A stretch of DNA of 64,000 nt from Leifsonia sp. TF02-11. Lineage in GTDB: Bacteria; Actinomycetota; Actinomycetes; Actinomycetales; Microbacteriaceae. Below, piece by piece: positions 1-64,000 of the stretch (positions are counted from its first letter, which is position 1; every line of letters begins with the position of its first letter). The position numbers and the translations under genes were made by a program. A model generated the notes under the pieces. It worked only from the letters and a program-made list of their open reading frames with translations, was not told the origin of the DNA and did no database searches. The DNA lies in assembly GCF_017565305.1 (NCBI RefSeq), contig NZ_JAGEKP010000024.1, positions 62,001 through 126,000 on the forward strand, in the 5' to 3' direction.

Positions 1-675
1 TCGCCGGACACGTTCACGGGCCGGGGATGCCCTGCGGTCGCCGACCTCCGTGAGCTCGGCCGCACGATCGCGCTCCTCCACGACTGCGCCGAGCGTTCCG
101 GCGCACCCGCCGGGTACGACCGGCACGCCTGGGACGCCGCCGGTCTCTGCGGCCCGCAGGCGCTCTGGGGAAGTGCCGCGCACCTCCCCGCGCTGTCGGC
201 GGCGCAGCGGACGATACTGGCGGAGGCGGAGGAGGCCGTCGCCCGCGACCTCCACCGCCTCGACCGATCGCCCGCGAGCTACGGGCCGATCCACGCCGAC
301 CTCACCATGGAGAACGTGCTCGTCTCGGGCGGCCGTATCGCCGTCATCGACTTCGACGACTGCGGCGAGGGCTGGTACCTCTTCGACCTGGCGACGGCCT
401 GCTTCTTCCTCACCGGGCACCCGCGCGGCGACCGGCTCGTGACTGCGGTGCTCGACGGCTACCGTGCGCAGCGCCCGCTGACCCGGCGCGATGTGGAGGC
501 CTGGCAGCCGTTGCTGCTCGCCCGCGCACTGTCGTATCTCGCCTGGTCGGTCGACCGTCCCGACGAGGAGGCCACCCGGTTCCACCTCGAGCACCTGCTC
601 CCCCACATCCTCCCCGCCGCCTCGCGCTACGTCGCGACCGGCCGCACCGGCTGGCCCGAGCTCGTCGCCGGCTGA
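1..675 (+). CDS. APH-family small-molecule kinase, 5' end cut off by the window
   Basis: The frame is open from the first base, so the N-terminus lies outside the window; 224 residues are visible. It shows the aminoglycoside-phosphotransferase (APH/choline kinase) fold signature: a catalytic loop HADLTMENVL at visible residues 98-107 and the metal-binding DFDD at 117-120, followed by the helical C-lobe. The family transfers phosphate from ATP to small alcohols or amines, and the substrate cannot be read from sequence. The next gene, 38 bases downstream on the same strand, is a class III aminotransferase. In other organisms kinases of this family phosphorylate hydroxylysine or ethanolamine for class III PLP phospho-lyases, so that pairing is my preferred inference. 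A homoserine-kinase-like or antibiotic-kinase role cannot be excluded. Confidence 0.85.
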   Translation, partial: SPDTFTGRGCPAVADLRELGRTIALLHDCAERSGAPAGYDRHAWDAAGLCGPQALWGSAAHLPALSAAQRTILAEAEEAVARDLHRLDRSPASYGPIHADLTMENVLVSGGRIAVIDFDDCGEGWYLFDLATACFFLTGHPRGDRLVTAVLDGYRAQRPLTRRDVEAWQPLLLARALSYLAWSVDRPDEEATRFHLEHLLPHILPAASRYVATGRTGWPELVAG

Positions 676-713
676 CGACCTCCACGAACCCCGACCCACT
701 TGGAAGCTGCCTC

Positions 714-2006
714 ATGACCGACCTCCTGACCCGCCGATTCGACACCCTCGGCCCCTACAGCCCGCTGTTCTACGACCGGCCGATCGAGTTCGTGCGCGCC
801 GAGGGCGTGTGGCTGACCGACGTGAACGGCGACCGGTACCTCGACGGCTACAACAACGTGCCGCACGTGGGCCACGCGCACCCGCGGGTGGTCGCGGCGA
901 TCGCCGACCAGGCCGCGACGCTCAACATCCACACCCGGTACCTGAACGACCGCGTCGTCGACTACGCCGAGCGGCTGCTGGCGACCTTCGACGACACCAT
1001 CGACCGCATCGTCTTCACGAACAGCGGATCGGAGTCCAACGATCTGGCGTTCCGGATCGCGACGCAGCATTCCGGGGCCTCCGGCATCCTGATCTCGGAC
1101 TTCAGCTACCACGGCCACACCCAAGCGCTCGCGCGTGTGACGACCGGCCTCCGCGCGCACGAGGGCCTCGGCGCGCACGTGCGCACGCTGCGCATCCCCG
1201 ACCTCGACGGGCCGGACCGCGGGCGCGCGGAGGACGCCGTGCTGACGGCTGCGCTGACGGAGGTCGACGAGGCGATCGCCGCGCTGCAGGCGGACGGGCA
1301 CGGCGTCGCGGCCGTGCTGTTCGACTCCCTGTTCTCGACCGAGGGCCTCAACCGGGTGCCGTCCGGCTACGTGAGCGGACTCGCCGAGCGTGTGCGCAGG
1401 GCAGGCGGGCTGGTCGTCGCCGACGAGGTGCAGTCCGGCTTCGGGCGCACCGGCCGCAGTTTCTGGGGCCACCGCAACCACGGCATCGTGCCCGACCTCG
1501 TGACGATGGGCAAGCCGATGGGCAACGGACACCCGCTCGGCGGCGTCGCCCTCCCGGCCGCGCTGCTGGACGAGTTCGGCCCGCGGAACATGTACTTCAA
1601 CACCTTCGGCGGCAACCCGGTCTCCGCGGCGGCCGGGCTGGCGGTGCTCGACGTGCTCCGCGACGAACAGCTGGTCGAGCGCGCGCAGGAGAGCGGTGCC
1701 GTCATCCGGGAGGCCCTGGCCGCGCTCGCATCCTCGCATCCGTGGATCGGCGCACCCAAGGGCGCCGGCCTGTTCTTCGGCGTAGAGGTCTACGACCGCC
1801 CGGCCGAAGCGGCCGACGCACAGCCCGACCCGGCCCGCACCAAGGCGGTCGTGGAGGCCATGCGCGACCGCCACGTGCTGATCAGCCGCATCGGCCGCCA
1901 CGACAGCGTGCTCAAGATGCGCCCGCCGCTGGCGATCGCGGGGGCGGAAGTGGAGGTGCTGCTTGCGGCGTTCGGGGAGGCGCTGGCGGAGGTGGAGCGG
2001 CGGTAA
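714..2006 (+). CDS. Class III PLP-dependent aminotransferase or phospho-lyase
   Basis: This is a 430-residue cytoplasmic enzyme of the ornithine/GABA aminotransferase class (fold type I). The PLP-binding aspartate lies in DEVQSGFGRTG (Asp about 237), and the Schiff-base lysine is Lys267 in TMGKPMGNGHPLGG. The N-terminal 'DVNGDRYLDGYNNVPHVGHAHP' region resembles the AGXT2L subgroup, some of whose members are not transaminases but phospho-lyases for phosphoethanolamine or 5-phosphohydroxylysine. The upstream kinase gene fits such a pair: a kinase makes the phospho-amine and this enzyme eliminates phosphate and ammonia. That role is inference; an ordinary omega-aminotransferase acting on diamines or beta-alanine is the alternative. 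The ATG has only a weak ribosome site (GGAAG), consistent with coupling to the kinase gene. It converges with the permease at 2323. Confidence 0.88.
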   Translation: MTDLLTRRFDTLGPYSPLFYDRPIEFVRAEGVWLTDVNGDRYLDGYNNVPHVGHAHPRVVAAIADQAATLNIHTRYLNDRVVDYAERLLATFDDTIDRIVFTNSGSESNDLAFRIATQHSGASGILISDFSYHGHTQALARVTTGLRAHEGLGAHVRTLRIPDLDGPDRGRAEDAVLTAALTEVDEAIAALQADGHGVAAVLFDSLFSTEGLNRVPSGYVSGLAERVRRAGGLVVADEVQSGFGRTGRSFWGHRNHGIVPDLVTMGKPMGNGHPLGGVALPAALLDEFGPRNMYFNTFGGNPVSAAAGLAVLDVLRDEQLVERAQESGAVIREALAALASSHPWIGAPKGAGLFFGVEVYDRPAEAADAQPDPARTKAVVEAMRDRHVLISRIGRHDSVLKMRPPLAIAGAEVEVLLAAFGEALAEVERR

Positions 2007-2135
2007 CGGCCGCCTCCGCCCCGCGCCGCCTCGCCGCAGTCCCCGCGCCCCGCGCCCCTTCGCCGCAAGCTCCGCGCCTCCGCGACGCCTCGCCGCGCTC
2101 CCGCCCCTCGCTCCCGCCCCCTCGCCCCCCTGGAC
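2007..2135 (+). other. C-rich, G-poor intergenic stretch (possible Rho-loading region)
   Basis: Immediately after the aminotransferase stop, about 130 bases are made of runs such as GCCTCGCCGC and CCCGCGCCCC, with far more C than G on the + strand. Imperfect copies of CTCGCCGC/TTCGCCGC recur. No gene is visible. C-over-G bubbles downstream of genes are typical of Rho-dependent termination regions, and two hairpins follow directly. The function is inferred from composition only. Confidence 0.35.
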
Positions 2136-2146
2136 AATCGAGGGGC

Positions 2147-2187
2147 ACGCAAACGCCCCCAAAGCCACGCTTCGGGGCCGCTTGCGT
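2147..2187. terminator. Imperfect hairpin between convergent genes
   Basis: Two 19-base arms (2147-2165 and 2169-2187) pair with three mismatches around a 3-base CAC loop. It sits between the convergent aminotransferase and permease genes and begins with the same ACGCAAACGCCCCC sequence as the hairpin at 2256, so the two look duplicated. A bidirectional terminator is the likely role; there is no long U tract. Confidence 0.6.
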
Positions 2188-2255
2188 TCCCTCGTCTCTC
2201 GAACCCCGGCGCCATCACGAGCAGAGGTACCGCCCATCCGATAGGGCCACGCAAA

Positions 2256-2282
2256 CGCCCCCGGAACCACGTTCCGGGGGCG
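2256..2282. terminator. Perfect 12-bp hairpin between convergent genes
   Basis: The arms CGCCCCCGGAAC (2256-2267) and GTTCCGGGGGCG (2271-2282) are perfectly complementary around the loop CAC. The element lies 41 bases past the stop of the leftward permease and can form on both strands, so it probably stops transcription from both sides. It shares the leading GCAAACGCCCCC with the hairpin at 2147. Confidence 0.7.
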
Positions 2283-2322
2283 CCCACGTGCCCTTCGGCA
2301 CCGAGAGGACGATCAGCCCGCG

Positions 2323-3839
2323 CTACAGCTCCGGCGCGTTCTGCTCCTCGGTGCCGTGGCCGATCTGCGCGTAGACGCGCGGGTTGCGGCGCTTGAGGAT
2401 GTAGCCCCAGGCGATCCCGACAACGCCGGCGAGGATCACGATCGCCGGGAGGAGGAACGTGGTCGCCGACGGCGGTGCGGTCGGGTCGCTGGTCAGGAGG
2501 GTGTTGAAGTAGACGACGATCAGGATGAAGACCACCGTCAGGCCGATTCCCGAGACCACCGGCGCGACGACCCGCTGCCAGACGCCCAGGCCGTGGCTCG
2601 AGCGGCGGAAGAAGCCGACGACCGCGAACGAGACGATCGCCATCAGCAGCACCAGGCCGAGGGCGCCGGTGTTGGTGAGCCAGGAGAACAGCGTGAGCAC
2701 CGGGAAGAGGATCGCCGGGGCTCCCTTCGGCGGCACCCAGCCGACGCTGGCGATCGCGAACGCGGCGATCACGACCAGGGCGAGGACGGTCTGGGTCAGC
2801 GAGCCCGCCCACGGCGCCCGGCTGTGCGTGCGCACGCGCGCCAGCCACGACGGCAGCACGCCCTCGCGGCCCAACGAGAAGAAGTAGCGCGCGACGGCGT
2901 TGTGGAAGCTGACCAGCGACGCGAACAGGCTGGTGATGAAGAGCACCTGGGCGATGTCGCTGATCAGCACACCGACGTTCGACTCGAGGAACGAGAAGAT
3001 CAGGTTCGGGCCCTGTTCGGTGGAGTCCTTGATCACCTTGCTGGGGCCGGAGGCGATCGTCATCGCCCAGGAGGACAGCGCGTAGAAGAGCGCGATGACC
3101 GCGACGGCCGTGTAGGTTGCGCGGGCGACCGTTCGCTTCGGGTCCTTGGCCTCCTCGCCGTAGATCGCGGCGCCCTCGAAGCCCATGAAGGCGGCGATGC
3201 CGAACGCGAACACCGCTCCGATGCCGGGCACGAACAGCGCGGACGGGCTGAGGGCCTGGCCGCTGACGCCCTCCGGCGCCACGACGAACGCCGAGATGTC
3301 GTAGACGATGACCACCAGGAACTCGAGCGCGACGAGCACGCCGAGCACCTTCGCCGACAGGTCGACCCGGTTCACGCCGAGAATGCCGACGATCGCGATG
3401 CACACGATGATCGGCAGCCACCAGGGCAGGTCCCAGCCGAACTTGGTGTTCAGCAGGGAGGCGACCTGATAGCCGAACAGCCCGTACACGCCGATCTGCA
3501 TCGCGTTGTACGACACGAGCGCCACGATCGAGACGCCGACGCCGGCGGGCGCCCGATCCCTTGCGACACGTACGAGTAGAACGCGCCGGCGTTGGTGACG
3601 TAGCGGCTCATCGCGGCGTAGCCGACGGCGAAGATCGCGAGCACCGCGCCGAGCAGCAGGAAGGACAGCGGCACGCCGAGCACGCCGGTGACGGCGAAGG
3701 TCGTCGTGACGCCACCCGCCAGGACCGTCAGCGGCGCGGAGGCCGCGACGATCATGAAGGTGACGGCGGGCACGCCGAGCCGGCGGTGGGCGGCGGGATG
3801 GGGAGCTGCGCTGACGGCGGTGTCAGAGGTTGAGGTCAC
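2323..3839 (-). pseudogene. APC-family amino-acid permease with a one-base frameshift
   Basis: Two reading frames together make a full-length APC (amino acid-polyamine-organocation) permease of about 505 residues with 12 predicted membrane helices. The N-terminal frame starts at GTG 3839 behind a good GAGGAG (3847-3852) and reads to the motif YVSQGIGRP near 3550. The rest continues in another frame from GVGVSIVALVSYNAM onward to 2323. One missing G in the run around 3545-3552 explains the break: CGCCCG-CCGGC on the coding strand would read R-P-A-G-V-G if it were CGCCCGGCCGGC. Both halves are well conserved, so this is either a very recent inactivation or a sequencing error in a GC run. If intact it would import an amino acid or amine. 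It is convergent with the kinase/aminotransferase pair, which may use the same substrate. Confidence 0.75.
3541..3556 (-). other. Frameshift site in the APC permease
   Basis: The conserved protein sequence crosses from one leftward frame to another within these bases, which contain a GCCGGCGGGCGCCC tract. A single extra G here restores one continuous permease. The alternative, a shorter protein starting at ATG 3525, would lack the first three membrane helices and has no ribosome site. Confidence 0.75.
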
Positions 3840-3846
3840 GGGGGTT

Positions 3847-3852
3847 CTCCTC
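3847..3852 (-). promoter_or_regulatory. Ribosome site fixing the GTG start of the permease
   Basis: GAGGAG on the minus strand ends seven bases before GTG 3839, which opens the N-terminal half of the frameshifted permease. This supports the long form of the protein. Confidence 0.7.
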
Positions 3853-4035
3853 GATGGGACGCGCTCACGGGATGCGCGATTGAACACGATCCAACCGCGC
3901 GCGGGCTCGCGGCGCTTGCCCGCCGGTGCACGGCGGTTGACCACAGCGGAACAGTCCAGACGGCACGAATTCGGTCCAGGGCCGACGAGACGGCGGGGTT
4001 TCCGCCGCCTCGGCGGGTGGTGACAGGATGGGGCG

Positions 4036-4575
4036 GTGACTTCGCTGCAGACGCTCGACGATGCCGACCGTCGAGCCGTGGCCGGGTGGGCGGCCGACTG
4101 CGCGGAGCGCGTGCTCGGACTGTTCGAGGCGGAGGCTCCGGGCGACCGCACGCCGCGGGAGGCGATCGAACGCGCGCGGGCGTACTCGCGGGGCGAGCTC
4201 GACGCGGCCGGCGAGATCAAGCGCCGCTTCGTCGCCGGCCGGGCGGCCGGCGCGGCGACCACACAGGCCGGCGTGTCCGCGGCCCGCGCTGCCGCACAGG
4301 CGGCCGCCGTCGCGCACGTTGGCTCGCACGCGCTGGGCGCGGCCGCGTACGCCGCCCGGGCCGCTGCTCTCGCCTCGCCCGATGATCCCGACGCGTTCGA
4401 CGACGAGCTCCGCTGGCAGCTGGACCGCATGACAGGCGACGTCCGCGCGGCGCTCCGCTCGCTCCCGCCCCTGGGCGCGGACCGCGCCGGACCGCTCGGG
4501 CCGGGTCTGCTGGCCTCCGGGATGCTCGGCGAGGCGATCCGGCGGATCCAGGAGGCTCTGGGCACGCCGGAGTGA
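4036..4575 (+). CDS. Imm5-like putative immunity-fold protein
   Basis: This 179-residue alanine-rich protein has no signal peptide or membrane segment. The opening (ADCAERVLGLFEAEAPGDRTPREAIE, described here in parts) with 'AADCAERVLGLFE' followed by 'TPREAIERARAYSRGE' matches the Imm5-like family, whose members often lie near polymorphic-toxin genes but are also common as orphans in actinobacteria. No toxin gene is visible nearby, so an immunity role is not supported by context. The rest is predicted to be helical, with an Ala-rich hairpin (residues about 70-115). The GTG start has no clear Shine-Dalgarno; CAGGAT at 4024-4029 sits exactly six bases before it, fitting a leaderless transcript. 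It is divergent from the permease and convergent with the IclR gene. Confidence 0.6.
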   Translation: MTSLQTLDDADRRAVAGWAADCAERVLGLFEAEAPGDRTPREAIERARAYSRGELDAAGEIKRRFVAGRAAGAATTQAGVSAARAAAQAAAVAHVGSHALGAAAYAARAAALASPDDPDAFDDELRWQLDRMTGDVRAALRSLPPLGADRAGPLGPGLLASGMLGEAIRRIQEALGTPE

Positions 4576-4598
4576 CATGCCCCAGCGCAGCCTGCCCC

Positions 4599-5267
4599 TC
4601 AGCGCAGCGCGCGCACGATCCGTTCGGCGGCGGCGGTCAGGGTCGCCGCGATCGCGTCGACCTCGTACTCGTGGGTGATGTAGACCACCGCCAGTGACGA
4701 CGGCGTGCCGTCGGGCACCCGCAGCGGAACGGCGACGGACGACAATCCGGGGATGATCTCGTCGCTGCTGACCTCGAAGGCGCGCGGCGGGTGCGCGACG
4801 GGATCGAGCTGCGAGCGGATGACCCGGCCCGGCGCTCCGCGGTCGATCGAGTGCCTGCTGCCCGGCCGCTGGGCGACCGTCGCGTCGACGCCGCGCGGCT
4901 CCGCGGTGGAGAGCGTCACAGCGGCCTCCCCGTCGAAGGCGACCACGAACGCCGTCATGCCCAGACCGTCGGCCAATTCGGCGAGCACCGGCGCCGCCGC
5001 GACGTGCAGGGCGCGCGCGACGTTGCGGGCGAGGGCGACCAGGCGGACGCCGAGCTCCAGTTCGCCGGATGCCGTCCGGAGCACGAACCCGTGCGACTCG
5101 AGCGTGCGGACCAGTCGGTACACCATCGAGCGATGGAGACCCATCCGGGCGGACAGGTCGGCGACGGTGAGCGGCGTGGGCGACTCGCCGATCAGGGCGA
5201 GGACGGTCAGACCCCGCGCGAGGGTTTGCGACCCGCCGTCCGCGCCCGTGGTGCGCTGCTGCGCCAT
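4599..5267 (-). CDS. IclR-family transcriptional regulator
   Basis: At 222 residues it is slightly shorter than the usual 240-270. Residues about 12-75 form the IclR winged helix ('TLARGLTVLALIGESPTPLTVADLSARMG' region, with the recognition helix in HRSMVYRLVRTL). Residues 85-220 are the GAF-like effector domain with the 'GLSSVAVPLR' strand typical of the family. IclR proteins bind aromatic acids or small metabolites and control the adjacent operon. The neighbour is a divergently transcribed aromatic FAD-hydroxylase at 5449, which is the probable target. The ATG start is supported by GGGAGG five bases upstream. The effector is unknown. Confidence 0.88.
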   Translation of the reverse strand: MAQQRTTGADGGSQTLARGLTVLALIGESPTPLTVADLSARMGLHRSMVYRLVRTLESHGFVLRTASGELELGVRLVALARNVARALHVAAAPVLAELADGLGMTAFVVAFDGEAAVTLSTAEPRGVDATVAQRPGSRHSIDRGAPGRVIRSQLDPVAHPPRAFEVSSDEIIPGLSSVAVPLRVPDGTPSSLAVVYITHEYEVDAIAATLTAAAERIVRALR

Positions 5268-5440
5268 CGCGACCTCCCTGTTGCCGGACTCACTGGTCCC
5301 CTACGAGCGTGCTGCTCCACTGGCTTGCTGATCCATCGGCCTGTTGCTCCACCGAGAGCGACGAGTTAGCCTTGTAGCGATTATTAGACCGCTGTTTCAA
5401 CTATAGAGACACAAGGCTCCCGGCACAACGGTCGTCATTC

Positions 5441-5448
5441 GAGGAGGA
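5441..5448 (+). promoter_or_regulatory. Ribosome site that favours a downstream GTG start
   Basis: GAGGAGGA directly abuts the ATG at 5449, leaving almost no spacer for initiation. The in-frame GTG at 5455 (Met-Ser-Val becomes fMet from Val3) lies seven bases from AGGAGG, the ideal distance. The monooxygenase is therefore probably two residues shorter than the longest frame. Confidence 0.55.
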
Positions 5449-7419
5449 ATGAGCGTGCAGATCCACTACCGCGGCTACGAGTCCGGCGATCCCCGCATCA
5501 GGCCGGCGGCCGGTCACGGCGTTGATCGCCCGCGCGAGCTGCCGGACGAGATGGACGTGCTCATCGTCGGCACCGGCCCGGCCGCCGCGGTCGTCACGGC
5601 GCAGCTCTCGCGGTTCCCCTCCATCGACGCGCGGGCCATCGAGAAGCGCCCGGGGCGACTGGAGGTCGGCCAGGCCGACGGCATCCAGGCGCGCTCGGTC
5701 GAGACCTTCCAGGCGTTCGGCTTCGCCGGCGAGGTCATCGAAGAGGCCTACCGCAACGTCGAGATGTGCTTCTGGAAGCCCGACCCGGCCGACCCCTCCC
5801 GCATCGTGCGCGCCTCCCGGGCGCCGGACGACGCGACGGGGATCAGCGAGTTCCCGCACATCTACGTCAACCAGTCGCGCATCCTCGACTACTTCCTCCG
5901 CGACGCCGAACGCGCACCCGGCCGCATCGTGCCCGACTACGGCATCGAGTTCGTGGACTGCGAGATCGACCCCTCAGCCGCCTATCCGGTCAGCGCGCGC
6001 ATCCGCTACTGCCACGGGCCGCGCTCGGGCGAGGAGCGCACGGTGCGAGCCAAGTATCTGGTCGGCGGCGACGGCGCCCGCAGCAGCGTGCGCACCGCGC
6101 TCGGCCACCGCTTGCACGGCGACGCCTCGATGCACGCCTGGGGTGTCATGGACATCCTGGCGAACACCGACTTCCCCGACATCCAGGTGAAGTGCTCGAT
6201 CCAGTCGCACGATGAGGGCAACATCCTGCTCATCCCGCGCGAGGGCGGCTACCTGGCACGCATGTACGTCGATCTCGGCGAGGTCGACGAGGCCAACCCC
6301 GGCGCCGTGCGGGCCACCCCGATCGAGGACATGATCGCCAAGGCCAACCGCATCCTGCATCCCTACACGCTCGACGTGAAGGCCGTGACCTGGTGGTCGG
6401 TCTACGAGGTGGCGCACCGCATCACCGACGGCTTCGACGATGTGCCTCCGGAGCTGACCGGAGAGCGGCACCCGCACGCGTTCATCATGGGCGACGCGTG
6501 CCACACGCACTCGGCCAAGGCCGGGCAGGGGATGAACGTGTCCATCCAGGACGGCTTCAACCTGGGCTGGAAGCTCGCCGCCGTGCTGGAGAGCCGGGCC
6601 CCCGAGGAGTTGCTGGACACCTACGCCGCCGAGCGCAAGGTGATCGCGCAGAACCTCATCGACTTCGACCGGGAGTGGTCGGGCATGATGGCCAAGCCGG
6701 TCGACGACTGGGAGGACCCGTCCGAGCTCGAGCACTGGTATGTGAAGACGATGGAGTTCCCCGCCGGCTTCATGACGCAGTACGAGGAGTCGCTGATCAC
6801 CCTCGGCACCGAGCACCAGGACCTGGCGCCCGGATTCCCCGTCGGCAAGCGGTTCAAGTCGGCGGAGGTCATCCGGCGCGCCGACAACCGCTGGCGGCAT
6901 CTCGGGCACTTCCACGAGGCCGACGGCCGCTGGCGCGTCTACGTCTTCGCCGACGCCGCGGCCCCCGCACTCGCCGGGACGCCCACCGCCGACTTCGCCG
7001 AGTGGTGGGCGACCGACCCGGCGTCGCCGTGGGTGCGGTACACCCCGGCGGGAGGCGACGACGACGCCGTGTTCGACACCAAGGTGATCTACCGGCAGGA
7101 CTACACCGAGGTGGAGCCGACGTCCGTGCCCCGCGCGTTCCAGCCGACCAAGGTGCCGTACGGCCTCCGCGACCTCAACCAGATCTTCGCGGCGGGCCAC
7201 GGCCGCGACATCCACCGCGACCGCGGGATCGGTGCGGCCGGCGCCATTGTCGTCGTTCGCCCCGACCAGTACGTCGCCGCCGTCCTCCCGCTGACCGCCC
7301 GCGCCGAGCTGAGCGACTTCTTCGCACGGCACCTGATCGAGCCGGATCGGCGCCTGGCCGACGTCGGCCACGACACCCCTCGGGAGATCGAGATCGGCGC
7401 GCGCATCCCCCTCAACTGA
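5449..7419 (+). CDS. FAD-dependent aromatic hydroxylase, phenol 2-monooxygenase family
   Basis: This 656-residue flavoprotein hydroxylase has the dinucleotide-binding motif IVGTGPAAAVV at residues about 40-50, the DG motif in VGGDGARSSVR (about 206-216), and the FAD/ribityl motif GDACHTHSAKAGQGMN (about 347-362), which is nearly identical to phenol hydroxylase and 3-hydroxybenzoate 4-monooxygenase. The C-terminal 170 residues form the thioredoxin-like dimerisation domain of this subfamily, ending in 'DIHRDRGIGAAGAIVVVRPDQYVAAVLPL'-type sequence. It uses NAD(P)H and O2 to hydroxylate a phenolic ring; the exact substrate cannot be read. The divergent IclR gene is the likely regulator. No ring-cleavage gene is adjacent, so the pathway is completed elsewhere. 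The start is probably GTG 5455 on ribosome-site spacing. Confidence 0.88.
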   Translation: MSVQIHYRGYESGDPRIRPAAGHGVDRPRELPDEMDVLIVGTGPAAAVVTAQLSRFPSIDARAIEKRPGRLEVGQADGIQARSVETFQAFGFAGEVIEEAYRNVEMCFWKPDPADPSRIVRASRAPDDATGISEFPHIYVNQSRILDYFLRDAERAPGRIVPDYGIEFVDCEIDPSAAYPVSARIRYCHGPRSGEERTVRAKYLVGGDGARSSVRTALGHRLHGDASMHAWGVMDILANTDFPDIQVKCSIQSHDEGNILLIPREGGYLARMYVDLGEVDEANPGAVRATPIEDMIAKANRILHPYTLDVKAVTWWSVYEVAHRITDGFDDVPPELTGERHPHAFIMGDACHTHSAKAGQGMNVSIQDGFNLGWKLAAVLESRAPEELLDTYAAERKVIAQNLIDFDREWSGMMAKPVDDWEDPSELEHWYVKTMEFPAGFMTQYEESLITLGTEHQDLAPGFPVGKRFKSAEVIRRADNRWRHLGHFHEADGRWRVYVFADAAAPALAGTPTADFAEWWATDPASPWVRYTPAGGDDDAVFDTKVIYRQDYTEVEPTSVPRAFQPTKVPYGLRDLNQIFAAGHGRDIHRDRGIGAAGAIVVVRPDQYVAAVLPLTARAELSDFFARHLIEPDRRLADVGHDTPREIEIGARIPLN

Positions 7420-7426
7420 CCACCGT

Positions 7427-7484
7427 CGAGACGTGAGTAGTCGCGGAAATCGGCTCCCCGATTCCGGCGATCACTCACGTCTCG
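7427..7484. terminator. Long bidirectional hairpin containing a recurrent intergenic repeat
   Basis: The arms 7427-7453 and 7458-7484 pair over 27 bases with a few mismatches around CTCC. The outer 12 bases (CGAGACGTGAGT) are perfect. It fills the gap between the convergent monooxygenase and SDR genes, so it should terminate both. The arm TCGAGACGTGAGTAGTCGCG recurs, 18 of 20 identical, at 39090-39109, which suggests a dispersed repeat family. Confidence 0.8.
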
Positions 7485-7486
7485 GC

Positions 7487-8278
7487 CTAGAGGAGGCCGG
7501 TGAGGACGCCGCCGTCGGCGCGGATGGCCGCTCCGTTGGTGGCGGAGGCCAGCGGGCTCGCCAGGTAGGCGACCAGCGACGCCAGCTCCGTCGGCTCGAG
7601 GAACCGCTCGAGCAGGGTGGTGCGGTTCTGCCCGATGATCGCGGCCTTCACCGCGTCGACCGGCGCGGACTGCGCTGCCGCGATCGACTCGACCGTGGCG
7701 GCGACGCCGTCCGAGTAGGTCGGCCCGCCGAGCACCGTGTTGACCGTCACCGCCGTGCCCCGCGTGAGCTTGGCGAGCCCGTTGCCGAGGGCGATCATCG
7801 CCGCCTTCGTCACGCCGTAGTGGATCATGTCGGCCGGCACGTTCACACCCGACTCGCTGCTGACGAACACGACGCGGCCGGAGCCGCGCTCGAGCATGCC
7901 CGGCAGCAGGTGCCGCGACAGCCGGACGCCGCTCATCAGGTTGACCTCCAGGTAGCGGGCCCACTCGTCGTCGGTCACGTCGGCGAACGGCGCCAGGCCG
8001 AACACACCGACGTTGTTGACGAGGATGTCGACCGCGCCCAGCCTCTCCAGGAGCGCGTCCACCTGGGCGGGGTTGCCGAAGTCGGCGGCCAGCCCGGAGT
8101 GCTCGGCGCCGGGGTGCGCGCTCCGGAGTCTGGCGACCGCCGCCGCGACAGCCTCCTCTCCGCGCCCGTTCACGATGACGCGCACGCCCTCCGCGGCGAG
8201 CGCCGAGGCCACCGCGTAGCCGATCCCCTGTGTCGAACCGCTGACGAACGCCGTCTTCCCACGCAGCTGCAGATCCAT
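7487..8278 (-). CDS. Short-chain dehydrogenase/reductase (classical SDR)
   Basis: The protein has 263 residues with a full Rossmann fold. The nucleotide motif is SGSTQGIG (about 13-20), the structural motif is NNVG in place of the usual NNAG (about 88-91), and the catalytic residues are Ser in VSSESG (about 140) and Tyr/Lys in YGVTK (about 153-157). It is NAD(P)-dependent and oxidises an alcohol or reduces a ketone; the substrate is unknown. An insertion rich in Ala/Val (residues about 190-225) gives an active-site lid. The start ATG is preceded by AAGGAG at five bases. A MarR gene faces it across an 81-base gap holding two matching palindromes, so the SDR is probably repressed by that MarR and induced by a small molecule. 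Confidence 0.9.
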   Translation of the reverse strand: MDLQLRGKTAFVSGSTQGIGYAVASALAAEGVRVIVNGRGEEAVAAAVARLRSAHPGAEHSGLAADFGNPAQVDALLERLGAVDILVNNVGVFGLAPFADVTDDEWARYLEVNLMSGVRLSRHLLPGMLERGSGRVVFVSSESGVNVPADMIHYGVTKAAMIALGNGLAKLTRGTAVTVNTVLGGPTYSDGVAATVESIAAAQSAPVDAVKAAIIGQNRTTLLERFLEPTELASLVAYLASPLASATNGAAIRADGGVLTGLL

Positions 8279-8293
8279 CTCGTCTCCTTCGAG

Positions 8294-8313
8294 TCACTTG
8301 CTCAGGAAAGTCA
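8294..8313. promoter_or_regulatory. MarR-type operator 1
   Basis: TCACTTGCTCAGGAAAGTCA contains arms ACTTGC and GAAAGT separated by four bases, with one mismatch to a perfect palindrome. It lies just upstream of the SDR start and is the sister of the better palindrome at 8326. Centre-to-centre distance is 32 bp, about three helical turns. Confidence 0.65.
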
Positions 8314-8325
8314 CGGTACGTGAGA

Positions 8326-8345
8326 TCACTTGCCTGAGCAAGTCA
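8326..8345. promoter_or_regulatory. MarR-type operator 2
   Basis: TCACTTGCCTGAGCAAGTCA has perfect arms ACTTGC and GCAAGT around CTGA. It sits just before TAGGCT (8348-8353), a -10-like box exactly six bases from the MarR ATG, so binding would block the regulator's own promoter. Together with the site at 8294 it covers both divergent promoters. Confidence 0.7.
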
Positions 8346-8359
8346 GCTAGGCTCGCAGA

Positions 8360-8860
8360 ATGACCTCCTCCAGCGAGCTCCACGGCCTGAGCCCCGCCCA
8401 CCTCCAGGCCTGGGCCTCGATCGCCACCGTGCTCGAACGACTCCCCGCCGCGCTCGACGCCCAACTGCTGCGCGACAGCGGGGTCACCCACTACGAGCAC
8501 GGCCTGCTGTACGCGCTCGCCACCGCACCCGACCGCACGCTGCGGCTGAGCACCCTCGCCGACTACGCGAACAGCACGCTCTCCCGGCTCTCACGGGCGA
8601 TCTCCCGCCTGGAGAAGAAGGGCTGGGTGCGCAGGGAGGTCGACCCGACCGACGGCCGCTTCACCCTGGCGATCCTCACTCCGGAAGGCCACGAGCAGGT
8701 GGTGCGCGCCAACCCGGCGCATCACGCGCTCGTGGAGGAGCTCGTGTTCGCGCCGCTCACCGAGCCGCAGGTGCGCCAGCTGGCGGTGATCTGCGGGCGG
8801 ATCGCGACCGCGATCGACCCGGCGGCGGAGGTGTGGGTGGCGCCGGGTCAGGCCGGCTGA
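8360..8860 (+). CDS. MarR-family transcriptional regulator
   Basis: This 166-residue protein has the MarR winged helix at residues about 35-110: 'GLLYALATAPDRTLRLSTLADYANSTLSRLSRAISRLEKKGWV' carries the recognition helix, and 'REVDPTDGRFTLAILTPEG' forms the wing. Flanking helices make the dimer interface. MarR proteins usually repress an adjacent gene and lose DNA affinity when they bind a phenolic or other small ligand. The divergent SDR is the likely target, with two ACTTGC-N4-GCAAGT-like sites between them. There is no Shine-Dalgarno before the ATG; TAGGCT six bases upstream suggests a leaderless mRNA. Confidence 0.9.
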   Translation: MTSSSELHGLSPAHLQAWASIATVLERLPAALDAQLLRDSGVTHYEHGLLYALATAPDRTLRLSTLADYANSTLSRLSRAISRLEKKGWVRREVDPTDGRFTLAILTPEGHEQVVRANPAHHALVEELVFAPLTEPQVRQLAVICGRIATAIDPAAEVWVAPGQAG

Positions 8861-8864
8861 GACC

Positions 8865-9707
8865 TCAGAGCGAAACCCCCAACTCCTCCAGCGCCGCCGA
8901 GAACTCCGGGATCTCCGTCGGCGCGATCTCCACCAGTGTCGTGAGGTTGCGGAAGAACGGGCGCACCGTGCCCGCCTCGCCCAGCTGGTACTCGACGATG
9001 CCCTGCTGGGCGAGTGCCGTGCCGCCGAGGCCGGCGTGGGCGAAGCCGGTCGCGGGGGCCGAGATCGTGAGGACCTCGGCGTCGCCGTGGACCTCGGTCG
9101 CGACCGCGTAGTGGTGGAGGTGGCCGCTGCCGAGCGCCGCCAGAGTCACGCCGTCGAGCGCGGCCAGGAGGCGGGCCTTCGAGTCGTCGGGGATGGCGAT
9201 GTTGTGCTCGGTGACCTCCGGGTACGGGTTCCACACCGGCTTGTGGCTGAAGATCAGCGTCGGGCGGGTGCCGATCTGCGCGGGGAGCGTCGCCAGCCAC
9301 TCCCACTGCGCCTCCTCCTCTGCGAGGCCGCTGCCCATGATCTCGCTGTTCAGGCCGATCACCGCCCAGTCGCCGACGAGTTCGAGCCAGTGGTCGGGGC
9401 CGAAGGTCGACTCGAACGCGGCGAGGCGCTCCGGCGTGACGACGAGGCCGGCCCAGGCGTTGTCGGGGCGCTCTCCCACGTCGTGGTTGCCGGGCAGCAC
9501 GCGCAGCGGCGCCTGGATGCCGGCGAGCAGTTCCCTGGCCGCCTCGCGGTCGTCCGCCTGGTCGGGGTCGAGGATGGCCACATCGCCGCTGTGCACGACG
9601 AACGTGGGGTTGATGGCGTTGATCAGGTCGACGAACGCGCGCAGGTTCTCGGTGGTGGCGCCTCCCAGGTGGGAGATGTGGGTGTCGGAGAGCTGGACGA
9701 TCTTCAC
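8865..9707 (-). CDS. Calcineurin-like metallophosphoesterase (class III phosphodiesterase type)
   Basis: This 280-residue cytoplasmic enzyme holds all the metal-binding motifs of the binuclear phosphoesterase fold in order: SDTH (residues 7-10), SGDV (about 42), PGNHD (about 75), SHKP (about 160) and GHLH (about 201). These define the CpdA/GpdQ group that hydrolyses cyclic nucleotides or glycerophosphodiesters. It is the last gene of a leftward cluster and lies 27 bases after an ABC permease gene. A second enzyme of the same fold is at 11689. In this setting a phosphodiester brought in by the transporter is a better guess than cAMP. The start is GTG with GAGAGG upstream. Confidence 0.88.
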   Translation of the reverse strand: MKIVQLSDTHISHLGGATTENLRAFVDLINAINPTFVVHSGDVAILDPDQADDREAARELLAGIQAPLRVLPGNHDVGERPDNAWAGLVVTPERLAAFESTFGPDHWLELVGDWAVIGLNSEIMGSGLAEEEAQWEWLATLPAQIGTRPTLIFSHKPVWNPYPEVTEHNIAIPDDSKARLLAALDGVTLAALGSGHLHHYAVATEVHGDAEVLTISAPATGFAHAGLGGTALAQQGIVEYQLGEAGTVRPFFRNLTTLVEIAPTEIPEFSAALEELGVSL

Positions 9708-9734
9708 GGGGTTTCCTCTCAGGGGGATGGGTGG

Positions 9735-10679
9735 TCAGCGCAGGCCGGAGCGGACGAACGCGTCCACGATGTAGCGCTGCAGGAAGAGGTAGATGAGGAA
9801 GATGGGGAGGCAGGCGAGACCGGAGGCCGCCATGATGGCGCCCCAGTTGTCGCCCTCGGCGCCGAGGAAGCTGCGGATGCCGACCTGGATCAGCGCGTCG
9901 GACTGGTGCTGGAAGATCAGCGACGGCCACAGGTAGTTGTTCCACGCCTCGATGAAGAGCATGATGCCGAGCGCCGCCAACGCCGGCTTCATGTTCGGGA
10001 GGACGACCCGCACGAGGATGCCGAAGTTGTTGCGCCCGTCCATGTGCGCGGCGTCGATGAGCTCCCGCGGGAACGACTGCATGTGCTGCCGCATGAGCAT
10101 GACGGCGAACGCCGAGCACAGGTTCGGCACGATGACGCCGGCGATCGTCCCGAGCAGTCCCAGCTGCGAGATGAGCACGTAGTTGGGGATCATCGTGACC
10201 TGGAACGGCACCAGCCAGGACCCGATGAAGAACAGGAACAGAATGCTCTTGCCGGGGAACTGCCACATCGCGAAGCCGTACGCGGCGAGGATCGCGATGA
10301 CCAGCTGGCAGGCCGCGACGGCGAACGCCATCACGAACGTGTTGCCGATCATGCCGAGGATCGGGATCTGCTGCCAGACCGTGACGAAGCTCTCCAGGGA
10401 GATCGGCCACGGGAACGGGGTCTGCGACAGGGCATCCGCCGGCTGGCGGAACGCCGTGACGAACATCCAGTAGATCGGGAAGATGCTGGTGACCGCGACG
10501 ACGATGAGCACGACGTGCCCGATCGTGGTGGCGAGGCGGCGGCGCGCGCGGGTGGCGGCGGCCTCGGTGGAGGTCGCGGGGACGACCGGCGCGGACGCCG
10601 AGGCGGAAGCGGCGGGCACGACGACCGCGGGCGCGGTGAGCCGGACCGGGGTCAGGTCGGTGACGGGGACGAGAGCCAC
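9735..10679 (-). CDS. ABC sugar/organophosphate permease, MalG/UgpE type
   Basis: This 314-residue membrane protein opens with a Ser/Ala-rich cytoplasmic leader of about 45 residues and has six predicted membrane helices. The EAA loop appears as 'ELIDAAHMDGRNNFGILVRVVLPNMKP', the docking site for the ATPase. It belongs to the CUT1 carbohydrate-uptake family, which also carries sn-glycerol-3-phosphate and glycerophosphodiesters. The GTG start is preceded by AGGAG that overlaps the end of the partner permease gene, so the two are translationally coupled. Confidence 0.92.
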   Translation of the reverse strand: MALVPVTDLTPVRLTAPAVVVPAASASASAPVVPATSTEAAATRARRRLATTIGHVVLIVVAVTSIFPIYWMFVTAFRQPADALSQTPFPWPISLESFVTVWQQIPILGMIGNTFVMAFAVAACQLVIAILAAYGFAMWQFPGKSILFLFFIGSWLVPFQVTMIPNYVLISQLGLLGTIAGVIVPNLCSAFAVMLMRQHMQSFPRELIDAAHMDGRNNFGILVRVVLPNMKPALAALGIMLFIEAWNNYLWPSLIFQHQSDALIQVGIRSFLGAEGDNWGAIMAASGLACLPIFLIYLFLQRYIVDAFVRSGLR

Positions 10680-10688
10680 GTGATGCTC

Positions 10689-11669
10689 CTAGTTGTCGTA
10701 GAAGGACAGCCGGTCGGACAGTGCGACCAGGCCGAGCGCGATGAGGCCGAAGACGATGAAGAAGAGCGTTCCCGCTGCCCCCGCCGTTCCGGCGTCGAAG
10801 TTCTGGAACCCGATCTGGTACAGCAGGTAGTACACGTTGGTCGTCGAGTCGCTCGGGCCGCCCTGGGTGAGGATGTCGATCATCGGGTACGTCCACTGCG
10901 CGGACAGCAGGATCGTCATGAGCACGAGGAACACGATCGTCGGCGACAGCAGCGGCAGCGTGATCCGGCGCAGGATGGTCCAGCCTCCCGCGCCGTCGAT
11001 GGCGGCGGCGTGCGCGTAGTCGGGGTTGATCCCGGCGATGCCCGCCGAGACGACCAGGACGCCGAAGCCGAGCATCTGCCAGCCGACGATCGCGATGATC
11101 GCCCAGATGGCCCCGCTCGGCGAGCGCAGCACGTCGCCGATGTCGATGCCCGCGCTGCGCAGCACGGTGGGGATGGCGCCGCCGGAGTCGGACAGCAGCC
11201 AGCGCCAGACCGCCGCCGCGGCGACGGGTGTCACCAGGAACGGCACGAAGATGATCGCCTGGTAGACGGTCTTCGCCCGGCCGCCGACCGTGCGCGAGAT
11301 CAGCGCGATCGCGATCGGCAGCACCACCGAGAAGACCAGGAACGCGGCGATGTAGACGCCGGTGTTCACGAGCGCGTTGTGCAGCTGCGGCGACGCGACG
11401 ATGGACGCGTAGTTCTGCAGGCCGACCGGTGTCAGCGGCTGCGTCGGCAGGAGGTTCCAGCTGAAGAACGACAGCTGGAAGGTCTCCACGAGCGGGCGGT
11501 AGATCCACACCCCGAGCAGCGCGATCGCGGGGAGGACGTAGAGGTACGGCGCGATCGGGATGCGGCGGCGCCTGCCCGAGCGGGCGGGGCGATGCCGGCC
11601 GGCCGCGGGCGAGGAGGCCGCGACTGCGGCCTCCTCCACCCGGGCCGGCCCTGCGTCTGTGACGAACAT
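10689..11669 (-). CDS. ABC sugar/organophosphate permease, MalF/UgpA type
   Basis: This 326-residue protein has six membrane helices after an Arg-rich N-terminus. The EAA loop reads 'YAHAAAIDGAGGWTILRRITLPLLSP', and the conserved 'WTYPMIDILTQGGP' motif follows, as in MalF/UgpA proteins. It pairs with the MalG-type permease 9 bases downstream to form the membrane channel for the binding protein at 13447 and the ATPase at 14898. It lies 19 bases after the second metallophosphoesterase, so enzyme and transporter genes are interleaved in one transcript. Confidence 0.92.
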   Translation of the reverse strand: MFVTDAGPARVEEAAVAASSPAAGRHRPARSGRRRRIPIAPYLYVLPAIALLGVWIYRPLVETFQLSFFSWNLLPTQPLTPVGLQNYASIVASPQLHNALVNTGVYIAAFLVFSVVLPIAIALISRTVGGRAKTVYQAIIFVPFLVTPVAAAAVWRWLLSDSGGAIPTVLRSAGIDIGDVLRSPSGAIWAIIAIVGWQMLGFGVLVVSAGIAGINPDYAHAAAIDGAGGWTILRRITLPLLSPTIVFLVLMTILLSAQWTYPMIDILTQGGPSDSTTNVYYLLYQIGFQNFDAGTAGAAGTLFFIVFGLIALGLVALSDRLSFYDN

Positions 11670-11688
11670 GTCGTGAACCGCGCTCCCG

Positions 11689-12591
11689 TCACTCCGCGCC
11701 GACGGACGCCTGCACGGCGGCCAGCTGTTCGGCCGGGGTCATCGAGAGGAACTTCTCCAGCACCTCTCCCGACATCTCGTACGCGGTCGGGAACTGCCCG
11801 ATCGGCACGACCGAATGCTGCACGTGGTCGCCGTAGACGTGCACGAGGTTGTACGACTGCGCCCCCGCCTGGCCGCGGGCGGCCGGGAACGGCATGACCA
11901 GGTCCTGGGTGTAGCAGGTCGCAGAGGCCACGGACACCGGGATGCCGGCGAACGTGTCGGTCGTCGAGTAGTGCAGGTGGCCGCCGAGGATTCCGCGCAC
12001 GTCGGTTCCGCGGATCACGTCGGCGAGCTTGGGCTGGTCGTGCAGCTCGAACAGGCGGATCAGGCCGAGGTGGCTGGGGATGGGCGGGTGGTGCAGAGCC
12101 AGCAGGGTGCCGTCCGGCGCCGGGGTCGCCAGCTCGGCCGCGAGCCAGGCGAGCTGCTCGTCGGTGATCTCGCCCCAGTGCTGGCCGGGGACGGTGGAGT
12201 CGAGGGCGATGATACGCAGACCGTTGACGTCGTAGACGCGGTCGTAGGGCTCGGTGGTGCCGTCCTCTCCGAGCAGGCCGACCCGGAAGGCGGCGCGCTC
12301 GTCGTGGTTGCCCATCACCCAGATCAGCTGCGATCCGTAACGCTCGGCGATCGGCTCGACGAGGGCGCGGATGCGCTCGTACGCGTCGGGCGCGGCGGTG
12401 TCGGCGATGTCGCCGGTGAAGACGATCGCCTCGGGGCGGGTGTTCGACTTGTCGAACCCCTCGAACAGCTCGGCGAGGTTGGCGTCGCTGTCGACGATGT
12501 CGTGCAGCTTGCCGCGGTTCTCGACGAAGTGGGTGTCGCTGATGTGGAGGATGAAGTGGTCGGGGGTGGGATACGCGTCGTAGTCGGTCAT
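11689..12591 (-). CDS. Second calcineurin-like metallophosphoesterase of the cluster
   Basis: This 300-residue protein has SDTH (about residues 16-19), TGDI (about 57), MGNHD (about 93), HHPP (about 170) and GGHLH (about 205), a complete binuclear metal site. It is a paralogue of the enzyme at 8865 but clearly diverged, with a longer segment between GNHD and HHPP, so the two probably act on different phosphoesters or in sequence. The start chosen is ATG 12591, with GGAAGG about eight bases upstream; the frame stays open further upstream but overlaps the phosphatase gene. It is 17 bases after the phosphatase stop. A cAMP phosphodiesterase role is possible but not favoured by context. Confidence 0.87.
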   Translation of the reverse strand: MTDYDAYPTPDHFILHISDTHFVENRGKLHDIVDSDANLAELFEGFDKSNTRPEAIVFTGDIADTAAPDAYERIRALVEPIAERYGSQLIWVMGNHDERAAFRVGLLGEDGTTEPYDRVYDVNGLRIIALDSTVPGQHWGEITDEQLAWLAAELATPAPDGTLLALHHPPIPSHLGLIRLFELHDQPKLADVIRGTDVRGILGGHLHYSTTDTFAGIPVSVASATCYTQDLVMPFPAARGQAGAQSYNLVHVYGDHVQHSVVPIGQFPTAYEMSGEVLEKFLSMTPAEQLAAVQASVGAE

Positions 12592-12608
12592 CGTCGTCGC
12601 CTTCCTGG

Positions 12609-13400
12609 TCAGTTCTGGGTGGGAGTGTCGGTGTCGGTGGGAGTTTCTGCGTCCGCCGGGCGCAGCAGCGCAGCGGTCAGGGCCGCGAGGTCGGCGTCGG
12701 TGAAGCCGTGCGCCCGCAGGTAGCCGTTCGGGGAACCCCACTCGGCGTCCCAGCGGGCGATGACGGCCTCCATCAGCTCGGCGGGGCTCGCGGTCACGAG
12801 CTCCTCGAGGTCGGGGCCGAGCTCGACGCCGGCGTCCCGCATCCTGGCGAGCATCGCGTCGGCCCACGGCCCGGCGAGGTTGGCGGAGGTCAGCGCGTAG
12901 TCGGCGACGACCTCGTCCCTGTCGACACCGGCGGCCAGCAGGGCGAGGGCGATGACGAGGCCCGTGCGGTCCTTGCCCGCCGTGCAGTGCACGAGCACCG
13001 CGTCGTCGCCCGACTCGGCGATCAGGCGCACCGCCGCCGCGAGCTGCGGGCCGTGCTGGTCGACGATGACGTCGTAGACACCGGCGAGGGTGACCTCCGC
13101 CTCCCCCAGGCCGACCGGCTGGGCCGCTCCGGTGAAGATCGGCGCGTGGACGATCACCACCTCCTCGTGCAGGAGGCTCGGGCTCGCGGCGACCTCGTCG
13201 TCCGAGCGGAGGTCGACGACGCGGCGGATGCCGAGGTCGGCCACCGACTGGCGGCCGCCCGGGGTGAGGGCGTGCAGGGCGTCGGAGCGGAAGAGCTTGC
13301 CGGTGCGCACGGTGCGCGCCCCGGCTCGGTAGCCGCCCACTTCGCGCAGGTTGTAGGTGCCCTCGACGGGCAGCGGACGGCGGGAGAGGGTGTCGGTCAT
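12609..13400 (-). CDS. Tyrosine-phosphatase-family protein (Y_phosphatase3/PtpB-like)
   Basis: This 263-residue protein begins with the substrate-pocket motif NLREVGGYRAG and 'RTGKLFRSDAL', then carries the phosphatase P-loop HCTAGKDRTG (CX5R) at about residues 143-152. This arrangement is that of the MptpB-type dual-specificity/lipid phosphatases. The catalytic Cys and Arg are intact, and an Asp general acid lies in the preceding region. It acts through a phosphocysteine intermediate. Between the binding-protein gene and a phosphodiesterase gene, it may remove phosphate from the imported compound rather than from proteins; that is inference. The start ATG is supported by GAAGGAACC upstream. 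Confidence 0.85.
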   Translation of the reverse strand: MTDTLSRRPLPVEGTYNLREVGGYRAGARTVRTGKLFRSDALHALTPGGRQSVADLGIRRVVDLRSDDEVAASPSLLHEEVVIVHAPIFTGAAQPVGLGEAEVTLAGVYDVIVDQHGPQLAAAVRLIAESGDDAVLVHCTAGKDRTGLVIALALLAAGVDRDEVVADYALTSANLAGPWADAMLARMRDAGVELGPDLEELVTASPAELMEAVIARWDAEWGSPNGYLRAHGFTDADLAALTAALLRPADAETPTDTDTPTQN

Positions 13401-13446
13401 GGTGGTTCCTTCGGTGTCGGCGGACTGCGTCACGTGACGAGCGGCG

Positions 13447-14817
13447 TTACTTGACGAGTGCCTGGGCCTGCTTCTGCGCGGCCTGCATGGTCGCCTTGGG
13501 GTCCTTGCCGTAGTAGATGGAGTCCTCGACGGCCTTGGCGAAGATGGTGCTGATCTGGCTGTAGTTCGCACCCGGGTAGGACTCCCACGGCTGCAGCTTC
13601 TTCAGCTGGGCGATGTTCGGCGCGACCAGCGGGTTGGACTTCGCCCAGGCGGCGAGCGGGCCGTCGCCCTCGGTCATGGTGTCGCGCAGCGGCAGGTAGC
13701 CGATCTTGGTGGAGATCTGCTCGTACGCCGTGGGGCTCGTCATGAACTTGATGAACTCCCACGCGGCGGCCTGCTTGGCCGGGTCCTTCGACATGATGAA
13801 CAGCGCGGATCCCGAGTTCGTCGGCGCGACGGTCTTGCTGCCGAAGGCGGGGAGGGTGGTGTTCTTGAGCTCCCAGCCGCCGGCCTTCGCGCCGGCCATG
13901 AACATGCTCTGCAGCGCGGAGGTCTGCACCTGGATGAGCGACTTGCCCGAGGCGAACGCCGAGTACATGCTCGTCGAGTCGAGGTTCTGCAGGAGGCCGG
14001 CGTCGTTGAGCTTGCGCATCTCCTGCACCGCACCAACCGATCCGGCGTCGCCGAAGCCGATGGTCTTGTGGTCGGCGCTGACGATCGTGCCGCCGTTGGA
14101 CTTGATGATGCCCTGCATGCACCAGTCGCCTCCGGTCACCGTGCACGAGATCGTGACGGGAGCGGTGCCGGTCTTCGCCTTGAGCTGGGTGGCCACCTTC
14201 GCGAGACCGTCCCAGGTGGAGAAGTCGGGGTTCGTGATGCCCGCGTCGGCCAGCGCCGTGGCGTTGTACCAGAGCACCGGGGTGGAGAAGACATAGGGGA
14301 TGCCGTAGGTGACGCCGTTCCAGTCGCCGAGCTTGGTGGCCTTGGGGTTCATCGGGTAGGTGCCGCCGAAGGCGTCCTGCACGGCCTTCGCGCCGACCAG
14401 CTTCGAGATCGGCTGCGCCCCCAGGTCGTGGGCGATGTAGTCGAGGCCGTCGAAGGTGAGCTGGGCGACGTCGGGGGCCTTGCCCGCCAGCATCTCGGTT
14501 TGGACGCTGGAGATGTAGGAGGTGTTCGCGCCGGCCGCTGCCGCAGGGGCCTGCCCGGTCACGGTGATGTTCGGGTGCTGCTCCTCGAAGGTCTTGATGA
14601 GGCCCTGGATGGTGTCCGTCCAGGCTCCCGCCTGCGCCAGGTTGTAGCTCTCGAAGGTGATCGAGACCTTCTGGTCGGGCTTCAGGGTGGGGATGGTCGC
14701 GGTGCTTCCTGCGTCGGTCGCGGGGGACGCGACTCCGGCGCCGACGCAGCCGGTGAGGGCGAGGGCCGACACGGCCGCGAGCGCGGCCGCGGCGATCAGG
14801 CGGGTGCGGATGGGCAT
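13447..14817 (-). CDS. ABC transporter solute-binding lipoprotein (UgpB/MalE type)
   Basis: This 456-residue exported lipoprotein has a charged start, a hydrophobic stretch and the lipobox LTGC with Cys24 as the lipidated residue. The mature part is a cluster-1 (CUT1) extracellular solute-binding protein: 'ITFESYNLAQAGAWTDTIQGLI' opens domain I, and 'GVTYGIPYVFSTPVLWYN' is the conserved hinge/ligand region. The UgpB-like 'AYEQISTKIGYLPLRDTM' region near residue 390 is consistent with glycerophosphate-like ligands but does not prove them. The start ATG has GGAG ten bases upstream. It is the presumed partner of the permeases at 9735 and 10689. Confidence 0.92.
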   Translation of the reverse strand: MPIRTRLIAAAALAAVSALALTGCVGAGVASPATDAGSTATIPTLKPDQKVSITFESYNLAQAGAWTDTIQGLIKTFEEQHPNITVTGQAPAAAAGANTSYISSVQTEMLAGKAPDVAQLTFDGLDYIAHDLGAQPISKLVGAKAVQDAFGGTYPMNPKATKLGDWNGVTYGIPYVFSTPVLWYNATALADAGITNPDFSTWDGLAKVATQLKAKTGTAPVTISCTVTGGDWCMQGIIKSNGGTIVSADHKTIGFGDAGSVGAVQEMRKLNDAGLLQNLDSTSMYSAFASGKSLIQVQTSALQSMFMAGAKAGGWELKNTTLPAFGSKTVAPTNSGSALFIMSKDPAKQAAAWEFIKFMTSPTAYEQISTKIGYLPLRDTMTEGDGPLAAWAKSNPLVAPNIAQLKKLQPWESYPGANYSQISTIFAKAVEDSIYYGKDPKATMQAAQKQAQALVK

Positions 14818-14897
14818 GGCTGTACTGCTCCTTGGGTGGGGTGTGCGGGTGGTGTGTGCGGGTGGGGGTGGGAGTGACGGTGAGCGCGAGGTGGCGC

Positions 14898-16028
14898 TCA
14901 GGCCGGCACGGTCACGGATGGTTCGACAGTGGGGAGGGCGTCGGCGTCCGGCACCCATTCGAGGCGCCGGCCGGTGGCCCGGTCGAAGAGGTGGATGCGC
15001 TCGAGCGCGGCGCCGAGGGCGATCGGCTCACCGCGGCGGATCCCGTCGAGCCCGTCGCCGCGAGCGGTCAGCAGGGTGTCGCCGACGCGCACGTAGACCA
15101 CGTTCTCGCTGCCGAGGTTCTCGATGCGCTCGACCAGGCCCTCCACGCGAAGGGCGCCGGTGGCGAAGTCGGCGGGCCGCAGGTGCTCGGGGCGCACGCC
15201 GATCACGACCTCGCGGCTGTCGACCTCGCCCTCCCACAGCCGCGCTTCGATGCCGGGGGCCGTGGAGACGACCACGCCGCCGACCGAGCCGACGACGCCG
15301 GGGACGAGGTTCATGGGCGGAGCGCCGACGAAGCCGGCGACGAACACGGACGCAGGCCGGTGGTAGATCTCCTCCGGCGTGCCGGCCTGTTCGATACGGC
15401 CGGCGTCGAGGACGACGATCTTGGTCGCCATCGTCATGGCCTCCACCTGGTCGTGGGTGACGTAGACGAAGGTCGCGGCGAGCCGGTCGTGCAGCTCGCT
15501 GAGCTCCTGCCTGGTCGCCGTGCGCAGCTTGGCGTCGAGGTTCGAGAGCGGCTCGTCCATCAGGTAGGCGCTCGGCTGGCGCACCAGGGCGCGGCCGACG
15601 GCGACGCGCTGACGCTGGCCGCCGGAGAGCTCGCGCGGCTTGCGGTGCAGGAGCTTCTCGAGCCCGAGGGTGGCCGCGACCTCCCGCACGCGCCGGTCGC
15701 GTTCGTCCTTGGGGGTGCGGAGGACCGCGAGCGGGAAGGCGAGGTTCTTGGCGACGCTGAGGTGCGGGTAGAGCGCGTAGCTCTGGAAGACCATCGCCAG
15801 GTTGCGCTTCTTGGAGGGCAGCGCCGTGACGTCCTGGCCGTCGATCAGGATGCGCCCGGAGGTCGGCTCCAGCAACCCGGCGATCATCCGCAGCAGCGTC
15901 GTCTTGCCGCACCCGCTGGGGCCGAGGAGCACGACGAAGTCGCCGTCCTCGATGACCAGGTCGACGTCGTCGACGGCCCGGTGTCCCTTGAACTGCTGGG
16001 TCAGTCCCAGAATCTCGATGCGGCTCAC
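14898..16028 (-). CDS. ABC transporter ATP-binding protein, UgpC/MsmK family
   Basis: This 376-residue ATPase has Walker A GPSGCGKT (36-43), a Q-loop at FQSYALYPH, the signature LSGGQRQRVAVGRAL (about 134), Walker B YLMDEPLSNLD and the H-loop VTHDQ. A C-terminal TOBE/OB domain of about 130 residues is typical of UgpC/MsmK/MalK ATPases, which energise CUT1 importers. The longest frame starts at TTG 16046, but GTG 16028 lies six bases after AGGAGG and gives the standard N-terminus. It is the only ABC ATPase in the window, so it may also serve the importers at 52317-55446 and 59222-62313, as documented for MsmK-type ATPases. Confidence 0.93.
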   Translation of the reverse strand: MSRIEILGLTQQFKGHRAVDDVDLVIEDGDFVVLLGPSGCGKTTLLRMIAGLLEPTSGRILIDGQDVTALPSKKRNLAMVFQSYALYPHLSVAKNLAFPLAVLRTPKDERDRRVREVAATLGLEKLLHRKPRELSGGQRQRVAVGRALVRQPSAYLMDEPLSNLDAKLRTATRQELSELHDRLAATFVYVTHDQVEAMTMATKIVVLDAGRIEQAGTPEEIYHRPASVFVAGFVGAPPMNLVPGVVGSVGGVVVSTAPGIEARLWEGEVDSREVVIGVRPEHLRPADFATGALRVEGLVERIENLGSENVVYVRVGDTLLTARGDGLDGIRRGEPIALGAALERIHLFDRATGRRLEWVPDADALPTVEPSVTVPA

Positions 16029-16054
16029 GCTGCTCCTCCTGCTCAAGTAATTTC

Positions 16055-16081
16055 ATTCCCTAGCTTTTCGTAGCTAGGAAT
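16055..16081. promoter_or_regulatory. Inverted repeat upstream of the transporter operon (candidate RpiR operator)
   Basis: ATTCCCTAGCT (16055-16065) and AGCTAGGAAT (16072-16081) form an imperfect palindrome, AT-rich in a GC-rich region, 27 bases upstream of the ATPase start. Read leftward, ACGAAAA occurs twice 16 bp apart, with a third variant ATGAAAT about 15 bp on. SIS-domain RpiR regulators often use GAAA-rich sites, so this is the best candidate site for the regulator encoded just upstream. Confidence 0.45.
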
Positions 16082-16160
16082 TTTCGTTACATGGGCATGC
16101 TCTGCGGCGCAGGTGAACAGCAGGCAACCGGGAGGGGACGACGAGCCGACGATCCCGGGA

Positions 16161-17066
16161 TCAGGTGATGTCGCCGACCTCCCCGGACGCGGCGTCGTCG
16201 GGGTCGCGGCCCACCAGCGTCATGACGCCGTCCATGACAGCCGGGTCGGTGGGCGGCAGCCCCCCTGCGGCCGAGATCGCCAGCTCGAGGGCGGCGAACA
16301 GCAGGACGTGCGCGACGTTTCCGGTGATGAGCCCCGTCGACCACTTGGAGATCGCCGACCCGCACACCAGAGTGATGTCGGACAGCTCCCGCAGCCGCGA
16401 CCGCTGGTAGCCGGTGACCCCCACCACGGTCGCGCCCGCCGCGCGCGCGGCCTCCGCCGAGCTCAGGGTGACCGGGTTCGACCCGCTGCCGCTGATGCAC
16501 ACGCACACGTCCCCGGCGCCCAGCGACCGCGCGGCCAGCTGCTGGATGATCGCGTCGGCCGGCGCCTCGCTCGGCCGGCTGGAGTTGAGGAATCCGAGCG
16601 TCGCGAGCTGCGCGATCGGCGCCGACCCGCCGTTGCCGATGATCAGCAGCCGACGGGCACCCGCCATCGCGGCGACGGCGCGATCGAACTCGTCGAAGTC
16701 GAGCGGAGCGAGCGCGTTGGCCAGCTCCTCCCCCGCCGCCCGGAACATCGACGGCAGCCACTCCCGCGGCGCGCCCTCGTGGTCGACGACCTCCTGCTCG
16801 GTCCGCGACGGGATGTCGCGCAGCAGCAGCAGCCGCAGATGCTGGAACCCCTTGAACCCCAGGCTCTGCGAGGCACGGATGACGGTGGCGTTGGACGTCC
16901 CCGTGCGTGCGGCCAGATCGGCGGCCGACATCATCGCGACATCCTCCGGGCTCTCCAAGATGGCCCGCGCCACCCGCTGCTCGCTCGGCACCAGGGCGGG
17001 GATCACCGAGTCGATGTAGGCGAGGGTGCCGCCGAAGGGCGGATCGGCGCGCGGGGAGTCAGTCAT
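16161..17066 (-). CDS. RpiR/MurR-family regulator with SIS domain
   Basis: This 301-residue protein has an RpiR-type HTH_6 domain in residues about 10-85 ('AADLAARTGTSNATVIRASQSLGFKGFQHL' is the HTH core) and a sugar-isomerase (SIS) domain in about 120-270 with 'RRLLIIGNGGSAPIAQLATLGFL' and 'DVCVCISGSGSNPVTLS'. SIS domains bind phosphosugars or related phosphorylated ligands. That fits control of a transporter cluster rich in phosphoesterases: the sensed signal would be a phosphorylated uptake product. It lies 132 bases upstream of the ATPase gene on the same strand, with a palindrome between. The ATG has no ribosome site, suggesting a leaderless or weakly translated message. Confidence 0.9.
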   Translation of the reverse strand: MTDSPRADPPFGGTLAYIDSVIPALVPSEQRVARAILESPEDVAMMSAADLAARTGTSNATVIRASQSLGFKGFQHLRLLLLRDIPSRTEQEVVDHEGAPREWLPSMFRAAGEELANALAPLDFDEFDRAVAAMAGARRLLIIGNGGSAPIAQLATLGFLNSSRPSEAPADAIIQQLAARSLGAGDVCVCISGSGSNPVTLSSAEAARAAGATVVGVTGYQRSRLRELSDITLVCGSAISKWSTGLITGNVAHVLLFAALELAISAAGGLPPTDPAVMDGVMTLVGRDPDDAASGEVGDIT

Positions 17067-17118
17067 ACGGCGTGTTTATCACGAGAGGGGGAACGGGTGG
17101 GGACGGGGCACCCAATTG

Positions 17119-17148
17119 GTTGCCTCAGGCAACTATCAGGCGTAGACT
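17119..17148 (+). promoter_or_regulatory. MarR operator overlapping the promoter of the MarR/SDR operon
   Basis: GTTGCC-TCA-GGCAAC (17119-17133) is a perfect palindrome. It covers TTGCCT (17120-17125), which is spaced 17 bases from TAGACT (17143-17148). TAGACT is six bases before the GTG start at 17155, giving a leaderless promoter. The operator over the -35 box implies autorepression by the encoded MarR protein. Confidence 0.7.
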
Positions 17149-17154
17149 GCCCGC

Positions 17155-17715
17155 GTGCCCGACTCCGACTCCCCCGACTCCCCCGAGCGCGAACTGCTCG
17201 CCGCGCTGACGCTGCTCGTCGCCAACTGGGGGTCGGTCGCGGTGCAGGAGACGATCGCCCGGCGTGCCGGCGTCACCGTCGATCCCGTCGACGTGCAGCC
17301 GTTGTACACGCTGGGCCAGCAGGGTCCGCAGCGCGCGAGCACGCTCGCCGACACCCTGCGCCTCAGCCGGCCGACCATGAGCAAGCAGCTGCGCCGGCTC
17401 GAGAACGCCGGGCTCGTCAGCCGTGCGTCGGACGCCGCAGACGCGCGCGCCGCCATCGTCTCGCTGTCGCCGGCAGGGGCGGAGGCCTATCGGCGCCTCG
17501 TCGGAGAGGGCATCGCCATCGTGCAGGGCGCCCTCGCGCAGTGGGACGCCGCGAGCACGGGAGCGTTCGCCCGCGACCTGTCGCGGTTCGTCTCGTCGCT
17601 CACCGTCGATGGCGAGAGCACGGCGCGCAGCGAGAGCACGGCGCACGCAGAGAGCCCGGCGAGCGCAGACCAGCCGTCCACGGGCAACGGTCCCGTGGAG
17701 AGAGAAGAGAGGTAA
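17155..17715 (+). CDS. MarR-family transcriptional regulator with acidic Ser/Glu tail
   Basis: This 186-residue protein has a MarR winged helix in residues about 40-120; the recognition helix is in LRLSRPTMSKQLRRLENAGL and the wing in 'RASDAADARAAIVSLSPAG'. After residue 150 comes an unusual low-complexity tail of about 35 residues with repeated Glu-Ser and Ala-Glu units, encoded by near-repeats of GAGAGCACGGCGC. The tail is unlikely to bind DNA. The gene is followed four bases later by an SDR gene, so the two form an operon. A palindrome overlapping the promoter suggests autorepression relieved by a ligand, probably the SDR substrate. Confidence 0.88.
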   Translation: MPDSDSPDSPERELLAALTLLVANWGSVAVQETIARRAGVTVDPVDVQPLYTLGQQGPQRASTLADTLRLSRPTMSKQLRRLENAGLVSRASDAADARAAIVSLSPAGAEAYRRLVGEGIAIVQGALAQWDAASTGAFARDLSRFVSSLTVDGESTARSESTAHAESPASADQPSTGNGPVEREER

Positions 17716-17719
17716 CACC

Positions 17720-18523
17720 ATGACCCGCACTTACGTGGTCACCGGATCCGCGTCGGGCATCGGCGCGACGACCGCGCGGCTCCTCGCCGAACGCGGCGAG
17801 CGCGTGATCGGCATCGACCTGAGGAACGCCGACATCGAGGCCGACCTGTCCGTGCCGGAAGGGCGCGCCGACGCCGCCGCCCGGGCGATCGAGCTCGCCG
17901 GCGGCACCATCGACGCCGTGATCGCGTGCGCCGGCATCTCCGCTCCCGTCCCGAAGACCATCTCGGTCAACTACTTCGGGGTGACCGAGCTCCTCACCGC
18001 CCTGCTGCCCGCGCTGGCCGCGTCGGACGCGCCGCGAGCCGCCGTCGTCTCGTCGATGGCCTCGCTCCAGCCGAACTCCGTCGAGATGGTGGAGGCCGCT
18101 CTGGCCGGCGACGAGGCGAGCGCGCTGCGGATCGCCGCCGAGCTCGCCGAGCAGGGTCCGGAGGTCGGCTACCTGGTCTACCCGTCGTCCAAGCGCGCGC
18201 TCGCGCGCTGGGTGCGCCGCGAGTCGATCACGCCCGCCTGGGCCGGCGCCGGCATCCCGCTCAACGCCGTCGCACCCGGCACGGTCATCACCCCGATGAC
18301 GGCCGACCTCCTGAAGACGCCGGAGGGCGCCGCCATGGTGGACGCCGCCGTGCCGATGCCGCTGAACTACCACCAGCCACCGGAGTCAGTCGCGAACCTG
18401 CTGATCTGGCTGACCAGTGTCGAGAACTCGCACCTCGCCGGCCAGGTCATCTACGACGACGGCGGGGCGGATGCCACGCTCCGCGGGGACGACATCTGGT
18501 CCTGGAACGACTCCGGCCGATAG
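17720..18523 (+). CDS. SDR family oxidoreductase resembling 3-alpha-hydroxysteroid dehydrogenase
   Basis: The protein has 267 residues. It has TGSASGIG (about 8-15), the short 'GIDLRNADIEADLSVPEGR' segment characteristic of the 3-alpha-HSD/carbonyl reductase (HsdA) and coniferyl-alcohol-dehydrogenase branch, 'VNYFGVTELL', and the catalytic Tyr/Lys in YPSSK (about 155-159). The acidic residue after the second beta-strand (Asp in GIDLR) indicates NAD preference. Members act on steroid or phenolic hydroxyls; the substrate here is unknown. It is translationally linked to the MarR gene. A 40-base perfect palindrome follows the stop. Confidence 0.88.
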   Translation: MTRTYVVTGSASGIGATTARLLAERGERVIGIDLRNADIEADLSVPEGRADAAARAIELAGGTIDAVIACAGISAPVPKTISVNYFGVTELLTALLPALAASDAPRAAVVSSMASLQPNSVEMVEAALAGDEASALRIAAELAEQGPEVGYLVYPSSKRALARWVRRESITPAWAGAGIPLNAVAPGTVITPMTADLLKTPEGAAMVDAAVPMPLNYHQPPESVANLLIWLTSVENSHLAGQVIYDDGGADATLRGDDIWSWNDSGR

Positions 18524-18537
18524 TCGAGCCCGGTTGA

Positions 18538-18577
18538 ACGGAGGCCCCGGACGCCGATCGGCGTCCGGGGCCTCCGT
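18538..18577. terminator. 40-base perfect palindrome, bidirectional terminator
   Basis: Two 20-base arms (18538-18557 and 18558-18577) are exactly complementary, with GATC at the tip. A short TTTC follows on the + strand and ACG precedes on the other side. It fills the 68-base gap between the convergent SDR and amidase genes, so it most likely terminates both. Confidence 0.88.
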
Positions 18578-18591
18578 TTCGTCGTCGAGCG

Positions 18592-20454
18592 TTACTTCAG
18601 CGGGCCGTAGAGCGACGCGGTCGCACGGGCGTGGCTGGCCTGCTCGAAGGAGTAGGCGAGGCCGATGATGCCGCTCTCGTCGTAGTCACGCCCGAGGAAC
18701 TCGAGGTTGACGTTCGCGCCGGTGACGGTGACGTCGGCAGCGGTCGCCTGGCCCATCGGCACCGTGATCGCCGGCATGCCCGTATTGGGGCTGAGGCGCA
18801 TGTTCGTGCCGATGGTGTTGTACGGCGAGCCGCTCGGATAGACGAGGGCGTCCAGTGTGTTGTCGTTCATCAGCTGGGTGACGGTGGCGTTGCCCAGCGC
18901 GATCGCCGCGGTGTGCGTACCGCTCGGCCCCGCCCAGGCCTGGTACTGGCTCTCCGTCACGTTGTTCCTCGAGGTGTACGTGGGGTTCCGGGAGGCGACG
19001 TTCCTGCCGGAGGCCACGATGTCGGCGATCGATCGGTTGGTGACCGACGGGTCGAGGTGGTTCTGGATGTACACGTTCAGGTCGTGCTTGAACTCGTTCG
19101 TGCTTCCGCTGCCCTCGTTCAGCGTCGCCGTGAAGGCCGAGGGCACCGAGGTGATCTCGACGACGGTCGCGCCCTGCGCGACGAACGTCGCCTTGGCGTC
19201 GGCCCACAGCCGCGTGACCGTGGCGTTGCTGCCGAGCATCGACGTGACGATACCGATCCGCTTGCCCTTCAGCGCGGAGGGGTCGAGCGCCGTCGTGTAG
19301 GAGGTCGGCACCCGGCCGGTCTGCTCAGCGGTGATCGGGTCCGCCGCATCCACCCCGGTGACCGCGTCGAGCGCGATGGCCGCGTCGGTGACACTGCGCG
19401 CGATCGGGCCGCCGGTGTCTTGGCTGAGCGCAAGCGGGATGATGCCCTCACGGCTGGCGAGCCCCACGGTCGGGCGGATGCCGACGAGCGAGTTGTACGT
19501 CGACGGAACTCGGATCGAGCCGCCGGTGTCGGTGCCGAATCCGATCCCCGCGAAGTTGGCCGCGATGGCCGCACCGGTGCCGCCGCTGGAGCCGCCCGCC
19601 GTCTTCGCGGTGTTCAGCGGGCTGGCGACCAAGAGCGTCTTACCCGCATCCTGGCCGGAGGAGAACTCCGACACGAAGCCGTACGCGAACTCGTCGAGGC
19701 TGGCCTTGGCGAGGATGACGGCGCCGGCGGCGCGCAGGCGTTTCACCATGGTCGCATCGTCGCTGGTCTGGTTGCCGTCCCAGCAGCCGCAGCCGCCGGT
19801 CGTCGGCATGTCGACGGTGTCGTAGTTGTCCTTGACCGCGATCGGGATGCCGAGCAGCGGGCTGGTCATGCCCTTCTGCGCGCGCGTCGCGTCGGCCTGG
19901 GCCGCGATCGTCAGCGCCCGCGCGTTGGTGGCGATGATCGAGTTGAGCGCGCGACCCCCTGCCCCGGTGTCGACGACCGTGCGGTCCAGCGCCGCGATCC
20001 GATCCAGGTACTCCTGCGTGATCTTCACCGACGTCGTCACGCCGGCGTTCATGGCGGCCTGCATCTCGAGTGCGGACGCCTCCACCAGCTCGAACGGGCC
20101 GTCATCGTAGATCATCCGCTGAGCGAGACCGGAAAGGTCCGCGACGGTGATCACGCCGTCGCCGTTCACGTCGGCCGCGGCGACCGCGGGCCAGCCCGGG
20201 GAGGCGCTCGTCTCACCGAGGTGCGCGGCGAGCACGTCGAGGTCGGCCGTGGTGACCTGCTGATCACCGGTCAGATCGAGGGCGGTGTAGTACGGCGCGA
20301 GGAACGCGCCTGCCGCGGCCGCCGGGGCGGCGTCGCCCGTCGGGACAGCGGTCGCGGCTGGGGCGACGACGCCCGCGGCGATGAGCGCGGCGAGCGCGGC
20401 GACGGCACCGGTGGCGGTTGCGGCGGCACGGCGGCGGGTGCTTCGGGTGTGCAT
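18592..20454 (-). CDS. Secreted amidase-signature enzyme with N-terminal type I dockerin
   Basis: This 620-residue exported protein has a signal peptide at residues 1 to about 38 (twin Arg-rich start, long Ala-rich core, cleavage near ATAVP). Two calcium-binding dockerin repeats lie at about 57-115: DLTGDQQVTTADLDVLAAHL and DVNGDGVITVADLSGLAQRM. From about 125 to the end is an amidase-signature hydrolase with catalytic Lys in IPIAVKDNYDT, cis-Ser in GGSSGGTGAA and nucleophile Ser in TDTGGSIRVPS. Such enzymes hydrolyse amides; the physiological amide is unknown. The gene lies 35 bases behind a gene for a wall-anchored cohesin, which could hold this enzyme on the cell surface. The start ATG has AAGGAG ten bases upstream; an earlier ATG at 20493 lacks one and would spoil the signal peptide. 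Confidence 0.9.
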   Translation of the reverse strand: MHTRSTRRRAAATATGAVAALAALIAAGVVAPAATAVPTGDAAPAAAAGAFLAPYYTALDLTGDQQVTTADLDVLAAHLGETSASPGWPAVAAADVNGDGVITVADLSGLAQRMIYDDGPFELVEASALEMQAAMNAGVTTSVKITQEYLDRIAALDRTVVDTGAGGRALNSIIATNARALTIAAQADATRAQKGMTSPLLGIPIAVKDNYDTVDMPTTGGCGCWDGNQTSDDATMVKRLRAAGAVILAKASLDEFAYGFVSEFSSGQDAGKTLLVASPLNTAKTAGGSSGGTGAAIAANFAGIGFGTDTGGSIRVPSTYNSLVGIRPTVGLASREGIIPLALSQDTGGPIARSVTDAAIALDAVTGVDAADPITAEQTGRVPTSYTTALDPSALKGKRIGIVTSMLGSNATVTRLWADAKATFVAQGATVVEITSVPSAFTATLNEGSGSTNEFKHDLNVYIQNHLDPSVTNRSIADIVASGRNVASRNPTYTSRNNVTESQYQAWAGPSGTHTAAIALGNATVTQLMNDNTLDALVYPSGSPYNTIGTNMRLSPNTGMPAITVPMGQATAADVTVTGANVNLEFLGRDYDESGIIGLAYSFEQASHARATASLYGPLK

Positions 20455-20489
20455 GGCTGCGGTGCTCCTTCTGAGGGGGCGGGCGGGGA

Positions 20490-21221
20490 TCATCGGGCGT
20501 CTCCCGTGCGGCGGCGGCGCACGACCACGAGGACGGCGGCGGCACCCACGATGACGAGGGCGAGCGCGGCGAGCGCGAACGGCGTCACATCCGATCCGGT
20601 CGACGCGAGGTCGTCGGCCGAGGTGGCAGCGGTGGAGCCGACCGGATCCGCAGGATCGGTGCCGGCCGCCGGGGCCGCGCTCGGCGTGGGAGTGGGCGTC
20701 GGGGTGGGGACGGCCGCCGGCTCGACCGTCACGGCCGGGCTCGAGGCGTCGTTCGTCGACGCCGTGACCGTCGAGGCGGCGTCCACCAGCGAGAGGGTGC
20801 TCAGCGAGAACACCGTCGAGCCGGCGGCGACTGCCGAGAATCTGAGCGTGAAGGCGATGTCCCCGGAGAGCGCGGGCGAGGTGCCGAGCCGGGTGGAAGC
20901 CAGCTCGACGGTGCCCGGGCCGGTGTGGACGGAGTCGAATCCGCCTGCCGGGGCGACGGCGCTTCCATCGACGTAGGCGGCGACGGCCGGATCGAAGGCG
21001 ACGACCGCATCGAATCCGTAGACGTCGGCCGTCCCGTGCAGGGTCACGGTCACATCGAACGTGTCACCCTCGGTGACGGACGCGGGCGCGGAGACGGTGA
21101 CACTGGACTTCGCCGGGGCGGCGATGGCGGGCACGGCTGCGCTCACCGCGAGGCCGAGGCCCGCGGCGATCGCGCCGGCGACCGCGAGAAGGCGCACGAG
21201 TCGCCTGGGTTTCTGGTGCAT
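20490..21221 (-). CDS. Cell-wall-anchored protein with a cohesin-like domain
   Basis: This 243-residue surface protein has a signal peptide at residues 1-35 (ends AIAAPA). A cohesin-type beta-sandwich follows at about 38-160: 'VTVSAPASVTEGDTFDVTVTL', then 'VYGFDAVVAFDPAVAAYV' and 'GDIAFTLRFSAVAAG'. A Pro-Thr linker (PTPTPTPTP) leads to the sorting signal LASTG, a hydrophobic helix and RRRR at the C-terminus. LAxTG is the class E sortase motif of high-GC actinobacteria. The gene directly upstream of a dockerin-bearing amidase makes a cohesin-dockerin display pair the natural reading. The cohesin call rests on sequence pattern, not on a search. ATG 21221 is chosen for GGAAGG upstream; GTG 21248 is possible. 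Confidence 0.78.
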   Translation of the reverse strand: MHQKPRRLVRLLAVAGAIAAGLGLAVSAAVPAIAAPAKSSVTVSAPASVTEGDTFDVTVTLHGTADVYGFDAVVAFDPAVAAYVDGSAVAPAGGFDSVHTGPGTVELASTRLGTSPALSGDIAFTLRFSAVAAGSTVFSLSTLSLVDAASTVTASTNDASSPAVTVEPAAVPTPTPTPTPSAAPAAGTDPADPVGSTAATSADDLASTGSDVTPFALAALALVIVGAAAVLVVVRRRRTGDAR

Positions 21222-21432
21222 TCGGGTGGGGCCTTCCTCGTTCGACACAGGGGGACGGCCGATGCCCGCTGTCAGCCGGAGATGCTGAAGAGCGGCTCCA
21301 TCGACGAGGAGGACGTTACGGACCCGCTATTACCGGCAGAGCGCGATCGTGTTTCTGAGTGATTACACAGATTGGGACGGGCCTCCCTGGAGGACAGCCG
21401 TGTGCATGGGACAGCGGTGGAACAATGCGCCT

Positions 21433-22413
21433 ATGCACACTTCGTCCGAGGTCTCCTGGCTGCTCGACGGAATCGAGATGTTCGCGACCGTCACCCGACC
21501 GGACGGGGATGGACCGTTCCCCGCCGTGGTGTTCGTCGCCGGCAGCGGACCGACCGATCGGGACTGGTGCTCGCCGCTCATCCCCGGAAGCAACGGCAGC
21601 GGGCGGTTGCTGGCGGAGGCGCTGGCCGATACGGGCATCGCGTCGATCAGGTACGACAAGCGGGCCTCCGGCCCGCACGTGCGCGAGAACCTCCCGAAGC
21701 TGATCGGGACCATGAGCATGCGCTCGCATCTGGACGAGCTCGCCGCCGCCGTCCGCACCGTCGCCGCCGAAGACTTCGTCGACGCGACGCGCATCGTCGG
21801 TTTCGGCAACAGCGAGGGAACGCTGCACGTGCTGCACTACGCGATGGGAGCCGACCGCCCGCCCTTCGTCGGAGTCGTGCTCGCCGCCCCGCCCGGACGT
21901 CCCGTCGGGGAGGTCCTGCTCACCCAGCTCGCCCTCCAGACCGCGCAGCTCCCGAACGGCGACGACGTCCTGGCGCAGGTGCGGGCTGCGGCCGACCGGT
22001 ACGCGGCGGGCGACCCCATGGACCCGGATCCCGCCCTTCCGGAGAGCATCCGGACGGTGCTGGCGGCCTTCGACACCCCGGCGAACCTCCCGTTCGCGCG
22101 GGAGCTGTGGCGGGAGTCCGCTCGCGACCTGCTCCCGGAGCTGAGCATCCCTGCGCTGGTGCTGATCGGCGGGCGCGACCTCCAGGTCGATGTGCACGCC
22201 GACGGCGATCCGCTGCGGGCGGCCACGACCGGGAAGCCGGACGTGACCTTCGCCTTCCCGCCGCACGCGAACCACGTCCTCAAACACGACACCCGCACAC
22301 CCGCGGAGGTGGCGGCGTCGCCGGGCAACGGCTACAACGACGACGGCACGGTGCTCGACCCGGAGAGCCTGACGATCATCCTCACCTGGTTGCGGTCGCT
22401 GTTCGGGATCTAG
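21433..22413 (+). CDS. Alpha/beta hydrolase
   Basis: This 326-residue hydrolase has no signal peptide. The oxyanion region is VFVAGSGPTDRDW (about 36-48), the nucleophile elbow is GFGNSEG with Ser127, and an Asp and His are expected in GRDLQVDVHADGD (about 255) and HANHVLK (about 280). It resembles BAAT/dienelactone-hydrolase-type actinobacterial hydrolases of unknown substrate. The first in-frame ATG (21349) is far upstream; ATG 21433 gives the family-like N-terminus, and AACAAT sits six bases before it, suggesting a leaderless transcript. Its TAG stop shares the tetranucleotide CTAG with the stop of the convergent gene. Confidence 0.82.
   Translation: MHTSSEVSWLLDGIEMFATVTRPDGDGPFPAVVFVAGSGPTDRDWCSPLIPGSNGSGRLLAEALADTGIASIRYDKRASGPHVRENLPKLIGTMSMRSHLDELAAAVRTVAAEDFVDATRIVGFGNSEGTLHVLHYAMGADRPPFVGVVLAAPPGRPVGEVLLTQLALQTAQLPNGDDVLAQVRAAADRYAAGDPMDPDPALPESIRTVLAAFDTPANLPFARELWRESARDLLPELSIPALVLIGGRDLQVDVHADGDPLRAATTGKPDVTFAFPPHANHVLKHDTRTPAEVAASPGNGYNDDGTVLDPESLTIILTWLRSLFGI
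22410..22413. other. CTAG shared by two convergent stop codons
   Basis: The palindrome CTAG supplies TAG to the hydrolase on the + strand (22411-22413) and TAG to the SRPBCC gene on the - strand (22410-22412). There is no room for a terminator, so the two transcripts must overlap. Confidence 0.85.
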
Positions 22414-22874
22414 CCGCCGGGACGCTTCGACAGGTACGCGGCGATGTCCCGCTCCCACGACGCGAGAAAGGCGGCGTACCCCTCCGCGAACCGCCGGAGG
22501 TCGTGCTCCGCCTCCGGCGTCAGCGCCGTCAGCTCGTAGGCGACCTCCACGTCGGAGTGCTCGCCCTCCTCACCCGCGGGCGCGAGCCGCACCGTCACCG
22601 TGCCGGCGCGGTCGCCCGGTGTGACACGGGCGTACGAGATCAGCCAAGGCCGGTCGCGCGCGGTCACGACCCAGACGGTGCTGCCGCCGTGGTCATCGGT
22701 CACGAAGACGGAACCGGGCTCCGTGTCGTCGCCGACGGGCCGTGGGAAGCGCGGCTCCCAGCCGTGCACCCATTCGCGTTCGCCGATCGCGGTGAACAGC
22801 ACGAACGCGTCGGCCGGCGGGAGCGGCACGCGCAGGCGGCCGATGAGTGAACGGGACACGACAGCATGATGCAC
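22410..22874 (-). CDS. SRPBCC-fold (START/Bet v1-like) protein
   Basis: This 154-residue protein of the polyketide-cyclase/START-like superfamily has an N-terminal strand 'RSLIGRLRVPLPPADAFVLFTAIGEREWVHGW', a central antiparallel sheet and a C-terminal helix 'RFAEGYAAFLASWERDIAAYL' that closes the ligand pocket. Such proteins bind hydrophobic ligands or act in stress responses; the ligand is unknown. The start is uncertain: GTG 22874 has GGAGG too close, and an in-frame GTG at 22859 is possible. It lies 23 bases after a carboxymuconolactone-decarboxylase-like gene and is probably co-transcribed with it, so it may belong to the same ECF41-type regulon. Its stop overlaps that of the convergent hydrolase. 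Confidence 0.75.
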   Translation of the reverse strand: MHHAVVSRSLIGRLRVPLPPADAFVLFTAIGEREWVHGWEPRFPRPVGDDTEPGSVFVTDDHGGSTVWVVTARDRPWLISYARVTPGDRAGTVTVRLAPAGEEGEHSDVEVAYELTALTPEAEHDLRRFAEGYAAFLASWERDIAAYLSKRPGG

Positions 22875-22897
22875 CCTCCGGGCGCGGGGCGGTCAGA

Positions 22898-23410
22898 TCA
22901 CCGCCGCCCCGCGGGTTGGCGGATCGCCGCGTTGATGCGATTCCACACGTTGATCGCACCGATGGTGAACAGCAGCGCGGCGATCTCCCGGTTCGTGAAG
23001 ACGGTAGAGACCTCATCCCAGAGCGCGTCCGGCACGGGATCGGGTCGGTCGGCCACCCGGGTGACCGCCTCGGTCAGGGCGAGCGCCGCCCGCTCCCGTT
23101 GCGTGAAGTACGACGTCTCTCGCCAGGCGGCGACAGCGGCGATGCGCTCGTCGCTGTCGCCGTCGAGTTCGCGCAGCTCGCGCGTGTGCTCGACGGTGCA
23201 CCACGAGCAGCCGTTGATCTGACTCGCCCGCAGCGTCACCAGGTGGAGGATGCCGGCGGGCAGTTCCGTCGACCGGCCCACGGCGCTGAGTGCGGTGAGG
23301 GCGTCCATGCCGCCCTCGAGCAGGAACGCCGGATGCGGCATCCGCGCCATGACCTCCACGATGGCGTCGCGTCGCTGATGCTGGGTCTGAAGCTGGGTAG
23401 TGTCGGTCAC
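22898..23410 (-). CDS. Carboxymuconolactone-decarboxylase-family (AhpD-like) protein
   Basis: This 170-residue all-helical protein has the redox motif CSWCTVEH: Cys68, Cys71 and His75 in the CxxCxxxH arrangement of AhpD-like peroxidases. Despite the family name these are usually peroxide-reducing or uncharacterised thiol enzymes. It is the classic partner of ECF41 sigma factors, whose targets are 'COE' proteins (carboxymuconolactone decarboxylases, oxidoreductases, epimerases). Here the ECF41-type gene is divergent, and a TGTCACG-N16-GGTC promoter points at this gene. The GTG start is preceded by AAGGAGAG. It is probably co-transcribed with the SRPBCC gene. Confidence 0.9.
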   Translation of the reverse strand: MTDTTQLQTQHQRRDAIVEVMARMPHPAFLLEGGMDALTALSAVGRSTELPAGILHLVTLRASQINGCSWCTVEHTRELRELDGDSDERIAAVAAWRETSYFTQRERAALALTEAVTRVADRPDPVPDALWDEVSTVFTNREIAALLFTIGAINVWNRINAAIRQPAGRR

Positions 23411-23444
23411 GATCTCTCTCCTTTTCGATGTACGGGTGTCCGGT

Positions 23445-23471
23445 TGTCACGTTTCCGTCGTGCGGGTGGTC
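23445..23471 (+). promoter_or_regulatory. ECF41-type promoter reading into the sigma factor gene
   Basis: TGTCACG (23445-23451), 16 bases, then GGTC (23468-23471). The ECF41 consensus is TGTCACA-N16-CGTC. The start codon at 23518 is 46 bases further on, so this would give autoregulation. The same element is present on the other strand at 23492-23518. Confidence 0.7.
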
Positions 23472-23491
23472 ATTTCGCCGGACACACTGTC

Positions 23492-23518
23492 GACCCGCGA
23501 CCGGAAGGAAACGTGACA
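23492..23518 (-). promoter_or_regulatory. ECF41-type promoter reading into the AhpD-like gene
   Basis: On the minus strand TGTCACG (23518-23512), 16 bases, then GGTC (23495-23492). The -35 half overlaps the ribosome site and the first base of the sigma factor gene. The 12 bases TGTCACGTTTCC are identical to those of the + strand copy. Confidence 0.7.
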
Positions 23519-24384
23519 TGGACGCCCAGCACGTTCTCGCAGAACGATTCGAGGAACACCGCACCCGCCTCCATCACCTCGCGTACCGCATGCTCGGCTC
23601 GGACGCCGACGCCGACGACGCGGTGCAGGAGACCTGGCTGAGACTCGCCCGGACCGGTACGGACGGGATCGACAACCTGGACGCCTGGCTCACCACCGTG
23701 AATGCGCGCGTGTGCCTCAACATCCTGCGCGCGCGGGCGACCCGCGCCGAGTCGACCTTCGACGACGAGGTCTCCGAACCGATCGTCGAGCCCGCACCCG
23801 CGCTCGACCCCGAAGCGGCCGCGCAGCTCTCCGACGCCGTGGAGACCGCGCTCCTGCTGGTGCTCGACTCGCTCAGCCCCTCCGAGCGCGTGGCGTTCGT
23901 GCTGCACGACACGTTCGGCGTGCCGTTCGAGCAGATCGGGGAGCTGCTGGGACGCTCCCCCGAGGCGACACGACAGCTGGCCAGCCGCGCACGGCGCCGG
24001 GTCACGGCTCGGGCCGACAGAGGTGCGCCGGGGCGGCGGGGCGGCCGCCGTCTCGTCGACGCGTTCTTCGCCGCCGCGCGCGAGGGCGACTTCGACGCCC
24101 TCGTGGCCACGCTCGCGCCGGATGCCGTGCTCCAGGTCGATGACGGAGGCTCCGTGGCGTCGGTCATCCGCGGTTCCGCGCAGATCGCGTCGCGCGCCCT
24201 GATGTTCGCGAATCCGGGTGCGGTCCTGCAGCCGGTGCTCGTCGACGGCCTCCCGGGCGTGCTGGTCGTCGTGGCCGGTCGCGCGGTGTCGATGATGGCG
24301 TTCCGGGTGGAGGGCGACCGCATCGGCGGGATCGACGCGTACGCGGGCCCGGAGCGCCTCGCCAGAATCGACCTGCCGGCGTGA
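23518..24384 (+). CDS. ECF sigma factor of the SigJ/ECF41 group
   Basis: This 288-residue protein has sigma region 2 at about 8-75 ('FEEHRTRLHHLAYRMLGSDADADDAVQETWL'), region 4 at about 115-165 ('LSPSERVAFVLHDTFGVPFEQIGELLGRSPEATRQLASRARRR') and a SnoaL-like C-terminal domain (about 180-285) that regulates activity in ECF41 proteins instead of an anti-sigma factor. It directs RNA polymerase to TGTCAC-type promoters. The divergent AhpD-like gene is the expected target, and matching promoters exist on both strands of the gap. ATG 23518 is chosen because GGAAGGAA lies nine bases upstream; the open frame extends further but would overlap the promoter. Confidence 0.92.
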   Translation: MDAQHVLAERFEEHRTRLHHLAYRMLGSDADADDAVQETWLRLARTGTDGIDNLDAWLTTVNARVCLNILRARATRAESTFDDEVSEPIVEPAPALDPEAAAQLSDAVETALLLVLDSLSPSERVAFVLHDTFGVPFEQIGELLGRSPEATRQLASRARRRVTARADRGAPGRRGGRRLVDAFFAAAREGDFDALVATLAPDAVLQVDDGGSVASVIRGSAQIASRALMFANPGAVLQPVLVDGLPGVLVVVAGRAVSMMAFRVEGDRIGGIDAYAGPERLARIDLPA

Positions 24385-24416
24385 CGAACGGCCCCGAATG
24401 AGGCACCATCGACACT

Positions 24417-24445
24417 GGTAGCGTCGCTACCGGTAGTGCTACTAT
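24417..24445 (+). promoter_or_regulatory. Operator palindrome and -10 box of the MerR gene
   Basis: GGTAGCG-T-CGCTACC (24417-24431) is a perfect palindrome, followed at once by the related GGTAGTGCTAC. TACTAT (24440-24445) is a -10 box exactly six bases before GTG 24452, giving a leaderless transcript. The palindrome occupies the -35 region, where the MerR protein itself would bind. Confidence 0.65.
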
Positions 24446-24451
24446 CAGCGC

Positions 24452-25078
24452 GTGCTCATCTCCGAACTCTCCGAGCGGACCGGGACGCCGGCCGCGACCA
24501 TCAAGTATTACGTGCGCGAGAACCTGCTGCCGGCCGGCGAGCGGGTCGGCGGCAATCGCACGGAGTACACCGACGAGCACGCGCGCCGGCTGAAGCTGAT
24601 CCGGGCGATGCTGGAGGTCGGCAAGCTCTCCATCGCCGCCGTACGGACAGTGCTCGACGCGCTCGACGCGCCCGACGCCCCGGTGATCAACGCCTTCGAC
24701 GCCGCCCAGCAGGCGGTCTCCCGCTCCGCCGTCCCTGATGTCGCCCCGCCGAGTGCGCCGGCTCTCGCGCGGGTGGACGCGCTCATCGCCCGCGCCGGCT
24801 GGCACGACTGCGACGACAACATCGGCCGCGGCATCGCCGCCCAGGTGATCGACGCGTTCGACAACGCCGGCTTCCCCCTGCCCGACGCCTACCTCGACAG
24901 CTATGCGGCCGCCGCGCGGCTGCAGGCCGAAGCCGACCTCGACACGGTCGGCGTCCTCCCCGATCCCGCGCGCATGACCGAGCTGGTCGTCGTCGGCACG
25001 GTACTCGGGGACACCCTCGCACTCGGCCTGCGCCGGATGGCGCAGGCCGTCGTCACGACCGAAAGAAGAACGCCATGA
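24452..25078 (+). CDS. MerR-family regulator with long C-terminal ligand domain
   Basis: This 208-residue protein starts directly with the MerR wHTH: LISELSERTGTPAATIKYYVRENLL and 'GNRTEYTDEHARRLKLIRAM'. The region after residue 80 is helical and unlike metal-sensing MerR proteins, with no metal-binding Cys pair ahead of a dimer helix; only Cys in 'WHDCDDN' is seen. It resembles the small group of MerR proteins that control efflux or membrane genes. It is coupled to the next gene by an ATGA overlap, so it regulates its own operon of two membrane proteins. A palindrome in the promoter supports this. Confidence 0.85.
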   Translation: MLISELSERTGTPAATIKYYVRENLLPAGERVGGNRTEYTDEHARRLKLIRAMLEVGKLSIAAVRTVLDALDAPDAPVINAFDAAQQAVSRSAVPDVAPPSAPALARVDALIARAGWHDCDDNIGRGIAAQVIDAFDNAGFPLPDAYLDSYAAAARLQAEADLDTVGVLPDPARMTELVVVGTVLGDTLALGLRRMAQAVVTTERRTP

Positions 25079-26046
25079 AATCCGTCTTCGCGTGGCACCG
25101 TCCGCTCATGACGGTCGCCGCGCTGATGCTCGTGAGCACCCTCGTCTGCCTCCTCGGCCTCCTCGTCGACCCCCGGCAGGTCACCGGCCTCGACGTGTGG
25201 GACAAGCCCCTCAAGTTCTCGATCTCGATCCTGCTCTACAGCGTGACCTGGGCCTGGCTCATCGCCCACCTGCCGCGGTGGCGGCGACCCGCGCACATCG
25301 CGGGGACCGTCATCGCCGTCGCCCTGATCGTGGAGCAGGCGCTGATCCTCGGCGCCGCCGCCGCCGGGACCACCAGTCACTTCAACGTCTCGACGCCGCT
25401 CGCGTCGGCGATCTGGGCGACCATGGCCGTCTCGATCACCGTGCTCTACGTCTGCACCTTCCTGACCACGATCGCGGTCTTCTTCCTGCGCCTGCCGTCC
25501 GCGTCCACGACGCTCGCCGTGCGCGCCGGCGCGGTGATCGCACTCGTGGGCATGGGCCTCGCGTACCTGATGACCGGTCCCACGTCGCAGCAGCTCCACG
25601 ATTTCCAGGGGATCGCCGGGGCACACACGGTCGGTCTCCCCGATGGCGGCCCCGGCCTGCCGCTGCTCGGCTGGAGCACGGTCGGCGGCGACCTGCGCAT
25701 CCCGCACTTCGTCGGGATGCACGCGCTGCAGCTGCTGCCGCTTTTCGCCATCCTGCTCGGCTGGGCCGGACGGCACTGGCGGCCGCTCGCCGACGACCGC
25801 GTGCGCCTGCGGCTCGTGATCGTCGCGACGACGGTGTACGCCGGCACGGTCGCCCTCGTCACGTTCCAGGCGCTCGCCGGTCAGTCGATCGTCCGGCCGG
25901 ACGGGGTGTTCCTCTGGGGAGGCTGGGCTCTGGCACTCGGCGGCGTGGTCGCCGCGGCGCTGGTGATACTGGTCGGGCGCAGGCCACGGTCGCACGAACA
26001 GTCCGCCTCCCGCCGCGCGCCCGACCCGGTCGGAGCCGGCCGGTGA
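25075..26046 (+). CDS. Polytopic membrane protein of unknown function
   Basis: This 323-residue protein has about eight to nine predicted membrane helices, beginning with 'PLMTVAALMLVSTLVCLLGLLV' near the N-terminus. Recognisable local features are 'GLDVWDKPLKFSISILLYSVTWAWLIAHL' and a loop with 'IPHFVGMHALQLLPLFAILLGW', which contains His residues that could face a cofactor. I do not recognise the family with confidence. It overlaps the MerR gene by ATGA and the next membrane-protein gene by GTGA, so all three are made together. The Arg- and Ser-rich C-terminal 25 residues are cytoplasmic or disordered. Confidence 0.75.
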   Translation: MKSVFAWHRPLMTVAALMLVSTLVCLLGLLVDPRQVTGLDVWDKPLKFSISILLYSVTWAWLIAHLPRWRRPAHIAGTVIAVALIVEQALILGAAAAGTTSHFNVSTPLASAIWATMAVSITVLYVCTFLTTIAVFFLRLPSASTTLAVRAGAVIALVGMGLAYLMTGPTSQQLHDFQGIAGAHTVGLPDGGPGLPLLGWSTVGGDLRIPHFVGMHALQLLPLFAILLGWAGRHWRPLADDRVRLRLVIVATTVYAGTVALVTFQALAGQSIVRPDGVFLWGGWALALGGVVAAALVILVGRRPRSHEQSASRRAPDPVGAGR

Positions 26047-26438
26047 CCGCCCACGCCGACCGCCGGGCGACCGGCACCTGGAACGGCCGCGCGACCGCCT
26101 ATCTCGTGCTCGCGATCCTCGGCCTGGTCGGGACCTGGACCTACAACATCGTCGCGATCGCCGAGCACCGCGACTATGTCGGCGACTGGATCGGCAGCGG
26201 CCCCGCTGTGGTGTCGCTCACGATCGACGTGCTGGTCGCGGCCGTCGCCTCCGCCGTCTTCATGGTGATCGAGTCGCGGCGCATCGGCATGCGTCGCGTC
26301 TGGATCTACCTCGTGCTGATCCCGCTGGTCGCCCTGGCCTTCGCGCTGCCGCTGTTCCTCGCGATGCGCGAGCGGTGCCTGGCGAGCCGGGAGGCGATGA
26401 ACGACCGGGCAGGATCACCCCGTCGGTCGGCGGGGTGA
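26043..26438 (+). CDS. DUF2834-like small membrane protein
   Basis: This 131-residue protein has three to four membrane helices: 'AYLVLAILGLVGTWTYNIVAI', 'VVSLTIDVLVAAVASAVFMVIE' and 'WIYLVLIPLVALAFALPLFLAM'. The pattern W-T-Y-N followed by a two-helix hairpin with ESRR matches DUF2834 proteins, whose function is unknown. Its GTG start lies inside the stop of the upstream gene (GTGA), and it ends the MerR operon. The last 20 residues are polar. Confidence 0.7.
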   Translation: MTAHADRRATGTWNGRATAYLVLAILGLVGTWTYNIVAIAEHRDYVGDWIGSGPAVVSLTIDVLVAAVASAVFMVIESRRIGMRRVWIYLVLIPLVALAFALPLFLAMRERCLASREAMNDRAGSPRRSAG

Positions 26439-26525
26439 TCCGGCCGACCGGCCGTCTGCGGACACCGGCACCGGCCGGGTAGCGTTGGAAGATCGGCGTG
26501 CGGTCGAGAGCGACGGGAGGTCCGC

Positions 26526-27203
26526 GTGATCCGGGTGGTCGTGATCGACGATGAAGCGCTGGTGCGTTCCGGCTTCAGCCTGATCCTGAACTCCGTCGAC
26601 GACATCTCCGTCGTCGGCACGGGCACGGGAGGGGAGGCCCTCCAGGTCATCCAGGCCGAGAAGCCCGACGTGCTCCTGCTCGACATCCGCATGCCGGATG
26701 TCGACGGACTGGCCGTGCTCAACAGCATCCGGCGGATCAGCCCGCGGCCGGCGGTGGCGATGCTGACCACCTTCGACGCGGACGAGTACATCCTGACCGC
26801 GTTCCGCCTGGGAGCCTCCGGCTTCGTCCTGAAGGACACCGAGCCGCGCCAGCTCGCCGACTTCGTGCGGGTGCTCGCGGGGGGCGGCGTGGTCCTCTCG
26901 CCCAAGGCCTCCCAGTCGCTGGTGCAGAACCACCCGGCGTTCGCGAGCGTGCTCGACGAGGAGGCGGCCAGAGTCGATCTCCTCACCGACCGCGAACGCG
27001 ACGTGCTCGTCCTGGTCGCCGAGGGCCTCTCGAACACCGACATCGGGCAGCGGCTGTTCCTGGGCGCCGGCACGGTGAAGGACCACGTCAGCGCGATCCT
27101 GGCCAAGCTGGGCGTGAGCAGCCGCGTCCAGGCGGCGCTGGCCGCGCAGCGGTCCGGTCTCCTCACGCGGCAGGACCGATCGGCGGGGTCGGCGGGATCG
27201 TGA
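26526..27203 (+). CDS. LuxR/NarL-family response regulator
   Basis: This 225-residue protein has a receiver domain (1-120) with acidic pocket Asp8-Asp9, phosphoacceptor Asp53 in LLLDIRMPD, and the conserved Lys in FVLKDT (about 104). The C-terminal LuxR-type HTH (about 150-210) reads 'LTDRERDVLVLVAEGLSNTDIGQRLFLGAGTVKDHVSAILAKLGV'. It is phosphorylated by the histidine kinase encoded four bases into its stop (GTGA overlap). The GTG start has GGGAGG five bases upstream. The regulon is unknown; nothing near shows a clear NarL-type site. Confidence 0.94.
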   Translation: MIRVVVIDDEALVRSGFSLILNSVDDISVVGTGTGGEALQVIQAEKPDVLLLDIRMPDVDGLAVLNSIRRISPRPAVAMLTTFDADEYILTAFRLGASGFVLKDTEPRQLADFVRVLAGGGVVLSPKASQSLVQNHPAFASVLDEEAARVDLLTDRERDVLVLVAEGLSNTDIGQRLFLGAGTVKDHVSAILAKLGVSSRVQAALAAQRSGLLTRQDRSAGSAGS

Positions 27204-28321
27204 GCCGCATCGCAGCCCTGTGGCAGCGCCTCCCCGCCCCCGTCGTCGATGTGCTCGCCGTCCTGCTCGCCGCACTCGACGCCGTGCTGGCGGCCTGGGG
27301 TGACCGGCCGCTTCCCCCGATCGAGATCGCCGGGATCGTGCTGGCGTGCGGCGCCCTGCTGCTGCGGCGCCGGTTCCCCCTGATCGTGTTCCTGCTGACC
27401 ATCCCGGCGACGCTGTCCGAAGGGCTCGTCGCCGCCCCGATGATCGCCCTCTTCACGCTGTCACGGCGGACGCGCAATCGCTGGCTGCTGGTCGGCTGCG
27501 CCGCGCTCTTCGCCGTGGCGAGCGCACTGCCCTGGCCGTTCGCGGGCGCGGACAAAGTCGATCAGGTGGGGGTGTTCGTCTACTTCGTGTACCAGCTGGC
27601 GACCGCGGCGACGCCGGTCATCCTCGGGCAGCTGGTGGAGGCGCGCGGCGACCTCGCCAGACAGCTCGTCGAGATCCGGCGCTCCAAAGAGCACGAGCAG
27701 AGCCTCTACGCCGAGTCGCTCCTCGCCCGCGAGCGCGCGCAGCTGGCGAGGGAGATGCACGATGTCGTCTCGCACCAGGTCAGCCTCATCGCCGTGCAGG
27801 CGGCGGCCCTGCGCGTCATCGCCACGACGGAGGAGGGGCGCGCGGGCGCCGAGACGATCCGCGAGCTGAGCGTGACGACGCTGGACGAACTGCGCACGAT
27901 GGTCGCCGTCCTGCGGATGGCGGGCTCGTCGAGCCCCGGACTCACGCCGCAGCCGACCATGGCCGACATCCAGACGCTCATCACGAACAGCGGCATGGAG
28001 GTCACCCTGACGGGCACGCTCTCCCCCGAGGTGCCGGCACCTGTCCAGCGCGCCATCTACCGCACGGTGCAGGAGGCGCTCACCAACGCGCGCAAGCACG
28101 CTCCCGGTGCGCCGGTCACCGTCGTGCTGCACCAGGGCGCCGTCGCGGTCGGCGCCGAGATCACGAACGGACCTGCCGTGCACCGGCCGCTGGGGCTTCC
28201 CGGGTCGCGGGTCGGACTGGTCGGGCTGCGCGAACGCAGTGAACTGCTCGGCGGGGACTTCTCCGCAGGCGCCGGACCCGACGGCGGGTACGCGGTGCGG
28301 GTGAGCTTCCCCGTGCACTGA
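27200..28321 (+). CDS. NarL-type sensor histidine kinase
   Basis: This 373-residue protein has an N-terminal half with about four to five membrane helices and only short extracellular loops, suggesting an intramembrane or envelope-stress sensor. The HisKA_3 dimerisation domain holds the phosphorylated His187 in LAREMHDVVSHQVSLIAVQA. The ATPase domain follows with the N-box QEALTNARKHAP and a glycine-rich lid ending in 'GLPGSRVGLVGLRERSELLGG'. It is the cognate kinase of the response regulator with which it overlaps. DesK/LiaS-like kinases of this type often control membrane homeostasis, which would fit the lipid-modifying gene at 29384, but that link is a guess. Confidence 0.93.
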   Translation: MSRIAALWQRLPAPVVDVLAVLLAALDAVLAAWGDRPLPPIEIAGIVLACGALLLRRRFPLIVFLLTIPATLSEGLVAAPMIALFTLSRRTRNRWLLVGCAALFAVASALPWPFAGADKVDQVGVFVYFVYQLATAATPVILGQLVEARGDLARQLVEIRRSKEHEQSLYAESLLARERAQLAREMHDVVSHQVSLIAVQAAALRVIATTEEGRAGAETIRELSVTTLDELRTMVAVLRMAGSSSPGLTPQPTMADIQTLITNSGMEVTLTGTLSPEVPAPVQRAIYRTVQEALTNARKHAPGAPVTVVLHQGAVAVGAEITNGPAVHRPLGLPGSRVGLVGLRERSELLGGDFSAGAGPDGGYAVRVSFPVH

Positions 28322-28338
28322 GCCCGGGCGGGACGCCC

Positions 28339-28854
28339 TCAGGTCTGCTGCAGCTCGAACCTCCACACGACGTCGAGGGTGCCGTGGTCGGGGAGCTCGA
28401 AGCGCGAACGCGCCACGATCGCGCGGGTGGTCGCCCGGATCGGCACCTCGATCGAGAGGCTGCCCGCCCGCGGCGTCTGCGTGCACGCCGGCCCGGTCAG
28501 GCAGTCGTACTGGTCGCCCCCATCGGTCGGTCCTCCGTGCGCGTCGAGGTGCTCGAAGGCCCCGACATAGAGCACACGCGCGCGGAAGCCGCTGACCAGC
28601 CGCAGGCGCAACCGATCACGCGTCGACACCGCGACATGCTGCCGGCCGGCGTGCGCGTCCCTCATGCTCCTGCGAGTCGCGCCATCCAGGCGGTAACCGT
28701 ACGCGTACGGGTCGAGCGCGTGGTGCCGCACCGAGAGCGACGGGAGGACGAGCCCGTCGCCGACGCCGTCCGTCCGGTCGGGCTGCGCCGAGCCGCAGCC
28801 CGTGAGCAGCGCCAGGACGAGCGCGACGACGACAGCCCCGACGGTCGTCCTCAC
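28339..28854 (-). CDS. Small lipoprotein of unknown function
   Basis: This 171-residue exported lipoprotein starts GTG AGG ACG, has a short hydrophobic core, and carries the lipobox LLTGC with Cys20. The mature part is predicted to be mostly beta, with a possible disulfide pair in 'YDCLTGPACTQ'. I do not recognise a family. Its start overlaps the stop of the upstream gene by GTGA, so the two are co-translated. It is convergent with the histidine kinase across 17 bases. Its pairing with the small DUF2076-like protein is the only clue to role. Confidence 0.65.
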   Translation of the reverse strand: MRTTVGAVVVALVLALLTGCGSAQPDRTDGVGDGLVLPSLSVRHHALDPYAYGYRLDGATRRSMRDAHAGRQHVAVSTRDRLRLRLVSGFRARVLYVGAFEHLDAHGGPTDGGDQYDCLTGPACTQTPRAGSLSIEVPIRATTRAIVARSRFELPDHGTLDVVWRFELQQT

Positions 28855-29108
28855 TTGCGGGCCAGTCGCTCGACGAGCCCGCGGAAGGTCTTGCCCGAAG
28901 CGGGCGCCCCTCCCACGGCGTCGGTCGTCGTGCGGTCGCCCGGCTCCTGGCGGTCGATGACTGTCTGCACCAGGTAGTACAGGGCGTCGGGCTGCGAGCC
29001 GATCAGGTGGCCGATCAGCTCGGCGGCCTGGAGGTCCTTCTGCACGGGCGACGCCAGGCGGATCGACTCCGCCAGGTCGGCGATGAGCGTGACGTCCCTG
29101 GTCTGCAT
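28851..29108 (-). CDS. Small DUF2076-like protein
   Basis: The protein has 85 residues. The first 50, with 'TLIADLAESIRLASPVQKDLQAAELIGHLI' and then 'PDALYYLVQTVID', resemble the N-terminal part of DUF2076 proteins (a helical pair ending in an LVQTV motif), but the rest of that family is missing. It is predicted to be cytoplasmic and helical. The ATG at 29108 is supported by GGAGG eight bases upstream; a longer in-frame extension has no support. It is translationally coupled to the lipoprotein gene that follows. Function unknown. Confidence 0.6.
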   Translation of the reverse strand: MQTRDVTLIADLAESIRLASPVQKDLQAAELIGHLIGSQPDALYYLVQTVIDRQEPGDRTTTDAVGGAPASGKTFRGLVERLARK

Positions 29109-29383
29109 GGTCTCGTCCTCCGCACGGGTCGACGGCGCTCCGGAGCGAACGCCTCCCCTCCATGCTCGAAGCCGCTCCCGGCGGAGCGCACCCGCCGACT
29201 GGTGGCCGCGCCCGGACGATCGGCGGGCAGTGCGATGCGGCGACCGGAGGCCCGCGTGGCCCGGCGGCCGCCCGGACGGTCGAGGGCGGATCATCCCTGC
29301 GACGGATGCGGACCACCCGACCGGCGGGAGCAATCCGCTGCTCGGCCGATCCGGTCGCGCGGCCCGGCTGCCAGCCTGAGAGG

Positions 29384-31417
29384 GTGAGAACCACCATCGC
29401 CCGGCACGCGTCCGTCCTGCTGCAGTTTCCGGCCACGATCGCCGTCACGATCTTCGCGATCGGGGCGGCGGCGCTGCGTCTGCAGACCGTGAACGAGCCC
29501 GCGTTCCCCGCGCCGTGGATCGGTTTCGTCTTCTGGATCGTGCTCGTCGCGGCGATGGCACTGGCCGAGCGGCTTCTCGGCACCTTCGTCGCCCTCCTGG
29601 CCGGCTCCGTGAGCACCGCGGCGGCGCTCCTCGCGACCTGGGGCGCACTGACCGCCGCGTCGCGACTGGGCGAGGCGTTCTCGACGGAGGCGCTGCAGCA
29701 TCCGTTGTGGGCGCCGTCGGTCGCGACCGCTGCTCTGCTCGGTGCGGCGAGCGCCCGGATGAAGCCGAGGACCAGGACGACGCTGCGCTGGTTCACGGTG
29801 GGCGGCGCGGTGGCACTGATGCTCGCGAACGGGCACGCGTCGGACGTCGCACGCGTGCTGGCCGTCGCCTTCGGCATCCTCGCCGGATCGATCGGGCTGA
29901 GCGGCACGAGCGAGTGGCAGTGGGGCAGCTCGGCGCGGGCGCGCCTGCGGCGCTCGATCAGCGCTGTCCTCATCCTGGTCGGGGCCAGCGTCATCACGAC
30001 GCTCGTCGCGCCGTACGCCGCCGGTGTCAGCACCGCTGTCGCCTACTCGCTCGATCCGCAGCTGACCGCCGCGGTCGGGCTGGCGCTCATCGGCAGCGCC
30101 CTGCTGGTGCTGAACGGCCGCCGCCGCACCCTCGCTCTCGCGCTCGTCGTGCTCGTCGCCGTCGCCGTGGTCCTGACGGTCACGGCGATCCAGCTGATCG
30201 GCGACGACAGCGGGCTGCAATGGTCCGCCCTCACCCCCGAGGACATCGAGTGGGGCGTCACGGTCTTCGCCGTCGCTCTCCTCCCGGCCGTCGCCGCGAT
30301 CGTGCTGGCCGTGACGGCGCGCGCCCTGCTGCGCAAGAAGGCCCCGACTCCGTCGCCGGCCGATCGGGCGCTCCTGCGTCTCACGGCGCGCGAGGCCGGC
30401 GCGGGCTCGCTCGCGCACATGGCGACCTGGGACGGCAACTCGCTGTGGTTCGCCGACGACGGGGCGGTCGTGGCCTACCGGGTCAGCCGGGGCGTCGCGT
30501 TCACGGTGTCCGATCCGATCTGCCACGATGACCGCATGACAGAGACCGTGCGTGGTTTCGCCGCGCATTGCGAGCGACAGGGCTGGGTTCCCGTGTTCTA
30601 CAGCGTGCACGACGAGGTCGCCGACCTCGCGGGCGAGCTCGGCTGGGCACGGGTCCCTGTCGGGGTCGAAGCGGTGCTCCCGCTGGCGGGGTTCCAGCTC
30701 TCCGGCAAGCGTCGCCAAGACCTCCGGACCGCGATGAACCGGGCGGAGCGGGAGGGCATCGAGGCCCGCTGGAACCGTTACGACGATCTCCCTGTCGCCG
30801 TCCGCGACCAGGTCACGTCGATCTGCAGGTCGCGGCGCTCCGGCACCTCGCTGCCCGAGATGACCTTCACCCTCGGCGGGCTGGACGAGCTCGCGGACCC
30901 CGACACGTTCCTCATGGTCGCCGTCGATCGCAACGGCCGCGTGCACGGCGTCACCAGCTGGCTCCCGGTCTTCCGCGAAGGCGAGCTGCACGGCTGGACG
31001 CTCGACGTGATGCGGCGCGACGACCGCGCGATGCCCGGGGTGATGGAGTTCCTCATCGTCTCCACCGCCCTCCGTGCCATCGCGGACGGCCTGGAGGAGA
31101 TCAGTCTCTCCGGCACGCCGCTCGCGCCGCACGGCACGCAGCGCACCCTCCTCTCGCGCCTCTCGGCGAGCATCGTGCGGCTGCTGGAGCCCGCGTACGG
31201 GTTCCGGACGCTGCGCCGCTTCAAGGAGAAGTTCCTCCCAGAGAAGCGCCCGCTCTGGATGCTCTATCCGCGGCACTCGCAGCTGCCCAGGATCGGCCCA
31301 GCTCTGGCGCACGCCTACGCCCCGACCCTCGGGTTCGGCGACCTCGTCAGGCTTCAGGCCCTCCACCGGCCGAGGCCGGACGCGCAGCTCGCCGGCCGCC
31401 TCAACGGGCAGCGCTGA
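29384..31417 (+). CDS. Phosphatidylglycerol lysyltransferase-like membrane protein (DUF2156)
   Basis: This 677-residue protein has about eight to ten membrane helices in residues 1-320, then a cytoplasmic DUF2156/GNAT-fold aminoacyltransferase domain (about 340-640) with 'MATWDGNSLWFADDGAVVAYRVSRGVAFTVSDPIC', 'KRRQDLRTAMNRAEREGI', and the C-terminal 'YGFRTLRRFKEKFLPEKRPLWMLYP' of MprF-type synthases. These proteins transfer an amino acid from aminoacyl-tRNA to phosphatidylglycerol or another lipid, reducing negative surface charge and giving resistance to cationic peptides. There is no lysyl-tRNA synthetase fusion as in LysX. The GTG start has CAGCCT six bases upstream, suggesting a leaderless message. 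Eight bases after its stop begins a membrane esterase gene. Confidence 0.85.
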   Translation: MRTTIARHASVLLQFPATIAVTIFAIGAAALRLQTVNEPAFPAPWIGFVFWIVLVAAMALAERLLGTFVALLAGSVSTAAALLATWGALTAASRLGEAFSTEALQHPLWAPSVATAALLGAASARMKPRTRTTLRWFTVGGAVALMLANGHASDVARVLAVAFGILAGSIGLSGTSEWQWGSSARARLRRSISAVLILVGASVITTLVAPYAAGVSTAVAYSLDPQLTAAVGLALIGSALLVLNGRRRTLALALVVLVAVAVVLTVTAIQLIGDDSGLQWSALTPEDIEWGVTVFAVALLPAVAAIVLAVTARALLRKKAPTPSPADRALLRLTAREAGAGSLAHMATWDGNSLWFADDGAVVAYRVSRGVAFTVSDPICHDDRMTETVRGFAAHCERQGWVPVFYSVHDEVADLAGELGWARVPVGVEAVLPLAGFQLSGKRRQDLRTAMNRAEREGIEARWNRYDDLPVAVRDQVTSICRSRRSGTSLPEMTFTLGGLDELADPDTFLMVAVDRNGRVHGVTSWLPVFREGELHGWTLDVMRRDDRAMPGVMEFLIVSTALRAIADGLEEISLSGTPLAPHGTQRTLLSRLSASIVRLLEPAYGFRTLRRFKEKFLPEKRPLWMLYPRHSQLPRIGPALAHAYAPTLGFGDLVRLQALHRPRPDAQLAGRLNGQR

Positions 31418-31425
31418 CGCCGCAG

Positions 31426-32742
31426 ATGCTCGAAGCGTTCCTCTCCCTCGACATCCTCGACGGGCTGGTCCCGATCACCGCCTTCGTGCTGGGCGCGGCA
31501 GCGCTCGTGCTGCTCCTGGTCCGGCCTCCCACCCGTCGTTGGCTGCGTGCCCTTGCGATCGCGGTCGTCGCGGGCGGGGCGTCCGCCGTGCTCCTCTGGC
31601 TGGTCTGCGTGCGCTGGCTGGATCTGTTCGGCGGCTCCCTGGGGATCGCCACCTACCTGTGGACGGCCGCGACCTGCATGGCGGTCGCCGTCGCCATCGT
31701 GTCGCTCTACCGAGCCCGCTTGTGGCGGCGCATCGTCGCCTCGGCCGCTGTCGTCGTGTTCCTGGTCTGCGGAGCACTCGGGATCAACGCCTCGTTCGGG
31801 CTGAACCGGACCGTCGGCAACCTTCTCAACGTCGTCGTCCCGCATCCGGTGCGCCTGGCGCCACCCTCGGCCGACGGCGACTCCTCCGGGGTCGGGGCAC
31901 TCTGGTCACACTGGCGCCCGCCCGCGGGGATGCCGCAGACCGGCGAACAGGGCACGGTGGAGATCCCGGCGACGATCAGTGGCTTCCACGCGCGCTCCGC
32001 GGGGATCTACCTGCCGCCGGCGGCGCGCACGTCCAATCCTCCTCCGCTGCCGGTGGTGTTGATGCTGATGGGGCAGCCGGGCAATCCCGACCCCAGCCCG
32101 ATCGGGAGGGTGCTCGACGCGTACGCGCAGCACAACAACGGCCTCGCACCGATCGTCGTCGTCGCCGACCAGCTCGGCCCGGGAACCCCCGACACCGGTT
32201 GCGTCGACTCCGCCCGTTTCGGCAAGGTGTACACCTACCTGACGGAGGACGTGCCCGCGTTCATCCGCGCGCGCTTGAACGTCGTCAGAGATCACCGGTT
32301 CTGGACCATCGCCGGATACTCCAACGGTGGTCAGTGCGCGATCTCGATCGGCAGCAAGCGTCCCGACCTGTTCCGGTCGATCATCGACGTCTCCGGCGAG
32401 GAGTACCCCGGCTCGAGCAATCCTCGCCTGGCCCTCCACGACCTCTTCGCGAACAGTCAGGCGTCGTACGACGCGGCGAAGCCGCTCACCATCCTGGCGG
32501 GGAAGCAGTTGCCGTCGACGACCGCCGTGTTCACCGCGTGCCTCGACGACCCGCACTACTACGGCGTCGCCCGCACGGTGTCGGCAGCCGCGAAAGCAGC
32601 GGGGATGAGCGTCACCCTGACTGCCCTGCCCTCGGGAGGCCACGGCCTGCGCGCGCTGCTCGAAGGCCTGCACGCCGCCTTCGCCGTCGTCTACCCCGTC
32701 ATGGATCTCTCCCGGCCGGGAGAACCGGCCCGTGACGGGTGA
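31426..32742 (+). CDS. Membrane-anchored alpha/beta-fold esterase, possible aminoacyl-lipid hydrolase
   Basis: This 438-residue protein has four membrane helices in the first 125 residues, then an extracellular esterase domain of the esterase-D/mycolyltransferase type: 'GIYLPPAARTSNPPPLPVVLMLMGQPGNP', nucleophile Ser299 in GYSNGG, and a His in GGHGLRALLE near the C-terminus. It follows the aminoacyl-PG synthase gene by eight bases. Synthase/hydrolase pairs for aminoacyl-phosphatidylglycerol are known in Corynebacterium and Enterococcus, and the fold and topology match that role, so it may reverse the lipid modification. A cell-envelope acyltransferase is the alternative. Confidence 0.8.
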   Translation: MLEAFLSLDILDGLVPITAFVLGAAALVLLLVRPPTRRWLRALAIAVVAGGASAVLLWLVCVRWLDLFGGSLGIATYLWTAATCMAVAVAIVSLYRARLWRRIVASAAVVVFLVCGALGINASFGLNRTVGNLLNVVVPHPVRLAPPSADGDSSGVGALWSHWRPPAGMPQTGEQGTVEIPATISGFHARSAGIYLPPAARTSNPPPLPVVLMLMGQPGNPDPSPIGRVLDAYAQHNNGLAPIVVVADQLGPGTPDTGCVDSARFGKVYTYLTEDVPAFIRARLNVVRDHRFWTIAGYSNGGQCAISIGSKRPDLFRSIIDVSGEEYPGSSNPRLALHDLFANSQASYDAAKPLTILAGKQLPSTTAVFTACLDDPHYYGVARTVSAAAKAAGMSVTLTALPSGGHGLRALLEGLHAAFAVVYPVMDLSRPGEPARDG

Positions 32743-32855
32743 CGACGAGACACCCCACCCGGGCGGCACCACTTCTGGGTGGGGCTGCGCCCGTCCGACT
32801 GCACGTAGCCTGACTCCATCGTTCCCGCGCGCTGACCCGAAAGGCGCCTGTTGAA

Positions 32856-33743
32856 ATGAACTCCCTCATCGAGGTCGCCGCGACTCCCGCCGCCGCTGTC
32901 CCGCGGCTCCCGGTGGCCGCCCCCGTCGCGCGCGCCTCCGTGACCGCGTTCGTGGACGGCGTCTCCGGTCACAACGACCGCGCCAGGCAGGCCACGCTCG
33001 CACTGGCGCTCGAGCTCGGGCGTCGCCTCGACACTCCGGCATCCGTCGTCGGCGAGGGATCGGCCGCGCAGGCACGCAGCCTCGGCTGGCGTGCCGCCCT
33101 CCAGCAGTCGCGACCCGAGCTGGACGCGCTGGGCGAGATGGCGGCGCGGTCTCTGAAGACCAGCCGATTCAGCGCCTTCTGCGTCACCAGGAACGCGGCG
33201 GCCATCGCCACCCTCCCCGCCGTCGCGCGCGCGTTCCCCGACGCCGCGGTGGTGTGGATGGGCGCCCACCCGTGCCTGCACACGCCGGGCACCACCCGCA
33301 CCGGCGACCTGAGCGGGATGGCCCTCGCCGGAGCGACGGGCCTGTGGCCGTCCGGCCTCGGGGGCGACCTCGCGCTGTCGAACGTCATCCTGCTCGGCGC
33401 CCGCGACCTCGACAGGGCGGAGAAGCATGTGATCGCCAACTCGCCCATCAGGCAGGTCGCCACCGGGCCACGGCTGCAGGATGAGCTGGCCGCGACGATC
33501 GCCGGCCGCGAGGTCTTCGTGCACTTCTCGGCCGACGTCCTGCGGCCCGGCATCGTCCCGACCGACTTCCAGGTGGCGGGCGGCCTCACGATCGACGCGG
33601 TCGTGGAGACGGCTCGCACGCTCGCCGGCGAGCGCGTGGTCGGCCTGGAGATCAGCGAGCTGGAGCACGACCCCACCGACCGTTTCAGCACCTCCGCCCA
33701 GCTCATCGTCGAGATGCTGACACCGCTCCTTCCGCGGGGGTGA
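32856..33743 (+). CDS. Arginase-fold protein with degenerate metal site
   Basis: This 295-residue protein of the ureohydrolase superfamily has eroded metal motifs. The usual GGDHS is VGEGS, the usual DAHxD is 'WMGAHPCLHTP' (both Asp lost), and SxDxDxxDP is reduced to 'HFSADVLRPG' (one Asp kept). The fold-typical 'IVPTDFQVAGGLTIDAVVETARTL' and 'VVGLEISELEHDP' are retained. It therefore may not hydrolyse guanidino groups, and may be a binding protein or an enzyme with a different mechanism. The first 30 residues are an Ala/Pro/Val-rich extension. The ATG has AAAGG upstream. No partner gene is obvious. A second, better preserved family member is at 42298. Confidence 0.7.
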   Translation: MNSLIEVAATPAAAVPRLPVAAPVARASVTAFVDGVSGHNDRARQATLALALELGRRLDTPASVVGEGSAAQARSLGWRAALQQSRPELDALGEMAARSLKTSRFSAFCVTRNAAAIATLPAVARAFPDAAVVWMGAHPCLHTPGTTRTGDLSGMALAGATGLWPSGLGGDLALSNVILLGARDLDRAEKHVIANSPIRQVATGPRLQDELAATIAGREVFVHFSADVLRPGIVPTDFQVAGGLTIDAVVETARTLAGERVVGLEISELEHDPTDRFSTSAQLIVEMLTPLLPRG

Positions 33744-33781
33744 CGAAGGCGAGGGCGCGGGATGAGTCCAGGGGCAGTCGG

Positions 33782-34150
33782 TCAGGCCAGGGCGGTCAAC
33801 GCCTCCTGGAGGTGACGTTTCGTCTGCTCCGCGTCGTGCACCGAGAGATACAGCTGCTGGAAGTGCTGCCCCTCGGCGATGGCGATTCCGAGTGCTTCAC
33901 CACTACCCGAGTAATTCCAGAAGTGACGTTCACCGTTCGGGTGAAAGGTGCCGGACAGCCTCCCCATGAAGTCCAGGCCGGGGCCACGCCATCCGGTGGG
34001 GATTCTGCTCGGAGTCCGCTCGACGCTGACAGAAGTGATGCTCCTCAGAGGGACCACCACTTCACGTCGGCAGCACCACAGGCGATCCCAGCCGCGTGGT
34101 CTCACAATGAGCGAGTCGGCCGTCACCTGCAGATCGTTTCGGTCAGACAC
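33782..34150 (-). CDS. Small PH-domain-like protein
   Basis: This 122-residue protein is predicted to be mainly beta with a C-terminal helix. 'LQVTADSLIVRPRGWDRLWCCRREVVVPLRSITSVSVERTP' resembles the first strands of bacterial PH-like domains, where the strand-strand-turn with R-S-I-T-S-V is typical, and the ending 'LYLSVHDAEQTKRHLQEAL' is the closing helix. The start GTG 34150 lies six bases after GAGAGG. Function unknown; many such proteins interact with membranes or other domains. It converges with the arginase-fold gene and is divergent from the small membrane-protein gene at 34302. Confidence 0.6.
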   Translation of the reverse strand: MSDRNDLQVTADSLIVRPRGWDRLWCCRREVVVPLRSITSVSVERTPSRIPTGWRGPGLDFMGRLSGTFHPNGERHFWNYSGSGEALGIAIAEGQHFQQLYLSVHDAEQTKRHLQEALTALA

Positions 34151-34301
34151 GTGAGTCCTCTCGGGGTGGCTCGCGGCGTGAAGTCGCTTCGCGGCACAGT
34201 GAAGCCGACGGCGTACATCACCACACCGATCGTACCGAGCCCGACGGTCTGGAATTCGTTCACCCCCTCCCGCCCGGACGCCCCGGCGGTAGCATCCCGG
34301 C

Positions 34302-34862
34302 ATGCTGATCGCGCGACTGCAGGCCCTCGGGCTCGTCGTCGGGCCGGCACTGTTCGCACTGTCCCCGCTGTTCTGGGTCGACGGGCACTACGGGATGGTC
34401 GGAGGGATGCTGATCGCCGCGTCGACGGTCCCCTGGGTCTACGGCCTCGTCGGCGAGTACGGGAGGCTGCGACCGCTGGTGCCGCGCGTCGCGGGCCTGT
34501 GGCTGCTGCTGGTGCAGCTGGGGATGTTCGGCACGATCGCCTTCGGCCTGCAGGGCTTCTTCGAGGGCGTGTTCGGCGTCGCCGACCGGGCGGCGCTGGA
34601 CGCGTTCGCGGACTACCCGCCGTGGGGTGCCGCCGTGCTGCTGCTGTCGGGTCCGGTCTTCCCGCTCGCGCTGCTGAGCCTCGGCGTCCTGCACTGGACG
34701 ACCGGGCTCTCGCCGCGCTGGGCAGCCGGCCTGTTGTGCGCCGCGGCCGTGCTCTTCCCGCTCGCGCGGCTCCTGCGGCTCGACCTGCTCGCCGTGGCCG
34801 CCGACCTGCTGATGCTCGCGGCGTTCTGCGTGCTGGCGTGGCGGTCCTGGCCACGCGGGTGA
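34302..34862 (+). CDS. Small polytopic membrane protein, unknown function
   Basis: This 186-residue protein has five or six membrane helices ('LQALGLVVGPALFALSPLFWV', 'GMLIAASTVPWVYGLVG', 'VAGLWLLLVQLGMFGTIAFGLQGFF', 'AAVLLLSGPVFPLALLSLGVL' and a final pair). Aromatic residues near helix ends and an acidic loop 'DRAALDAFADYPP' are visible, but I recognise no family. TAGCAT six bases before the ATG, and no Shine-Dalgarno, suggest a leaderless transcript. It is followed by a hairpin shared with the convergent permease gene. Confidence 0.7.
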   Translation: MLIARLQALGLVVGPALFALSPLFWVDGHYGMVGGMLIAASTVPWVYGLVGEYGRLRPLVPRVAGLWLLLVQLGMFGTIAFGLQGFFEGVFGVADRAALDAFADYPPWGAAVLLLSGPVFPLALLSLGVLHWTTGLSPRWAAGLLCAAAVLFPLARLLRLDLLAVAADLLMLAAFCVLAWRSWPRG

Positions 34863-34871
34863 GACGAAAGC

Positions 34872-34907
34872 GCCCGCACCGGCCGAAGGGGGGCGGCCGG
34901 TACGGGC
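34872..34907. terminator. Bidirectional hairpin after the membrane protein and permease genes
   Basis: Arms 34872-34885 (GCCCGCACCGGCCG) and 34894-34907 (CGGCCGGTACGGGC) pair with one mismatch around an eight-base A/G loop. It lies in the 64-base gap between convergent genes. Confidence 0.78.
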
Positions 34908-34926
34908 AGTCGGTGGCTGGGCGGGA

Positions 34927-36363
34927 TTACCCCACGCCCTCCAGCGCGTCCGTCTCGGTGTTGCCGATGTTCTGGATGACCTCCGGCCGGCGACGCTTCA
35001 GGTAGACGAACCAGAGCACGGCCGCGACCAGGGTCAGCAGGAACAGGTACGGGATCACGTTGAGCGGGAAGGCGGGCACCGGCCAGACGTTCGCGAAGAA
35101 CACGTACGCCATCGCGGCGACGGCGACGACCGCGCACACCCACACCAGCTTGTTCCGCATGCCGGCGCGGCGCGTGTAGGCGATGCAGGCGATCGCGACC
35201 AGCGCGTAGGCGACCATGTAGCCGTAGGTGCCGTAGGTGTCCACCCAGACCGTGATGTCCATCGGGTTCGAGCCGACGGCCAGCAGGATCACGTCGAGCA
35301 GGATCGCGGCTGGGCCGGCGACCAGGAGGACGCGGTGCGGCGTGAGGTGACGCTCGTGGGTGCGGCCGAAGCGCTCGGGGAGGACGCCCTCCTTGCCCAT
35401 CACGTACATGACCCGGCCCACCACGTTGAGCGGGGCGACCACGACGGCGAAGAACGAGGCGCCGACGCCGAAGGTGAGGATGGGCGCGAACCACGACGGC
35501 ATCCCGATCAGCTTCGCGATGTCCTCCAGCGGGCTGGCGCTGGTGGCGAGGTGCTCGTGCAGCACCGCGATCTGGGTGTAGGCGGCGAAGACGTAGAGCA
35601 CGCCGACGACGACGGCGCTCCACATGATGGCGCGCGGGATGGCGGTGTACGGGTTCTTGGCCTCGCGACCGAGCGCGTCGGCGGACGAGAAGCCGACGAA
35701 GCCGAGGATGCCGAGCACCATGCCGGCGGCGACGCCCTGGAACGACGAGCCCTGCGCGATCACCTGGGCCGGGTCCCAGGCGCTCGGGCCGGCCCAGACG
35801 AGGGCGGCGATCAGCAGGATGGTGATGATCGTGACCGAGACCAGCTCGAGCACGAGCGAGACGCGGGCCGAGAGGCGGATGCCGCGGATGGTGAACAGCG
35901 TCGCCAGGCCGCCCAGCACGATCGCCAGCCCGATGTACCAGCCGGCGCCTCCCGCCGGGACGCCGAGCAGGACGAGGAACTGGTTGAAGTACGACACCGC
36001 GCCGCCCAGCGAGCCGGCGGCGATGCCCCAGCAGCCGATGACGAGCGTGACGCCGGCCAGGTAGGCGCCGGTCGGGCCGAGGCCCTTCGCGACGTAGGTG
36101 TAGAGCGAGCCGGCCGAGGCGTGCTTGCGGGCGAAGACCACGACGCAGTAGCCCACGCACAGGATCACGATGGTGGCCAGCAGGAACGAGTAGATGGTGC
36201 CGTTGCCCGCGCCGACGAAGATCGCGGCGGCGGTGAAGGCGATGACGGCGCTCGGCGCGATGTTCGCGATCGCCTGGGCGGCCAGCTCGGGGCCGCTCAT
36301 GACGCCGTGCCGCAGGCCGGCGTCGGCGGCCGGGGTTGCCGCCTTGCTCTGGGTGGTTGACAT
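34927..36363 (-). CDS. APC-family amino-acid/amine permease
   Basis: This 478-residue protein has 12 predicted membrane helices. The N-terminus 'MSGPELAAQAIANIAPSAVIAFTAAAIF' and 'KHASAGSLYTYVAKGLGPTGAYLAG' are the helix I and II-III substrate motifs of the APC family, and 'LGREAKNPYTAIPRAI' is the conserved loop. It imports an amino acid or amine by proton or sodium symport. A zinc alcohol dehydrogenase gene lies 70 bases upstream on the same strand and a PucR regulator gene faces both, so an amino alcohol or amine-derived substrate is plausible. AGGAG precedes the ATG. Confidence 0.9.
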   Translation of the reverse strand: MSTTQSKAATPAADAGLRHGVMSGPELAAQAIANIAPSAVIAFTAAAIFVGAGNGTIYSFLLATIVILCVGYCVVVFARKHASAGSLYTYVAKGLGPTGAYLAGVTLVIGCWGIAAGSLGGAVSYFNQFLVLLGVPAGGAGWYIGLAIVLGGLATLFTIRGIRLSARVSLVLELVSVTIITILLIAALVWAGPSAWDPAQVIAQGSSFQGVAAGMVLGILGFVGFSSADALGREAKNPYTAIPRAIMWSAVVVGVLYVFAAYTQIAVLHEHLATSASPLEDIAKLIGMPSWFAPILTFGVGASFFAVVVAPLNVVGRVMYVMGKEGVLPERFGRTHERHLTPHRVLLVAGPAAILLDVILLAVGSNPMDITVWVDTYGTYGYMVAYALVAIACIAYTRRAGMRNKLVWVCAVVAVAAMAYVFFANVWPVPAFPLNVIPYLFLLTLVAAVLWFVYLKRRRPEVIQNIGNTETDALEGVG

Positions 36364-36433
36364 GGCTCTCCTGTGAGTCTGTTCGGGGCGTTCGGGGTGG
36401 GGGCGTGGGGTGGGCGTTCGGGGCGGAGCAGGA

Positions 36434-37531
36434 CTACGGGATGAGGAGCGTGCGCAGCACAGAGCCGGATTCGAGGTCGTCGAAGGCCTGCGCCGCCTCC
36501 GCCAGGGGTCGCCGGCCCGAGATCAGCGGGTCGAGCAGGAGCTGGCCGTCCATGTAGCGGTCGACCAGGGCGGGGATGTCGATGGAGGGGCGCACCGAGC
36601 CGTAGTTGGAGCCGAGGATGCGCTGATCGGCCTCCGCGAGCACGAGCGGCTCGAAGGAGGCCTTCGCACCTGTCGGCGGCAGGCCGACGATGACGGCGGC
36701 GCCGCCGAGGCCCAGCATCCGGATGGCCTGCTCGGTGGTGGACGTGCGGCCGATCGCGTCGAAGGCGTAGTCGACGCCGTCGGGGATCAGGTCGAAGAGC
36801 TGCTCGACGGCGTCGGCCTGCGACGCGTCGATGCGGTCGGTGGCGCCGAACTGCAGCGCCATCTGTGTCTTGTCGGCGAGCACATCGATCGCGACGATCC
36901 GCTCGGCGCCGGCCAGGCGGGCGCCCTGCACGACGTTGAGGCCGACGCCGCCGCAGCCGATCACGGCGACGGTGGAGCCCGGCTCCACTGCGGCGGTGTT
37001 GAGCACGGCGCCGACGCCGGTCGCGACGGCGCAGCCGACGACGGCGATGACATCGAGGGGTGCGTCGTCGCGCACCTTCACGGCGCCGGAGGCCGGGACG
37101 ACGACCTCCTCGGCGAAGGAAGACACTCCGAGGTAGTGGTGCACGGTCTCGCCGTCGCGGGACAGGCGGGAAGTGCCGTCGAAGAGCACGCCCTTCGGCG
37201 CGACGATGGTCGCCACCTTCTGGCAGCGCGCCTCGTGGCCGGAACGGCAGTAGCGGCACTCGCCGCACGGCGGCACCCAGCTGAGCACGACGTGGTCGCC
37301 GATGGCGAGCGAGCTGACGCCCTCGCCGAGGGCGGTCACGACACCGGAGCCTTCGTGGCCCATGACCAGCGGGGCAGGAGCGTCCCATTCGCCGCGCTTG
37401 ACGTGCAGGTCGGAGTGGCAGACCCCTGCCGCTGCGATGCGGACGCGCACCTCGCCGGCACCGGGCTCGGCGAGGTCGACCTCGGCGACCTCGATGGGAG
37501 CGGACGGTTCGGTGAAGATGACGGCCTGCAT
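36434..37531 (-). CDS. Zinc-dependent alcohol dehydrogenase
   Basis: This 365-residue medium-chain dehydrogenase has catalytic zinc ligands Cys38 (GVCHSD), His59 (GHEG) and Cys167 (VGCAVATG); structural zinc Cys89, Cys92, Cys95 and Cys103 (CGECRYC...C); and a Rossmann motif at 'VAVIGCGGVGLNVVQGARLAG'. The Asp after the second strand (AIDV) indicates NAD. The sequence resembles the class III-like/benzyl- or aryl-alcohol branch. It probably oxidises an alcohol released from the substrate brought in by the adjacent APC permease. It is divergent from the PucR gene across a 113-base promoter region. Confidence 0.92.
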   Translation of the reverse strand: MQAVIFTEPSAPIEVAEVDLAEPGAGEVRVRIAAAGVCHSDLHVKRGEWDAPAPLVMGHEGSGVVTALGEGVSSLAIGDHVVLSWVPPCGECRYCRSGHEARCQKVATIVAPKGVLFDGTSRLSRDGETVHHYLGVSSFAEEVVVPASGAVKVRDDAPLDVIAVVGCAVATGVGAVLNTAAVEPGSTVAVIGCGGVGLNVVQGARLAGAERIVAIDVLADKTQMALQFGATDRIDASQADAVEQLFDLIPDGVDYAFDAIGRTSTTEQAIRMLGLGGAAVIVGLPPTGAKASFEPLVLAEADQRILGSNYGSVRPSIDIPALVDRYMDGQLLLDPLISGRRPLAEAAQAFDDLESGSVLRTLLIP

Positions 37532-37609
37532 CGGTACTCCTTCGTGTGCGGTACTCGCTCGATGCTAGGAGTCGACCTCGCGGGGTGTCATTCATCGAAA
37601 GTGTGAAGT

Positions 37610-37638
37610 TTGGCACAGGATTCGACACTTCGTACAAT
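37610..37638 (+). promoter_or_regulatory. Leaderless promoter of the PucR gene
   Basis: TTGGCA (37610-37615) and TACAAT (37633-37638) are spaced 17 bases. GTG 37645 follows after six bases, so transcription should start on the start codon. Partial inverted GAAAGTGT/ACACTTCG sequences flank the -35 box. Confidence 0.75.
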
Positions 37639-37644
37639 CGTCCC

Positions 37645-39069
37645 GTGGCCCGTGATGTCGCCTCCCTCGCCCGCTCCGTCGGCGGTCGGCTGCTCGTCGG
37701 CGCCGTCGACACGGGCACGCCGGTCGACGGCGTGGTGCCGTTGAGCGGGTTCTCGCTCGTCGGCCACGCATCGTTCGCGACGCTGGTCGTGGCCTCCGAC
37801 AGCGAGATCGCCGCGGTGTTCGGGGACGACGATGCCCGTGCCGACGCCCTGCGGAGCGCGGTCGTAGTGGCGCACAGCGACGACGACGCCGTGCGCGCAC
37901 TGCTCGAGGAGGCCGGCGTCACGGCCATCGTCGGCACCGCGGAGCCGGAGGAGGTCCTGCTCCCCGCCCTCACCGCGCTCCTGGCCGTCGACCAGGCCGC
38001 GGAGGACCGCGCCGTGACCAGCGCCATGAAGGTGCTGACGCTGGCGGCCCGGCGCGGCGGCGTCTCGGGAGTGGTCGCCGAGCTCGCGCACCGCATCGAC
38101 GGCTGGGCGGTGCTGTTGGACCGCCACGGCCAGGTGATCACGACGGCGGGCGCCGGCGGCCTCCACGTGCAGGACGCGGTCGCGGTCGCGCTGGGCCGCC
38201 CGGTGCGCGTGCGCCACCGCTCGCTGCAGGTGCACGCCGTCGGCCCCGGCGAGGACCTGTCCGCGCAGCTCATCGTCAGCCCCCGCACCGAGTCGTCCAG
38301 CCGCGCGCGCGAGCTCGGCTCGCAGACCGCCGCCCTCCTCGACCTGGTGCTGCGCACCGACGACCCCACGCGCACCGAACGCCTCGGCCGCGGCGTGCTG
38401 ATGGAGGTCCTCCTCGCGGGAGGCGAGCCGGCCGCCTCCCTGCTGCGCCGCTGGGGCGTCCATGAGACGACGCTGACGGCCTTCGCGCTCACCGCGCGCT
38501 CCGCGTCGGTCGACGTCGAGCGCCTCGTCTCGCTGTGGCTCAACGAACTCGGCGCCGCCCACATCCTCACGCAGGCGCAGGGCGTGGTGACGGGGTTCCT
38601 GCGCGACGACCACGTCGACGAGGTCGGCGCGCGCGTGGAGGCCTACTCGTCGGCGCTGTTCCTGGGAGTCGGCGTCTCAGCGCCGACGGACGCCCTCGCC
38701 TCGAGCGCGAGCGAGGCCGCCCAGGCCCTGGAGGCGGCGCGTGCAGAGGGCCGGCGGGTCGTGCACTACAGCTCCATCCCGACGATCGCCTTCGTGCTCG
38801 ACCGGCTGCCCGAGGCGGACAACCGCCGCCTCGCCCGCCTGCTCGACCCGCTCCGCGACCCCGCGGGCGCGCACGGCGACCTGCTCGAGACGCTGCGCGT
38901 CTTCCTCGCCGAGAACGGCGCCTGGGGCGCGGCGGCCGACCGGCTCGGCATCCACCGGCAGACCCTGGCGACCCGCATTCAGCGCATCGAAGCCCTCGTC
39001 GGCCTGTCGTTCGCCGACGCGGACGACCGCACCGCAGCCTGGCTCGCGCTCCGAGCCGTGCGCACCTGA
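37645..39069 (+). CDS. PucR-family transcriptional regulator
   Basis: This 474-residue protein has an N-terminal PucR-type sensor part (residues about 1-130, 'SFATLVVASDSEIAAVF'-like strand/helix alternation), a GGDEF-like central domain, and the C-terminal PucR HTH_30 (about 410-470): 'DLLETLRVFLAENGAWGAAADRLGIHRQTLATRIQRIEALVGL'. PucR proteins activate catabolic operons such as purine or amine use. The divergent alcohol dehydrogenase and permease genes are the likely targets. The longer frame from 37546 is rejected because a perfect leaderless promoter ends six bases before GTG 37645. Confidence 0.88.
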   Translation: MARDVASLARSVGGRLLVGAVDTGTPVDGVVPLSGFSLVGHASFATLVVASDSEIAAVFGDDDARADALRSAVVVAHSDDDAVRALLEEAGVTAIVGTAEPEEVLLPALTALLAVDQAAEDRAVTSAMKVLTLAARRGGVSGVVAELAHRIDGWAVLLDRHGQVITTAGAGGLHVQDAVAVALGRPVRVRHRSLQVHAVGPGEDLSAQLIVSPRTESSSRARELGSQTAALLDLVLRTDDPTRTERLGRGVLMEVLLAGGEPAASLLRRWGVHETTLTAFALTARSASVDVERLVSLWLNELGAAHILTQAQGVVTGFLRDDHVDEVGARVEAYSSALFLGVGVSAPTDALASSASEAAQALEAARAEGRRVVHYSSIPTIAFVLDRLPEADNRRLARLLDPLRDPAGAHGDLLETLRVFLAENGAWGAAADRLGIHRQTLATRIQRIEALVGLSFADADDRTAAWLALRAVRT

Positions 39070-39089
39070 GCCAGCAGGCCACCGAAACC

Positions 39090-39109
39090 CGCGATTGCTC
39101 ACGTCTCGA
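39090..39109. repeat. Dispersed intergenic repeat copy
   Basis: CGCGATTGCTCACGTCTCGA; its complement TCGAGACGTGAGCAATCGCG matches 7426-7445 at 18 of 20 positions, and the second arm at 7464-7485 is a third version. It lies between the convergent PucR and epimerase genes. A further small palindrome, TGAGG-ATA-CCTCA, is at 39170-39182. Confidence 0.6.
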
Positions 39110-39183
39110 TGGTGCGAGGGCGGGTCGCCGGCCGTTGGCGCCAGGCGCGGCCCCCCTCGTCTTTGAATCTGAGGATACCTCAA

Positions 39184-40164
39184 TTAACGGACGGCGGCAC
39201 TCAGCATTCCCAGGTCGCGCAGGCTGAGCGCGGTCTCTACGATCGTCTCGCGTGCCGGCCGCGGCCGCAGTCCCAGCTCCGCCTTCGCCCGCTCGTTGTG
39301 GATGACGAGCGGCGCGGGCTCCTCCCCCGGCAGCTCCGTGGTGGGCACCATGCGCGCCAGGTCGCCGAGTTCCGCCCTGAGCACGTTCGCGACATCGAGG
39401 AACGTCATCGTCGGGCCGTCCGCGAGCACCAGGTAGCGCTTGCCCGCGGCGCCGGGCGTGGCCATCGCCGCGAGATGGGCGGCGGCGACGTCCCGCACGT
39501 CCGCGATGCCGAACCGTTGTCGGGGCACCGCCGCCAGGTGGCCGTCGAGCATGCCGGTGAACAGCGCGAGCGACGACCGCGCGGAGGCGGTCAGGGTCGG
39601 CCCGGCGATCCAGGTCGGGTTGACGACGACCAGCTCCGTGTCGCCGCCCTCCCGCTCGACGAAGTCCCACGCGGCGCGCTCGGCGACCGCCTTCGACAGC
39701 GGATAGGCCGGCAGCCCGGGAGTGGCCGGGTCGGTCCAGTCGGATTCGTCGTAGTCGCGCACGGGCTTCGGCGAGTACCCCACAGCTGCGAAGGACGAGG
39801 TGAGCACCACTCGGCGCGCTCCGGCGTCGCGGGCGGCCCGGAGCGCCCGCAGCGCTCCGTCTCGGGCCGGCACGACGACCTCGTCGGGGTCGTCCGTCTG
39901 GATCATCGGCGACGCCACGTGGTAGACCTCGTCGATTCCCTGCAGGGCAGCGGCCCAGCCGTCGTCCTCGGTGAGCGACGCCGCAGCGAACGACAGCGCG
40001 GCGGCGTCGGCGCCGCCACGGCGAACGGCCTCCCGCACCTCGTCGGCCCGGTCGAGGCTCCGCACCGTCGTGCGCACGTCGAGCCCCGACGCGAGAAGGT
40101 CGGCGATCAGCCGCGTGGCGAGGTAGCCGGTGCCTCCGGTGACGAGAACCTTCGCGCCGCTCAT
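39184..40164 (-). CDS. NAD-dependent epimerase/dehydratase (dihydroflavonol-reductase-like extended SDR)
   Basis: This 326-residue extended SDR has the dinucleotide motif TGGTGYLATRL (about 8-18), catalytic Tyr-Lys in YPLSK (about 157-161) and 'VNPTWIAGPTLTASARSS' as in dihydroflavonol-4-reductase/cinnamoyl-CoA-reductase-like proteins. These reduce aldehydes or ketones with NADPH; Arg residues in 'RTTVRSLDRADEV' favour NADP. The gene overlaps the upstream MerR gene by ATGA, so the reductase is made with its regulator and probably detoxifies the compound the MerR protein senses. The start ATG 40164 was chosen over a longer frame running into the MerR gene. Confidence 0.87.
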   Translation of the reverse strand: MSGAKVLVTGGTGYLATRLIADLLASGLDVRTTVRSLDRADEVREAVRRGGADAAALSFAAASLTEDDGWAAALQGIDEVYHVASPMIQTDDPDEVVVPARDGALRALRAARDAGARRVVLTSSFAAVGYSPKPVRDYDESDWTDPATPGLPAYPLSKAVAERAAWDFVEREGGDTELVVVNPTWIAGPTLTASARSSLALFTGMLDGHLAAVPRQRFGIADVRDVAAAHLAAMATPGAAGKRYLVLADGPTMTFLDVANVLRAELGDLARMVPTTELPGEEPAPLVIHNERAKAELGLRPRPARETIVETALSLRDLGMLSAAVR

Positions 40165-40601
40165 CGCAACGTCGCCTCGAGTCGCGGGAGGACGGCCTGC
40201 AGCTCGACCTGGGCCTCGGCCTCGGCGGCGGCGTCCACGCGGTCGCGGGCGTCCCACAGCGCGGCCTTGGCCCGGAGGTAGTCGAGGTGCGTGCGCAGCG
40301 TCACGATCTGCTCCTCCACCCGCTCCGCGTGCCGCAGCAGGATGTCCCGCTGCTCGCCCGCCTTGTCGTGCCCGCGCCGCCGGTTGGCCTGGTACGTGCG
40401 CATGTCCTCGATGCCGACGCCCATCGCGCGCAGGCAGGCGAACATCTGCGCCGCGTCGAGGTCGTCGTCGCTGTACCTCCTGTGGCCGCTGCTGTCGTCG
40501 CGGGCGATCGGCCCGAGCAGTCCGACCTCCTCGTAGTACCGCAGCGTCGGCTCACTGAGCCCGCTCTGCCGGGACACGTCCTGGATGCTGAAACTGGTCA
40601 T
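40161..40601 (-). CDS. MerR-family regulator
   Basis: This 146-residue protein has a MerR wHTH in residues 1-75 (FSIQDVSRQSGLSEPTLRYY, then 'SGHRRYSDDDLDAAQMFACL') followed by a long dimerisation helix and 'AQVELQAVLPRLEATL'. Only one Cys is present, so neither SoxR-type iron-sulfur nor metal sensing is likely; a small organic or redox-derived effector is expected. The promoter has the 19-bp spacer and central palindrome typical of MerR activation and autoregulation. It is co-translated with the reductase that follows. Confidence 0.9.
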   Translation of the reverse strand: MTSFSIQDVSRQSGLSEPTLRYYEEVGLLGPIARDDSSGHRRYSDDDLDAAQMFACLRAMGVGIEDMRTYQANRRRGHDKAGEQRDILLRHAERVEEQIVTLRTHLDYLRAKAALWDARDRVDAAAEAEAQVELQAVLPRLEATLR

Positions 40602-40607
40602 GCCTCC

Positions 40608-40638
40608 ATCAGAACAGACCTCAAGCGCTTGAGGTCAA
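40608..40638 (-). promoter_or_regulatory. MerR-type promoter with 19-bp spacer and SoxR-box-like palindrome
   Basis: On the minus strand TTGACC (40638-40633) and TCTGAT (40613-40608) are 19 bases apart. The perfect palindrome ACCTCAAGCGCTTGAGGT (40618-40635) fills the spacer. This over-long spacer is the hallmark of MerR-controlled promoters, where bound regulator twists DNA to bring the boxes into register. Confidence 0.82.
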
Positions 40639-40692
40639 GGGGCGTTCAGCGATGATCGACGAACCCGTCGGCGAAGGTCAGGCGCTGCCGCG

Positions 40693-41439
40693 TCACTTCC
40701 GCGCCAACCACCCCGCGAGCCCCTGCCAGAGCGGCGCGTAGCCCGCCCACTCCATGAACTGCGGCGGCGCCCAGTGCGGCGACATGTCGGAGGTGAACAC
40801 GCCCGCACGGCCCGCGCCGGCGGTGCCGAGTGCGACGAGCGGGTCGTCGCCGATCGTTGCCGGCACGATCGAGCCCGGCTTGGCGACGGTCCGGTTGTAG
40901 CCGAGCAGCGCCGGCCAGTCCGACCCGACTCCGCCGAGCGCGGCGTGCGCGGCATCCACGACCGCGGGCACGACGCCCTCCGGGTGCTCCTCGCGGTCGT
41001 CGTGCCGCAGCACCTCGACCGGCAGCAGAGCTGCCAGCGGGCTGTCGGCGTAGCGCGCCTTGGCGTCGATGCCCGCGAACGAGAGGTAGCCACCCACCAT
41101 GAGCAGGCCGGCACCGGCGAGCACGTGGTCGCGGATGATCTCGAGCCGGTTCGGCTCCGCCTGGCTGCGGTTGAACACGGAGCGGGTCAGCAGGAAGCTG
41201 TTCGCCCCGACATCGCTGATGATCACGAGGTCGTACTGCCGGATCCACGCGGGGTCCGTGGGGAAGGCGGACTCGATGGTGTGCGCCGGGAGGTAGTCGA
41301 CCTCCCAGCCGCCGGAGCGGAGGGCGCCCGCGAACTGGTGGCCGCCCTCGACGTACTCGGTCGTGGTGAAGGAGTCGAAACCCTTCTGATGGATCATGTG
41401 GGTGGTCCAGGACTCACCGAGGAGGAGTGCTTTGGTCAT
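40693..41439 (-). CDS. Glutamine-amidotransferase-like protein (DUF1355 type)
   Basis: This 248-residue protein has a flavodoxin/class I amidotransferase-like fold: 'KALLLGESWTTHMIHQKGFDSF' at the N-terminus and 'YDLVIISDVGANSFLL', then 'GAGLLMVGGYLSFAGIDAKARYADSPLAALLPVEV'. This is the signature of the putative cytoplasmic amidotransferase family (DUF1355). The usual GATase nucleophile Cys is not evident after GGYLSF, so hydrolase activity is doubtful. It is the last gene of an operon with an MBL lactonase, an arginase-family enzyme and an NCS1 permease. GAAAGGCG precedes the ATG. Confidence 0.75.
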   Translation of the reverse strand: MTKALLLGESWTTHMIHQKGFDSFTTTEYVEGGHQFAGALRSGGWEVDYLPAHTIESAFPTDPAWIRQYDLVIISDVGANSFLLTRSVFNRSQAEPNRLEIIRDHVLAGAGLLMVGGYLSFAGIDAKARYADSPLAALLPVEVLRHDDREEHPEGVVPAVVDAAHAALGGVGSDWPALLGYNRTVAKPGSIVPATIGDDPLVALGTAGAGRAGVFTSDMSPHWAPPQFMEWAGYAPLWQGLAGWLARK

Positions 41440-41449
41440 GGTTCGCCTT

Positions 41450-42274
41450 TCAGCCGATCGTGCCGGTGGGGTGGACTTCGAGGAACTTCCAGTCGTGCTC
41501 CGGGACGATGATGTCCGCCTCCCTGTGCAGCCGCTCGTAGCCGGCCATCAGGTCGGGGAGGTCCCAGTAGGAGCCCATCGGCCAATTCAGCTCGAGGTTC
41601 CGGTAGTTGTACATCACGTCGCTGGTCAGGCAGACGGTGCCCGCATCGGTCGACACCATGACGACCATGCAGCCGGGGGTGTGCCCGCCGATCTTCACGA
41701 GCCGCACCGCGGGGTCGAGCTGGTGGTCGCCGTCGATGACCTCCAGGCGGTCGCGGACGGCCTCGATCTTGTAGGCGTACTCCGGGTAGTAGAACATGCA
41801 GAAGGTCGGCGGCTCCTCGGCCTGCGGCAGCTCGTCCTTCTGCACGATGAACCGCGCGTTCGGGAACAGCTCGTTGTTGCCGACATGGTCGAAGTGCAGG
41901 TGCGTGAGCACGACGACGTCCACGTCCTCCGGCGCGACGCCGTGGGCGGCGAGACCGGCGACCAGGTCCTGATCGTGGCTGCGGGAGGCGACGAAGTCCA
42001 CCCCGTAGCGGCTCTGCATCTCCGACACCTCGTCGATGTCGCCGAGGCCGGTGTCGATGAGGATGGTCTGCTCTGCGCCCTGGATGAGCCAGACGGGGAC
42101 AGGCACCATCACCCCGGAGTGCACGGAGCCGTCGCGGCGGACGATGTCGTCGCGCCAGCCGAACGGCCTGCGCTCCTCCTCCGGCAGTTCGGGGTGCGCA
42201 CCCGAGTTCAGCAGTGAGACGGCGAGGGAGCTTTCCAGCTCGCCGGTGACGATGTGGTGGATCTTGACGCTCAT
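41450..42274 (-). CDS. Metallo-beta-lactamase-fold hydrolase (N-acyl-homoserine-lactonase-like)
   Basis: This 274-residue protein carries HLHFDH (His125, His127, Asp129, His130), a further His in GGHTPGC (about 198), Asp in SDVMY and His in PEHDW, so the binuclear metal site is complete. The overall layout resembles the AiiA-type lactonase subfamily. These open lactone or cyclic amide rings. In an operon with an NCS1-type nucleobase or hydantoin-like permease and a ureohydrolase, opening of a cyclic nitrogen compound is more plausible than quorum quenching. It ends ten bases before the amidotransferase-like gene. Confidence 0.87.
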   Translation of the reverse strand: MSVKIHHIVTGELESSLAVSLLNSGAHPELPEEERRPFGWRDDIVRRDGSVHSGVMVPVPVWLIQGAEQTILIDTGLGDIDEVSEMQSRYGVDFVASRSHDQDLVAGLAAHGVAPEDVDVVVLTHLHFDHVGNNELFPNARFIVQKDELPQAEEPPTFCMFYYPEYAYKIEAVRDRLEVIDGDHQLDPAVRLVKIGGHTPGCMVVMVSTDAGTVCLTSDVMYNYRNLELNWPMGSYWDLPDLMAGYERLHREADIIVPEHDWKFLEVHPTGTIG

Positions 42275-42297
42275 GGTGGCTTTCTCTGGTGTCTCTC

Positions 42298-43173
42298 TCA
42301 GTCGTTCAGCAGGGGCAGCGATCGCAGCACGGTCCGCAGGACCATGGCCTCGCGGGGGACGAATTCGGCCACCGTGAGGCCGACGAGGTTCGCCGCCTCT
42401 GCGACCGCGGCGACGGTCGCCACGGCGGTTGCCGCGGTGATGCCGTTCTTCTCCCACGCCATGCCGAAGGCGATCTCGTCGCTGTCGATGACATCCAGGT
42501 CGAAGTGCAGCGCGACATTGCGGTGGCCGGTGGAGCGCACCCACTCGACGACGGCGGCCACGAACTCCTCCTGAGGGGCCGGCGCCAGGATCTTCAGGCC
42601 CCAGCCCTCGATGTGCGAGGGGTCCTGGTCGTCCCAGCCGCGGGCCCCCGCCAGCAGCACGTCCGCCGGCGTGACCCGGCCGGGGAGGCTGTCCAGGACG
42701 GTCTGGTCGCCTTTGCCGATCAGGTGGGTGACCACCATGGTGTTCAGCCCGTGATTGGGGCCGCCGGGGAGGTTGCAGTCGGCGTGGCCGTCCAGCCAGA
42801 TGACGGCGAGGTCGTCCGGATAGCGGTCGGCCAGGTACGAGAACGGCGCCATGCTCACCGAGCAGCTGCCCCCGAGCGTGACGACACGGTCGGCGTCGTG
42901 GGAGCGCATCAGCTCCAGGGCGGCGGCGTTCTGGCCGAGCACGACGTCCTTGGCGACGATCCCGTCGCGGTCGATCGGCTCTGGATCGTACGTCCCGACG
43001 GGGACCGTCTCGACCGGGCCGGAGCCTGCAGGCGCCAGCAGGGCGGTGATCCTGCCGCCGATCCCGTAGGCGAGGCGGCCCTCCTCGTCGCTGAGGCCGG
43101 GGGTGAGACCGTCGACGGCGCGGGGCTCTCCACCCTGCCACTGCGGCCAGTTCAGTCGGAGGGTGGTGCTCAT
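42298..43173 (-). CDS. Arginase/agmatinase-family hydrolase
   Basis: This 291-residue ureohydrolase superfamily protein has 'IWLDGHADCN' (Asp118, His120 and Asp122 ligands) and HFDLDVIDSDE (two Asp ligands), which are preserved. The usual GGDHS is GGSCS, so the first His ligand is replaced by Cys104. A modified metal site may still be active. The family hydrolyses arginine, agmatine, guanidinobutyrate or formiminoglutamate to release urea or formamide. It overlaps the NCS1 permease gene by ATGA and precedes the MBL hydrolase, so it probably acts on the imported nitrogen compound or its ring-opened product. Confidence 0.85.
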   Translation of the reverse strand: MSTTLRLNWPQWQGGEPRAVDGLTPGLSDEEGRLAYGIGGRITALLAPAGSGPVETVPVGTYDPEPIDRDGIVAKDVVLGQNAAALELMRSHDADRVVTLGGSCSVSMAPFSYLADRYPDDLAVIWLDGHADCNLPGGPNHGLNTMVVTHLIGKGDQTVLDSLPGRVTPADVLLAGARGWDDQDPSHIEGWGLKILAPAPQEEFVAAVVEWVRSTGHRNVALHFDLDVIDSDEIAFGMAWEKNGITAATAVATVAAVAEAANLVGLTVAEFVPREAMVLRTVLRSLPLLND

Positions 43174-44633
43174 TCCGTGCTCCCTGCTGTCGAAAGCGCC
43201 GGCGCTTCCTCGTGGTTGTGGATGGTGTTGATCGGTGCGGCGGCGACCGCTTCGTACTCGGCGGCGCGGTCGAAGTTGCGCGTCAGGATCAGGTAGAGAC
43301 CGCCGGAGACGACCAGCCCGACGAGGAAGGAGAAGTCCGCTCCGCCCATCGCCGCGGCGGCGGGACCGACCCAGACGGTGGTGCTGAAGAACGGGATCAT
43401 GACGACGAACCCGACCGCGTAGCTGATCATCCCTGCCTTGCCCCAGCGTCCGTAGATGCCGCCGTCCTGCTTGAGGATGTCGGAGATGGAGAGGATGCCG
43501 CGGCGGACGATGTAGTAGTCGGTGAGGTTGACCGCGGTCCACGGGATCAGGAAGTAGACGAGGATCGCGAGGAACACCGAGAAGGAGCCGAGGGCGCTGT
43601 TGGGGACGAACAGGCTGGCACCGATCACCAGCAGGCCGATGACCGTGATCGCGGTGGCGCGCACCCGGAAGGTCGAGGTGAACCGCCGGAAGCCTTCGAT
43701 GGCGGTCAGGAACGCGACGGAGCCGCTGTAGAAGGCCACGGCCACAGCGTTCAGGCAGGTGATGAGCGAGACGATCATCACGACCACGGCCAGCCCGGGC
43801 AGCATCGCGTCGGAGAGCTTGGCGAACCCGCCGACCGTGTCGGCCTTCGGGTACGCGATGGCCAGGATCGCGCCGAGGATCTCGATCCAGACGGCGCTGA
43901 CCAGGGTGCCGCCGAACACGGACGCCGAGACCTTCGCGCCCGAGATGTTGACGGGGAGGTAGCGGGTGTAGTCGGAGACGACGGGCGCAACGGCGACCTG
44001 GAAGGTCGCGGCCGCGGCGAACTGCATCAGGAACGGAGCGAGGATGAACGTGCTGTTCGCCATCATCTCGCCGACCGGGAGCAACGTGACGGCGCCGACG
44101 GTGAGGACGACGAGGGTCGCGACCATGATCCACGACACGGTCTTCTCGGCGAACATGACCAGGCGGTACCCGATCGTGGCGACGACGAGCGCCACCAGTC
44201 CGACCAGCACCTGGAGCAGCCCCGACGGCACCTCCTTGACCACGATGCCCAACGAGCTGGCGCCGGTCTGCACGTAGAAGATGGCGAAGCCGAACTGGAC
44301 GATCGTGGCAGCGACGAGCGGGAGGACGGCGCCGCGCGAGCCGAACTGCGCGCGCGACTGGATCATCTGGGGAAGTCCCATCCGCGGGCCCTGGGCGCCG
44401 TGGAAGGCCTGGAACAGGGTGCCGAAGACGCTGCCGACGACGATCGCGACGATCGTCCAGGGGAGGCTGAGGCCCGAGAGCGGCCCGAGGGCGCCGGTCG
44501 CCGCCGTCAGGAACGACGCGTTGATCATGAACCAGAGCTGGGTCTGCGACAGGAGGTTGCCGTTGCGCTCGGTGAGCGGGACGTAGTCGAAGGAACGCCC
44601 TTCGAGGAGCGGGGAGTTCTGCTTGGGTTCCAA
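43170..44633 (-). CDS. NCS1-family permease (cytosine/purine/hydantoin type)
   Basis: This 487-residue protein has 12 predicted membrane helices. 'NLLSQTQLWFMINASFLTAATGAL' is helix I with its substrate-contact region, and 'GAQGPRMGLPQMIQSRAQFGSRGAVLPLVAA' is the typical NCS1 loop after helix II, as in CodB/PucI/allantoin permeases. It imports a nucleobase-like ring compound with Na+ or H+. It starts with a rare TTG, eight bases after AAAGG, the only TTG start I favour here. It is the first gene of the operon controlled by the divergently placed LacI sites upstream. Confidence 0.9.
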   Translation of the reverse strand: MEPKQNSPLLEGRSFDYVPLTERNGNLLSQTQLWFMINASFLTAATGALGPLSGLSLPWTIVAIVVGSVFGTLFQAFHGAQGPRMGLPQMIQSRAQFGSRGAVLPLVAATIVQFGFAIFYVQTGASSLGIVVKEVPSGLLQVLVGLVALVVATIGYRLVMFAEKTVSWIMVATLVVLTVGAVTLLPVGEMMANSTFILAPFLMQFAAAATFQVAVAPVVSDYTRYLPVNISGAKVSASVFGGTLVSAVWIEILGAILAIAYPKADTVGGFAKLSDAMLPGLAVVVMIVSLITCLNAVAVAFYSGSVAFLTAIEGFRRFTSTFRVRATAITVIGLLVIGASLFVPNSALGSFSVFLAILVYFLIPWTAVNLTDYYIVRRGILSISDILKQDGGIYGRWGKAGMISYAVGFVVMIPFFSTTVWVGPAAAAMGGADFSFLVGLVVSGGLYLILTRNFDRAAEYEAVAAAPINTIHNHEEAPALSTAGSTE

Positions 44634-44700
44634 GATTGTGACCTTTCGGGAAGGCCCGTCGCCTTTGACGTTGCGATCGGGAACGTGCTGCGCACATCAT

Positions 44701-44745
44701 CGTTGTGCGACATTGCGCAACGATACACACAAACGGTGCGCAACG
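44701..44745. promoter_or_regulatory. LacI-type operators upstream of the NCS1 operon
   Basis: CGTTGTGCGACATTGCGCAACG (22 bases at 44701-44722) is an inverted pair with TTGCGCAA at 44713-44720, and CGGTGCGCAACG is at 44734-44745. GTTGCGCA-type CG-centred sites are usual for LacI proteins. The regulator gene lies immediately upstream. Confidence 0.6.
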
Positions 44746-44771
44746 CCAAGTCCCCCCCGGCAGAACCTCCT

Positions 44772-45791
44772 CTAGGTCAGCGCGGCGGTCGACTCCCGCA
44801 CGACCAGTGTCACCGGGACGACGACCGGACCCCCCTCCGCGCGCCCGGCGGCGAGTGCGGAAAGCAAGGACGACGTCGCGGCCTCCGCCAGCTTGGCGAG
44901 CGGAGTGTGGACGGTGGTCAGCCGCGGCGTGACGTGCGAGGCGGCCGGGATGTCGTCGAAACCGACGACCGAGAGCTCTCCCGGCACGGAGAGCTGGATC
45001 TGCGAGGCGGCGTTGAGGACGCCGACGGCGATCTCGTCGGCGGCCACGAACACCGCGGTCGGGCGCTCGCCCTCGAACGAGAGCAGCTGCGTGAGCGCGG
45101 CGAAACCGAAGTCCTCGCTGCACTCCCCCTCGAGGTCGAACTGGTGGGCGATCTCGATGCCTGCCGCGCGCAGCCCGTCCTCGTAACCGCGGCGGCGGGC
45201 GGCCACGGGCGCCAGATCGCGCGGGCCGCTGATGAACGCGATCTCGCTGTGCCCGAGCCGGGTCAGGTAGGTGATCACCTGGCGGGCGCCGGAGTAGTTG
45301 TCGAGATCGACACCGGCCGAGGCCCGCGCCTGCGGCTCCTCCTCCACGGTGATCAGCGGAACGCCCCTCAGCTCGAGGAGGTCCCGAAGCTCGGACGTCT
45401 GCGCCCCGCCGATCGAGATGGCCCCGATGACGCCGGCGCCGAGCAGGGCGCGCACCCCGGCGAGCGGGTCGATCGCGTTGGCGACGATGGACAGCGTCAC
45501 GGGCGAGTACCCGGCGGCCTCCAAGCCGCGCGCGCTGTGCTCGGCGAAGGCCGCGTAGTAGGCGTTGCCGAGATCGGAGACGACGATGATGACCAGCCGG
45601 GGCTCGTGCCGCTCGCCGACCCCGAGTGGGTCGCGCGCGACCATGTGCCGGTACCCGAGCCGGTCGATCGCCTCACGGATCCGCGACTCGGTCTCCGGCG
45701 CGACGCGCAGATTGCCCGCGAGGAAACGCGACACCGTCGACGTCGCGACGTTGGCCTCCGCCGCGACGGCCCCCATACTCGGCTGCTTCAC
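44772..45791 (-). CDS. LacI-family transcriptional regulator (NCS1 operon)
   Basis: This 339-residue protein has the LacI HTH at residues 2-25 (MGAVAAEANVATSTVSRFL) with hinge helix, followed by a periplasmic-binding-protein effector domain ('LVIIVVSDLGNAYYAAFAEHSARGLEAAGY', 'VVGFDDIPAASHVTPRLTTVHTPLAKL'). It lies 138 bases upstream of the permease operon on the same strand and is probably its repressor; TACGCAACA repeats lie over its own promoter. The start GTG has GGGAGGG seven bases upstream. The effector is likely the transported compound. Confidence 0.92.
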   Translation of the reverse strand: MKQPSMGAVAAEANVATSTVSRFLAGNLRVAPETESRIREAIDRLGYRHMVARDPLGVGERHEPRLVIIVVSDLGNAYYAAFAEHSARGLEAAGYSPVTLSIVANAIDPLAGVRALLGAGVIGAISIGGAQTSELRDLLELRGVPLITVEEEPQARASAGVDLDNYSGARQVITYLTRLGHSEIAFISGPRDLAPVAARRRGYEDGLRAAGIEIAHQFDLEGECSEDFGFAALTQLLSFEGERPTAVFVAADEIAVGVLNAASQIQLSVPGELSVVGFDDIPAASHVTPRLTTVHTPLAKLAEAATSSLLSALAAGRAEGGPVVVPVTLVVRESTAALT

Positions 45792-45821
45792 GAAAACGCC
45801 CTCCCTGCTTCGAGCAATGTC

Positions 45822-45842
45822 TACGCAACAGTGTACGCAACA
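45822..45842. promoter_or_regulatory. Direct repeat TACGCAACA upstream of the LacI gene
   Basis: TACGCAACA occurs at 45822-45830 and again at 45834-45842, 12 bp apart. The core GTTGCGTA on the other strand is close to the GTTGCGCA core upstream of the permease, so the LacI protein may bind both regions. Confidence 0.5.
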
Positions 45843-45858
45843 AAGTGTGCGGGCGGCG

Positions 45859-46863
45859 TCAGGCCTCCGGAGACGCGGAGCCCATCCTCACGACGATCTT
45901 CCCGCCGGAGCGACGCCGGGACTCGAGGAGCCGGTAGGCGTCCACGACGTGATCGAGGTCGAAGACGCGATCGACGACCGGTCGCAGGTCACCGTCGGCC
46001 ACCCCGTCCGCCAAGAAGGAGGCCATCCGTGCGACGACCTCCGGGTCGCCGAGCTGGTCGAAACCGCGGTATCCGACGACCCGCACCCGACCGTCCTCCG
46101 GAGCCGGAGTCGGACGCGGATCGAGGAAGCCGGCCTCCACCAGCAGGCCACCCGTGCGGGCGGCCGCGAGGAGCTCCGGTTGGCCCGGGCCGCGGACCAG
46201 GTCGAGCACGACGTCCGCTCCTGTCTCGGCGGTGTGCGAGCGTACCGCCGCGGGGATGTCGTCCCTGCCCGCCACCACGACCGCAGCGGCGCCGGCGGCG
46301 CGCAGTGCGTCGGCCTTCGCGGGATCGCGGGTGATCGCGATCGGGCGCGCCCCCAGCCGCGCGGCGACCTGGACAGCCGCCCTGCCGACACTGCCCGATG
46401 CGCCGGTCACCAGCACCGAATCGCCCTCCCGCAGGTCGGCGACCGCCGCGAGGGTCCCGAACGCGGTCGAGAAGCCGACCCAGACCGCCGCGGCCTCGGC
46501 CACCTCCAGACCGGCGGGTCGCCGGACGAGCGAACCGCTCGGCAGGTTCGTGTACTCGGCTGCGACGCCGCGGACGTCGGAGTCGGGCACGGAGGTCACG
46601 AGGACCGGATCCCCGACCGACAGCGTGCCGACGCCCGGCCCGAGGGCGTCGACGATACCGGTCGCCTCGACACCGGTCCGCGCGTGCGGCAGCCGCACCG
46701 GCACCGGCAGCGCTCCCGTTCGCAGCATCGAGTCGAGCGGGTTGAGGGCGAAGGCCTCGATCCGCACGCGGACCTCTCCTGCCGACGGCGCGAGCGGTTC
46801 CTCCTCGACCACGTGCAGCACTTCCGGGCCTCCGAGCTCGTCGAACACCACCACTTTGGACAC
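45859..46863 (-). CDS. NADP-dependent quinone-oxidoreductase-like enzyme (zinc-lacking MDR)
   Basis: This 334-residue medium-chain reductase has a Rossmann motif VLVTGASGSVGRAAVQ (about 143-158) and 'PIAITRDPAKADALRAAGAA', where the Arg fits NADPH. There are no structural-zinc Cys and no catalytic zinc ligands, placing it with quinone or enone reductases (QOR/YhdH-like). It reduces quinones or alpha,beta-unsaturated carbonyls. The GTG start has AGGAGG five bases upstream. An HxlR regulator gene is divergent across 88 bases, and that arrangement is common for electrophile-induced reductases. Confidence 0.9.
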   Translation of the reverse strand: MSKVVVFDELGGPEVLHVVEEEPLAPSAGEVRVRIEAFALNPLDSMLRTGALPVPVRLPHARTGVEATGIVDALGPGVGTLSVGDPVLVTSVPDSDVRGVAAEYTNLPSGSLVRRPAGLEVAEAAAVWVGFSTAFGTLAAVADLREGDSVLVTGASGSVGRAAVQVAARLGARPIAITRDPAKADALRAAGAAAVVVAGRDDIPAAVRSHTAETGADVVLDLVRGPGQPELLAAARTGGLLVEAGFLDPRPTPAPEDGRVRVVGYRGFDQLGDPEVVARMASFLADGVADGDLRPVVDRVFDLDHVVDAYRLLESRRRSGGKIVVRMGSASPEA

Positions 46864-46922
46864 TGCGACCTCCTGTCGAACCCGACCCCGGTGATCGTGG
46901 TTCGCCCTTCACGTTACGGAGC

Positions 46923-46945
46923 ACCTCGTTACCGCGAGGTACCGT
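46923..46945 (+). promoter_or_regulatory. Inverted repeat and -10 box of the HxlR gene
   Basis: ACCTCG (46923-46928) and CGAGGT (46935-46940) form arms around six bases. TACCGT (46940-46945) lies six bases before GTG 46952, again a leaderless layout. The inverted repeat would let HxlR control both divergent genes. Confidence 0.55.
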
Positions 46946-46951
46946 GGCCTG

Positions 46952-47362
46952 GTGCAGAATTCGGCTTCGTCGTTCCTCGCGGACTGCCCGGCCCGTCTGG
47001 CCGTCGAGATCCTCGCGGACAAGTGGTCAGCGCTCGTCCTCTTCGCCCTCGGGTCCCGGCCGCTTCGGCACGGTGAGCTCGTCGACCGCATCGGCGGCGT
47101 CTCCCGCAAGGTGCTCACCGAGACGCTCCGCAGACTCCAGGGGTACGGACTGCTCGATCGCATCGAGGGGCCATCGCGACGGATCGACTACCGGCTCACC
47201 GACCTCGGCCGGACGCTCGTCGCCCCGATCGAGACGCTCAACGCCTGGGCGCACGAGAACGCCGCGGCGATCGAGTCGTTCGTCTCGGGAGCCGACGACG
47301 CCGATGAGGAAGCCGCGCAACCCGCCGAGGGGCACGCAGTGGCCCCGAAAACCGCCGGATAG
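46952..47362 (+). CDS. HxlR-family transcriptional regulator
   Basis: This 136-residue protein has a winged helix of the HxlR type: Cys12 in 'ADCPARLAVEILADKWSALVLFAL', the recognition region 'GGVSRKVLTETLRRLQGYGLL' and wing 'PSRRIDYRLTDLG'. The Cys before the first helix is the residue that senses oxidants or electrophiles in several HxlR proteins. The last 25 residues are acidic and probably disordered. It very probably controls the divergent quinone-reductase-like gene. No ribosome site is seen; the start fits a leaderless mRNA. Confidence 0.9.
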   Translation: MQNSASSFLADCPARLAVEILADKWSALVLFALGSRPLRHGELVDRIGGVSRKVLTETLRRLQGYGLLDRIEGPSRRIDYRLTDLGRTLVAPIETLNAWAHENAAAIESFVSGADDADEEAAQPAEGHAVAPKTAG

Positions 47363-47368
47363 GGGCGC

Positions 47369-47605
47369 TTACCCACCCTTCGCGGTCGTGCCGCGGAACG
47401 GCGTGAGCCTGCGCGCCGCCGCCCGCATCACGTACGCGATCGCGGCGGAGCGCACCGGGTCGGCGTCGAAGTCGACGGAGTCAAGGTCGGATCCCGCGCA
47501 CGGCTCGCCGTTGCCGAGGACGTGGACGGGCAGCTTTCCGCCGGCCGCGACCGGCCGATCCTGCCCGCAATATGCGCACGACATGAGGATGAAAGGCGCC
47601 GTCAT
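47369..47605 (-). CDS. Small CxxC protein of unknown function
   Basis: This 78-residue protein has SCAYCGQ (CxxC) near residue 10 and a third Cys in 'GEPCAGSD', resembling half of a zinc ribbon. The C-terminal half is helical ('VRSAAIAYVMRAAARRL'). The start could be ATG 47605 or ATG 47584 just before the Cys motif; neither has a strong ribosome site. It is convergent with the HxlR gene across six bases. No family recognised. Confidence 0.5.
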   Translation of the reverse strand: MTAPFILMSCAYCGQDRPVAAGGKLPVHVLGNGEPCAGSDLDSVDFDADPVRSAAIAYVMRAAARRLTPFRGTTAKGG

Positions 47606-47685
47606 CCCCCGAATCTAGGAGCCGGGGGTTTCGGTGCGATTTCGGGCCGGCGACGAGTTGACGACGATCCGGCGCCGGCACCGGG

Positions 47686-48303
47686 TCAGGCCGTCGGCCC
47701 CTGCCATCCCGTCGCCGCGGCGGCATACCCGAGGATCAGGTCTTGGCAGCGCTCGACCGGCGTCGAGCGGTTGCCGCTGATGATGTGGAGGCCGTAGGAG
47801 TCCTCCAGCGCGACCAGGTTCTGCGCGATATCGAGAGCCGGAGCGGTGAGGGTGAAGTGACCCTGCGCTGCTCCCAACTGCAGCACGGAGAAGTACAGGG
47901 CGACCTGACGGTCGAACAGCGCCTGCGTCAGCAGCGAGTGGGCCGGATCCTCGCGCGCGCGGGAGTAGAGATCGATCTCGTACATCGCGACGACGACAGC
48001 GTCGTCGGCGTTCTCGGGGAGACCCGACCGGACCATCCGCACGAGCTGATCGCGGGCGTCCGACTCCTCGGTGACGGCGGCCATCCGCTTGGCGAAGAAC
48101 CGCTCGCACGCCCAGGTGTGCACGTCGTAGATGAGCCGGTCGATGTCGGTGAAGTGGTAGTGCACCGTGCCGGTGGAGACGCCGGCGCGGCGCGCGACGT
48201 CTTGGATGCGCATGTTGATGATGCCGCGATCGCGGATGACCTCCATCGCCGCGTCGACAAGCTGCGACTGCCGTTCGGTGGGTGCCGCCTTCGCCATGAG
48301 CAC
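47686..48303 (-). CDS. TetR/AcrR-family transcriptional regulator
   Basis: This 205-residue protein has a TetR HTH in residues about 12-60: 'RQSQLVDAAMEVIRDRGIINMRIQDVARRAGVSTGTVHYHFTDIDRLIYDV'. The C-terminal nine-helix effector domain has 'VVVAMYEIDLYSRA'. Met1 or Met3 may be the true start. Across a 160-base gap lies a divergent permease/peptidase operon, and the gap holds two TGACT-N4-AGTCA palindromes, so this protein most likely represses both transcripts. The ligand is unknown, but an amino acid or peptide derivative fits the target genes. Confidence 0.9.
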   Translation of the reverse strand: MLMAKAAPTERQSQLVDAAMEVIRDRGIINMRIQDVARRAGVSTGTVHYHFTDIDRLIYDVHTWACERFFAKRMAAVTEESDARDQLVRMVRSGLPENADDAVVVAMYEIDLYSRAREDPAHSLLTQALFDRQVALYFSVLQLGAAQGHFTLTAPALDIAQNLVALEDSYGLHIISGNRSTPVERCQDLILGYAAAATGWQGPTA

Positions 48304-48335
48304 ACTCTACTCGACGCACGCTCGGACAACTTGTT

Positions 48336-48351
48336 CTGACTGGCGAGTCAG
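48336..48351. promoter_or_regulatory. TetR operator near the regulator gene
   Basis: CTGACT-GGCG-AGTCAG is a 16-base site with perfect 6-base arms, 33 bases from the TetR start. It has the same TGACT-N4-AGTCA core as the site at 48401. Confidence 0.75.
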
Positions 48352-48400
48352 TTCGGGCGGACTGAACCTTTAATTGCTTGACTCTTGGTATCGATGCTGA

Positions 48401-48416
48401 TTGACTCACCAGTCAA
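48401..48416. promoter_or_regulatory. TetR operator near the permease gene
   Basis: TTGACT-CACC-AGTCAA is a 16-base site with perfect arms, 65 bp centre to centre from the site at 48336. It lies 51 bases before the permease ATG. Confidence 0.75.
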
Positions 48417-48466
48417 ATCGGTTGGGTTCACCGACGAGCCCATCCCTCCGCAGAAGGAGGCAAGGA

Positions 48467-49927
48467 ATGAGTGACGAGTTCACCGCAGACCTCGGCGCCG
48501 CCGCGCAGGTCGCCGGCGCCAAGTCGCGGCCCGTCGACGGCGAGGCCGTCAAATACGCCCAGGATCTTTCCCGTTCGCTGACGTTCCGCGAGAACGTCCT
48601 CATCACGCTCTCGGCGGTGACGCCCGCCTCGAGCGTGTTCATCATCATGCCGTCGGTCATCAACGGCATCGGCGGCGCGTCCGCCATCGCCTTCGGCGTC
48701 GCCGCGATCGTCGGCGTGCTCGTCGCGTTCTGCTACGCCGAGCTGTCGAGCGCGTTCCCGATCACCGGAGGCGAGTACGCCTTCGTCGCCCGGGTGCTCG
48801 GCAAACCGGCGGGATTCGCGCTGTTCGGGCTGACGCTCGTCGGCGGCATCCTGATCCTTGGCGTGATCGCCTCCGGAGCCGGGACCTACCTCGGCGTGCT
48901 GTCCAGCTCTCTCAACGCGAGCTGGGTGGGGATCGTCGTGATCGTCGCCACCGCGATCATCGCCTGCTTCGGGATCAAGGCGAACGCCTGGGTGACGGGC
49001 GCCTTCCTGCTCATCGAGGTCGCCGCGCTCGTCGTGCTGGCCCTGCTGGGATTCGTCAACGTCACCCAGCCGGTGTCGGTGCTCTGGGAGGCGACCACCT
49101 CCGGCCCCGGCGGTGTGCTCGTCGGCGCGTCGGCGGGACTCGTCGTCTCGTTCACCGCGACGGCCCTGTTCGCCTACAACGGCTACGGCACGGCCGTCTA
49201 CTACGCCGAGGAGACCAAGCAGGCCCGCTCGACGATCGGGCGGGCGATTCTCTGGTCGCTCGCGATCACCGTCGCCGCCGAGTTCATCCCGCTCGTCGCC
49301 GTGCTCCTGGGAACGCCCAGCATGGAGAGGCTGGTCGGCGCCGCGGACCCGATGACGTACTTCATGGAGGCCCGCGGCGGCACCGTGCTGAACACGATCG
49401 TCAGCCTCGGCATCGCGGTCGCGATCATCAACGCGGTCCTGGCGATCATGCTGCAGATGGGCCGCCTGCTCTATTCGTCGGCGCGCGACCGCACCTGGCC
49501 AGACTGGCTGAACCGCCCGCTGGCCCACGTGCACCCGCGGTTCAAGACGCCCATCGCCGCGACCCTCGTCGTCGGCGCCATCGGAGCGCTCTGTCTGTGG
49601 CTCGTCCCCTTCGACGTCCTGCTGGTCATCACGGGAGGAAACCTGCTGGTCACCTACCTGTTGGTCGGCGTCGCGGCCTTCGTCGGCCGGATCAACCGCA
49701 CGACCGCACGCGCCGACTACCGGATGCCGCTGTGGCCGGTCGTGCCGATCGTGATGGTGCTCGCCACGATCGTGATCATCTACGAGAACATCGTGGCGGA
49801 CTGGGTGCCGGTCGCCGTCACCGGTGCGCTCTTCGCCATCGGCTTCCCGTACTACTTCCTCTACCTCCGCCCGCGGTCGCACGACCGTTGGACTCTGCCC
49901 AACCCCGCCGACGAGGAGCGTCCGTGA
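48467..49927 (+). CDS. APC-family amino-acid permease (TetR-controlled)
   Basis: This 486-residue protein has 12 predicted membrane helices. It has 'SRSLTFRENVLITLSAVTPASSVFIIMPSVI' for helix I and 'SSAFPITGGEYAFVARVLGKPAGFALFGLTL' for helices II-III, typical APC substrate-binding segments. ATG 48467 is preceded by AAGGAGG; the open frame extends to 48401 but that part holds an operator. It overlaps the P1 peptidase gene by GTGA, so peptide or amide breakdown is tied to amino-acid transport. It is convergent with nothing; transcription runs into the peptidase. Confidence 0.92.
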   Translation: MSDEFTADLGAAAQVAGAKSRPVDGEAVKYAQDLSRSLTFRENVLITLSAVTPASSVFIIMPSVINGIGGASAIAFGVAAIVGVLVAFCYAELSSAFPITGGEYAFVARVLGKPAGFALFGLTLVGGILILGVIASGAGTYLGVLSSSLNASWVGIVVIVATAIIACFGIKANAWVTGAFLLIEVAALVVLALLGFVNVTQPVSVLWEATTSGPGGVLVGASAGLVVSFTATALFAYNGYGTAVYYAEETKQARSTIGRAILWSLAITVAAEFIPLVAVLLGTPSMERLVGAADPMTYFMEARGGTVLNTIVSLGIAVAIINAVLAIMLQMGRLLYSSARDRTWPDWLNRPLAHVHPRFKTPIAATLVVGAIGALCLWLVPFDVLLVITGGNLLVTYLLVGVAAFVGRINRTTARADYRMPLWPVVPIVMVLATIVIIYENIVADWVPVAVTGALFAIGFPYYFLYLRPRSHDRWTLPNPADEERP

Positions 49928-51066
49928 ACGACTTCACCCGCACGAATCCGGCCGCACCCCGCGCCCGCGACCTCGGCGTCCCCTTCGACGGCGACCCCGG
50001 CCGGTGGAACGCCATCACCGACGTGCCCGGCGTGGAGGTCGGGTTCGCCACCATCGTGGAGGACGCCCCGGCCGTCGCCCGCACCGGAGTGACCGCCATC
50101 CTCCCCCGCGGGCGGAACGCGGCCGGTGTGCCGTGCGCGGCCGGCATCGCGGTGCTCAACGGCAACGGCGAGCTCACCGGGCGGTCCTGGATCGAGGAGG
50201 CCGGCCAGTTCCAGACCCCGATCGCGATCACGAACTCCCACGCGGTCGGAGCCGTGCACCGCGGTGTGGACGTGAGGCTCGCGCACAACGACCCGGTCAC
50301 CGCGGCGCAGTGGATGCTGCCCGTGGTCGGCGAGACCTGGGACGGCTACCTGAACGAGATCAACGCCGACACCGTCCGCCCCGAGCACGCCATCGCCGCC
50401 CTCGACGCAGCGACCACCGGACCGATCGCCGAGGGCAACGTGGGCGGGGGCACCGGCATGAACTGCTACGGCTTCAAGGGCGGCACGGGAACCGCGTCGC
50501 GCGTCGTCCGCTCGGGAACGAACACGTGGACGGTCGGCGTGCTCCTCCAGGCGAACTTCGGGTCGCGGACCGAGCTCCGCGTCGCCGGGCGCCCGCTCGG
50601 CCCTCGGTCGCTGGCGCCCAACCCGATGGAGACGACCGACTGGTTCGAGCGCGACACCGGCACCGCAGCCCACGCGACGGCGGGCGCGGGCAGCGTCATC
50701 GTCGTCGTCGCCACCGACGCCCCGCTCCTGCCGGGGCAGTGCGAGGCGCTCGCGCGGCGGGTCCCGCTCGGACTCGCGCGCACCGGTACGACGGGCAGCC
50801 ACTTCTCCGGTGACATCTTCCTCGCGTTCTCGACCGCGAATCGGGGAGGCCTCAGCTCGCGGATGACCGGCGGCGACATCGCCGTCGAGCGCCTCGAGCA
50901 CGTCGCGTGGGGCAGTATCGACCCGTTCTTCGCCGCGGTCGTGGAGGCGACGGAAGAAGCGGTGCTCAACGCGCTCGTCGCCGCGCGCGACACCGTCGGC
51001 CGCGACGGGCACGCCAGCTACGCCCTCCCTCACGAGGAGATCAGGCAGGCATTCGCGAGCTCGTGA
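49924..51066 (+). CDS. P1-family (DmpA/BapA) self-cleaving aminopeptidase
   Basis: This 380-residue N-terminal nucleophile hydrolase has conserved '[28 protein letters not shown]', '[17 protein letters not shown]' and the self-cleavage site Gly256-Ser257 in [20 protein letters not shown]. Ser257 corresponds to Ser250 of DmpA and would become the N-terminal nucleophile of the small subunit after autoproteolysis. These enzymes release N-terminal D- or L-amino acids, or beta-amino acids, from peptides and amides. There is no signal peptide, so it acts in the cytoplasm on material imported by the coupled APC permease. The stop is 15 bases before the convergent LacI gene stop. Confidence 0.92.
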
Positions 51067-51081
51067 GGTCAGCCGTCCCGC

Positions 51082-52107
51082 TCAACCGGCGACCCGCGCG
51101 GTCGACGCCCGCACCACCAGACTCGTGGACAGATCCACGCGCGGCAGCTCGGCCGATGCGGGGTCGGTCGCCGCATCCGCCGAGAGGAGCAGCCGCACGG
51201 CCGCCTCGCCCATCTCGGTGATCGGCTGGCGCACCGTCGTGAGCGGGGGCGACCCCCAGCTCGCCTCGGGGACATCGTCGAAGCCGACCACGCTGAGGTC
51301 CTCCGGCACCTGGAGCCCTGCCGCCCTCGCCGCGTCGTAGACGCCCATGGCCATCAGGTCCGAGCAGGCGAACACCGCCGTCGGCCGGTCATCCGCGGCG
51401 AGCACGGGGGCGATGGCGGCCGCCGCGGTCGCGCGGTCCCAGTCGCCGTGCACGACCACGGGCGGCTGCGCGCCGTGAACGTCGAGGGCGGACCGGAAGC
51501 CGTCGATCCTGGCGCGACTGTAGAGGTGCGTCCGATCGCCGCCGACCACCGCGAAGCGCTGGTGCCCGAGGCCGAGGAGGTGTTCGGCCGCGGCGCGGCC
51601 GCCGTCCCAGTTGGTCACGCCGACCCGCATCGACGGCGCGCTCGGCTCGCTCATCGGGGTGACCAGCACGACCGGGATGCGGGCGGCCTCCAGGGCCGCG
51701 AAGTGCGCGGGAGCCGGGTCGACCAGGACCACGATCGCGCCGTGCGACGGTCGGCGCAGCAGCCGGGACACCCAGTTGCCGTCGTCGCGGGCGATCGTGA
51801 TGACGACGTCGACGTTCGCCGCTGTCGCTGCGCTCTCGACGCCCGTGAGGACACCGTTGGCCCACGTTCCGTGCACGTGGTTGACGACCAGGTCGATCAT
51901 CGCCGGGGCGTCGGACTCCGCGGCGGTGGCCCTGGTCGTGCGTGCGTAGCCGACCGTGCGCACGGCCTCCATCACGCGGTCGCGGGTCGCGGGCGAGACG
52001 TCGGTGCCGCCGCGGAGCACCTTCGACACGGTCGGGATGCTGGTCCCCGCCCTCTCGGCGACGTCGGAGAGGGTCGGCCGCTCGCGTCTGACACCCTCGC
52101 CACCCAT
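51082..52107 (-). CDS. LacI-family regulator of the adjacent ABC importer
   Basis: This 341-residue protein has an HTH at residues about 11-35 ([20 protein letters not shown]) with hinge, and an effector domain '[25 protein letters not shown]' and '[31 protein letters not shown]'. It is divergent from the binding-protein gene at 52317, with two TTGCGCAA sites between them, so it should repress the importer and itself. The likely effector is a sugar or its derivative; the subfamily resembles regulators of plant oligosaccharide use, but this is weak evidence. Confidence 0.92.
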
Positions 52108-52134
52108 GCCCGCAGCTTATCCGGGCCACTGTGG

Positions 52135-52142
52135 TTGCGCAA
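52135..52142. promoter_or_regulatory. LacI half-operator pair, proximal to the LacI gene
   Basis: GGTTGCGCAAAC carries the self-complementary TTGCGCAA at 52135-52142, 28 bases upstream of the LacI start. It matches the copy at 52224-52231 and the one at 44713-44720 in another LacI-controlled region. Confidence 0.6.
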
Positions 52143-52223
52143 ACTTTCGTAGCGTGCGCGGTCTTGCGCCCGCTGATAATTGCTGAAAACATGGCCGACA
52201 ACCTCAGACCGGGAGCCGCGAAG

Positions 52224-52231
52224 TTGCGCAA
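52224..52231. promoter_or_regulatory. LacI operator, proximal to the importer operon
   Basis: AAGTTGCGCAAATC contains TTGCGCAA at 52224-52231, 85 bases before the ATG of the binding-protein gene. Two sites 89 bp apart would allow looping by a LacI tetramer or dimer pair. Confidence 0.6.
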
Positions 52232-52316
52232 ATCACTGAGTCCGAGGATCCACCTCTCCAGGTGTTCGACGAAGAAAGCCGCCGGCACGGCCCGGCCGAT
52301 GGAGGAGAAGACACGC

Positions 52317-53624
52317 ATGACGAACGGATTGCTTTCGGGAACCGTCTCCCGTCGAGGACTGCTCGCCGGCACCGGCGGCTTGGCGGTCCTCGCCGCGCTG
52401 GCGGCGTGCAGTTCGCCGGGAGGCACGGCCTCCTCCACCGTGAAGTTCTGGAACATGCCCTGGGGAGGCACGGCGTTCTCACCGCTGGACAAGAAGATCG
52501 CCCTCGCCTACAAGCCCGCGGACGGCCTCCCGGCGGCCGGCTACCAGGCGGTCCAGTGGTCCAACTTCACGACCACGTTCGCGTCGGCGATCGCTTCCAA
52601 CACCGGCCCGGCGGTCAGCAGCGGCAGCGGGACGCAGGCGTTCCAGTTCGCCGAGAAGAACTACATCGCGTACGCCGACTCGCTTCTCGATTCCTGGAAG
52701 GGCAACGGGATGCTGGACGACTTCCTGCCAGGGGTCCTCGACACGATGAAGACGAGCAAGGGCTACGTCGCACTCCCCTACAACCTCGACATGCGGGCGC
52801 TCTGGTACCGCAGATCCCTGCTCGAGAAGGCCGGCGTCGAGGCGCCGACCGACTGGCAGTCCTATCTCGACGTGAGCGCCGCGCTCAAGAAGATCGGCGT
52901 GTTCGGGTTCGGCATCGCGTCAGGGGCGCAGGGCAACGGCTTCCAGTCGCTGGTCGGCCTCCTCATCAACAACGGCGGTGGGCTGTTCAACGCCGACCAG
53001 AAGCCCGACTGCGTGACCCCGGCCAACATCGAGGCCCTGGAGTTCGTCGTCGAACTCGTCCGCAAGGGCTACATGGACCCCGGCAGCGTCAGCTACTCGA
53101 CCACCAACGCGCAGACGCAGTGGAAGGCCGGCACGTTCGGCATGGGCTTCGAGGGACCCGGCCTGGCCCAGGTGCTCGGCGGTCCGCTCGTGCAGGACAT
53201 GGCCGTGACCGACCCGCTCACCGGCGCGCGCGGCGGCAGGGGCGCGCTGTACTTCCCGAACAACATCATGATGTACAAGCACACCCCGAGCCAGAAGGGT
53301 TCGGAGGCGTTCCTGACCTATTACTACAAGAACATGGCCCCGCTCTGGACGCAGAACACCGGCATCGGCCTCCCTGTTCTGAAATCGATCGCGGAAACGA
53401 AGGAGTTCCGCTCCGACCCGAACGCCGTGGCGATGATCGAGAAGTGGCAGCCCATCTGCAAGACCTGGGCCGCACCGGGAGGCGACGCGCTGTTCGCCGA
53501 CGTGACCTTGGTGGACAGCACGCCGGCGATGACGACCTGGGCGCAGAGCATCCTCTCGCTCAAGGCCACGCCCAAGGAGGCCCTGCAGACCCTGCAGAAG
53601 ACCCTGACCTCCCAGCAGAAGTGA
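52317..53624 (+). CDS. ABC solute-binding lipoprotein with twin-arginine signal
   Basis: This 435-residue protein has an SRRGLLAGTGGLAVLAALAAC leader combining a twin-arginine motif with a lipobox (LAAC, Cys31), so it is exported folded and then lipidated. The mature part is a CUT1-type sugar-binding protein: 'GYVALPYNLDMRALWYRRSLLEKAGVEAPTDW' is the hinge signature and 'WKAGTFGMGFEGPGL' a ligand-domain motif. The substrate is probably an oligosaccharide. ATG 52317 lies nine bases after GGAGGAG; a longer frame upstream covers the operator region and is rejected. It is the first gene of an importer without its own ATPase. Confidence 0.92.
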   Translation: MTNGLLSGTVSRRGLLAGTGGLAVLAALAACSSPGGTASSTVKFWNMPWGGTAFSPLDKKIALAYKPADGLPAAGYQAVQWSNFTTTFASAIASNTGPAVSSGSGTQAFQFAEKNYIAYADSLLDSWKGNGMLDDFLPGVLDTMKTSKGYVALPYNLDMRALWYRRSLLEKAGVEAPTDWQSYLDVSAALKKIGVFGFGIASGAQGNGFQSLVGLLINNGGGLFNADQKPDCVTPANIEALEFVVELVRKGYMDPGSVSYSTTNAQTQWKAGTFGMGFEGPGLAQVLGGPLVQDMAVTDPLTGARGGRGALYFPNNIMMYKHTPSQKGSEAFLTYYYKNMAPLWTQNTGIGLPVLKSIAETKEFRSDPNAVAMIEKWQPICKTWAAPGGDALFADVTLVDSTPAMTTWAQSILSLKATPKEALQTLQKTLTSQQK

Positions 53625-53626
53625 CG

Positions 53627-54589
53627 ATGATGGCCTCACCGACGACGCTGGACTCCGTACGCCGCGCGCGACGCGGCGTCGCAGTCGCGGGTCCGGGACG
53701 CCCCGGAGCCCGGCGGCCGGGACGCCCGACCTCGGCCGTCCTGACCCTCGTGCTGTTCGCGACGCCCGCGATCCTGCTGCTCCTGCTGCTCAACCTCTAC
53801 CCTCTGCTCTACGCCGGCCAGCAGTCGCTGCGCAACGGCGACCTGGTCGACGCCGGGGCGTTCGTGGGCATGCAGAACTATGCGACCGTTCTGACGTCGC
53901 CGCAGTTCTGGCACGCCGCCTGGTTCACCGTCGTGTTCACCGTGGTCGGCGTCTTCGGAAGCTGGGCGATCGGTCTCGGGCTGGCTCTGCTGCTCCGCAC
54001 CCGGGTGCCGGCGAGCGGCCTCCTGAAGGTGCTGCTGCTCCTGCCGTGGGTCGTGCCGATCGTGGTGTCGTCCACGGCCTGGAACTGGCTGGTCGCGACC
54101 CCGCAGAGCCCGCTCCCGGTGCTGGCCAAGGCGCTGGGCTTCGGCGATGTGCTCTTCCTCGCCGACCCGCTGCTCGCCCAGGTCACGGTCTGCCTCTTCA
54201 AGGTCTGGGTCAGCTTCCCGTTCATGATGATGATGATGTCCTCCGCGCTCGCGTCGGTCGACGCGAACGTCTACGAGGCGTCCCGGGTGGACGGCGCCTC
54301 CCGCTGGAACACCTTCCGGTTCATCACGCTCCCGATGATCGCCCGGCCGACCTACATCAGCTGGATCCTGATGACGATCTTCTGCGTGAACGACTTCCCG
54401 ACGATCTTCCTGCTCACGGGAGGCGGTCCGGTCGACTCGACCCAGACACTCGTCGTCCTCGCCTACACGACGGTCTTCCAGAACTTCCAGACCGGGCCAG
54501 GGGTGGCCATCGCCTTCCTGATGACGATCGTGCTGGTCATCGTGAGCGTCACCCTCTACCGACAGATCCGAAAGGCGGCCATCGAATGA
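53627..54589 (+). CDS. ABC sugar permease, MalF type
   Basis: This 320-residue membrane protein has an Arg/Gly-rich cytoplasmic N-terminus (about 35 residues) and six predicted helices. Its EAA loop is 'NVYEASRVDGASRWNTFRFITLPMIARP'. A run of five Met residues in 'FPFMMMMMSSALAS' is unusual for position but lies in a helix. It starts two bases after the binding-protein stop (ATG 53627 or 53630) and overlaps the partner permease gene by ATGA. Confidence 0.92.
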   Translation: MMASPTTLDSVRRARRGVAVAGPGRPGARRPGRPTSAVLTLVLFATPAILLLLLLNLYPLLYAGQQSLRNGDLVDAGAFVGMQNYATVLTSPQFWHAAWFTVVFTVVGVFGSWAIGLGLALLLRTRVPASGLLKVLLLLPWVVPIVVSSTAWNWLVATPQSPLPVLAKALGFGDVLFLADPLLAQVTVCLFKVWVSFPFMMMMMSSALASVDANVYEASRVDGASRWNTFRFITLPMIARPTYISWILMTIFCVNDFPTIFLLTGGGPVDSTQTLVVLAYTTVFQNFQTGPGVAIAFLMTIVLVIVSVTLYRQIRKAAIE

Positions 54590-55446
54590 CGGCTCTCGCC
54601 CAGCAGACCACGCCGACGGCGGCGCGGCGACCCCGCCAGGCGGACGACCGCGGCCGCTGGTGGCGCTTCTCGCTGCTCGCCGTGATCACGGCCATCGTGC
54701 TCGTCCCGCTTGCGGCCGTCGTGCTGCTCTCGCTGCAGCCGGCGCTCGGCAGCGCCCAGACCGGAGCGACGATCGAGAACTACCTCACCGTGATCGCCTC
54801 GACCGACCTCGGCGGCTGGGTGACGAACAGCCTGATCGTCACTCTCGCGACCGTCGTGGTCTCCGTGCTGATCGCCGCGCCGGCGGGCTACGTGCTGTCC
54901 CGGGGCCGCGGCAGGCTGGTCGCCGGGTTCTCGCTGACGCTGTTCGTGATCCAGTCGCTGCCGGTGATCACCGCGATCATCCCGCTGTTCATCCTGTTCG
55001 CCGGGCTCGGCCTGGTCGACTCGCTCGGCGGCATCGTGATCCTGTATGTCGGCGGGAGCATGTCCGTGGCCATCTGGATGATGGCGGCCTACTTCGACTC
55101 GATCCCGATCAGCCTCGAGGAGGCGGCCTGGATGGACGGCTGCTCGGTGTTCGGCAGCTTCTGGCGGGTCGTGCTGCGCAACTCGCTCCCCGGCGTGCTG
55201 TCGACCGCGATCTTCGCGTTCCTCCTGGCCTGGAACGACTATCTGGTCGCCGTCATCTTCCTGCGCTCCGACCAGAACTACACGCTCCCGATCGGGCTGC
55301 AGACGTTCTTCCAGCAGAACCAGACCGACTGGGGCCCGGTGATGAGCGTCGCCGTCGTCATGATGATCCCGCCGATCGTCGTGTTCGCCGTGCTCAACCG
55401 CTACTTCAGCGTCGGCGGCATCGGAGGCTCGCTGGCGGGGCGGTGA
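54586..55446 (+). CDS. ABC sugar permease, MalG type
   Basis: This 286-residue protein has six membrane helices and EAA loop 'SLEEAAWMDGCSVFGSFWRVVLRNSLPG', the ATPase docking site. It forms the channel with the MalF-type permease encoded just upstream. No ATPase gene follows; transcription meets a strong hairpin and a convergent glycoside hydrolase gene. The MsmK-like ATPase at 14898 is a candidate energiser. Confidence 0.92.
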   Translation: MTALAQQTTPTAARRPRQADDRGRWWRFSLLAVITAIVLVPLAAVVLLSLQPALGSAQTGATIENYLTVIASTDLGGWVTNSLIVTLATVVVSVLIAAPAGYVLSRGRGRLVAGFSLTLFVIQSLPVITAIIPLFILFAGLGLVDSLGGIVILYVGGSMSVAIWMMAAYFDSIPISLEEAAWMDGCSVFGSFWRVVLRNSLPGVLSTAIFAFLLAWNDYLVAVIFLRSDQNYTLPIGLQTFFQQNQTDWGPVMSVAVVMMIPPIVVFAVLNRYFSVGGIGGSLAGR

Positions 55447-55463
55447 GCGCGCGAGTGATCAGG

Positions 55464-55504
55464 GCCCGGCTGCCGGCACCGATGACGTCGGCCGGCAGCC
55501 GGGC
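55464..55504. terminator. Bidirectional hairpin between the importer and the GH127 gene
   Basis: GCCCGGCTGCCGGC (55464-55477) and GCCGGCAGCCGGGC (55491-55504) are perfectly complementary around 13 bases. It lies between convergent stops at 55446 and 55511. Confidence 0.85.
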
Positions 55505-55510
55505 GGTCTC

Positions 55511-57466
55511 TCAGGCTCGCGGGATCCAGACGCGCATCAGGCTGGGCCCGCGGTTCGCCCACGCGAAGTAGGGGTGGAGCTGCGCCTCGAACCGGGTGGC
55601 GGAGGTGTGCTGGGGCGCGTCCGGCAGCGTCCCCTCCGTCGCGTACGGCCACGCAGCGCCGGCGTCGCCCGGCGCGCCACCGGTGACCAGCGTCGCGATC
55701 GCACCATCGGCCGTCGGCCGCAGCGGTGTCGCGGTGTCGATGCGGAGCTCTGCGAAGTCGGCCTCTCGAGGCAGGTCCACCGATTCGAGGCAGAGCACGA
55801 ACGGTCCGCGTTCGACCGCGACAGTCCCGCGCACGGCATCGATGCGAGGCGACGGGCGGAGCAGCCGCGGGCGCACGTCGAGACTCAGCGCGACCACGTC
55901 CCCGGCGGCGAACTCCCGATCGACCGTCAGATACGCGCCATCGACACGCACGTCCTCCCCGTTGACCGAGGCGGTCGCCGAGCCGCGCGCCCACTCCGGG
56001 ACGCGCAGCTGGAGACGGAAGCGTCCGGCCTCCCGCACGGTGAGCTCGATCGCGCCATCGAACGGGTAAGCCGTGCGCACGCTGAAGGCGACGGGAGCGC
56101 CCTCGGTGGTGCGTGTGTCGACGTCGAGGTCGGCGTACTGGTGCAGCTGCACGGAGTCGTCTCCCACGGTCACGAAATACCCGGCCAGGCTCGCCAGCGT
56201 GCGCGCGACGTTGGTCGGGCAGCACGAGACCTCGAACCACGGTGCCCGCAGGCTCGCCTCGGCGCGCTCGCTCAGCTCGTCGTCGGCGGGCTCGCTGCCG
56301 CGCTCGCGCTGGTGCAGCGTGTTCGCGTAGTAGAAGGCCCGCCCGTCCTCCCGCGGCGAGACCGCGAACGCGTTGAACAGCGTCCGCTCGATCAGGTCGG
56401 CGTACCGCGCCTCGCCGGTCTGCAGCAGCAGCCGCCAGCCGAGCATCACGGAGGCGATGCTCGCACAGGTCTCGGAGTAGGCGCGGTCGGGCGGCAGCTC
56501 GAAGTCGGAGCCGAACTCCTCGTTCTGGTGGTGCGCCCCCATCCCGCCGGTGACGTAGGTGCGTCGGGCGACGGTGTTCGCCCACTGGGTCTTCACGGCC
56601 TCCAGCAGCTCGTCGTCCCCGGTCTCGACCGCGACGTCCGCCGCGCCGGCGGCGAGGTAGAGCGCCCGCACCGCGTGGCCGCGGAGCACCTCGGCGTCGC
56701 GCACCGGCAGGTCGTCGAGGAAGTACTCGGAGCCCTGGAAGAGCGTCGTCGCCAGCTGACGCCGGCCGCGTCGTTCCACGAAGCTGCGCGCGAGCTCCAG
56801 GTACCGCCGCTCCCCCGTCGCCCGCGAGAACTCGGCGAGTGCGACCTCGATCTCGGGGTGACCGCACACCGCATCGCGGCCCCCTGGACCGAACTCCGAC
56901 CAGACGTGGTCTGCCAGGGCGCGGGCGACCTCCACGAGCCGGTCGTCGTGCCCGGTGCGCAGCCGTGCGGTGGCCGCCTGGAGGAGATGGCCGAACGAGT
57001 ACAGCTCGTGTCCCCACTCCAGGTCGCTGTAGCGGGGGCGCTGGCCCGGCCGGCCGAAGCTCGTGTGCAGGTAGCCGTCGGGCTCCTGAGCCGCAGCGAC
57101 GCGCTCGACGAGTGCGTCGTAGCGGGTCGCGAGCTCGCTCGAGTGCTCGCGTCCGAGCTCCCAGGCCATGGCTTCGAGCAGCTTGTAGACCTCCGAGTCG
57201 ACGAACTCGATGCCGTGATGGTGCTGCGCGACCGTTCCGGCCGCCGCTGCGTCGAAGTTCGCGATCCAGCCGATCCGCTCCATCCAGCTCTGGCAGTGCG
57301 CGACGATCGTCTGCGCGTTGAGCTCCTGCCGCTCACCCCAGAAGCCGCCGCGGATGCGCACCTCGTCGAGCGGGAGCGGGCGCAGCAGCGAGGCGGAGGG
57401 CACGACGGGGCCACCGGTGGCCGTCGCCGCGATCGTCGGGCGCGCCGGATTCGTCGTGCTCGTCAT
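55511..57466 (-). CDS. Glycoside hydrolase family 127, beta-L-arabinofuranosidase type
   Basis: This 651-residue enzyme shows the GH127 zinc/thiol active site: acid/base Glu316 (NEEFG), Glu332 and Cys334 in SETC, and Cys415-Cys416 in SCCPTN. The spacing matches HypBA1 (Glu322, Glu338, Cys340, Cys417 nucleophile, Cys418). The N-terminal two thirds is an (alpha/alpha)6 barrel and the rest beta-sandwich. GH127 removes beta-L-arabinofuranose from plant hydroxyproline-rich glycoproteins and arabinans. There is no signal peptide, so it works on imported oligosaccharides. It is the last gene of a LacI-SBP-permease operon and overlaps the preceding GH gene by ATGA. Confidence 0.92.
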   Translation of the reverse strand: MTSTTNPARPTIAATATGGPVVPSASLLRPLPLDEVRIRGGFWGERQELNAQTIVAHCQSWMERIGWIANFDAAAAGTVAQHHHGIEFVDSEVYKLLEAMAWELGREHSSELATRYDALVERVAAAQEPDGYLHTSFGRPGQRPRYSDLEWGHELYSFGHLLQAATARLRTGHDDRLVEVARALADHVWSEFGPGGRDAVCGHPEIEVALAEFSRATGERRYLELARSFVERRGRRQLATTLFQGSEYFLDDLPVRDAEVLRGHAVRALYLAAGAADVAVETGDDELLEAVKTQWANTVARRTYVTGGMGAHHQNEEFGSDFELPPDRAYSETCASIASVMLGWRLLLQTGEARYADLIERTLFNAFAVSPREDGRAFYYANTLHQRERGSEPADDELSERAEASLRAPWFEVSCCPTNVARTLASLAGYFVTVGDDSVQLHQYADLDVDTRTTEGAPVAFSVRTAYPFDGAIELTVREAGRFRLQLRVPEWARGSATASVNGEDVRVDGAYLTVDREFAAGDVVALSLDVRPRLLRPSPRIDAVRGTVAVERGPFVLCLESVDLPREADFAELRIDTATPLRPTADGAIATLVTGGAPGDAGAAWPYATEGTLPDAPQHTSATRFEAQLHPYFAWANRGPSLMRVWIPRA

Positions 57467-59220
57467 GCGGGGATGTCCTCCTTCTCGATTCCGGCGGTCG
57501 CCGCCTGGGAGCGGTCGGCGGCATCGTGCTGCAACGCGAGGTAGACGCCGGCCGTCCAGGTGTAGGCGCGATCGCGCAGCCCCTCGCCGGTGACCGCGTC
57601 GAAGTTCTCGGCGAACCCGGAGGCCTCGCACGCGCGGCGGAAACCGTCGGCCACCCGGTCGGCGAGCGAGGCCCGGCCGGCGCGGCGCAGCCCATCCTCG
57701 ATGAGCGCGGTGGAGGGCGCCCAGATGGGGCCGCGCCAGTAGCCGTCGCTCTCATAGAGCGGAGAGCCGACCGGTTCCGTGGCCGGACCCCACTCGGTGA
57801 GGTGCTCCTCGATGGCCGCCGCGAGCCGCTCCGCGATGTCGGGCGGCAGGTCGGCGCCCAGCACGATGGGCAGGCAGTTCAGGAGGCTCGAAGCGGAACA
57901 GGGCGTGCGCGCCTCCACCGCTCGCGCGATGAACGTGTCGCCGGTCCAGAGCTCGCCGAACAGTGCGCTCGCCAGCTCATCATGCGAACGCTCCCACTCC
58001 CGCGGCGACTCGCCGACGCGGTTCGCCAGCGACGCGAGCTCGTCGAGCTGCAGCAGCAGGAAGGCCGCGAGATCAGGGGACTCGATCACGCGTGACGCGT
58101 CGAACGTCGTCGAGTTGTCCCAGCCGCTGTCGTTGCCGTGCTGGTAATAGGGCAGCGCGTGACCGGGTGCGCGGCGGTGGTCGAGCCAGAATCGCGTCCA
58201 GGAGGCCAGCGCCCGATACACCGCCGCGAGTTCGCTCGCGGTGAGCGGACGCTCGGCGCGCGCCTCGATCCTCCGGAACGCCCAGCCGTGGATCGGCGGC
58301 TTGACGAAGTTGTAGAGGATCTCGGAGTGCGTGAGCGAGTCCGGCAGAGCCCCGGTTGCGTCCTGATGATCGAACGGCAGGAGGAACTGGTCGAGGGCCG
58401 CGTCGACGTCGGCGGGGGCGAGGGCGATGGCGTTGAAGCAGTGGTCCCAGCTCCACACCTTGTCCATCCAGTGCTTCGACATGAGGATCGCCTCGCGCCC
58501 GACGAAGCCGGCGGGCCGCACGGTCGCCGACCAGAGCACGTAGGCGGCCTTGACAGCGGCAGTGCCGCCGGTTGCGCCGCCGGCGCCCGCCGGGATCAGC
58601 GCCGCAGCGTACGCGGCGAACGCGTCGGCCGCGCCGCGTGCCACCTCGTCGAACGACGCGGCGGACCGGTACGCCGGGAGCGCCGTCTCGAATTCCTCGA
58701 CCGCGACCTCCCACGGCTCGTCCGCCGCGAGCACGACCGCGCGCTCGGCCTCCCCCAGCACGCCGTCGCCGACGACCTCCACGTGCCCGCGCAGCACCGT
58801 GAACCGGTAGCGCCGCCCGGTCTCGTAGCTCGTGAGCACGACGCCGCCGTCGAGCGGATCGGTGAAGAGGAACGCTCCGGTGAAGGGCGTCAGTCGCACA
58901 CCGGTCGCGAACCGCATCCCGAGGCCGTCGCCCGCGAACCGGATCGCCGATGGGCCGTCGAACGCGGCGCGCACGACTCCGGCATCGGCGGTCCAGGTCA
59001 GGACGGAGGGCGTCGCCTCGACGCGCGCGGCGACGACGACACCCGATCGCTCGGGGCTCAGGCGCAGGACGGGATGCATCCCGGTCTGGTGGGACACGAG
59101 GTGAAGGTCGTCGGCGCGCTCGTGCAGGCCGATCACGCGGGAGAGGTCGAACCAGGCCCCGCGATGCGAGAACGGGATCTCGTCGATGTCGAACGCGAAC
59201 CCGGAGGGCATCGTCGTCAT
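57463..59220 (-). CDS. GH63/MGH1-like (alpha/alpha)6-barrel glycoside hydrolase
   Basis: This 585-residue protein has an N-terminal beta-sandwich of about 180 residues, then an (alpha/alpha)6 barrel with 'WMDKVWSWDHCFNAIALAPADVDAALDQFLLPFDHQDATGALPDSL', HGNDSGWDNST (Asp likely the general acid) and 'SDGYWRGPIWAPSTALIEDGLRR'. These motifs are those of the MGH1/GH63/trehalase-like clan GH-G. Members act on alpha-glucosides, mannosylglycerate or related; the true substrate is not predictable. It has no signal peptide. It is co-translated with GH127 and lies one base after a permease gene, so it acts on the same imported glycan. Confidence 0.82.
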   Translation of the reverse strand: MTTMPSGFAFDIDEIPFSHRGAWFDLSRVIGLHERADDLHLVSHQTGMHPVLRLSPERSGVVVAARVEATPSVLTWTADAGVVRAAFDGPSAIRFAGDGLGMRFATGVRLTPFTGAFLFTDPLDGGVVLTSYETGRRYRFTVLRGHVEVVGDGVLGEAERAVVLAADEPWEVAVEEFETALPAYRSAASFDEVARGAADAFAAYAAALIPAGAGGATGGTAAVKAAYVLWSATVRPAGFVGREAILMSKHWMDKVWSWDHCFNAIALAPADVDAALDQFLLPFDHQDATGALPDSLTHSEILYNFVKPPIHGWAFRRIEARAERPLTASELAAVYRALASWTRFWLDHRRAPGHALPYYQHGNDSGWDNSTTFDASRVIESPDLAAFLLLQLDELASLANRVGESPREWERSHDELASALFGELWTGDTFIARAVEARTPCSASSLLNCLPIVLGADLPPDIAERLAAAIEEHLTEWGPATEPVGSPLYESDGYWRGPIWAPSTALIEDGLRRAGRASLADRVADGFRRACEASGFAENFDAVTGEGLRDRAYTWTAGVYLALQHDAADRSQAATAGIEKEDIPA

Positions 59221-59221
59221 G

Positions 59222-60040
59222 TCAGTCCTTCACCGCCCCCGCAGTGACCCCGGCGGCGACGTACTTCTGCGCGAGCACGAGCAGCACGGCGGTCGGGATC
59301 GACGCGACGACCGCTGTCGCCATGATCGCGTTCCACTCCTGGTTGTTGTTGCCGATGTACTTGTAGATGCCGAGGGTGATGGTCTGGAGACTGCCGCCGG
59401 CGTTGAGCGTCGACGAGAAGATGAAGTCCGACCATGCCCAGAGGAACGCGAACAGCGACACCGTGACGATCGAGTTGCGGCTCACCGGCAGCACGATCGA
59501 TCGGAAGGTGCGCCACGATCCCGCTCCGTCGATCTTCGCGGCGCTCATGAGCTCGTCGGGGATGCCCGACATGAACGCGGTGAAGATGAGCACGCCGAAC
59601 GGCACCGCGATCGTCGAGTCCGCGATGATCAGGCCGGGGATCGTGTTCAGGATGCCGAGGTTGATGTAGATCGCGTAGAACCCCATCGCCATGATGATTC
59701 CCGGGATCATCTGTGCGATGAGAAGTACGAAGTTGAGCACGCCGCGACCTCGCGGGCGCAGCTTGGCCAGCGAGTACGCGGCCGGCGCCGACAGGGCCAC
59801 CGTGAGCACGACGGTGCCGAGTCCCACGATCAGGCTGGTGAGGAGGTACGGGATCTGCTGGCTGATGACGGCCTGATAGCCCTCGAAGGTCGGATGGAGC
59901 GGGAACCAGTCCGGCGGGTTCTTGCGCATCTGCGACGTCGGCGTGAGCGAGACGTTCACCATCCAGTAGACCGGGAAGAGCATGACCGCCGTCAGCACGA
60001 CGCCGAGAGCCGTCTTCCACCAGGGTCGCTTGCCGTTCAT
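59222..60040 (-). CDS. ABC sugar permease, MalG type
   Basis: This 272-residue protein has six predicted helices. EAA loop: 'ELMSAAKIDGAGSWRTFRSIVLPVSR'. The ATG 60040 lies inside the stop of the upstream MalF-type gene (ATGA), so the two are coupled. Its stop is immediately followed by the GH63-like gene. It completes the importer with the binding protein at 61057; no ATPase gene is present. Confidence 0.93.
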   Translation of the reverse strand: MNGKRPWWKTALGVVLTAVMLFPVYWMVNVSLTPTSQMRKNPPDWFPLHPTFEGYQAVISQQIPYLLTSLIVGLGTVVLTVALSAPAAYSLAKLRPRGRGVLNFVLLIAQMIPGIIMAMGFYAIYINLGILNTIPGLIIADSTIAVPFGVLIFTAFMSGIPDELMSAAKIDGAGSWRTFRSIVLPVSRNSIVTVSLFAFLWAWSDFIFSSTLNAGGSLQTITLGIYKYIGNNNQEWNAIMATAVVASIPTAVLLVLAQKYVAAGVTAGAVKD

Positions 60041-61017
60041 GCGTTGTCCTGCTTCCGCTGCACCTGGATGTAGATGAGGCCGAACACCAGCGCCAGGACG
60101 ATCAGCAGATTGCCGACCGCCGCAGCGGGGCTGAGGTCGGGGAGGGTCGAGCCGAAGCCCAGCTGGTACGACCAGATCGAGAATGTGGTCGACGAGTTGC
60201 CGGGACCGCCGCGGGTCATGATCCAGATGATGTCGAACACCTTCAGCGTGTAGACGAGCCCCAGCAGGATCGTGATCGCCGACACCGGGCGCAGCAGCGG
60301 GAACGTGATCCGCCAGAACTTCTGCCACGCATTGGCCCCGTCGAGGGAGGCCGCCTCATAGAGGTCGGCCGAGATGTTCTGCAGCCCGGAGTAGAGGATG
60401 ACCAGGTTGAACGGGATGCCGATCCAGATGTTCGCGATGATCACGCTGACCAGCGCCCAGGTGGGCGAGGTGAGCCAGTTGACCGGCGGGAGGCCGAACG
60501 TGTGGAGGACGGAGTTGATGACGCCGGAGTCGCTGTTCATCATCCACGACCAGGTCGACGCCGAGACGATCAGCGGCAGCAGCCACGGCACGAGGAACAG
60601 TGCGCGCAACGTGCCGGAGAGCCGGAAGTTCTGATGGAAGAACACCGCGAGGAGCAGCCCGAACGTGAACTGGAAGACGATCGAGACGACGGTGAAGAGC
60701 GCCGTGTGCACGAGCGCAGGTACGAACGTCGGGTCCTGGACGACCTTCACGTAGTTGTCGAGGCCCACGAACGGAGCGCCGCCCTGCACGAACGAGCGGA
60801 CGGTGTAGTCCTTCACGCTCAGCTCGACGTTGCGGTAGAGCGGATACGCGTAGAAGACGATCAGATAGATCACGACGGGGGCGAGGAACGCCCACGCCGC
60901 CCACTGGGTGGAACGCGGCCTCCTGAGCCGGCCGGTGCGGACCGGCGAGGCGTCTCGTGACGCCCCACCGGCCCGGCTCGGCCCAGACCGCGGAGCCGCT
61001 GTCTGCGTTGTTGTCAT
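60037..61017 (-). CDS. ABC sugar permease, MalF type
   Basis: This 326-residue protein has a 40-residue Arg/Ser-rich N-terminal tail, then six membrane helices. EAA loop: 'DLYEAASLDGANAWQKFWRITFPLLRP'. The conserved 'VFDIIWIMTRGGPGNSSTTFSIWSYQLGF' is typical of CUT1 MalF-like permeases. It lies 39 bases after the binding-protein stop and overlaps the MalG-type gene. Confidence 0.93.
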   Translation of the reverse strand: MTTTQTAAPRSGPSRAGGASRDASPVRTGRLRRPRSTQWAAWAFLAPVVIYLIVFYAYPLYRNVELSVKDYTVRSFVQGGAPFVGLDNYVKVVQDPTFVPALVHTALFTVVSIVFQFTFGLLLAVFFHQNFRLSGTLRALFLVPWLLPLIVSASTWSWMMNSDSGVINSVLHTFGLPPVNWLTSPTWALVSVIIANIWIGIPFNLVILYSGLQNISADLYEAASLDGANAWQKFWRITFPLLRPVSAITILLGLVYTLKVFDIIWIMTRGGPGNSSTTFSIWSYQLGFGSTLPDLSPAAAVGNLLIVLALVFGLIYIQVQRKQDNA

Positions 61018-61056
61018 CGGTTTTACCTTTGTCGCTGGTGGTGCGGGTGGTGCCGA

Positions 61057-62313
61057 CTACTTGGTGGCGGCAGCCGCGGCCGACTGCGCGGCCTTGAGCG
61101 CGTCCGCCGGAGACTGCGAGCCGCTCAGAGCGTTCTGCACGGCGCCCCAGAGCTCCTTCGAGATCTTCGGGTAGTTCGTGCCGAGGTTGTCGCTGGTGCG
61201 GCCCTTCGCTGCGGCGACGGCGTCGACCCAGGGCTTGAGTTCCGGGTTCGCCTGCACCTGCTGCTGCTGCGCGGCCTGGGTGGGGGCGATGTAGGAGAGC
61301 GTGGTGTCGGTCTTGACGAAGGCGTCGGTGCTGGTGAGGCACTCGGCGATCTTCTTCGAGGTGGCGTACCGCGCAGTGTCCTTCTGAACCGGGATGGTCA
61401 TGAATTCGCCGCCGGTCGGCGCGGGTGCCGAGCCGCCGTCGATTCCCGGGATGGTGAGGATGCCGTAGTCGATGCCGGCCTTCTTCACGTTGCCGAGCTG
61501 CCAAGTGCCGTTCTCACCGAACGCGAAGTCGCCGGTCGCGAACTCCTGCCAGGAGGTGGTCTGGGTGTTGTTGATCACCGAGTTGGGCGCGTAGCCCTTC
61601 TTCACCCAGTCGGTCCAGAGGCTGAGCGCCTGCTGCGCCTTGGCGGAGTCGAGGTGCTTGAGATCGGCGCCGGAGCCCCAGAACCAGGGGAGGAACTGGA
61701 AGCTGCCCTCTTCGGTGCCGATGGCCGAGAAGGTGATGCCCTTCTTGCCGGCGGCGGTCACTTTGGCGAGGGCGTCGGTCAGGCTGCTCCAGTCCTTCAC
61801 CGTGGCGATATCGACGCCGGCTGCGCTGAGCACGGCCTTGTTGTAGTAGAGCGCCAGCGTGTTCGCGCCGATGGGGACACCGTAGGTCTTCCCATCCAGC
61901 TGGCCCGCCGCCAGGATGTTCTTCTGGATGTCGGCGGTCGAGAGCTTGTTCTCGGCCGTGCTGGTCAGGATCCCCGCGTCGGCCAGCGTCGACACCACGG
62001 GGTTGTCGACGAGCAGCAGGTCGGGCGACGTGCCCTGCTGGCCGGCGAGGAGAGCCTTGCTGGTCAGGTCGCTGGTGTCGTAGCCGGTGCGCTTGACGGT
62101 GACTCCCGCCTTGGTGCCGCACTCCTCGACCAGTTTGGTCCAGTCGGCGGTGGCGTCGAACTGGGGGTACGGGTCCCAGAACGTGTAGCTGCCTCCTGCG
62201 CTGCTGCCCGAGCCGGAGCCCGAGCCCGAGCCGGAGCAGGCGGCGAGACCGCCGATGACGGCGGCGGCGAGCACGGCGGCCCCGATGAGGCGCGTGCGCG
62301 TGTGTGCGATCAC
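61057..62313 (-). CDS. ABC sugar-binding lipoprotein
   Basis: This 418-residue lipoprotein has 'LAAAVIGGLAAC' and a lipobox LAAC (Cys26), followed by a flexible repeat of Gly-Ser (GSGSGSGSGSS). The mature domain is a CUT1 binding protein ('GKTYGVPIGANTLALYYNKAVLSAAGV' hinge signature; 'WQEFATGDFAFGENGTWQLGNV'). The GTG start has GGAGG six bases upstream. It feeds the permeases at 59222 and 60037, and the downstream GH127 and GH63-like genes suggest an arabinose-containing or mixed plant oligosaccharide as ligand. Confidence 0.93.
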   Translation of the reverse strand: MIAHTRTRLIGAAVLAAAVIGGLAACSGSGSGSGSGSSAGGSYTFWDPYPQFDATADWTKLVEECGTKAGVTVKRTGYDTSDLTSKALLAGQQGTSPDLLLVDNPVVSTLADAGILTSTAENKLSTADIQKNILAAGQLDGKTYGVPIGANTLALYYNKAVLSAAGVDIATVKDWSSLTDALAKVTAAGKKGITFSAIGTEEGSFQFLPWFWGSGADLKHLDSAKAQQALSLWTDWVKKGYAPNSVINNTQTTSWQEFATGDFAFGENGTWQLGNVKKAGIDYGILTIPGIDGGSAPAPTGGEFMTIPVQKDTARYATSKKIAECLTSTDAFVKTDTTLSYIAPTQAAQQQQVQANPELKPWVDAVAAAKGRTSDNLGTNYPKISKELWGAVQNALSGSQSPADALKAAQSAAAAATK

Positions 62314-62390
62314 AGTATTCCTCCTTGAATGTGCTGACTGTGTCTTCGTGTCCGGGAAGTGCTTCGCTGCGTTCGAGTTGGGGTGGTGGG

Positions 62391-63398
62391 TTATCGGGTG
62401 CTTCCGCGGATCGTGAGTTCCGGCGCGATGAATCGGGTGACCGGCGCCCCTGCGAGCTCCGGGTTGGCGATCCGCCGCACCAGCTGCCGGACCGCTTGCT
62501 GGCCCAGCTGATCGGGCGAGCTCTCGACCGCTGTATAGGGCAGCGAGAAGGCTCGACCGAAGTCTTTGGAGTAGAGGCTGACGACCGACAGGTCGGTCGG
62601 CACACGCGTGCCGCGGGCCGCGAGCACCGAGGGCAGCGCCGCGATGGTGGCATCGTTGTGCACGACGAGGGCGGTCGCGGTGGGACGGGCATCGAGGATG
62701 GCGTTGATGCTCTGGCCGATCGCCGGCTGCTTGCTCTCGCCGTAGTACGGGTGCATCTGCAGGCCGTAGCGCGCCGCGCGCTCCAGGGCCGCGTCGCGGA
62801 ACCGCCAGCCGTACGCGCCTCCGCGCTCGAAGACGTGCTTCGGAGGCGACACCACGACGATCTCCCGATGGCCGAGCCCGTAGAGGTGGTCGACCAGGAG
62901 ACGCGCGGACTCCCCGAAGTCGAGGTCGAAGACGTCGAGGCCTTCCGTGTGCTTCGGGAGGCCGACGAGCGCTCCCGGCTGAGGAGCGGCACGGAGTGTG
63001 TCGAGTCGGGGGTCCTCGTGGATGACGTCGAGCAGCACGACGCCGTCGACCATGCCTGCGCTCGTCACGCGTCGCAGCGCCGCCGTGGCGTCGACCTCCG
63101 TGACGAGCAGGATGTCGTAGCCGAGTTCGCGCGCCGTGTCGGAGACCGGCAGCACGTACTGGAGCATCGCCGGCGCGAACTCGTCCTGGTGGAACTGGGT
63201 CAGCAGCCCGATCACCATCGTCTGGGAGGTGGCCAGTGCGCGGGCGCCCGCGTTCGCCGTGAAGCCGAGCTCGGCGATCGCCTCGTCGATCCGCTCCCGC
63301 GTCGACGGCGAGATCGTGCGTTTGCCGGAGAGGGCGTAGGAGACGGTGCTCGGCGAGACGCCTGCGTGGCGGGCCACGTCCGAGATGGTGACGGCCAC
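62391..63398 (-). CDS. LacI-family regulator of the glycoside-hydrolase operon
   Basis: This 335-residue protein has an HTH at residues 3-25 (TISDVARHAGVSPSTVSYAL) with hinge 'RTISPSTRERIDEAIAELGF', and a sugar-binding effector domain ending 'DQLGQQAVRQLVRRIANPELAGAPVTRFIAPELTIRGSTR'. It is the first gene of the leftward operon that contains an ABC importer and two glycoside hydrolases and is presumably its repressor. The palindrome TCGAACCGGTTCGA lies 50 bases upstream. A close paralogue ends at 63570. Confidence 0.93.
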   Translation of the reverse strand: MAVTISDVARHAGVSPSTVSYALSGKRTISPSTRERIDEAIAELGFTANAGARALATSQTMVIGLLTQFHQDEFAPAMLQYVLPVSDTARELGYDILLVTEVDATAALRRVTSAGMVDGVVLLDVIHEDPRLDTLRAAPQPGALVGLPKHTEGLDVFDLDFGESARLLVDHLYGLGHREIVVVSPPKHVFERGGAYGWRFRDAALERAARYGLQMHPYYGESKQPAIGQSINAILDARPTATALVVHNDATIAALPSVLAARGTRVPTDLSVVSLYSKDFGRAFSLPYTAVESSPDQLGQQAVRQLVRRIANPELAGAPVTRFIAPELTIRGSTR

Positions 63399-63447
63399 TC
63401 TGCCTCCTTCGTCGTCGAATCGCGTGCCGTTCCGGTGACCGAGAATG

Positions 63448-63461
63448 TCGAACCGGTTCGA
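63448..63461. promoter_or_regulatory. LacI operator TCGAACCGGTTCGA
   Basis: A perfect 14-base palindrome centred on CG, the usual form of LacI-family operators, 50 bases before the LacI start at 63398. It is flanked by AT-rich bases that suit a promoter. Confidence 0.75.
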
Positions 63462-63491
63462 TGAACATATGCGCCTTGGACGGCCCGCGCA

Positions 63492-63507
63492 AGTCGAAGC
63501 GGTTCGC
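63492..63507. promoter_or_regulatory. Second, weaker LacI site
   Basis: AGTCGAAGCGGTTCGC keeps the CGAA...TTCG arms of the site at 63448 with a changed centre. Its centre is about 46 bp from the first. Confidence 0.5.
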
Positions 63508-63569
63508 TTACCGTCCGCTCCCTGGAAATCCGCGGAAAATCGGCGAAGAACGACGCGAGGTCGACGGCG

Positions 63570-64000
63570 CTACAGGGACCGCGTGCTGCCGCGATCGGTG
63601 AAGCCGGGCTCGATCAGGCGCACCATCGGCGCGCCGGCGGCCTCCTGGTCGGTGATGCGGCGCACGAGCTGCGTCACCGCGAGCTCGCCCAACCGGTCCG
63701 GCAGCGACTCGACGGCGGTGTAGGGCAGCGAGAAAGACTGCCCGAACTCCTGCGAGAACACGCCGACGACGGAGAGGTCGTGCGGCACGCGGATGCTGCG
63801 CTCGTCCAGATAGCGCGGCAGGGCGGCGATGGTGGCGTCGTTGTGAACGATGAGCGCGGTCGCCCCGGGATGGTCGCTCAGCGCCGTGTCGAGGGCCTGT
63901 TCGATTCCGGGGTGCCGCGAGTCGCCCGCGACGGCTGTCAACCGCAGGCCGTAGCGCGCTGCGCGCTCGAAGGCGGCATCCCGGAACCTCCAGACGTACG
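63570..64000 (-). CDS. LacI-family regulator, C-terminal part only
   Basis: The frame runs off the right edge of the window; about 142 residues are visible. It is a paralogue of the regulator at 62391: 'WRFRDAAFERAARYGL', 'IVHNDATIAALP', 'FSLPYTAVESLPDRLGELAVTQLVRRI' and the ending 'RGSTRSL' match it closely. It belongs to the LacI effector domain, whose final helix contacts the dimer partner. It probably regulates a further sugar operon outside the window. Gene duplication is evident, since both genes point the same way, separated by about 171 bases that hold two similar palindromes. Confidence 0.88.
   Translation of the reverse strand, partial: YVWRFRDAAFERAARYGLRLTAVAGDSRHPGIEQALDTALSDHPGATALIVHNDATIAALPRYLDERSIRVPHDLSVVGVFSQEFGQSFSLPYTAVESLPDRLGELAVTQLVRRITDQEAAGAPMVRLIEPGFTDRGSTRSL

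Follow-up and report, generated by a model that had tools for sequence, protein, structure and literature searches.

A sortase-anchorable cohesin protein and its candidate partner, a dockerin-bearing amidase, are encoded side by side in Leifsonia sp. TF02-11 and related bacteria

Two adjoining genes encode a cohesin protein and a dockerin-amidase

The DNA analyzed here (the window) is a stretch of 64,000 nucleotides from Leifsonia sp. TF02-11. It contains two genes that encode a protein with a cohesin domain and an amidase with an N-terminal dockerin; their features are compiled in Table 1. An initial annotation, based on the bare sequence, had described two adjoining leftward genes with a spacing of 35 bases. 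Both genes were indeed found on the minus strand at the positions given there, and the spacing is correct for an amidase start at 20454. An alternative in-frame ATG of the dockerin-amidase is located at 20493 and overlaps the stop codon of the cohesin gene. Consensus scans for promoters and terminators returned none, and such a consensus says little for a GC-rich actinobacterium.

Table 1. Features of the cohesin and dockerin-amidase genes (positions in the window)
Feature	Position	Strand	Details
Cohesin protein gene	20490..21221	-	243 aa plus stop; Pfam Cohesin above cut-off
Signal-peptide-like N terminus, cohesin protein	21117..21221	-	Residues 1-35; by eye: basic start, hydrophobic core, Ala-rich end
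Cohesin domain	20739..21098	-	Residues 42-161; PF00963, 34.0 bits (cut-off 24.1)
Sorting signal of cohesin protein	20493..20609	-	LASTG at 20595-20609, hydrophobic stretch, RRRR tail
Dockerin-amidase gene	18592..20454	-	620 aa plus stop; Pfam Dockerin_1 and Amidase
Signal-peptide-like N terminus, dockerin-amidase	20347..20454	-	Residues 1-36; by eye
Type I dockerin	20116..20277	-	Residues 60-113; PF00404 (Dockerin_1), 31.6 bits (cut-off 22.9)
Putative calcium loops of dockerin	20242-20277 and 20137-20172	-	Loop positions
Amidase-signature catalytic domain	18622..20097	-	Residues 120-611; PF01425, 255.9 bits (cut-off 27)

The cohesin-like domain that had been proposed for the 243-residue protein was recognized by Pfam. 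When the cohesin family profile was compared with solved structures, the best match was the NagJ cohesin (E = 5e-9, profile positions 3 to 130), and scaffoldin cohesins were matched with E values of 5e-7 and weaker. The single 243-residue sequence retrieved no cohesin among the solved structures, its top match (E = 0.91) being another protein, and the choice-of-anchor V family of surface domains matched it weakly (21.4 bits, far below the cut-off of 42). The LAxTG-type anchor was also borne out: LASTG corresponds to residues 205 to 209 and is followed by a hydrophobic stretch and RRRR, and the NCBIfam model of the LAVTG-type sorting signal (NF058582) scored 30.7 bits, with a cut-off of 27. LAXTG is described as the motif read by class E sortases (PMC5148588). 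Together with a class E sortase encoded in the genome (240 bits; cut-off, 160), the motif, the hydrophobic stretch, and the basic tail complete the set of features by which we recognized a class E sortase substrate.

The second gene had been annotated as a secreted amidase-signature enzyme, a view upheld by the PF01425 match and by an N terminus that resembles a signal peptide by eye. The solved peptide amidase 1m21 aligned with residues 120 to 611 (245 bits), and peptide amidases are, as judged by sequence, the nearest solved relatives of the 620-residue enzyme; among the 25 NCBIfam amidase models listed for it, none reached its own cut-off. Lys208, Ser289, and Ser313 are invariant in all 27 aligned amidase sequences, window included, and represent a candidate Lys-Ser-Ser triad, assigned by motif and spacing.

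The enzyme had further been credited with two textbook type I dockerin repeats. The dockerin assignment stood, since Dockerin_1 scored above its cut-off, but the first repeat departs from the textbook pattern in having Thr at loop position 3. The calcium loops of 57 homologues, window included, were inspected for Asp or Asn at positions 1, 3, and 5 and Asp at position 12. In the first loop, position 3 is Thr in 56 homologues and Ser in one, and position 1 is Glu in one, whereas the second loop fits the pattern except for Ser at position 5 in two homologues. Asp or Asn is usual at position 3 of dockerin calcium loops; Thr is thus unusual for a dockerin and was counted against the docking interpretation given below.

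The genome contains a single cohesin and a single dockerin

In the 5.09-Mb genome, Pfam searches at an E value of 0.001 found one cohesin and one dockerin, side by side, and the profiles of the two families themselves, at an E value of 0.1, likewise found one of each. We therefore rejected a multi-enzyme cellulosome: neither a scaffoldin with several cohesins (Pfam and family profile) nor several dockerin-bearing carbohydrate enzymes were found in the genome, the only dockerin being that of the amidase. The earlier description of the pair as a one-enzyme "cellulosome" agrees with this inventory.

The two genes persist together in related bacteria

The initial annotation had suggested a survey of Microbacteriaceae for co-occurrence, and its outcome favored the pair. 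Among 398 genomes of the family, Pfam detected a cohesin in 21, a dockerin in 26, and both in 19, compared with an expected joint occurrence of 1.37 (Fisher P = 1e-24). At the genus level, the enzyme was present in 12 of 28 genomes, with the cohesin adjoining in all 12. We then considered 68 distinct loci, window included, picked by a cohesin or a dockerin match. Both genes were present in 57 of them, and every one of the 57 dockerin-amidases with uncut flanks was accompanied by a cohesin. The three dockerin-amidases without cohesin were all at loci cut by a contig end. Lone cohesins were also three in number, two of them cut by a contig end; at the uncut one, L204, no dockerin-amidase was found within the 10.3 kb examined. 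Co-occurrence and adjacency make a chance neighborhood of the two genes very unlikely, and this explanation was rejected. That many relatives have retained both genes side by side speaks for a dedicated system akin to the cellulosome but with one enzyme.

Anchoring is frequent among the cohesin proteins. By visual inspection, 48 of the 57, window included, carry a sorting signal composed of LxxTG, a hydrophobic stretch, and a basic tail. It was absent in the other nine, seven of which are from Nocardioides or from family f45, taken for Nocardioidaceae; wall anchoring is thus not universal.

The pairs comprise 54 separate ones and three (L065, L096, and L181) in which cohesin, dockerin, and amidase domains lie in a single reading frame; the fused protein of L181 carries a sorting signal. 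A scan kept 80 relatives, 20 with and 60 without a dockerin. A cohesin was beside 18 of the former, the other two being at contig ends, and beside none of the 60 latter within the flank examined. In four of six Paenibacillus relatives scanned, an SLH (cell-wall-binding) module above its cut-off replaces the dockerin, which suggests that surface retention is the conserved property.

Probable docking of the amidase on the wall and alternative explanations

In our judgment, these data are best explained by a dedicated one-to-one pair in which a sortase-anchored cohesin probably docks the amidase on the cell wall. Once exported, the cohesin protein would become covalently linked to the wall through the action of the class E sortase on LASTG. 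The amidase would leave the cell on its own and be retained there by its N-terminal dockerin, which would plug into the single cohesin, presumably in a calcium-dependent manner; at the cell surface, we infer, the enzyme hydrolyzes small amides. The proposal of the initial annotation that a wall-anchored cohesin displays one dockerin-amidase is therefore supported by comparative evidence, as the co-occurrence, the single copies, and the anchorable cohesin that it predicted were found here. The three fusions and the SLH replacement in Paenibacillus can be regarded as natural "experiments" that agree with display.

Alternatively, the two proteins may bind each other for a purpose other than display, docking serving to stabilize, activate, gate (by calcium, for example), or multimerize the amidase, with anchoring optional in some lineages. 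We consider this the less probable course of events, yet two observations speak for it. (i) In L096 and L181, dockerin and cohesin are both retained on a single polypeptide, where a covalent tether exists already and docking would not be required for it, an observation also counted against wall docking; given that both modules persist in these fusions, docking might instead serve to gate or assemble the amidase. (ii) The LxxTG signal is absent from nine of the 57 partners. Set against this are the signal on the remaining 48 cohesin proteins, the fused L181 included, the SLH module that four of the six scanned Paenibacillus relatives have instead of a dockerin, and the possibility that the fusions are young. 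It is a tentative idea that the pair is a one-socket, one-enzyme system native to Actinomycetota, in which docking would do more than tether the enzyme, for instance gate it by calcium or bring about its assembly, wall display being one use of it in part of the lineages.

Two further explanations differ in the partners that they assume. The cohesin could act as a surface socket of general use, to which dockerin proteins from other cells or further proteins of its own cell are recruited. Two family genomes, G360 and G321, that have an additional dockerin in a different reading frame (L069 and L061) would fit such a role, but this genome contains a single detectable dockerin and only one was reported in 24 of the 26 dockerin-positive family genomes, so that we regard a general socket as improbable. 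It is also conceivable that there is no mutual binding at all, the EF-hand-like pair being a mere calcium-binding stabilizer of the amidase and the cohesin-like sandwich next to it that of an adhesin of no relation. The best 60 of 259 solved-structure matches of the dockerin profile, all calmodulins or calmodulin-bearing constructs, are in line with this idea. We nevertheless consider it very improbable in view of the above-cut-off Dockerin_1 score, the lack of any EF-hand model reported for the dockerin-amidase by Pfam at an E value of 0.01, the dockerin-less relatives, whose flanks are devoid of cohesins, and the strength of the co-occurrence.

Comparison with known systems

Most of what is known about cohesin-dockerin docking comes from the complexes with which anaerobic Bacillota degrade polysaccharides. 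A 2009 survey reportedly dealt with non-cellulosomal cohesins and dockerins, and a 2008 paper is said to describe a cohesin-dockerin complex of Clostridium perfringens. The closest parallel is the NagJ cohesin and NagH dockerin of C. perfringens (2jh2, 2o4e, and 2ozn, the last of which we take to be the complex of NagJ with NagH), a non-cellulosomal, pairwise contact between secreted proteins. Both partners there are carbohydrate-active enzymes, as we presume for NagH, whereas here the cohesin is carried by a wall protein without enzymatic function and the dockerin by an amidase. As in the cellulosomes and mucinolysomes of Bacillota, the dockerin is on the enzyme and the cohesin protein is linked to the surface; unlike in those systems, there is no multi-cohesin scaffoldin, a single enzyme and no carbohydrate enzyme is involved, and the phylum is another. 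One mucinolysome scaffoldin ends in LPxTG according to PMC12997984, which also mentions a GH31 protein of Akkermansia muciniphila with one dockerin and one cohesin. The latter resembles L096 and L181 in carrying both modules on one chain but differs in being a glycoside hydrolase from another phylum. Regarding the enzyme, the peptide amidase structures 1m21 and 1m22 belong to the same catalytic family and align over the whole catalytic domain, the aligned chain being without a dockerin. The Paenibacillus SLH-amidases (L102, L103, L104, and L106) have a homologous amidase domain (44 to 46% identity) behind an N-terminal surface module; they differ in that this module is SLH and that no cohesin is in the flank examined. 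Among the titles and opening lines of abstracts listed from the open PMC literature, none described a dockerin-amidase or a cohesin pair from these genera; the 2008 and 2009 papers may mention actinobacterial members.

If the docking interpretation is true, a wall socket and an amidase would use the same coupling for different chemistry in another phylum. Comprising two proteins that were each detected once in the genome and a single contact, the system is small enough to be fully testable, and it may serve as a display tool for high-GC Gram-positive bacteria. The separate and fused pairs provide material for studies of socket-plug co-evolution.

Distance comparison and gene neighborhood

A mirror-tree comparison of the 57 pairs gave correlations of 0.52 for dockerin and cohesin, 0.66 for dockerin and amidase, and 0.52 for amidase and cohesin. 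After removal of the amidase distances, the dockerin-cohesin correlation was 0.28, a value reached in none of 2,000 permutations; we give it little weight because the permutations ignore shared ancestry. Dockerin distances thus track the amidase more closely than the cohesin, which was counted against docking on the wall.

Gene order varies among the loci, the cohesin being first in 44 and the amidase in 10. We searched for a third partner among reading frames of at least 150 residues in 27 of 31 loci (L056, L061, L069, and L073 were left out). Among the 26 entries listed for these loci, no family accompanied the pair and none was widespread; leaving aside a frame in partial overlap with the amidase gene, which recurs in 10 other loci, the widest comprised transporter-ATPase-like frames, found in five to six other loci mostly at 29 to 50% identity. 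The linkage of the pair therefore outlasts changes of gene order and neighborhood. To look for the insertion site, nine further genomes of the genus were compared: none had a match to the flanking alpha/beta hydrolase, and for the flanking dehydrogenase G360 alone gave a close one (97%), the rest being at most 48% identical.

The cohesin protein and the dockerin-amidase

The two genes of the pair (see the table) are adjacent and both lie on the minus strand, separated by a spacer of 35 bases, in agreement with the initial annotation.

Coordinates of the pair, its flanking genes, and two frames in other genomes
Feature	Sequence	Positions	Strand	Product
Cohesin gene	Window	20490-21221	minus	243 residues
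Dockerin-amidase gene	Window	18592-20454	minus	620 residues
Dehydrogenase (flank)	Window	17711-18523		
Alpha/beta hydrolase (flank)	Window	21349-22413		
Uncut cohesin protein	L204 (genome G1052)	4374-5525		
Frame with second dockerin	L069 (genome G360)	3969-7691		1241 residues

Cohesin and dockerin modules are already described, and in C. perfringens they are known to pair outside a cellulosome. The cohesin protein has a signal-peptide-like N terminus (judged by eye). Its cohesin domain scores 34.0 bits, where the cut-off is 24.1, and is followed by a Pro/Thr-rich linker, LASTG, a hydrophobic stretch, and RRRR. The choice-of-anchor V family scored 21.4 bits, far under its cut-off of 42. A single-sequence search with the window cohesin retrieved no meaningful solved relative (best E value, 0.91); a profile of 19 cohesin sequences found, among solved structures, the NagJ cohesin of C. 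perfringens (E value, 5e-9) and, more weakly, scaffoldin cohesins. The Pfam score above the cut-off and the retrieval of NagJ by the family profile support the assignment of this protein as a cohesin.

The enzyme, also with a signal-peptide-like N terminus as judged by eye, exceeds the cut-off for two domains: a type I dockerin, at 31.6 bits (22.9 required), and an amidase-signature domain, at 255.9 bits (27 required). At an E value of 0.01, Pfam matched Dockerin_1 on the 620-residue protein and listed no EF-hand model. When the dockerin profile was run against solved structures, the best 60 of 259 rows were calmodulins or calmodulin-containing constructs; judged by profile, the identity of the dockerin appears less clear-cut than that of the cohesin. 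Loop residues were tallied in 57 sequences, the window's among them. Position 1 of loop 1 is Asp in 55, position 3 Thr in 56, position 5 Asp in 56, and position 12 Asp in all 57; in loop 2, positions 1 and 12 are Asp in all, position 3 is Asp/Asn in all, and position 5 is Asp/Asn in 55. Position 3 of a dockerin calcium loop is usually Asp or Asn, and the Thr of loop 1 is a departure. The earlier description of two textbook type I repeats needs a qualification at position 3 of loop 1.

The solved peptide amidase 1m21 aligns with residues 120 to 611 of the window enzyme (245 bits), and Lys208, Ser289, and Ser313 are invariant in 27/27 sequences. Because of this relationship, small amidated peptides or amino-acid amides may serve as a tentative, rather doubtful first guess at the substrate. 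The amidase family is broad, and an acyl-homoserine lactone amidase is known (PMC3676327); Ser147 and Ser171 of QsdB have the same 24-residue spacing as Ser289 and Ser313 (PMC3676327). Among the matches listed, the named organism whose enzyme comes nearest is Leifsonia aquatica (86% identical), which makes Leifsonia the probable genus of the window.

Co-occurrence of the two genes

The window's genome (5.09 Mb, 50 contigs, 99.99% complete) contains one Pfam dockerin and one cohesin, both in the pair. In the family survey Pfam missed six cohesins and two dockerins, which family profiles recovered in the fetched loci. Since Pfam overlooks divergent members, the genome was re-searched with pair-family profiles at an E value of 0.1, again yielding one cohesin and one dockerin.

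Among 398 Microbacteriaceae genomes, Pfam detected Cohesin in 21, Dockerin_1 in 26, and both in 19, compared to 1.37 expected (Fisher p = 1e-24). Loci were fetched from the 27 other genomes with either match; together with the window's genome, 26/28 had both genes together, including one fusion. The two genes of G155 each lie at a contig end, and in G264 the sole trace is a weak dockerin fragment where a contig stops. No third gene family running with the pair was found among 27 loci, the widest flanking frames being transporter-ATPase-like (5 to 6 other loci), and the sequence context suggests that the pair forms a unit of its own. G360 carries, close to its pair, a 97% identical match to the flanking dehydrogenase, and the flanking alpha/beta hydrolase had 0 matches in nine other genus genomes. 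An additional dockerin, on a separate reading frame, is present in two family genomes, G360 (L069) and G321 (L061); within the L069 frame this dockerin is the sole Pfam match at an E value of 0.01.

A separate search of the genus found the enzyme in 12/28 genomes, with a LASTG-tailed cohesin beside it in 12/12. Identity was at least 77% in these 12 and then at most 43% among the other matches listed (60 genomes searched); the next-best amidases, at eight loci, had neither dockerin nor cohesin (1.5-kb flanks). In G1129 (L226), a one-frame cohesin gene lies next to a dockerin-amidase split over two frames, a split that reflects either a damaged gene copy or an error in sequencing.

A scan of genome contigs confirmed 579 loci. 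Among the 80 listed, 20 had a dockerin on the amidase; they belong to Curtobacterium, Cellulosimicrobium, Cellulomonas, Mycetocola, Nocardioides, Oceanitalea, Microbacterium, Frigoribacterium, Oerskovia, Agreia, and Leifsonia, plus two Microbacteriaceae without genus name. A cohesin adjoins the enzyme in 18/20, and L085 and L086 end just upstream at a contig end; dockerin-less amidases listed had a cohesin in 0/60 flanks (4 kb, shorter at contig ends). L086 is a Cellulomonas iranensis record with a dockerin-amidase, whereas dockerins and cohesins were not found in the Cellulomonas genomes analysed in PMC3544764. No publication describing the pair was found among the open PMC matches listed.

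Cohesin searches matched 17/396 genomes of the order and 10/394 of the class. The 15 newly fetched loci of the order comprised 13 with the pair, one at a contig end, and one sub-cut-off match without family match; the seven of the class comprised five with the pair, a lone cohesin (L204), and one sub-cut-off match without family match. In total, 73 rows (window, L050-L079, the 20 scan loci, L177-L191, and L199-L205) gave 68 loci after removal of 5 duplicates. A domain was counted at >25 bits against profiles from L050-L079 and the window, rows that match partly by construction. The cohesin gene came first in 44 loci and the amidase gene in 10, and three were fused; three had the dockerin-amidase alone (L057, L085, and L086, all at contig ends), three the cohesin alone (L056 and L185 at contig ends; L204 uncut), and five neither (L061, L069, L073, L189, and L205). 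A cohesin thus accompanied 57/57 uncut dockerin-amidases and a dockerin-amidase 57/58 uncut cohesins, figures conditional on loci having been picked through one of the two domains. The L204 protein has a Big_3_5-like tail (below the cut-off); the neighbour upstream of its gene encodes a PA/M28-domain peptidase, and the dockerin-amidase is absent from the 10.3 kb fetched.

Predicted anchoring, fusions, and substitutes

The comparative evidence for pairing of the cohesin with the dockerin-amidase is strong. The most likely working model remains that of the initial annotation, in which an anchored cohesin would capture the exported amidase: the cohesin protein would be exported and then anchored by a sortase, and the amidase would be exported and then captured, both docking, with its presumed calcium dependence, and location being predictions. 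The window's genome has two sortase matches, the stronger of class E (240 bits; cut-off, 160), and class E sortases display LAXTG proteins (PMC5148588).

LxxTG, a hydrophobic stretch, and a basic tail were seen by eye in 48/57 cohesin proteins (in L065, inside a fusion). Nine lacked a complete signal: L072 has the hydrophobic stretch and basic tail without motif, L180 stops after the cohesin, and seven have other tails, namely, L089 and L096 (Nocardioides) and L199-L203, all one family (f45) that we take for Nocardioidaceae. The L089 tail matched a Big_3_5 Ig-like domain below the cut-off, and scanning of the L096 tail found no domain match. Predicted wall anchoring is thus the norm within the window's order but not in the Nocardioides/presumed Nocardioidaceae lineage.

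In L065 (G340), a single frame runs from cohesin through LSATG, a hydrophobic stretch, and a second hydrophobic stretch to dockerin and amidase; downstream of the basic tail and ahead of the second stretch, no in-frame ATG, GTG, or TTG was seen, and no Pfam match was reported for its dockerin. L096 (Nocardioides daeguensis) and L181 (G578) have the order dockerin, amidase, cohesin in one frame. The L096 dockerin scored 20.9 bits, just below the cut-off of 22.9, and no signal peptide was seen between its amidase and cohesin; L181 terminates in an LAVTG tail.

Eight of the 60 relatives lacking a dockerin, all Bacillota, were placed in a tree with 60 dockerin-amidases and separated from them at 100/100; some rows, including L072, L125, and L181, drew long-branch warnings. 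Among Paenibacillus amidases related to the window enzyme, the cell-wall-binding SLH domain was above the cut-off in 4/6 scanned (L102, L103, L104, and L106, N-terminal) and not reported in 2/6; judging from this architecture, the SLH-amidases are likely a direct wall-binding version.
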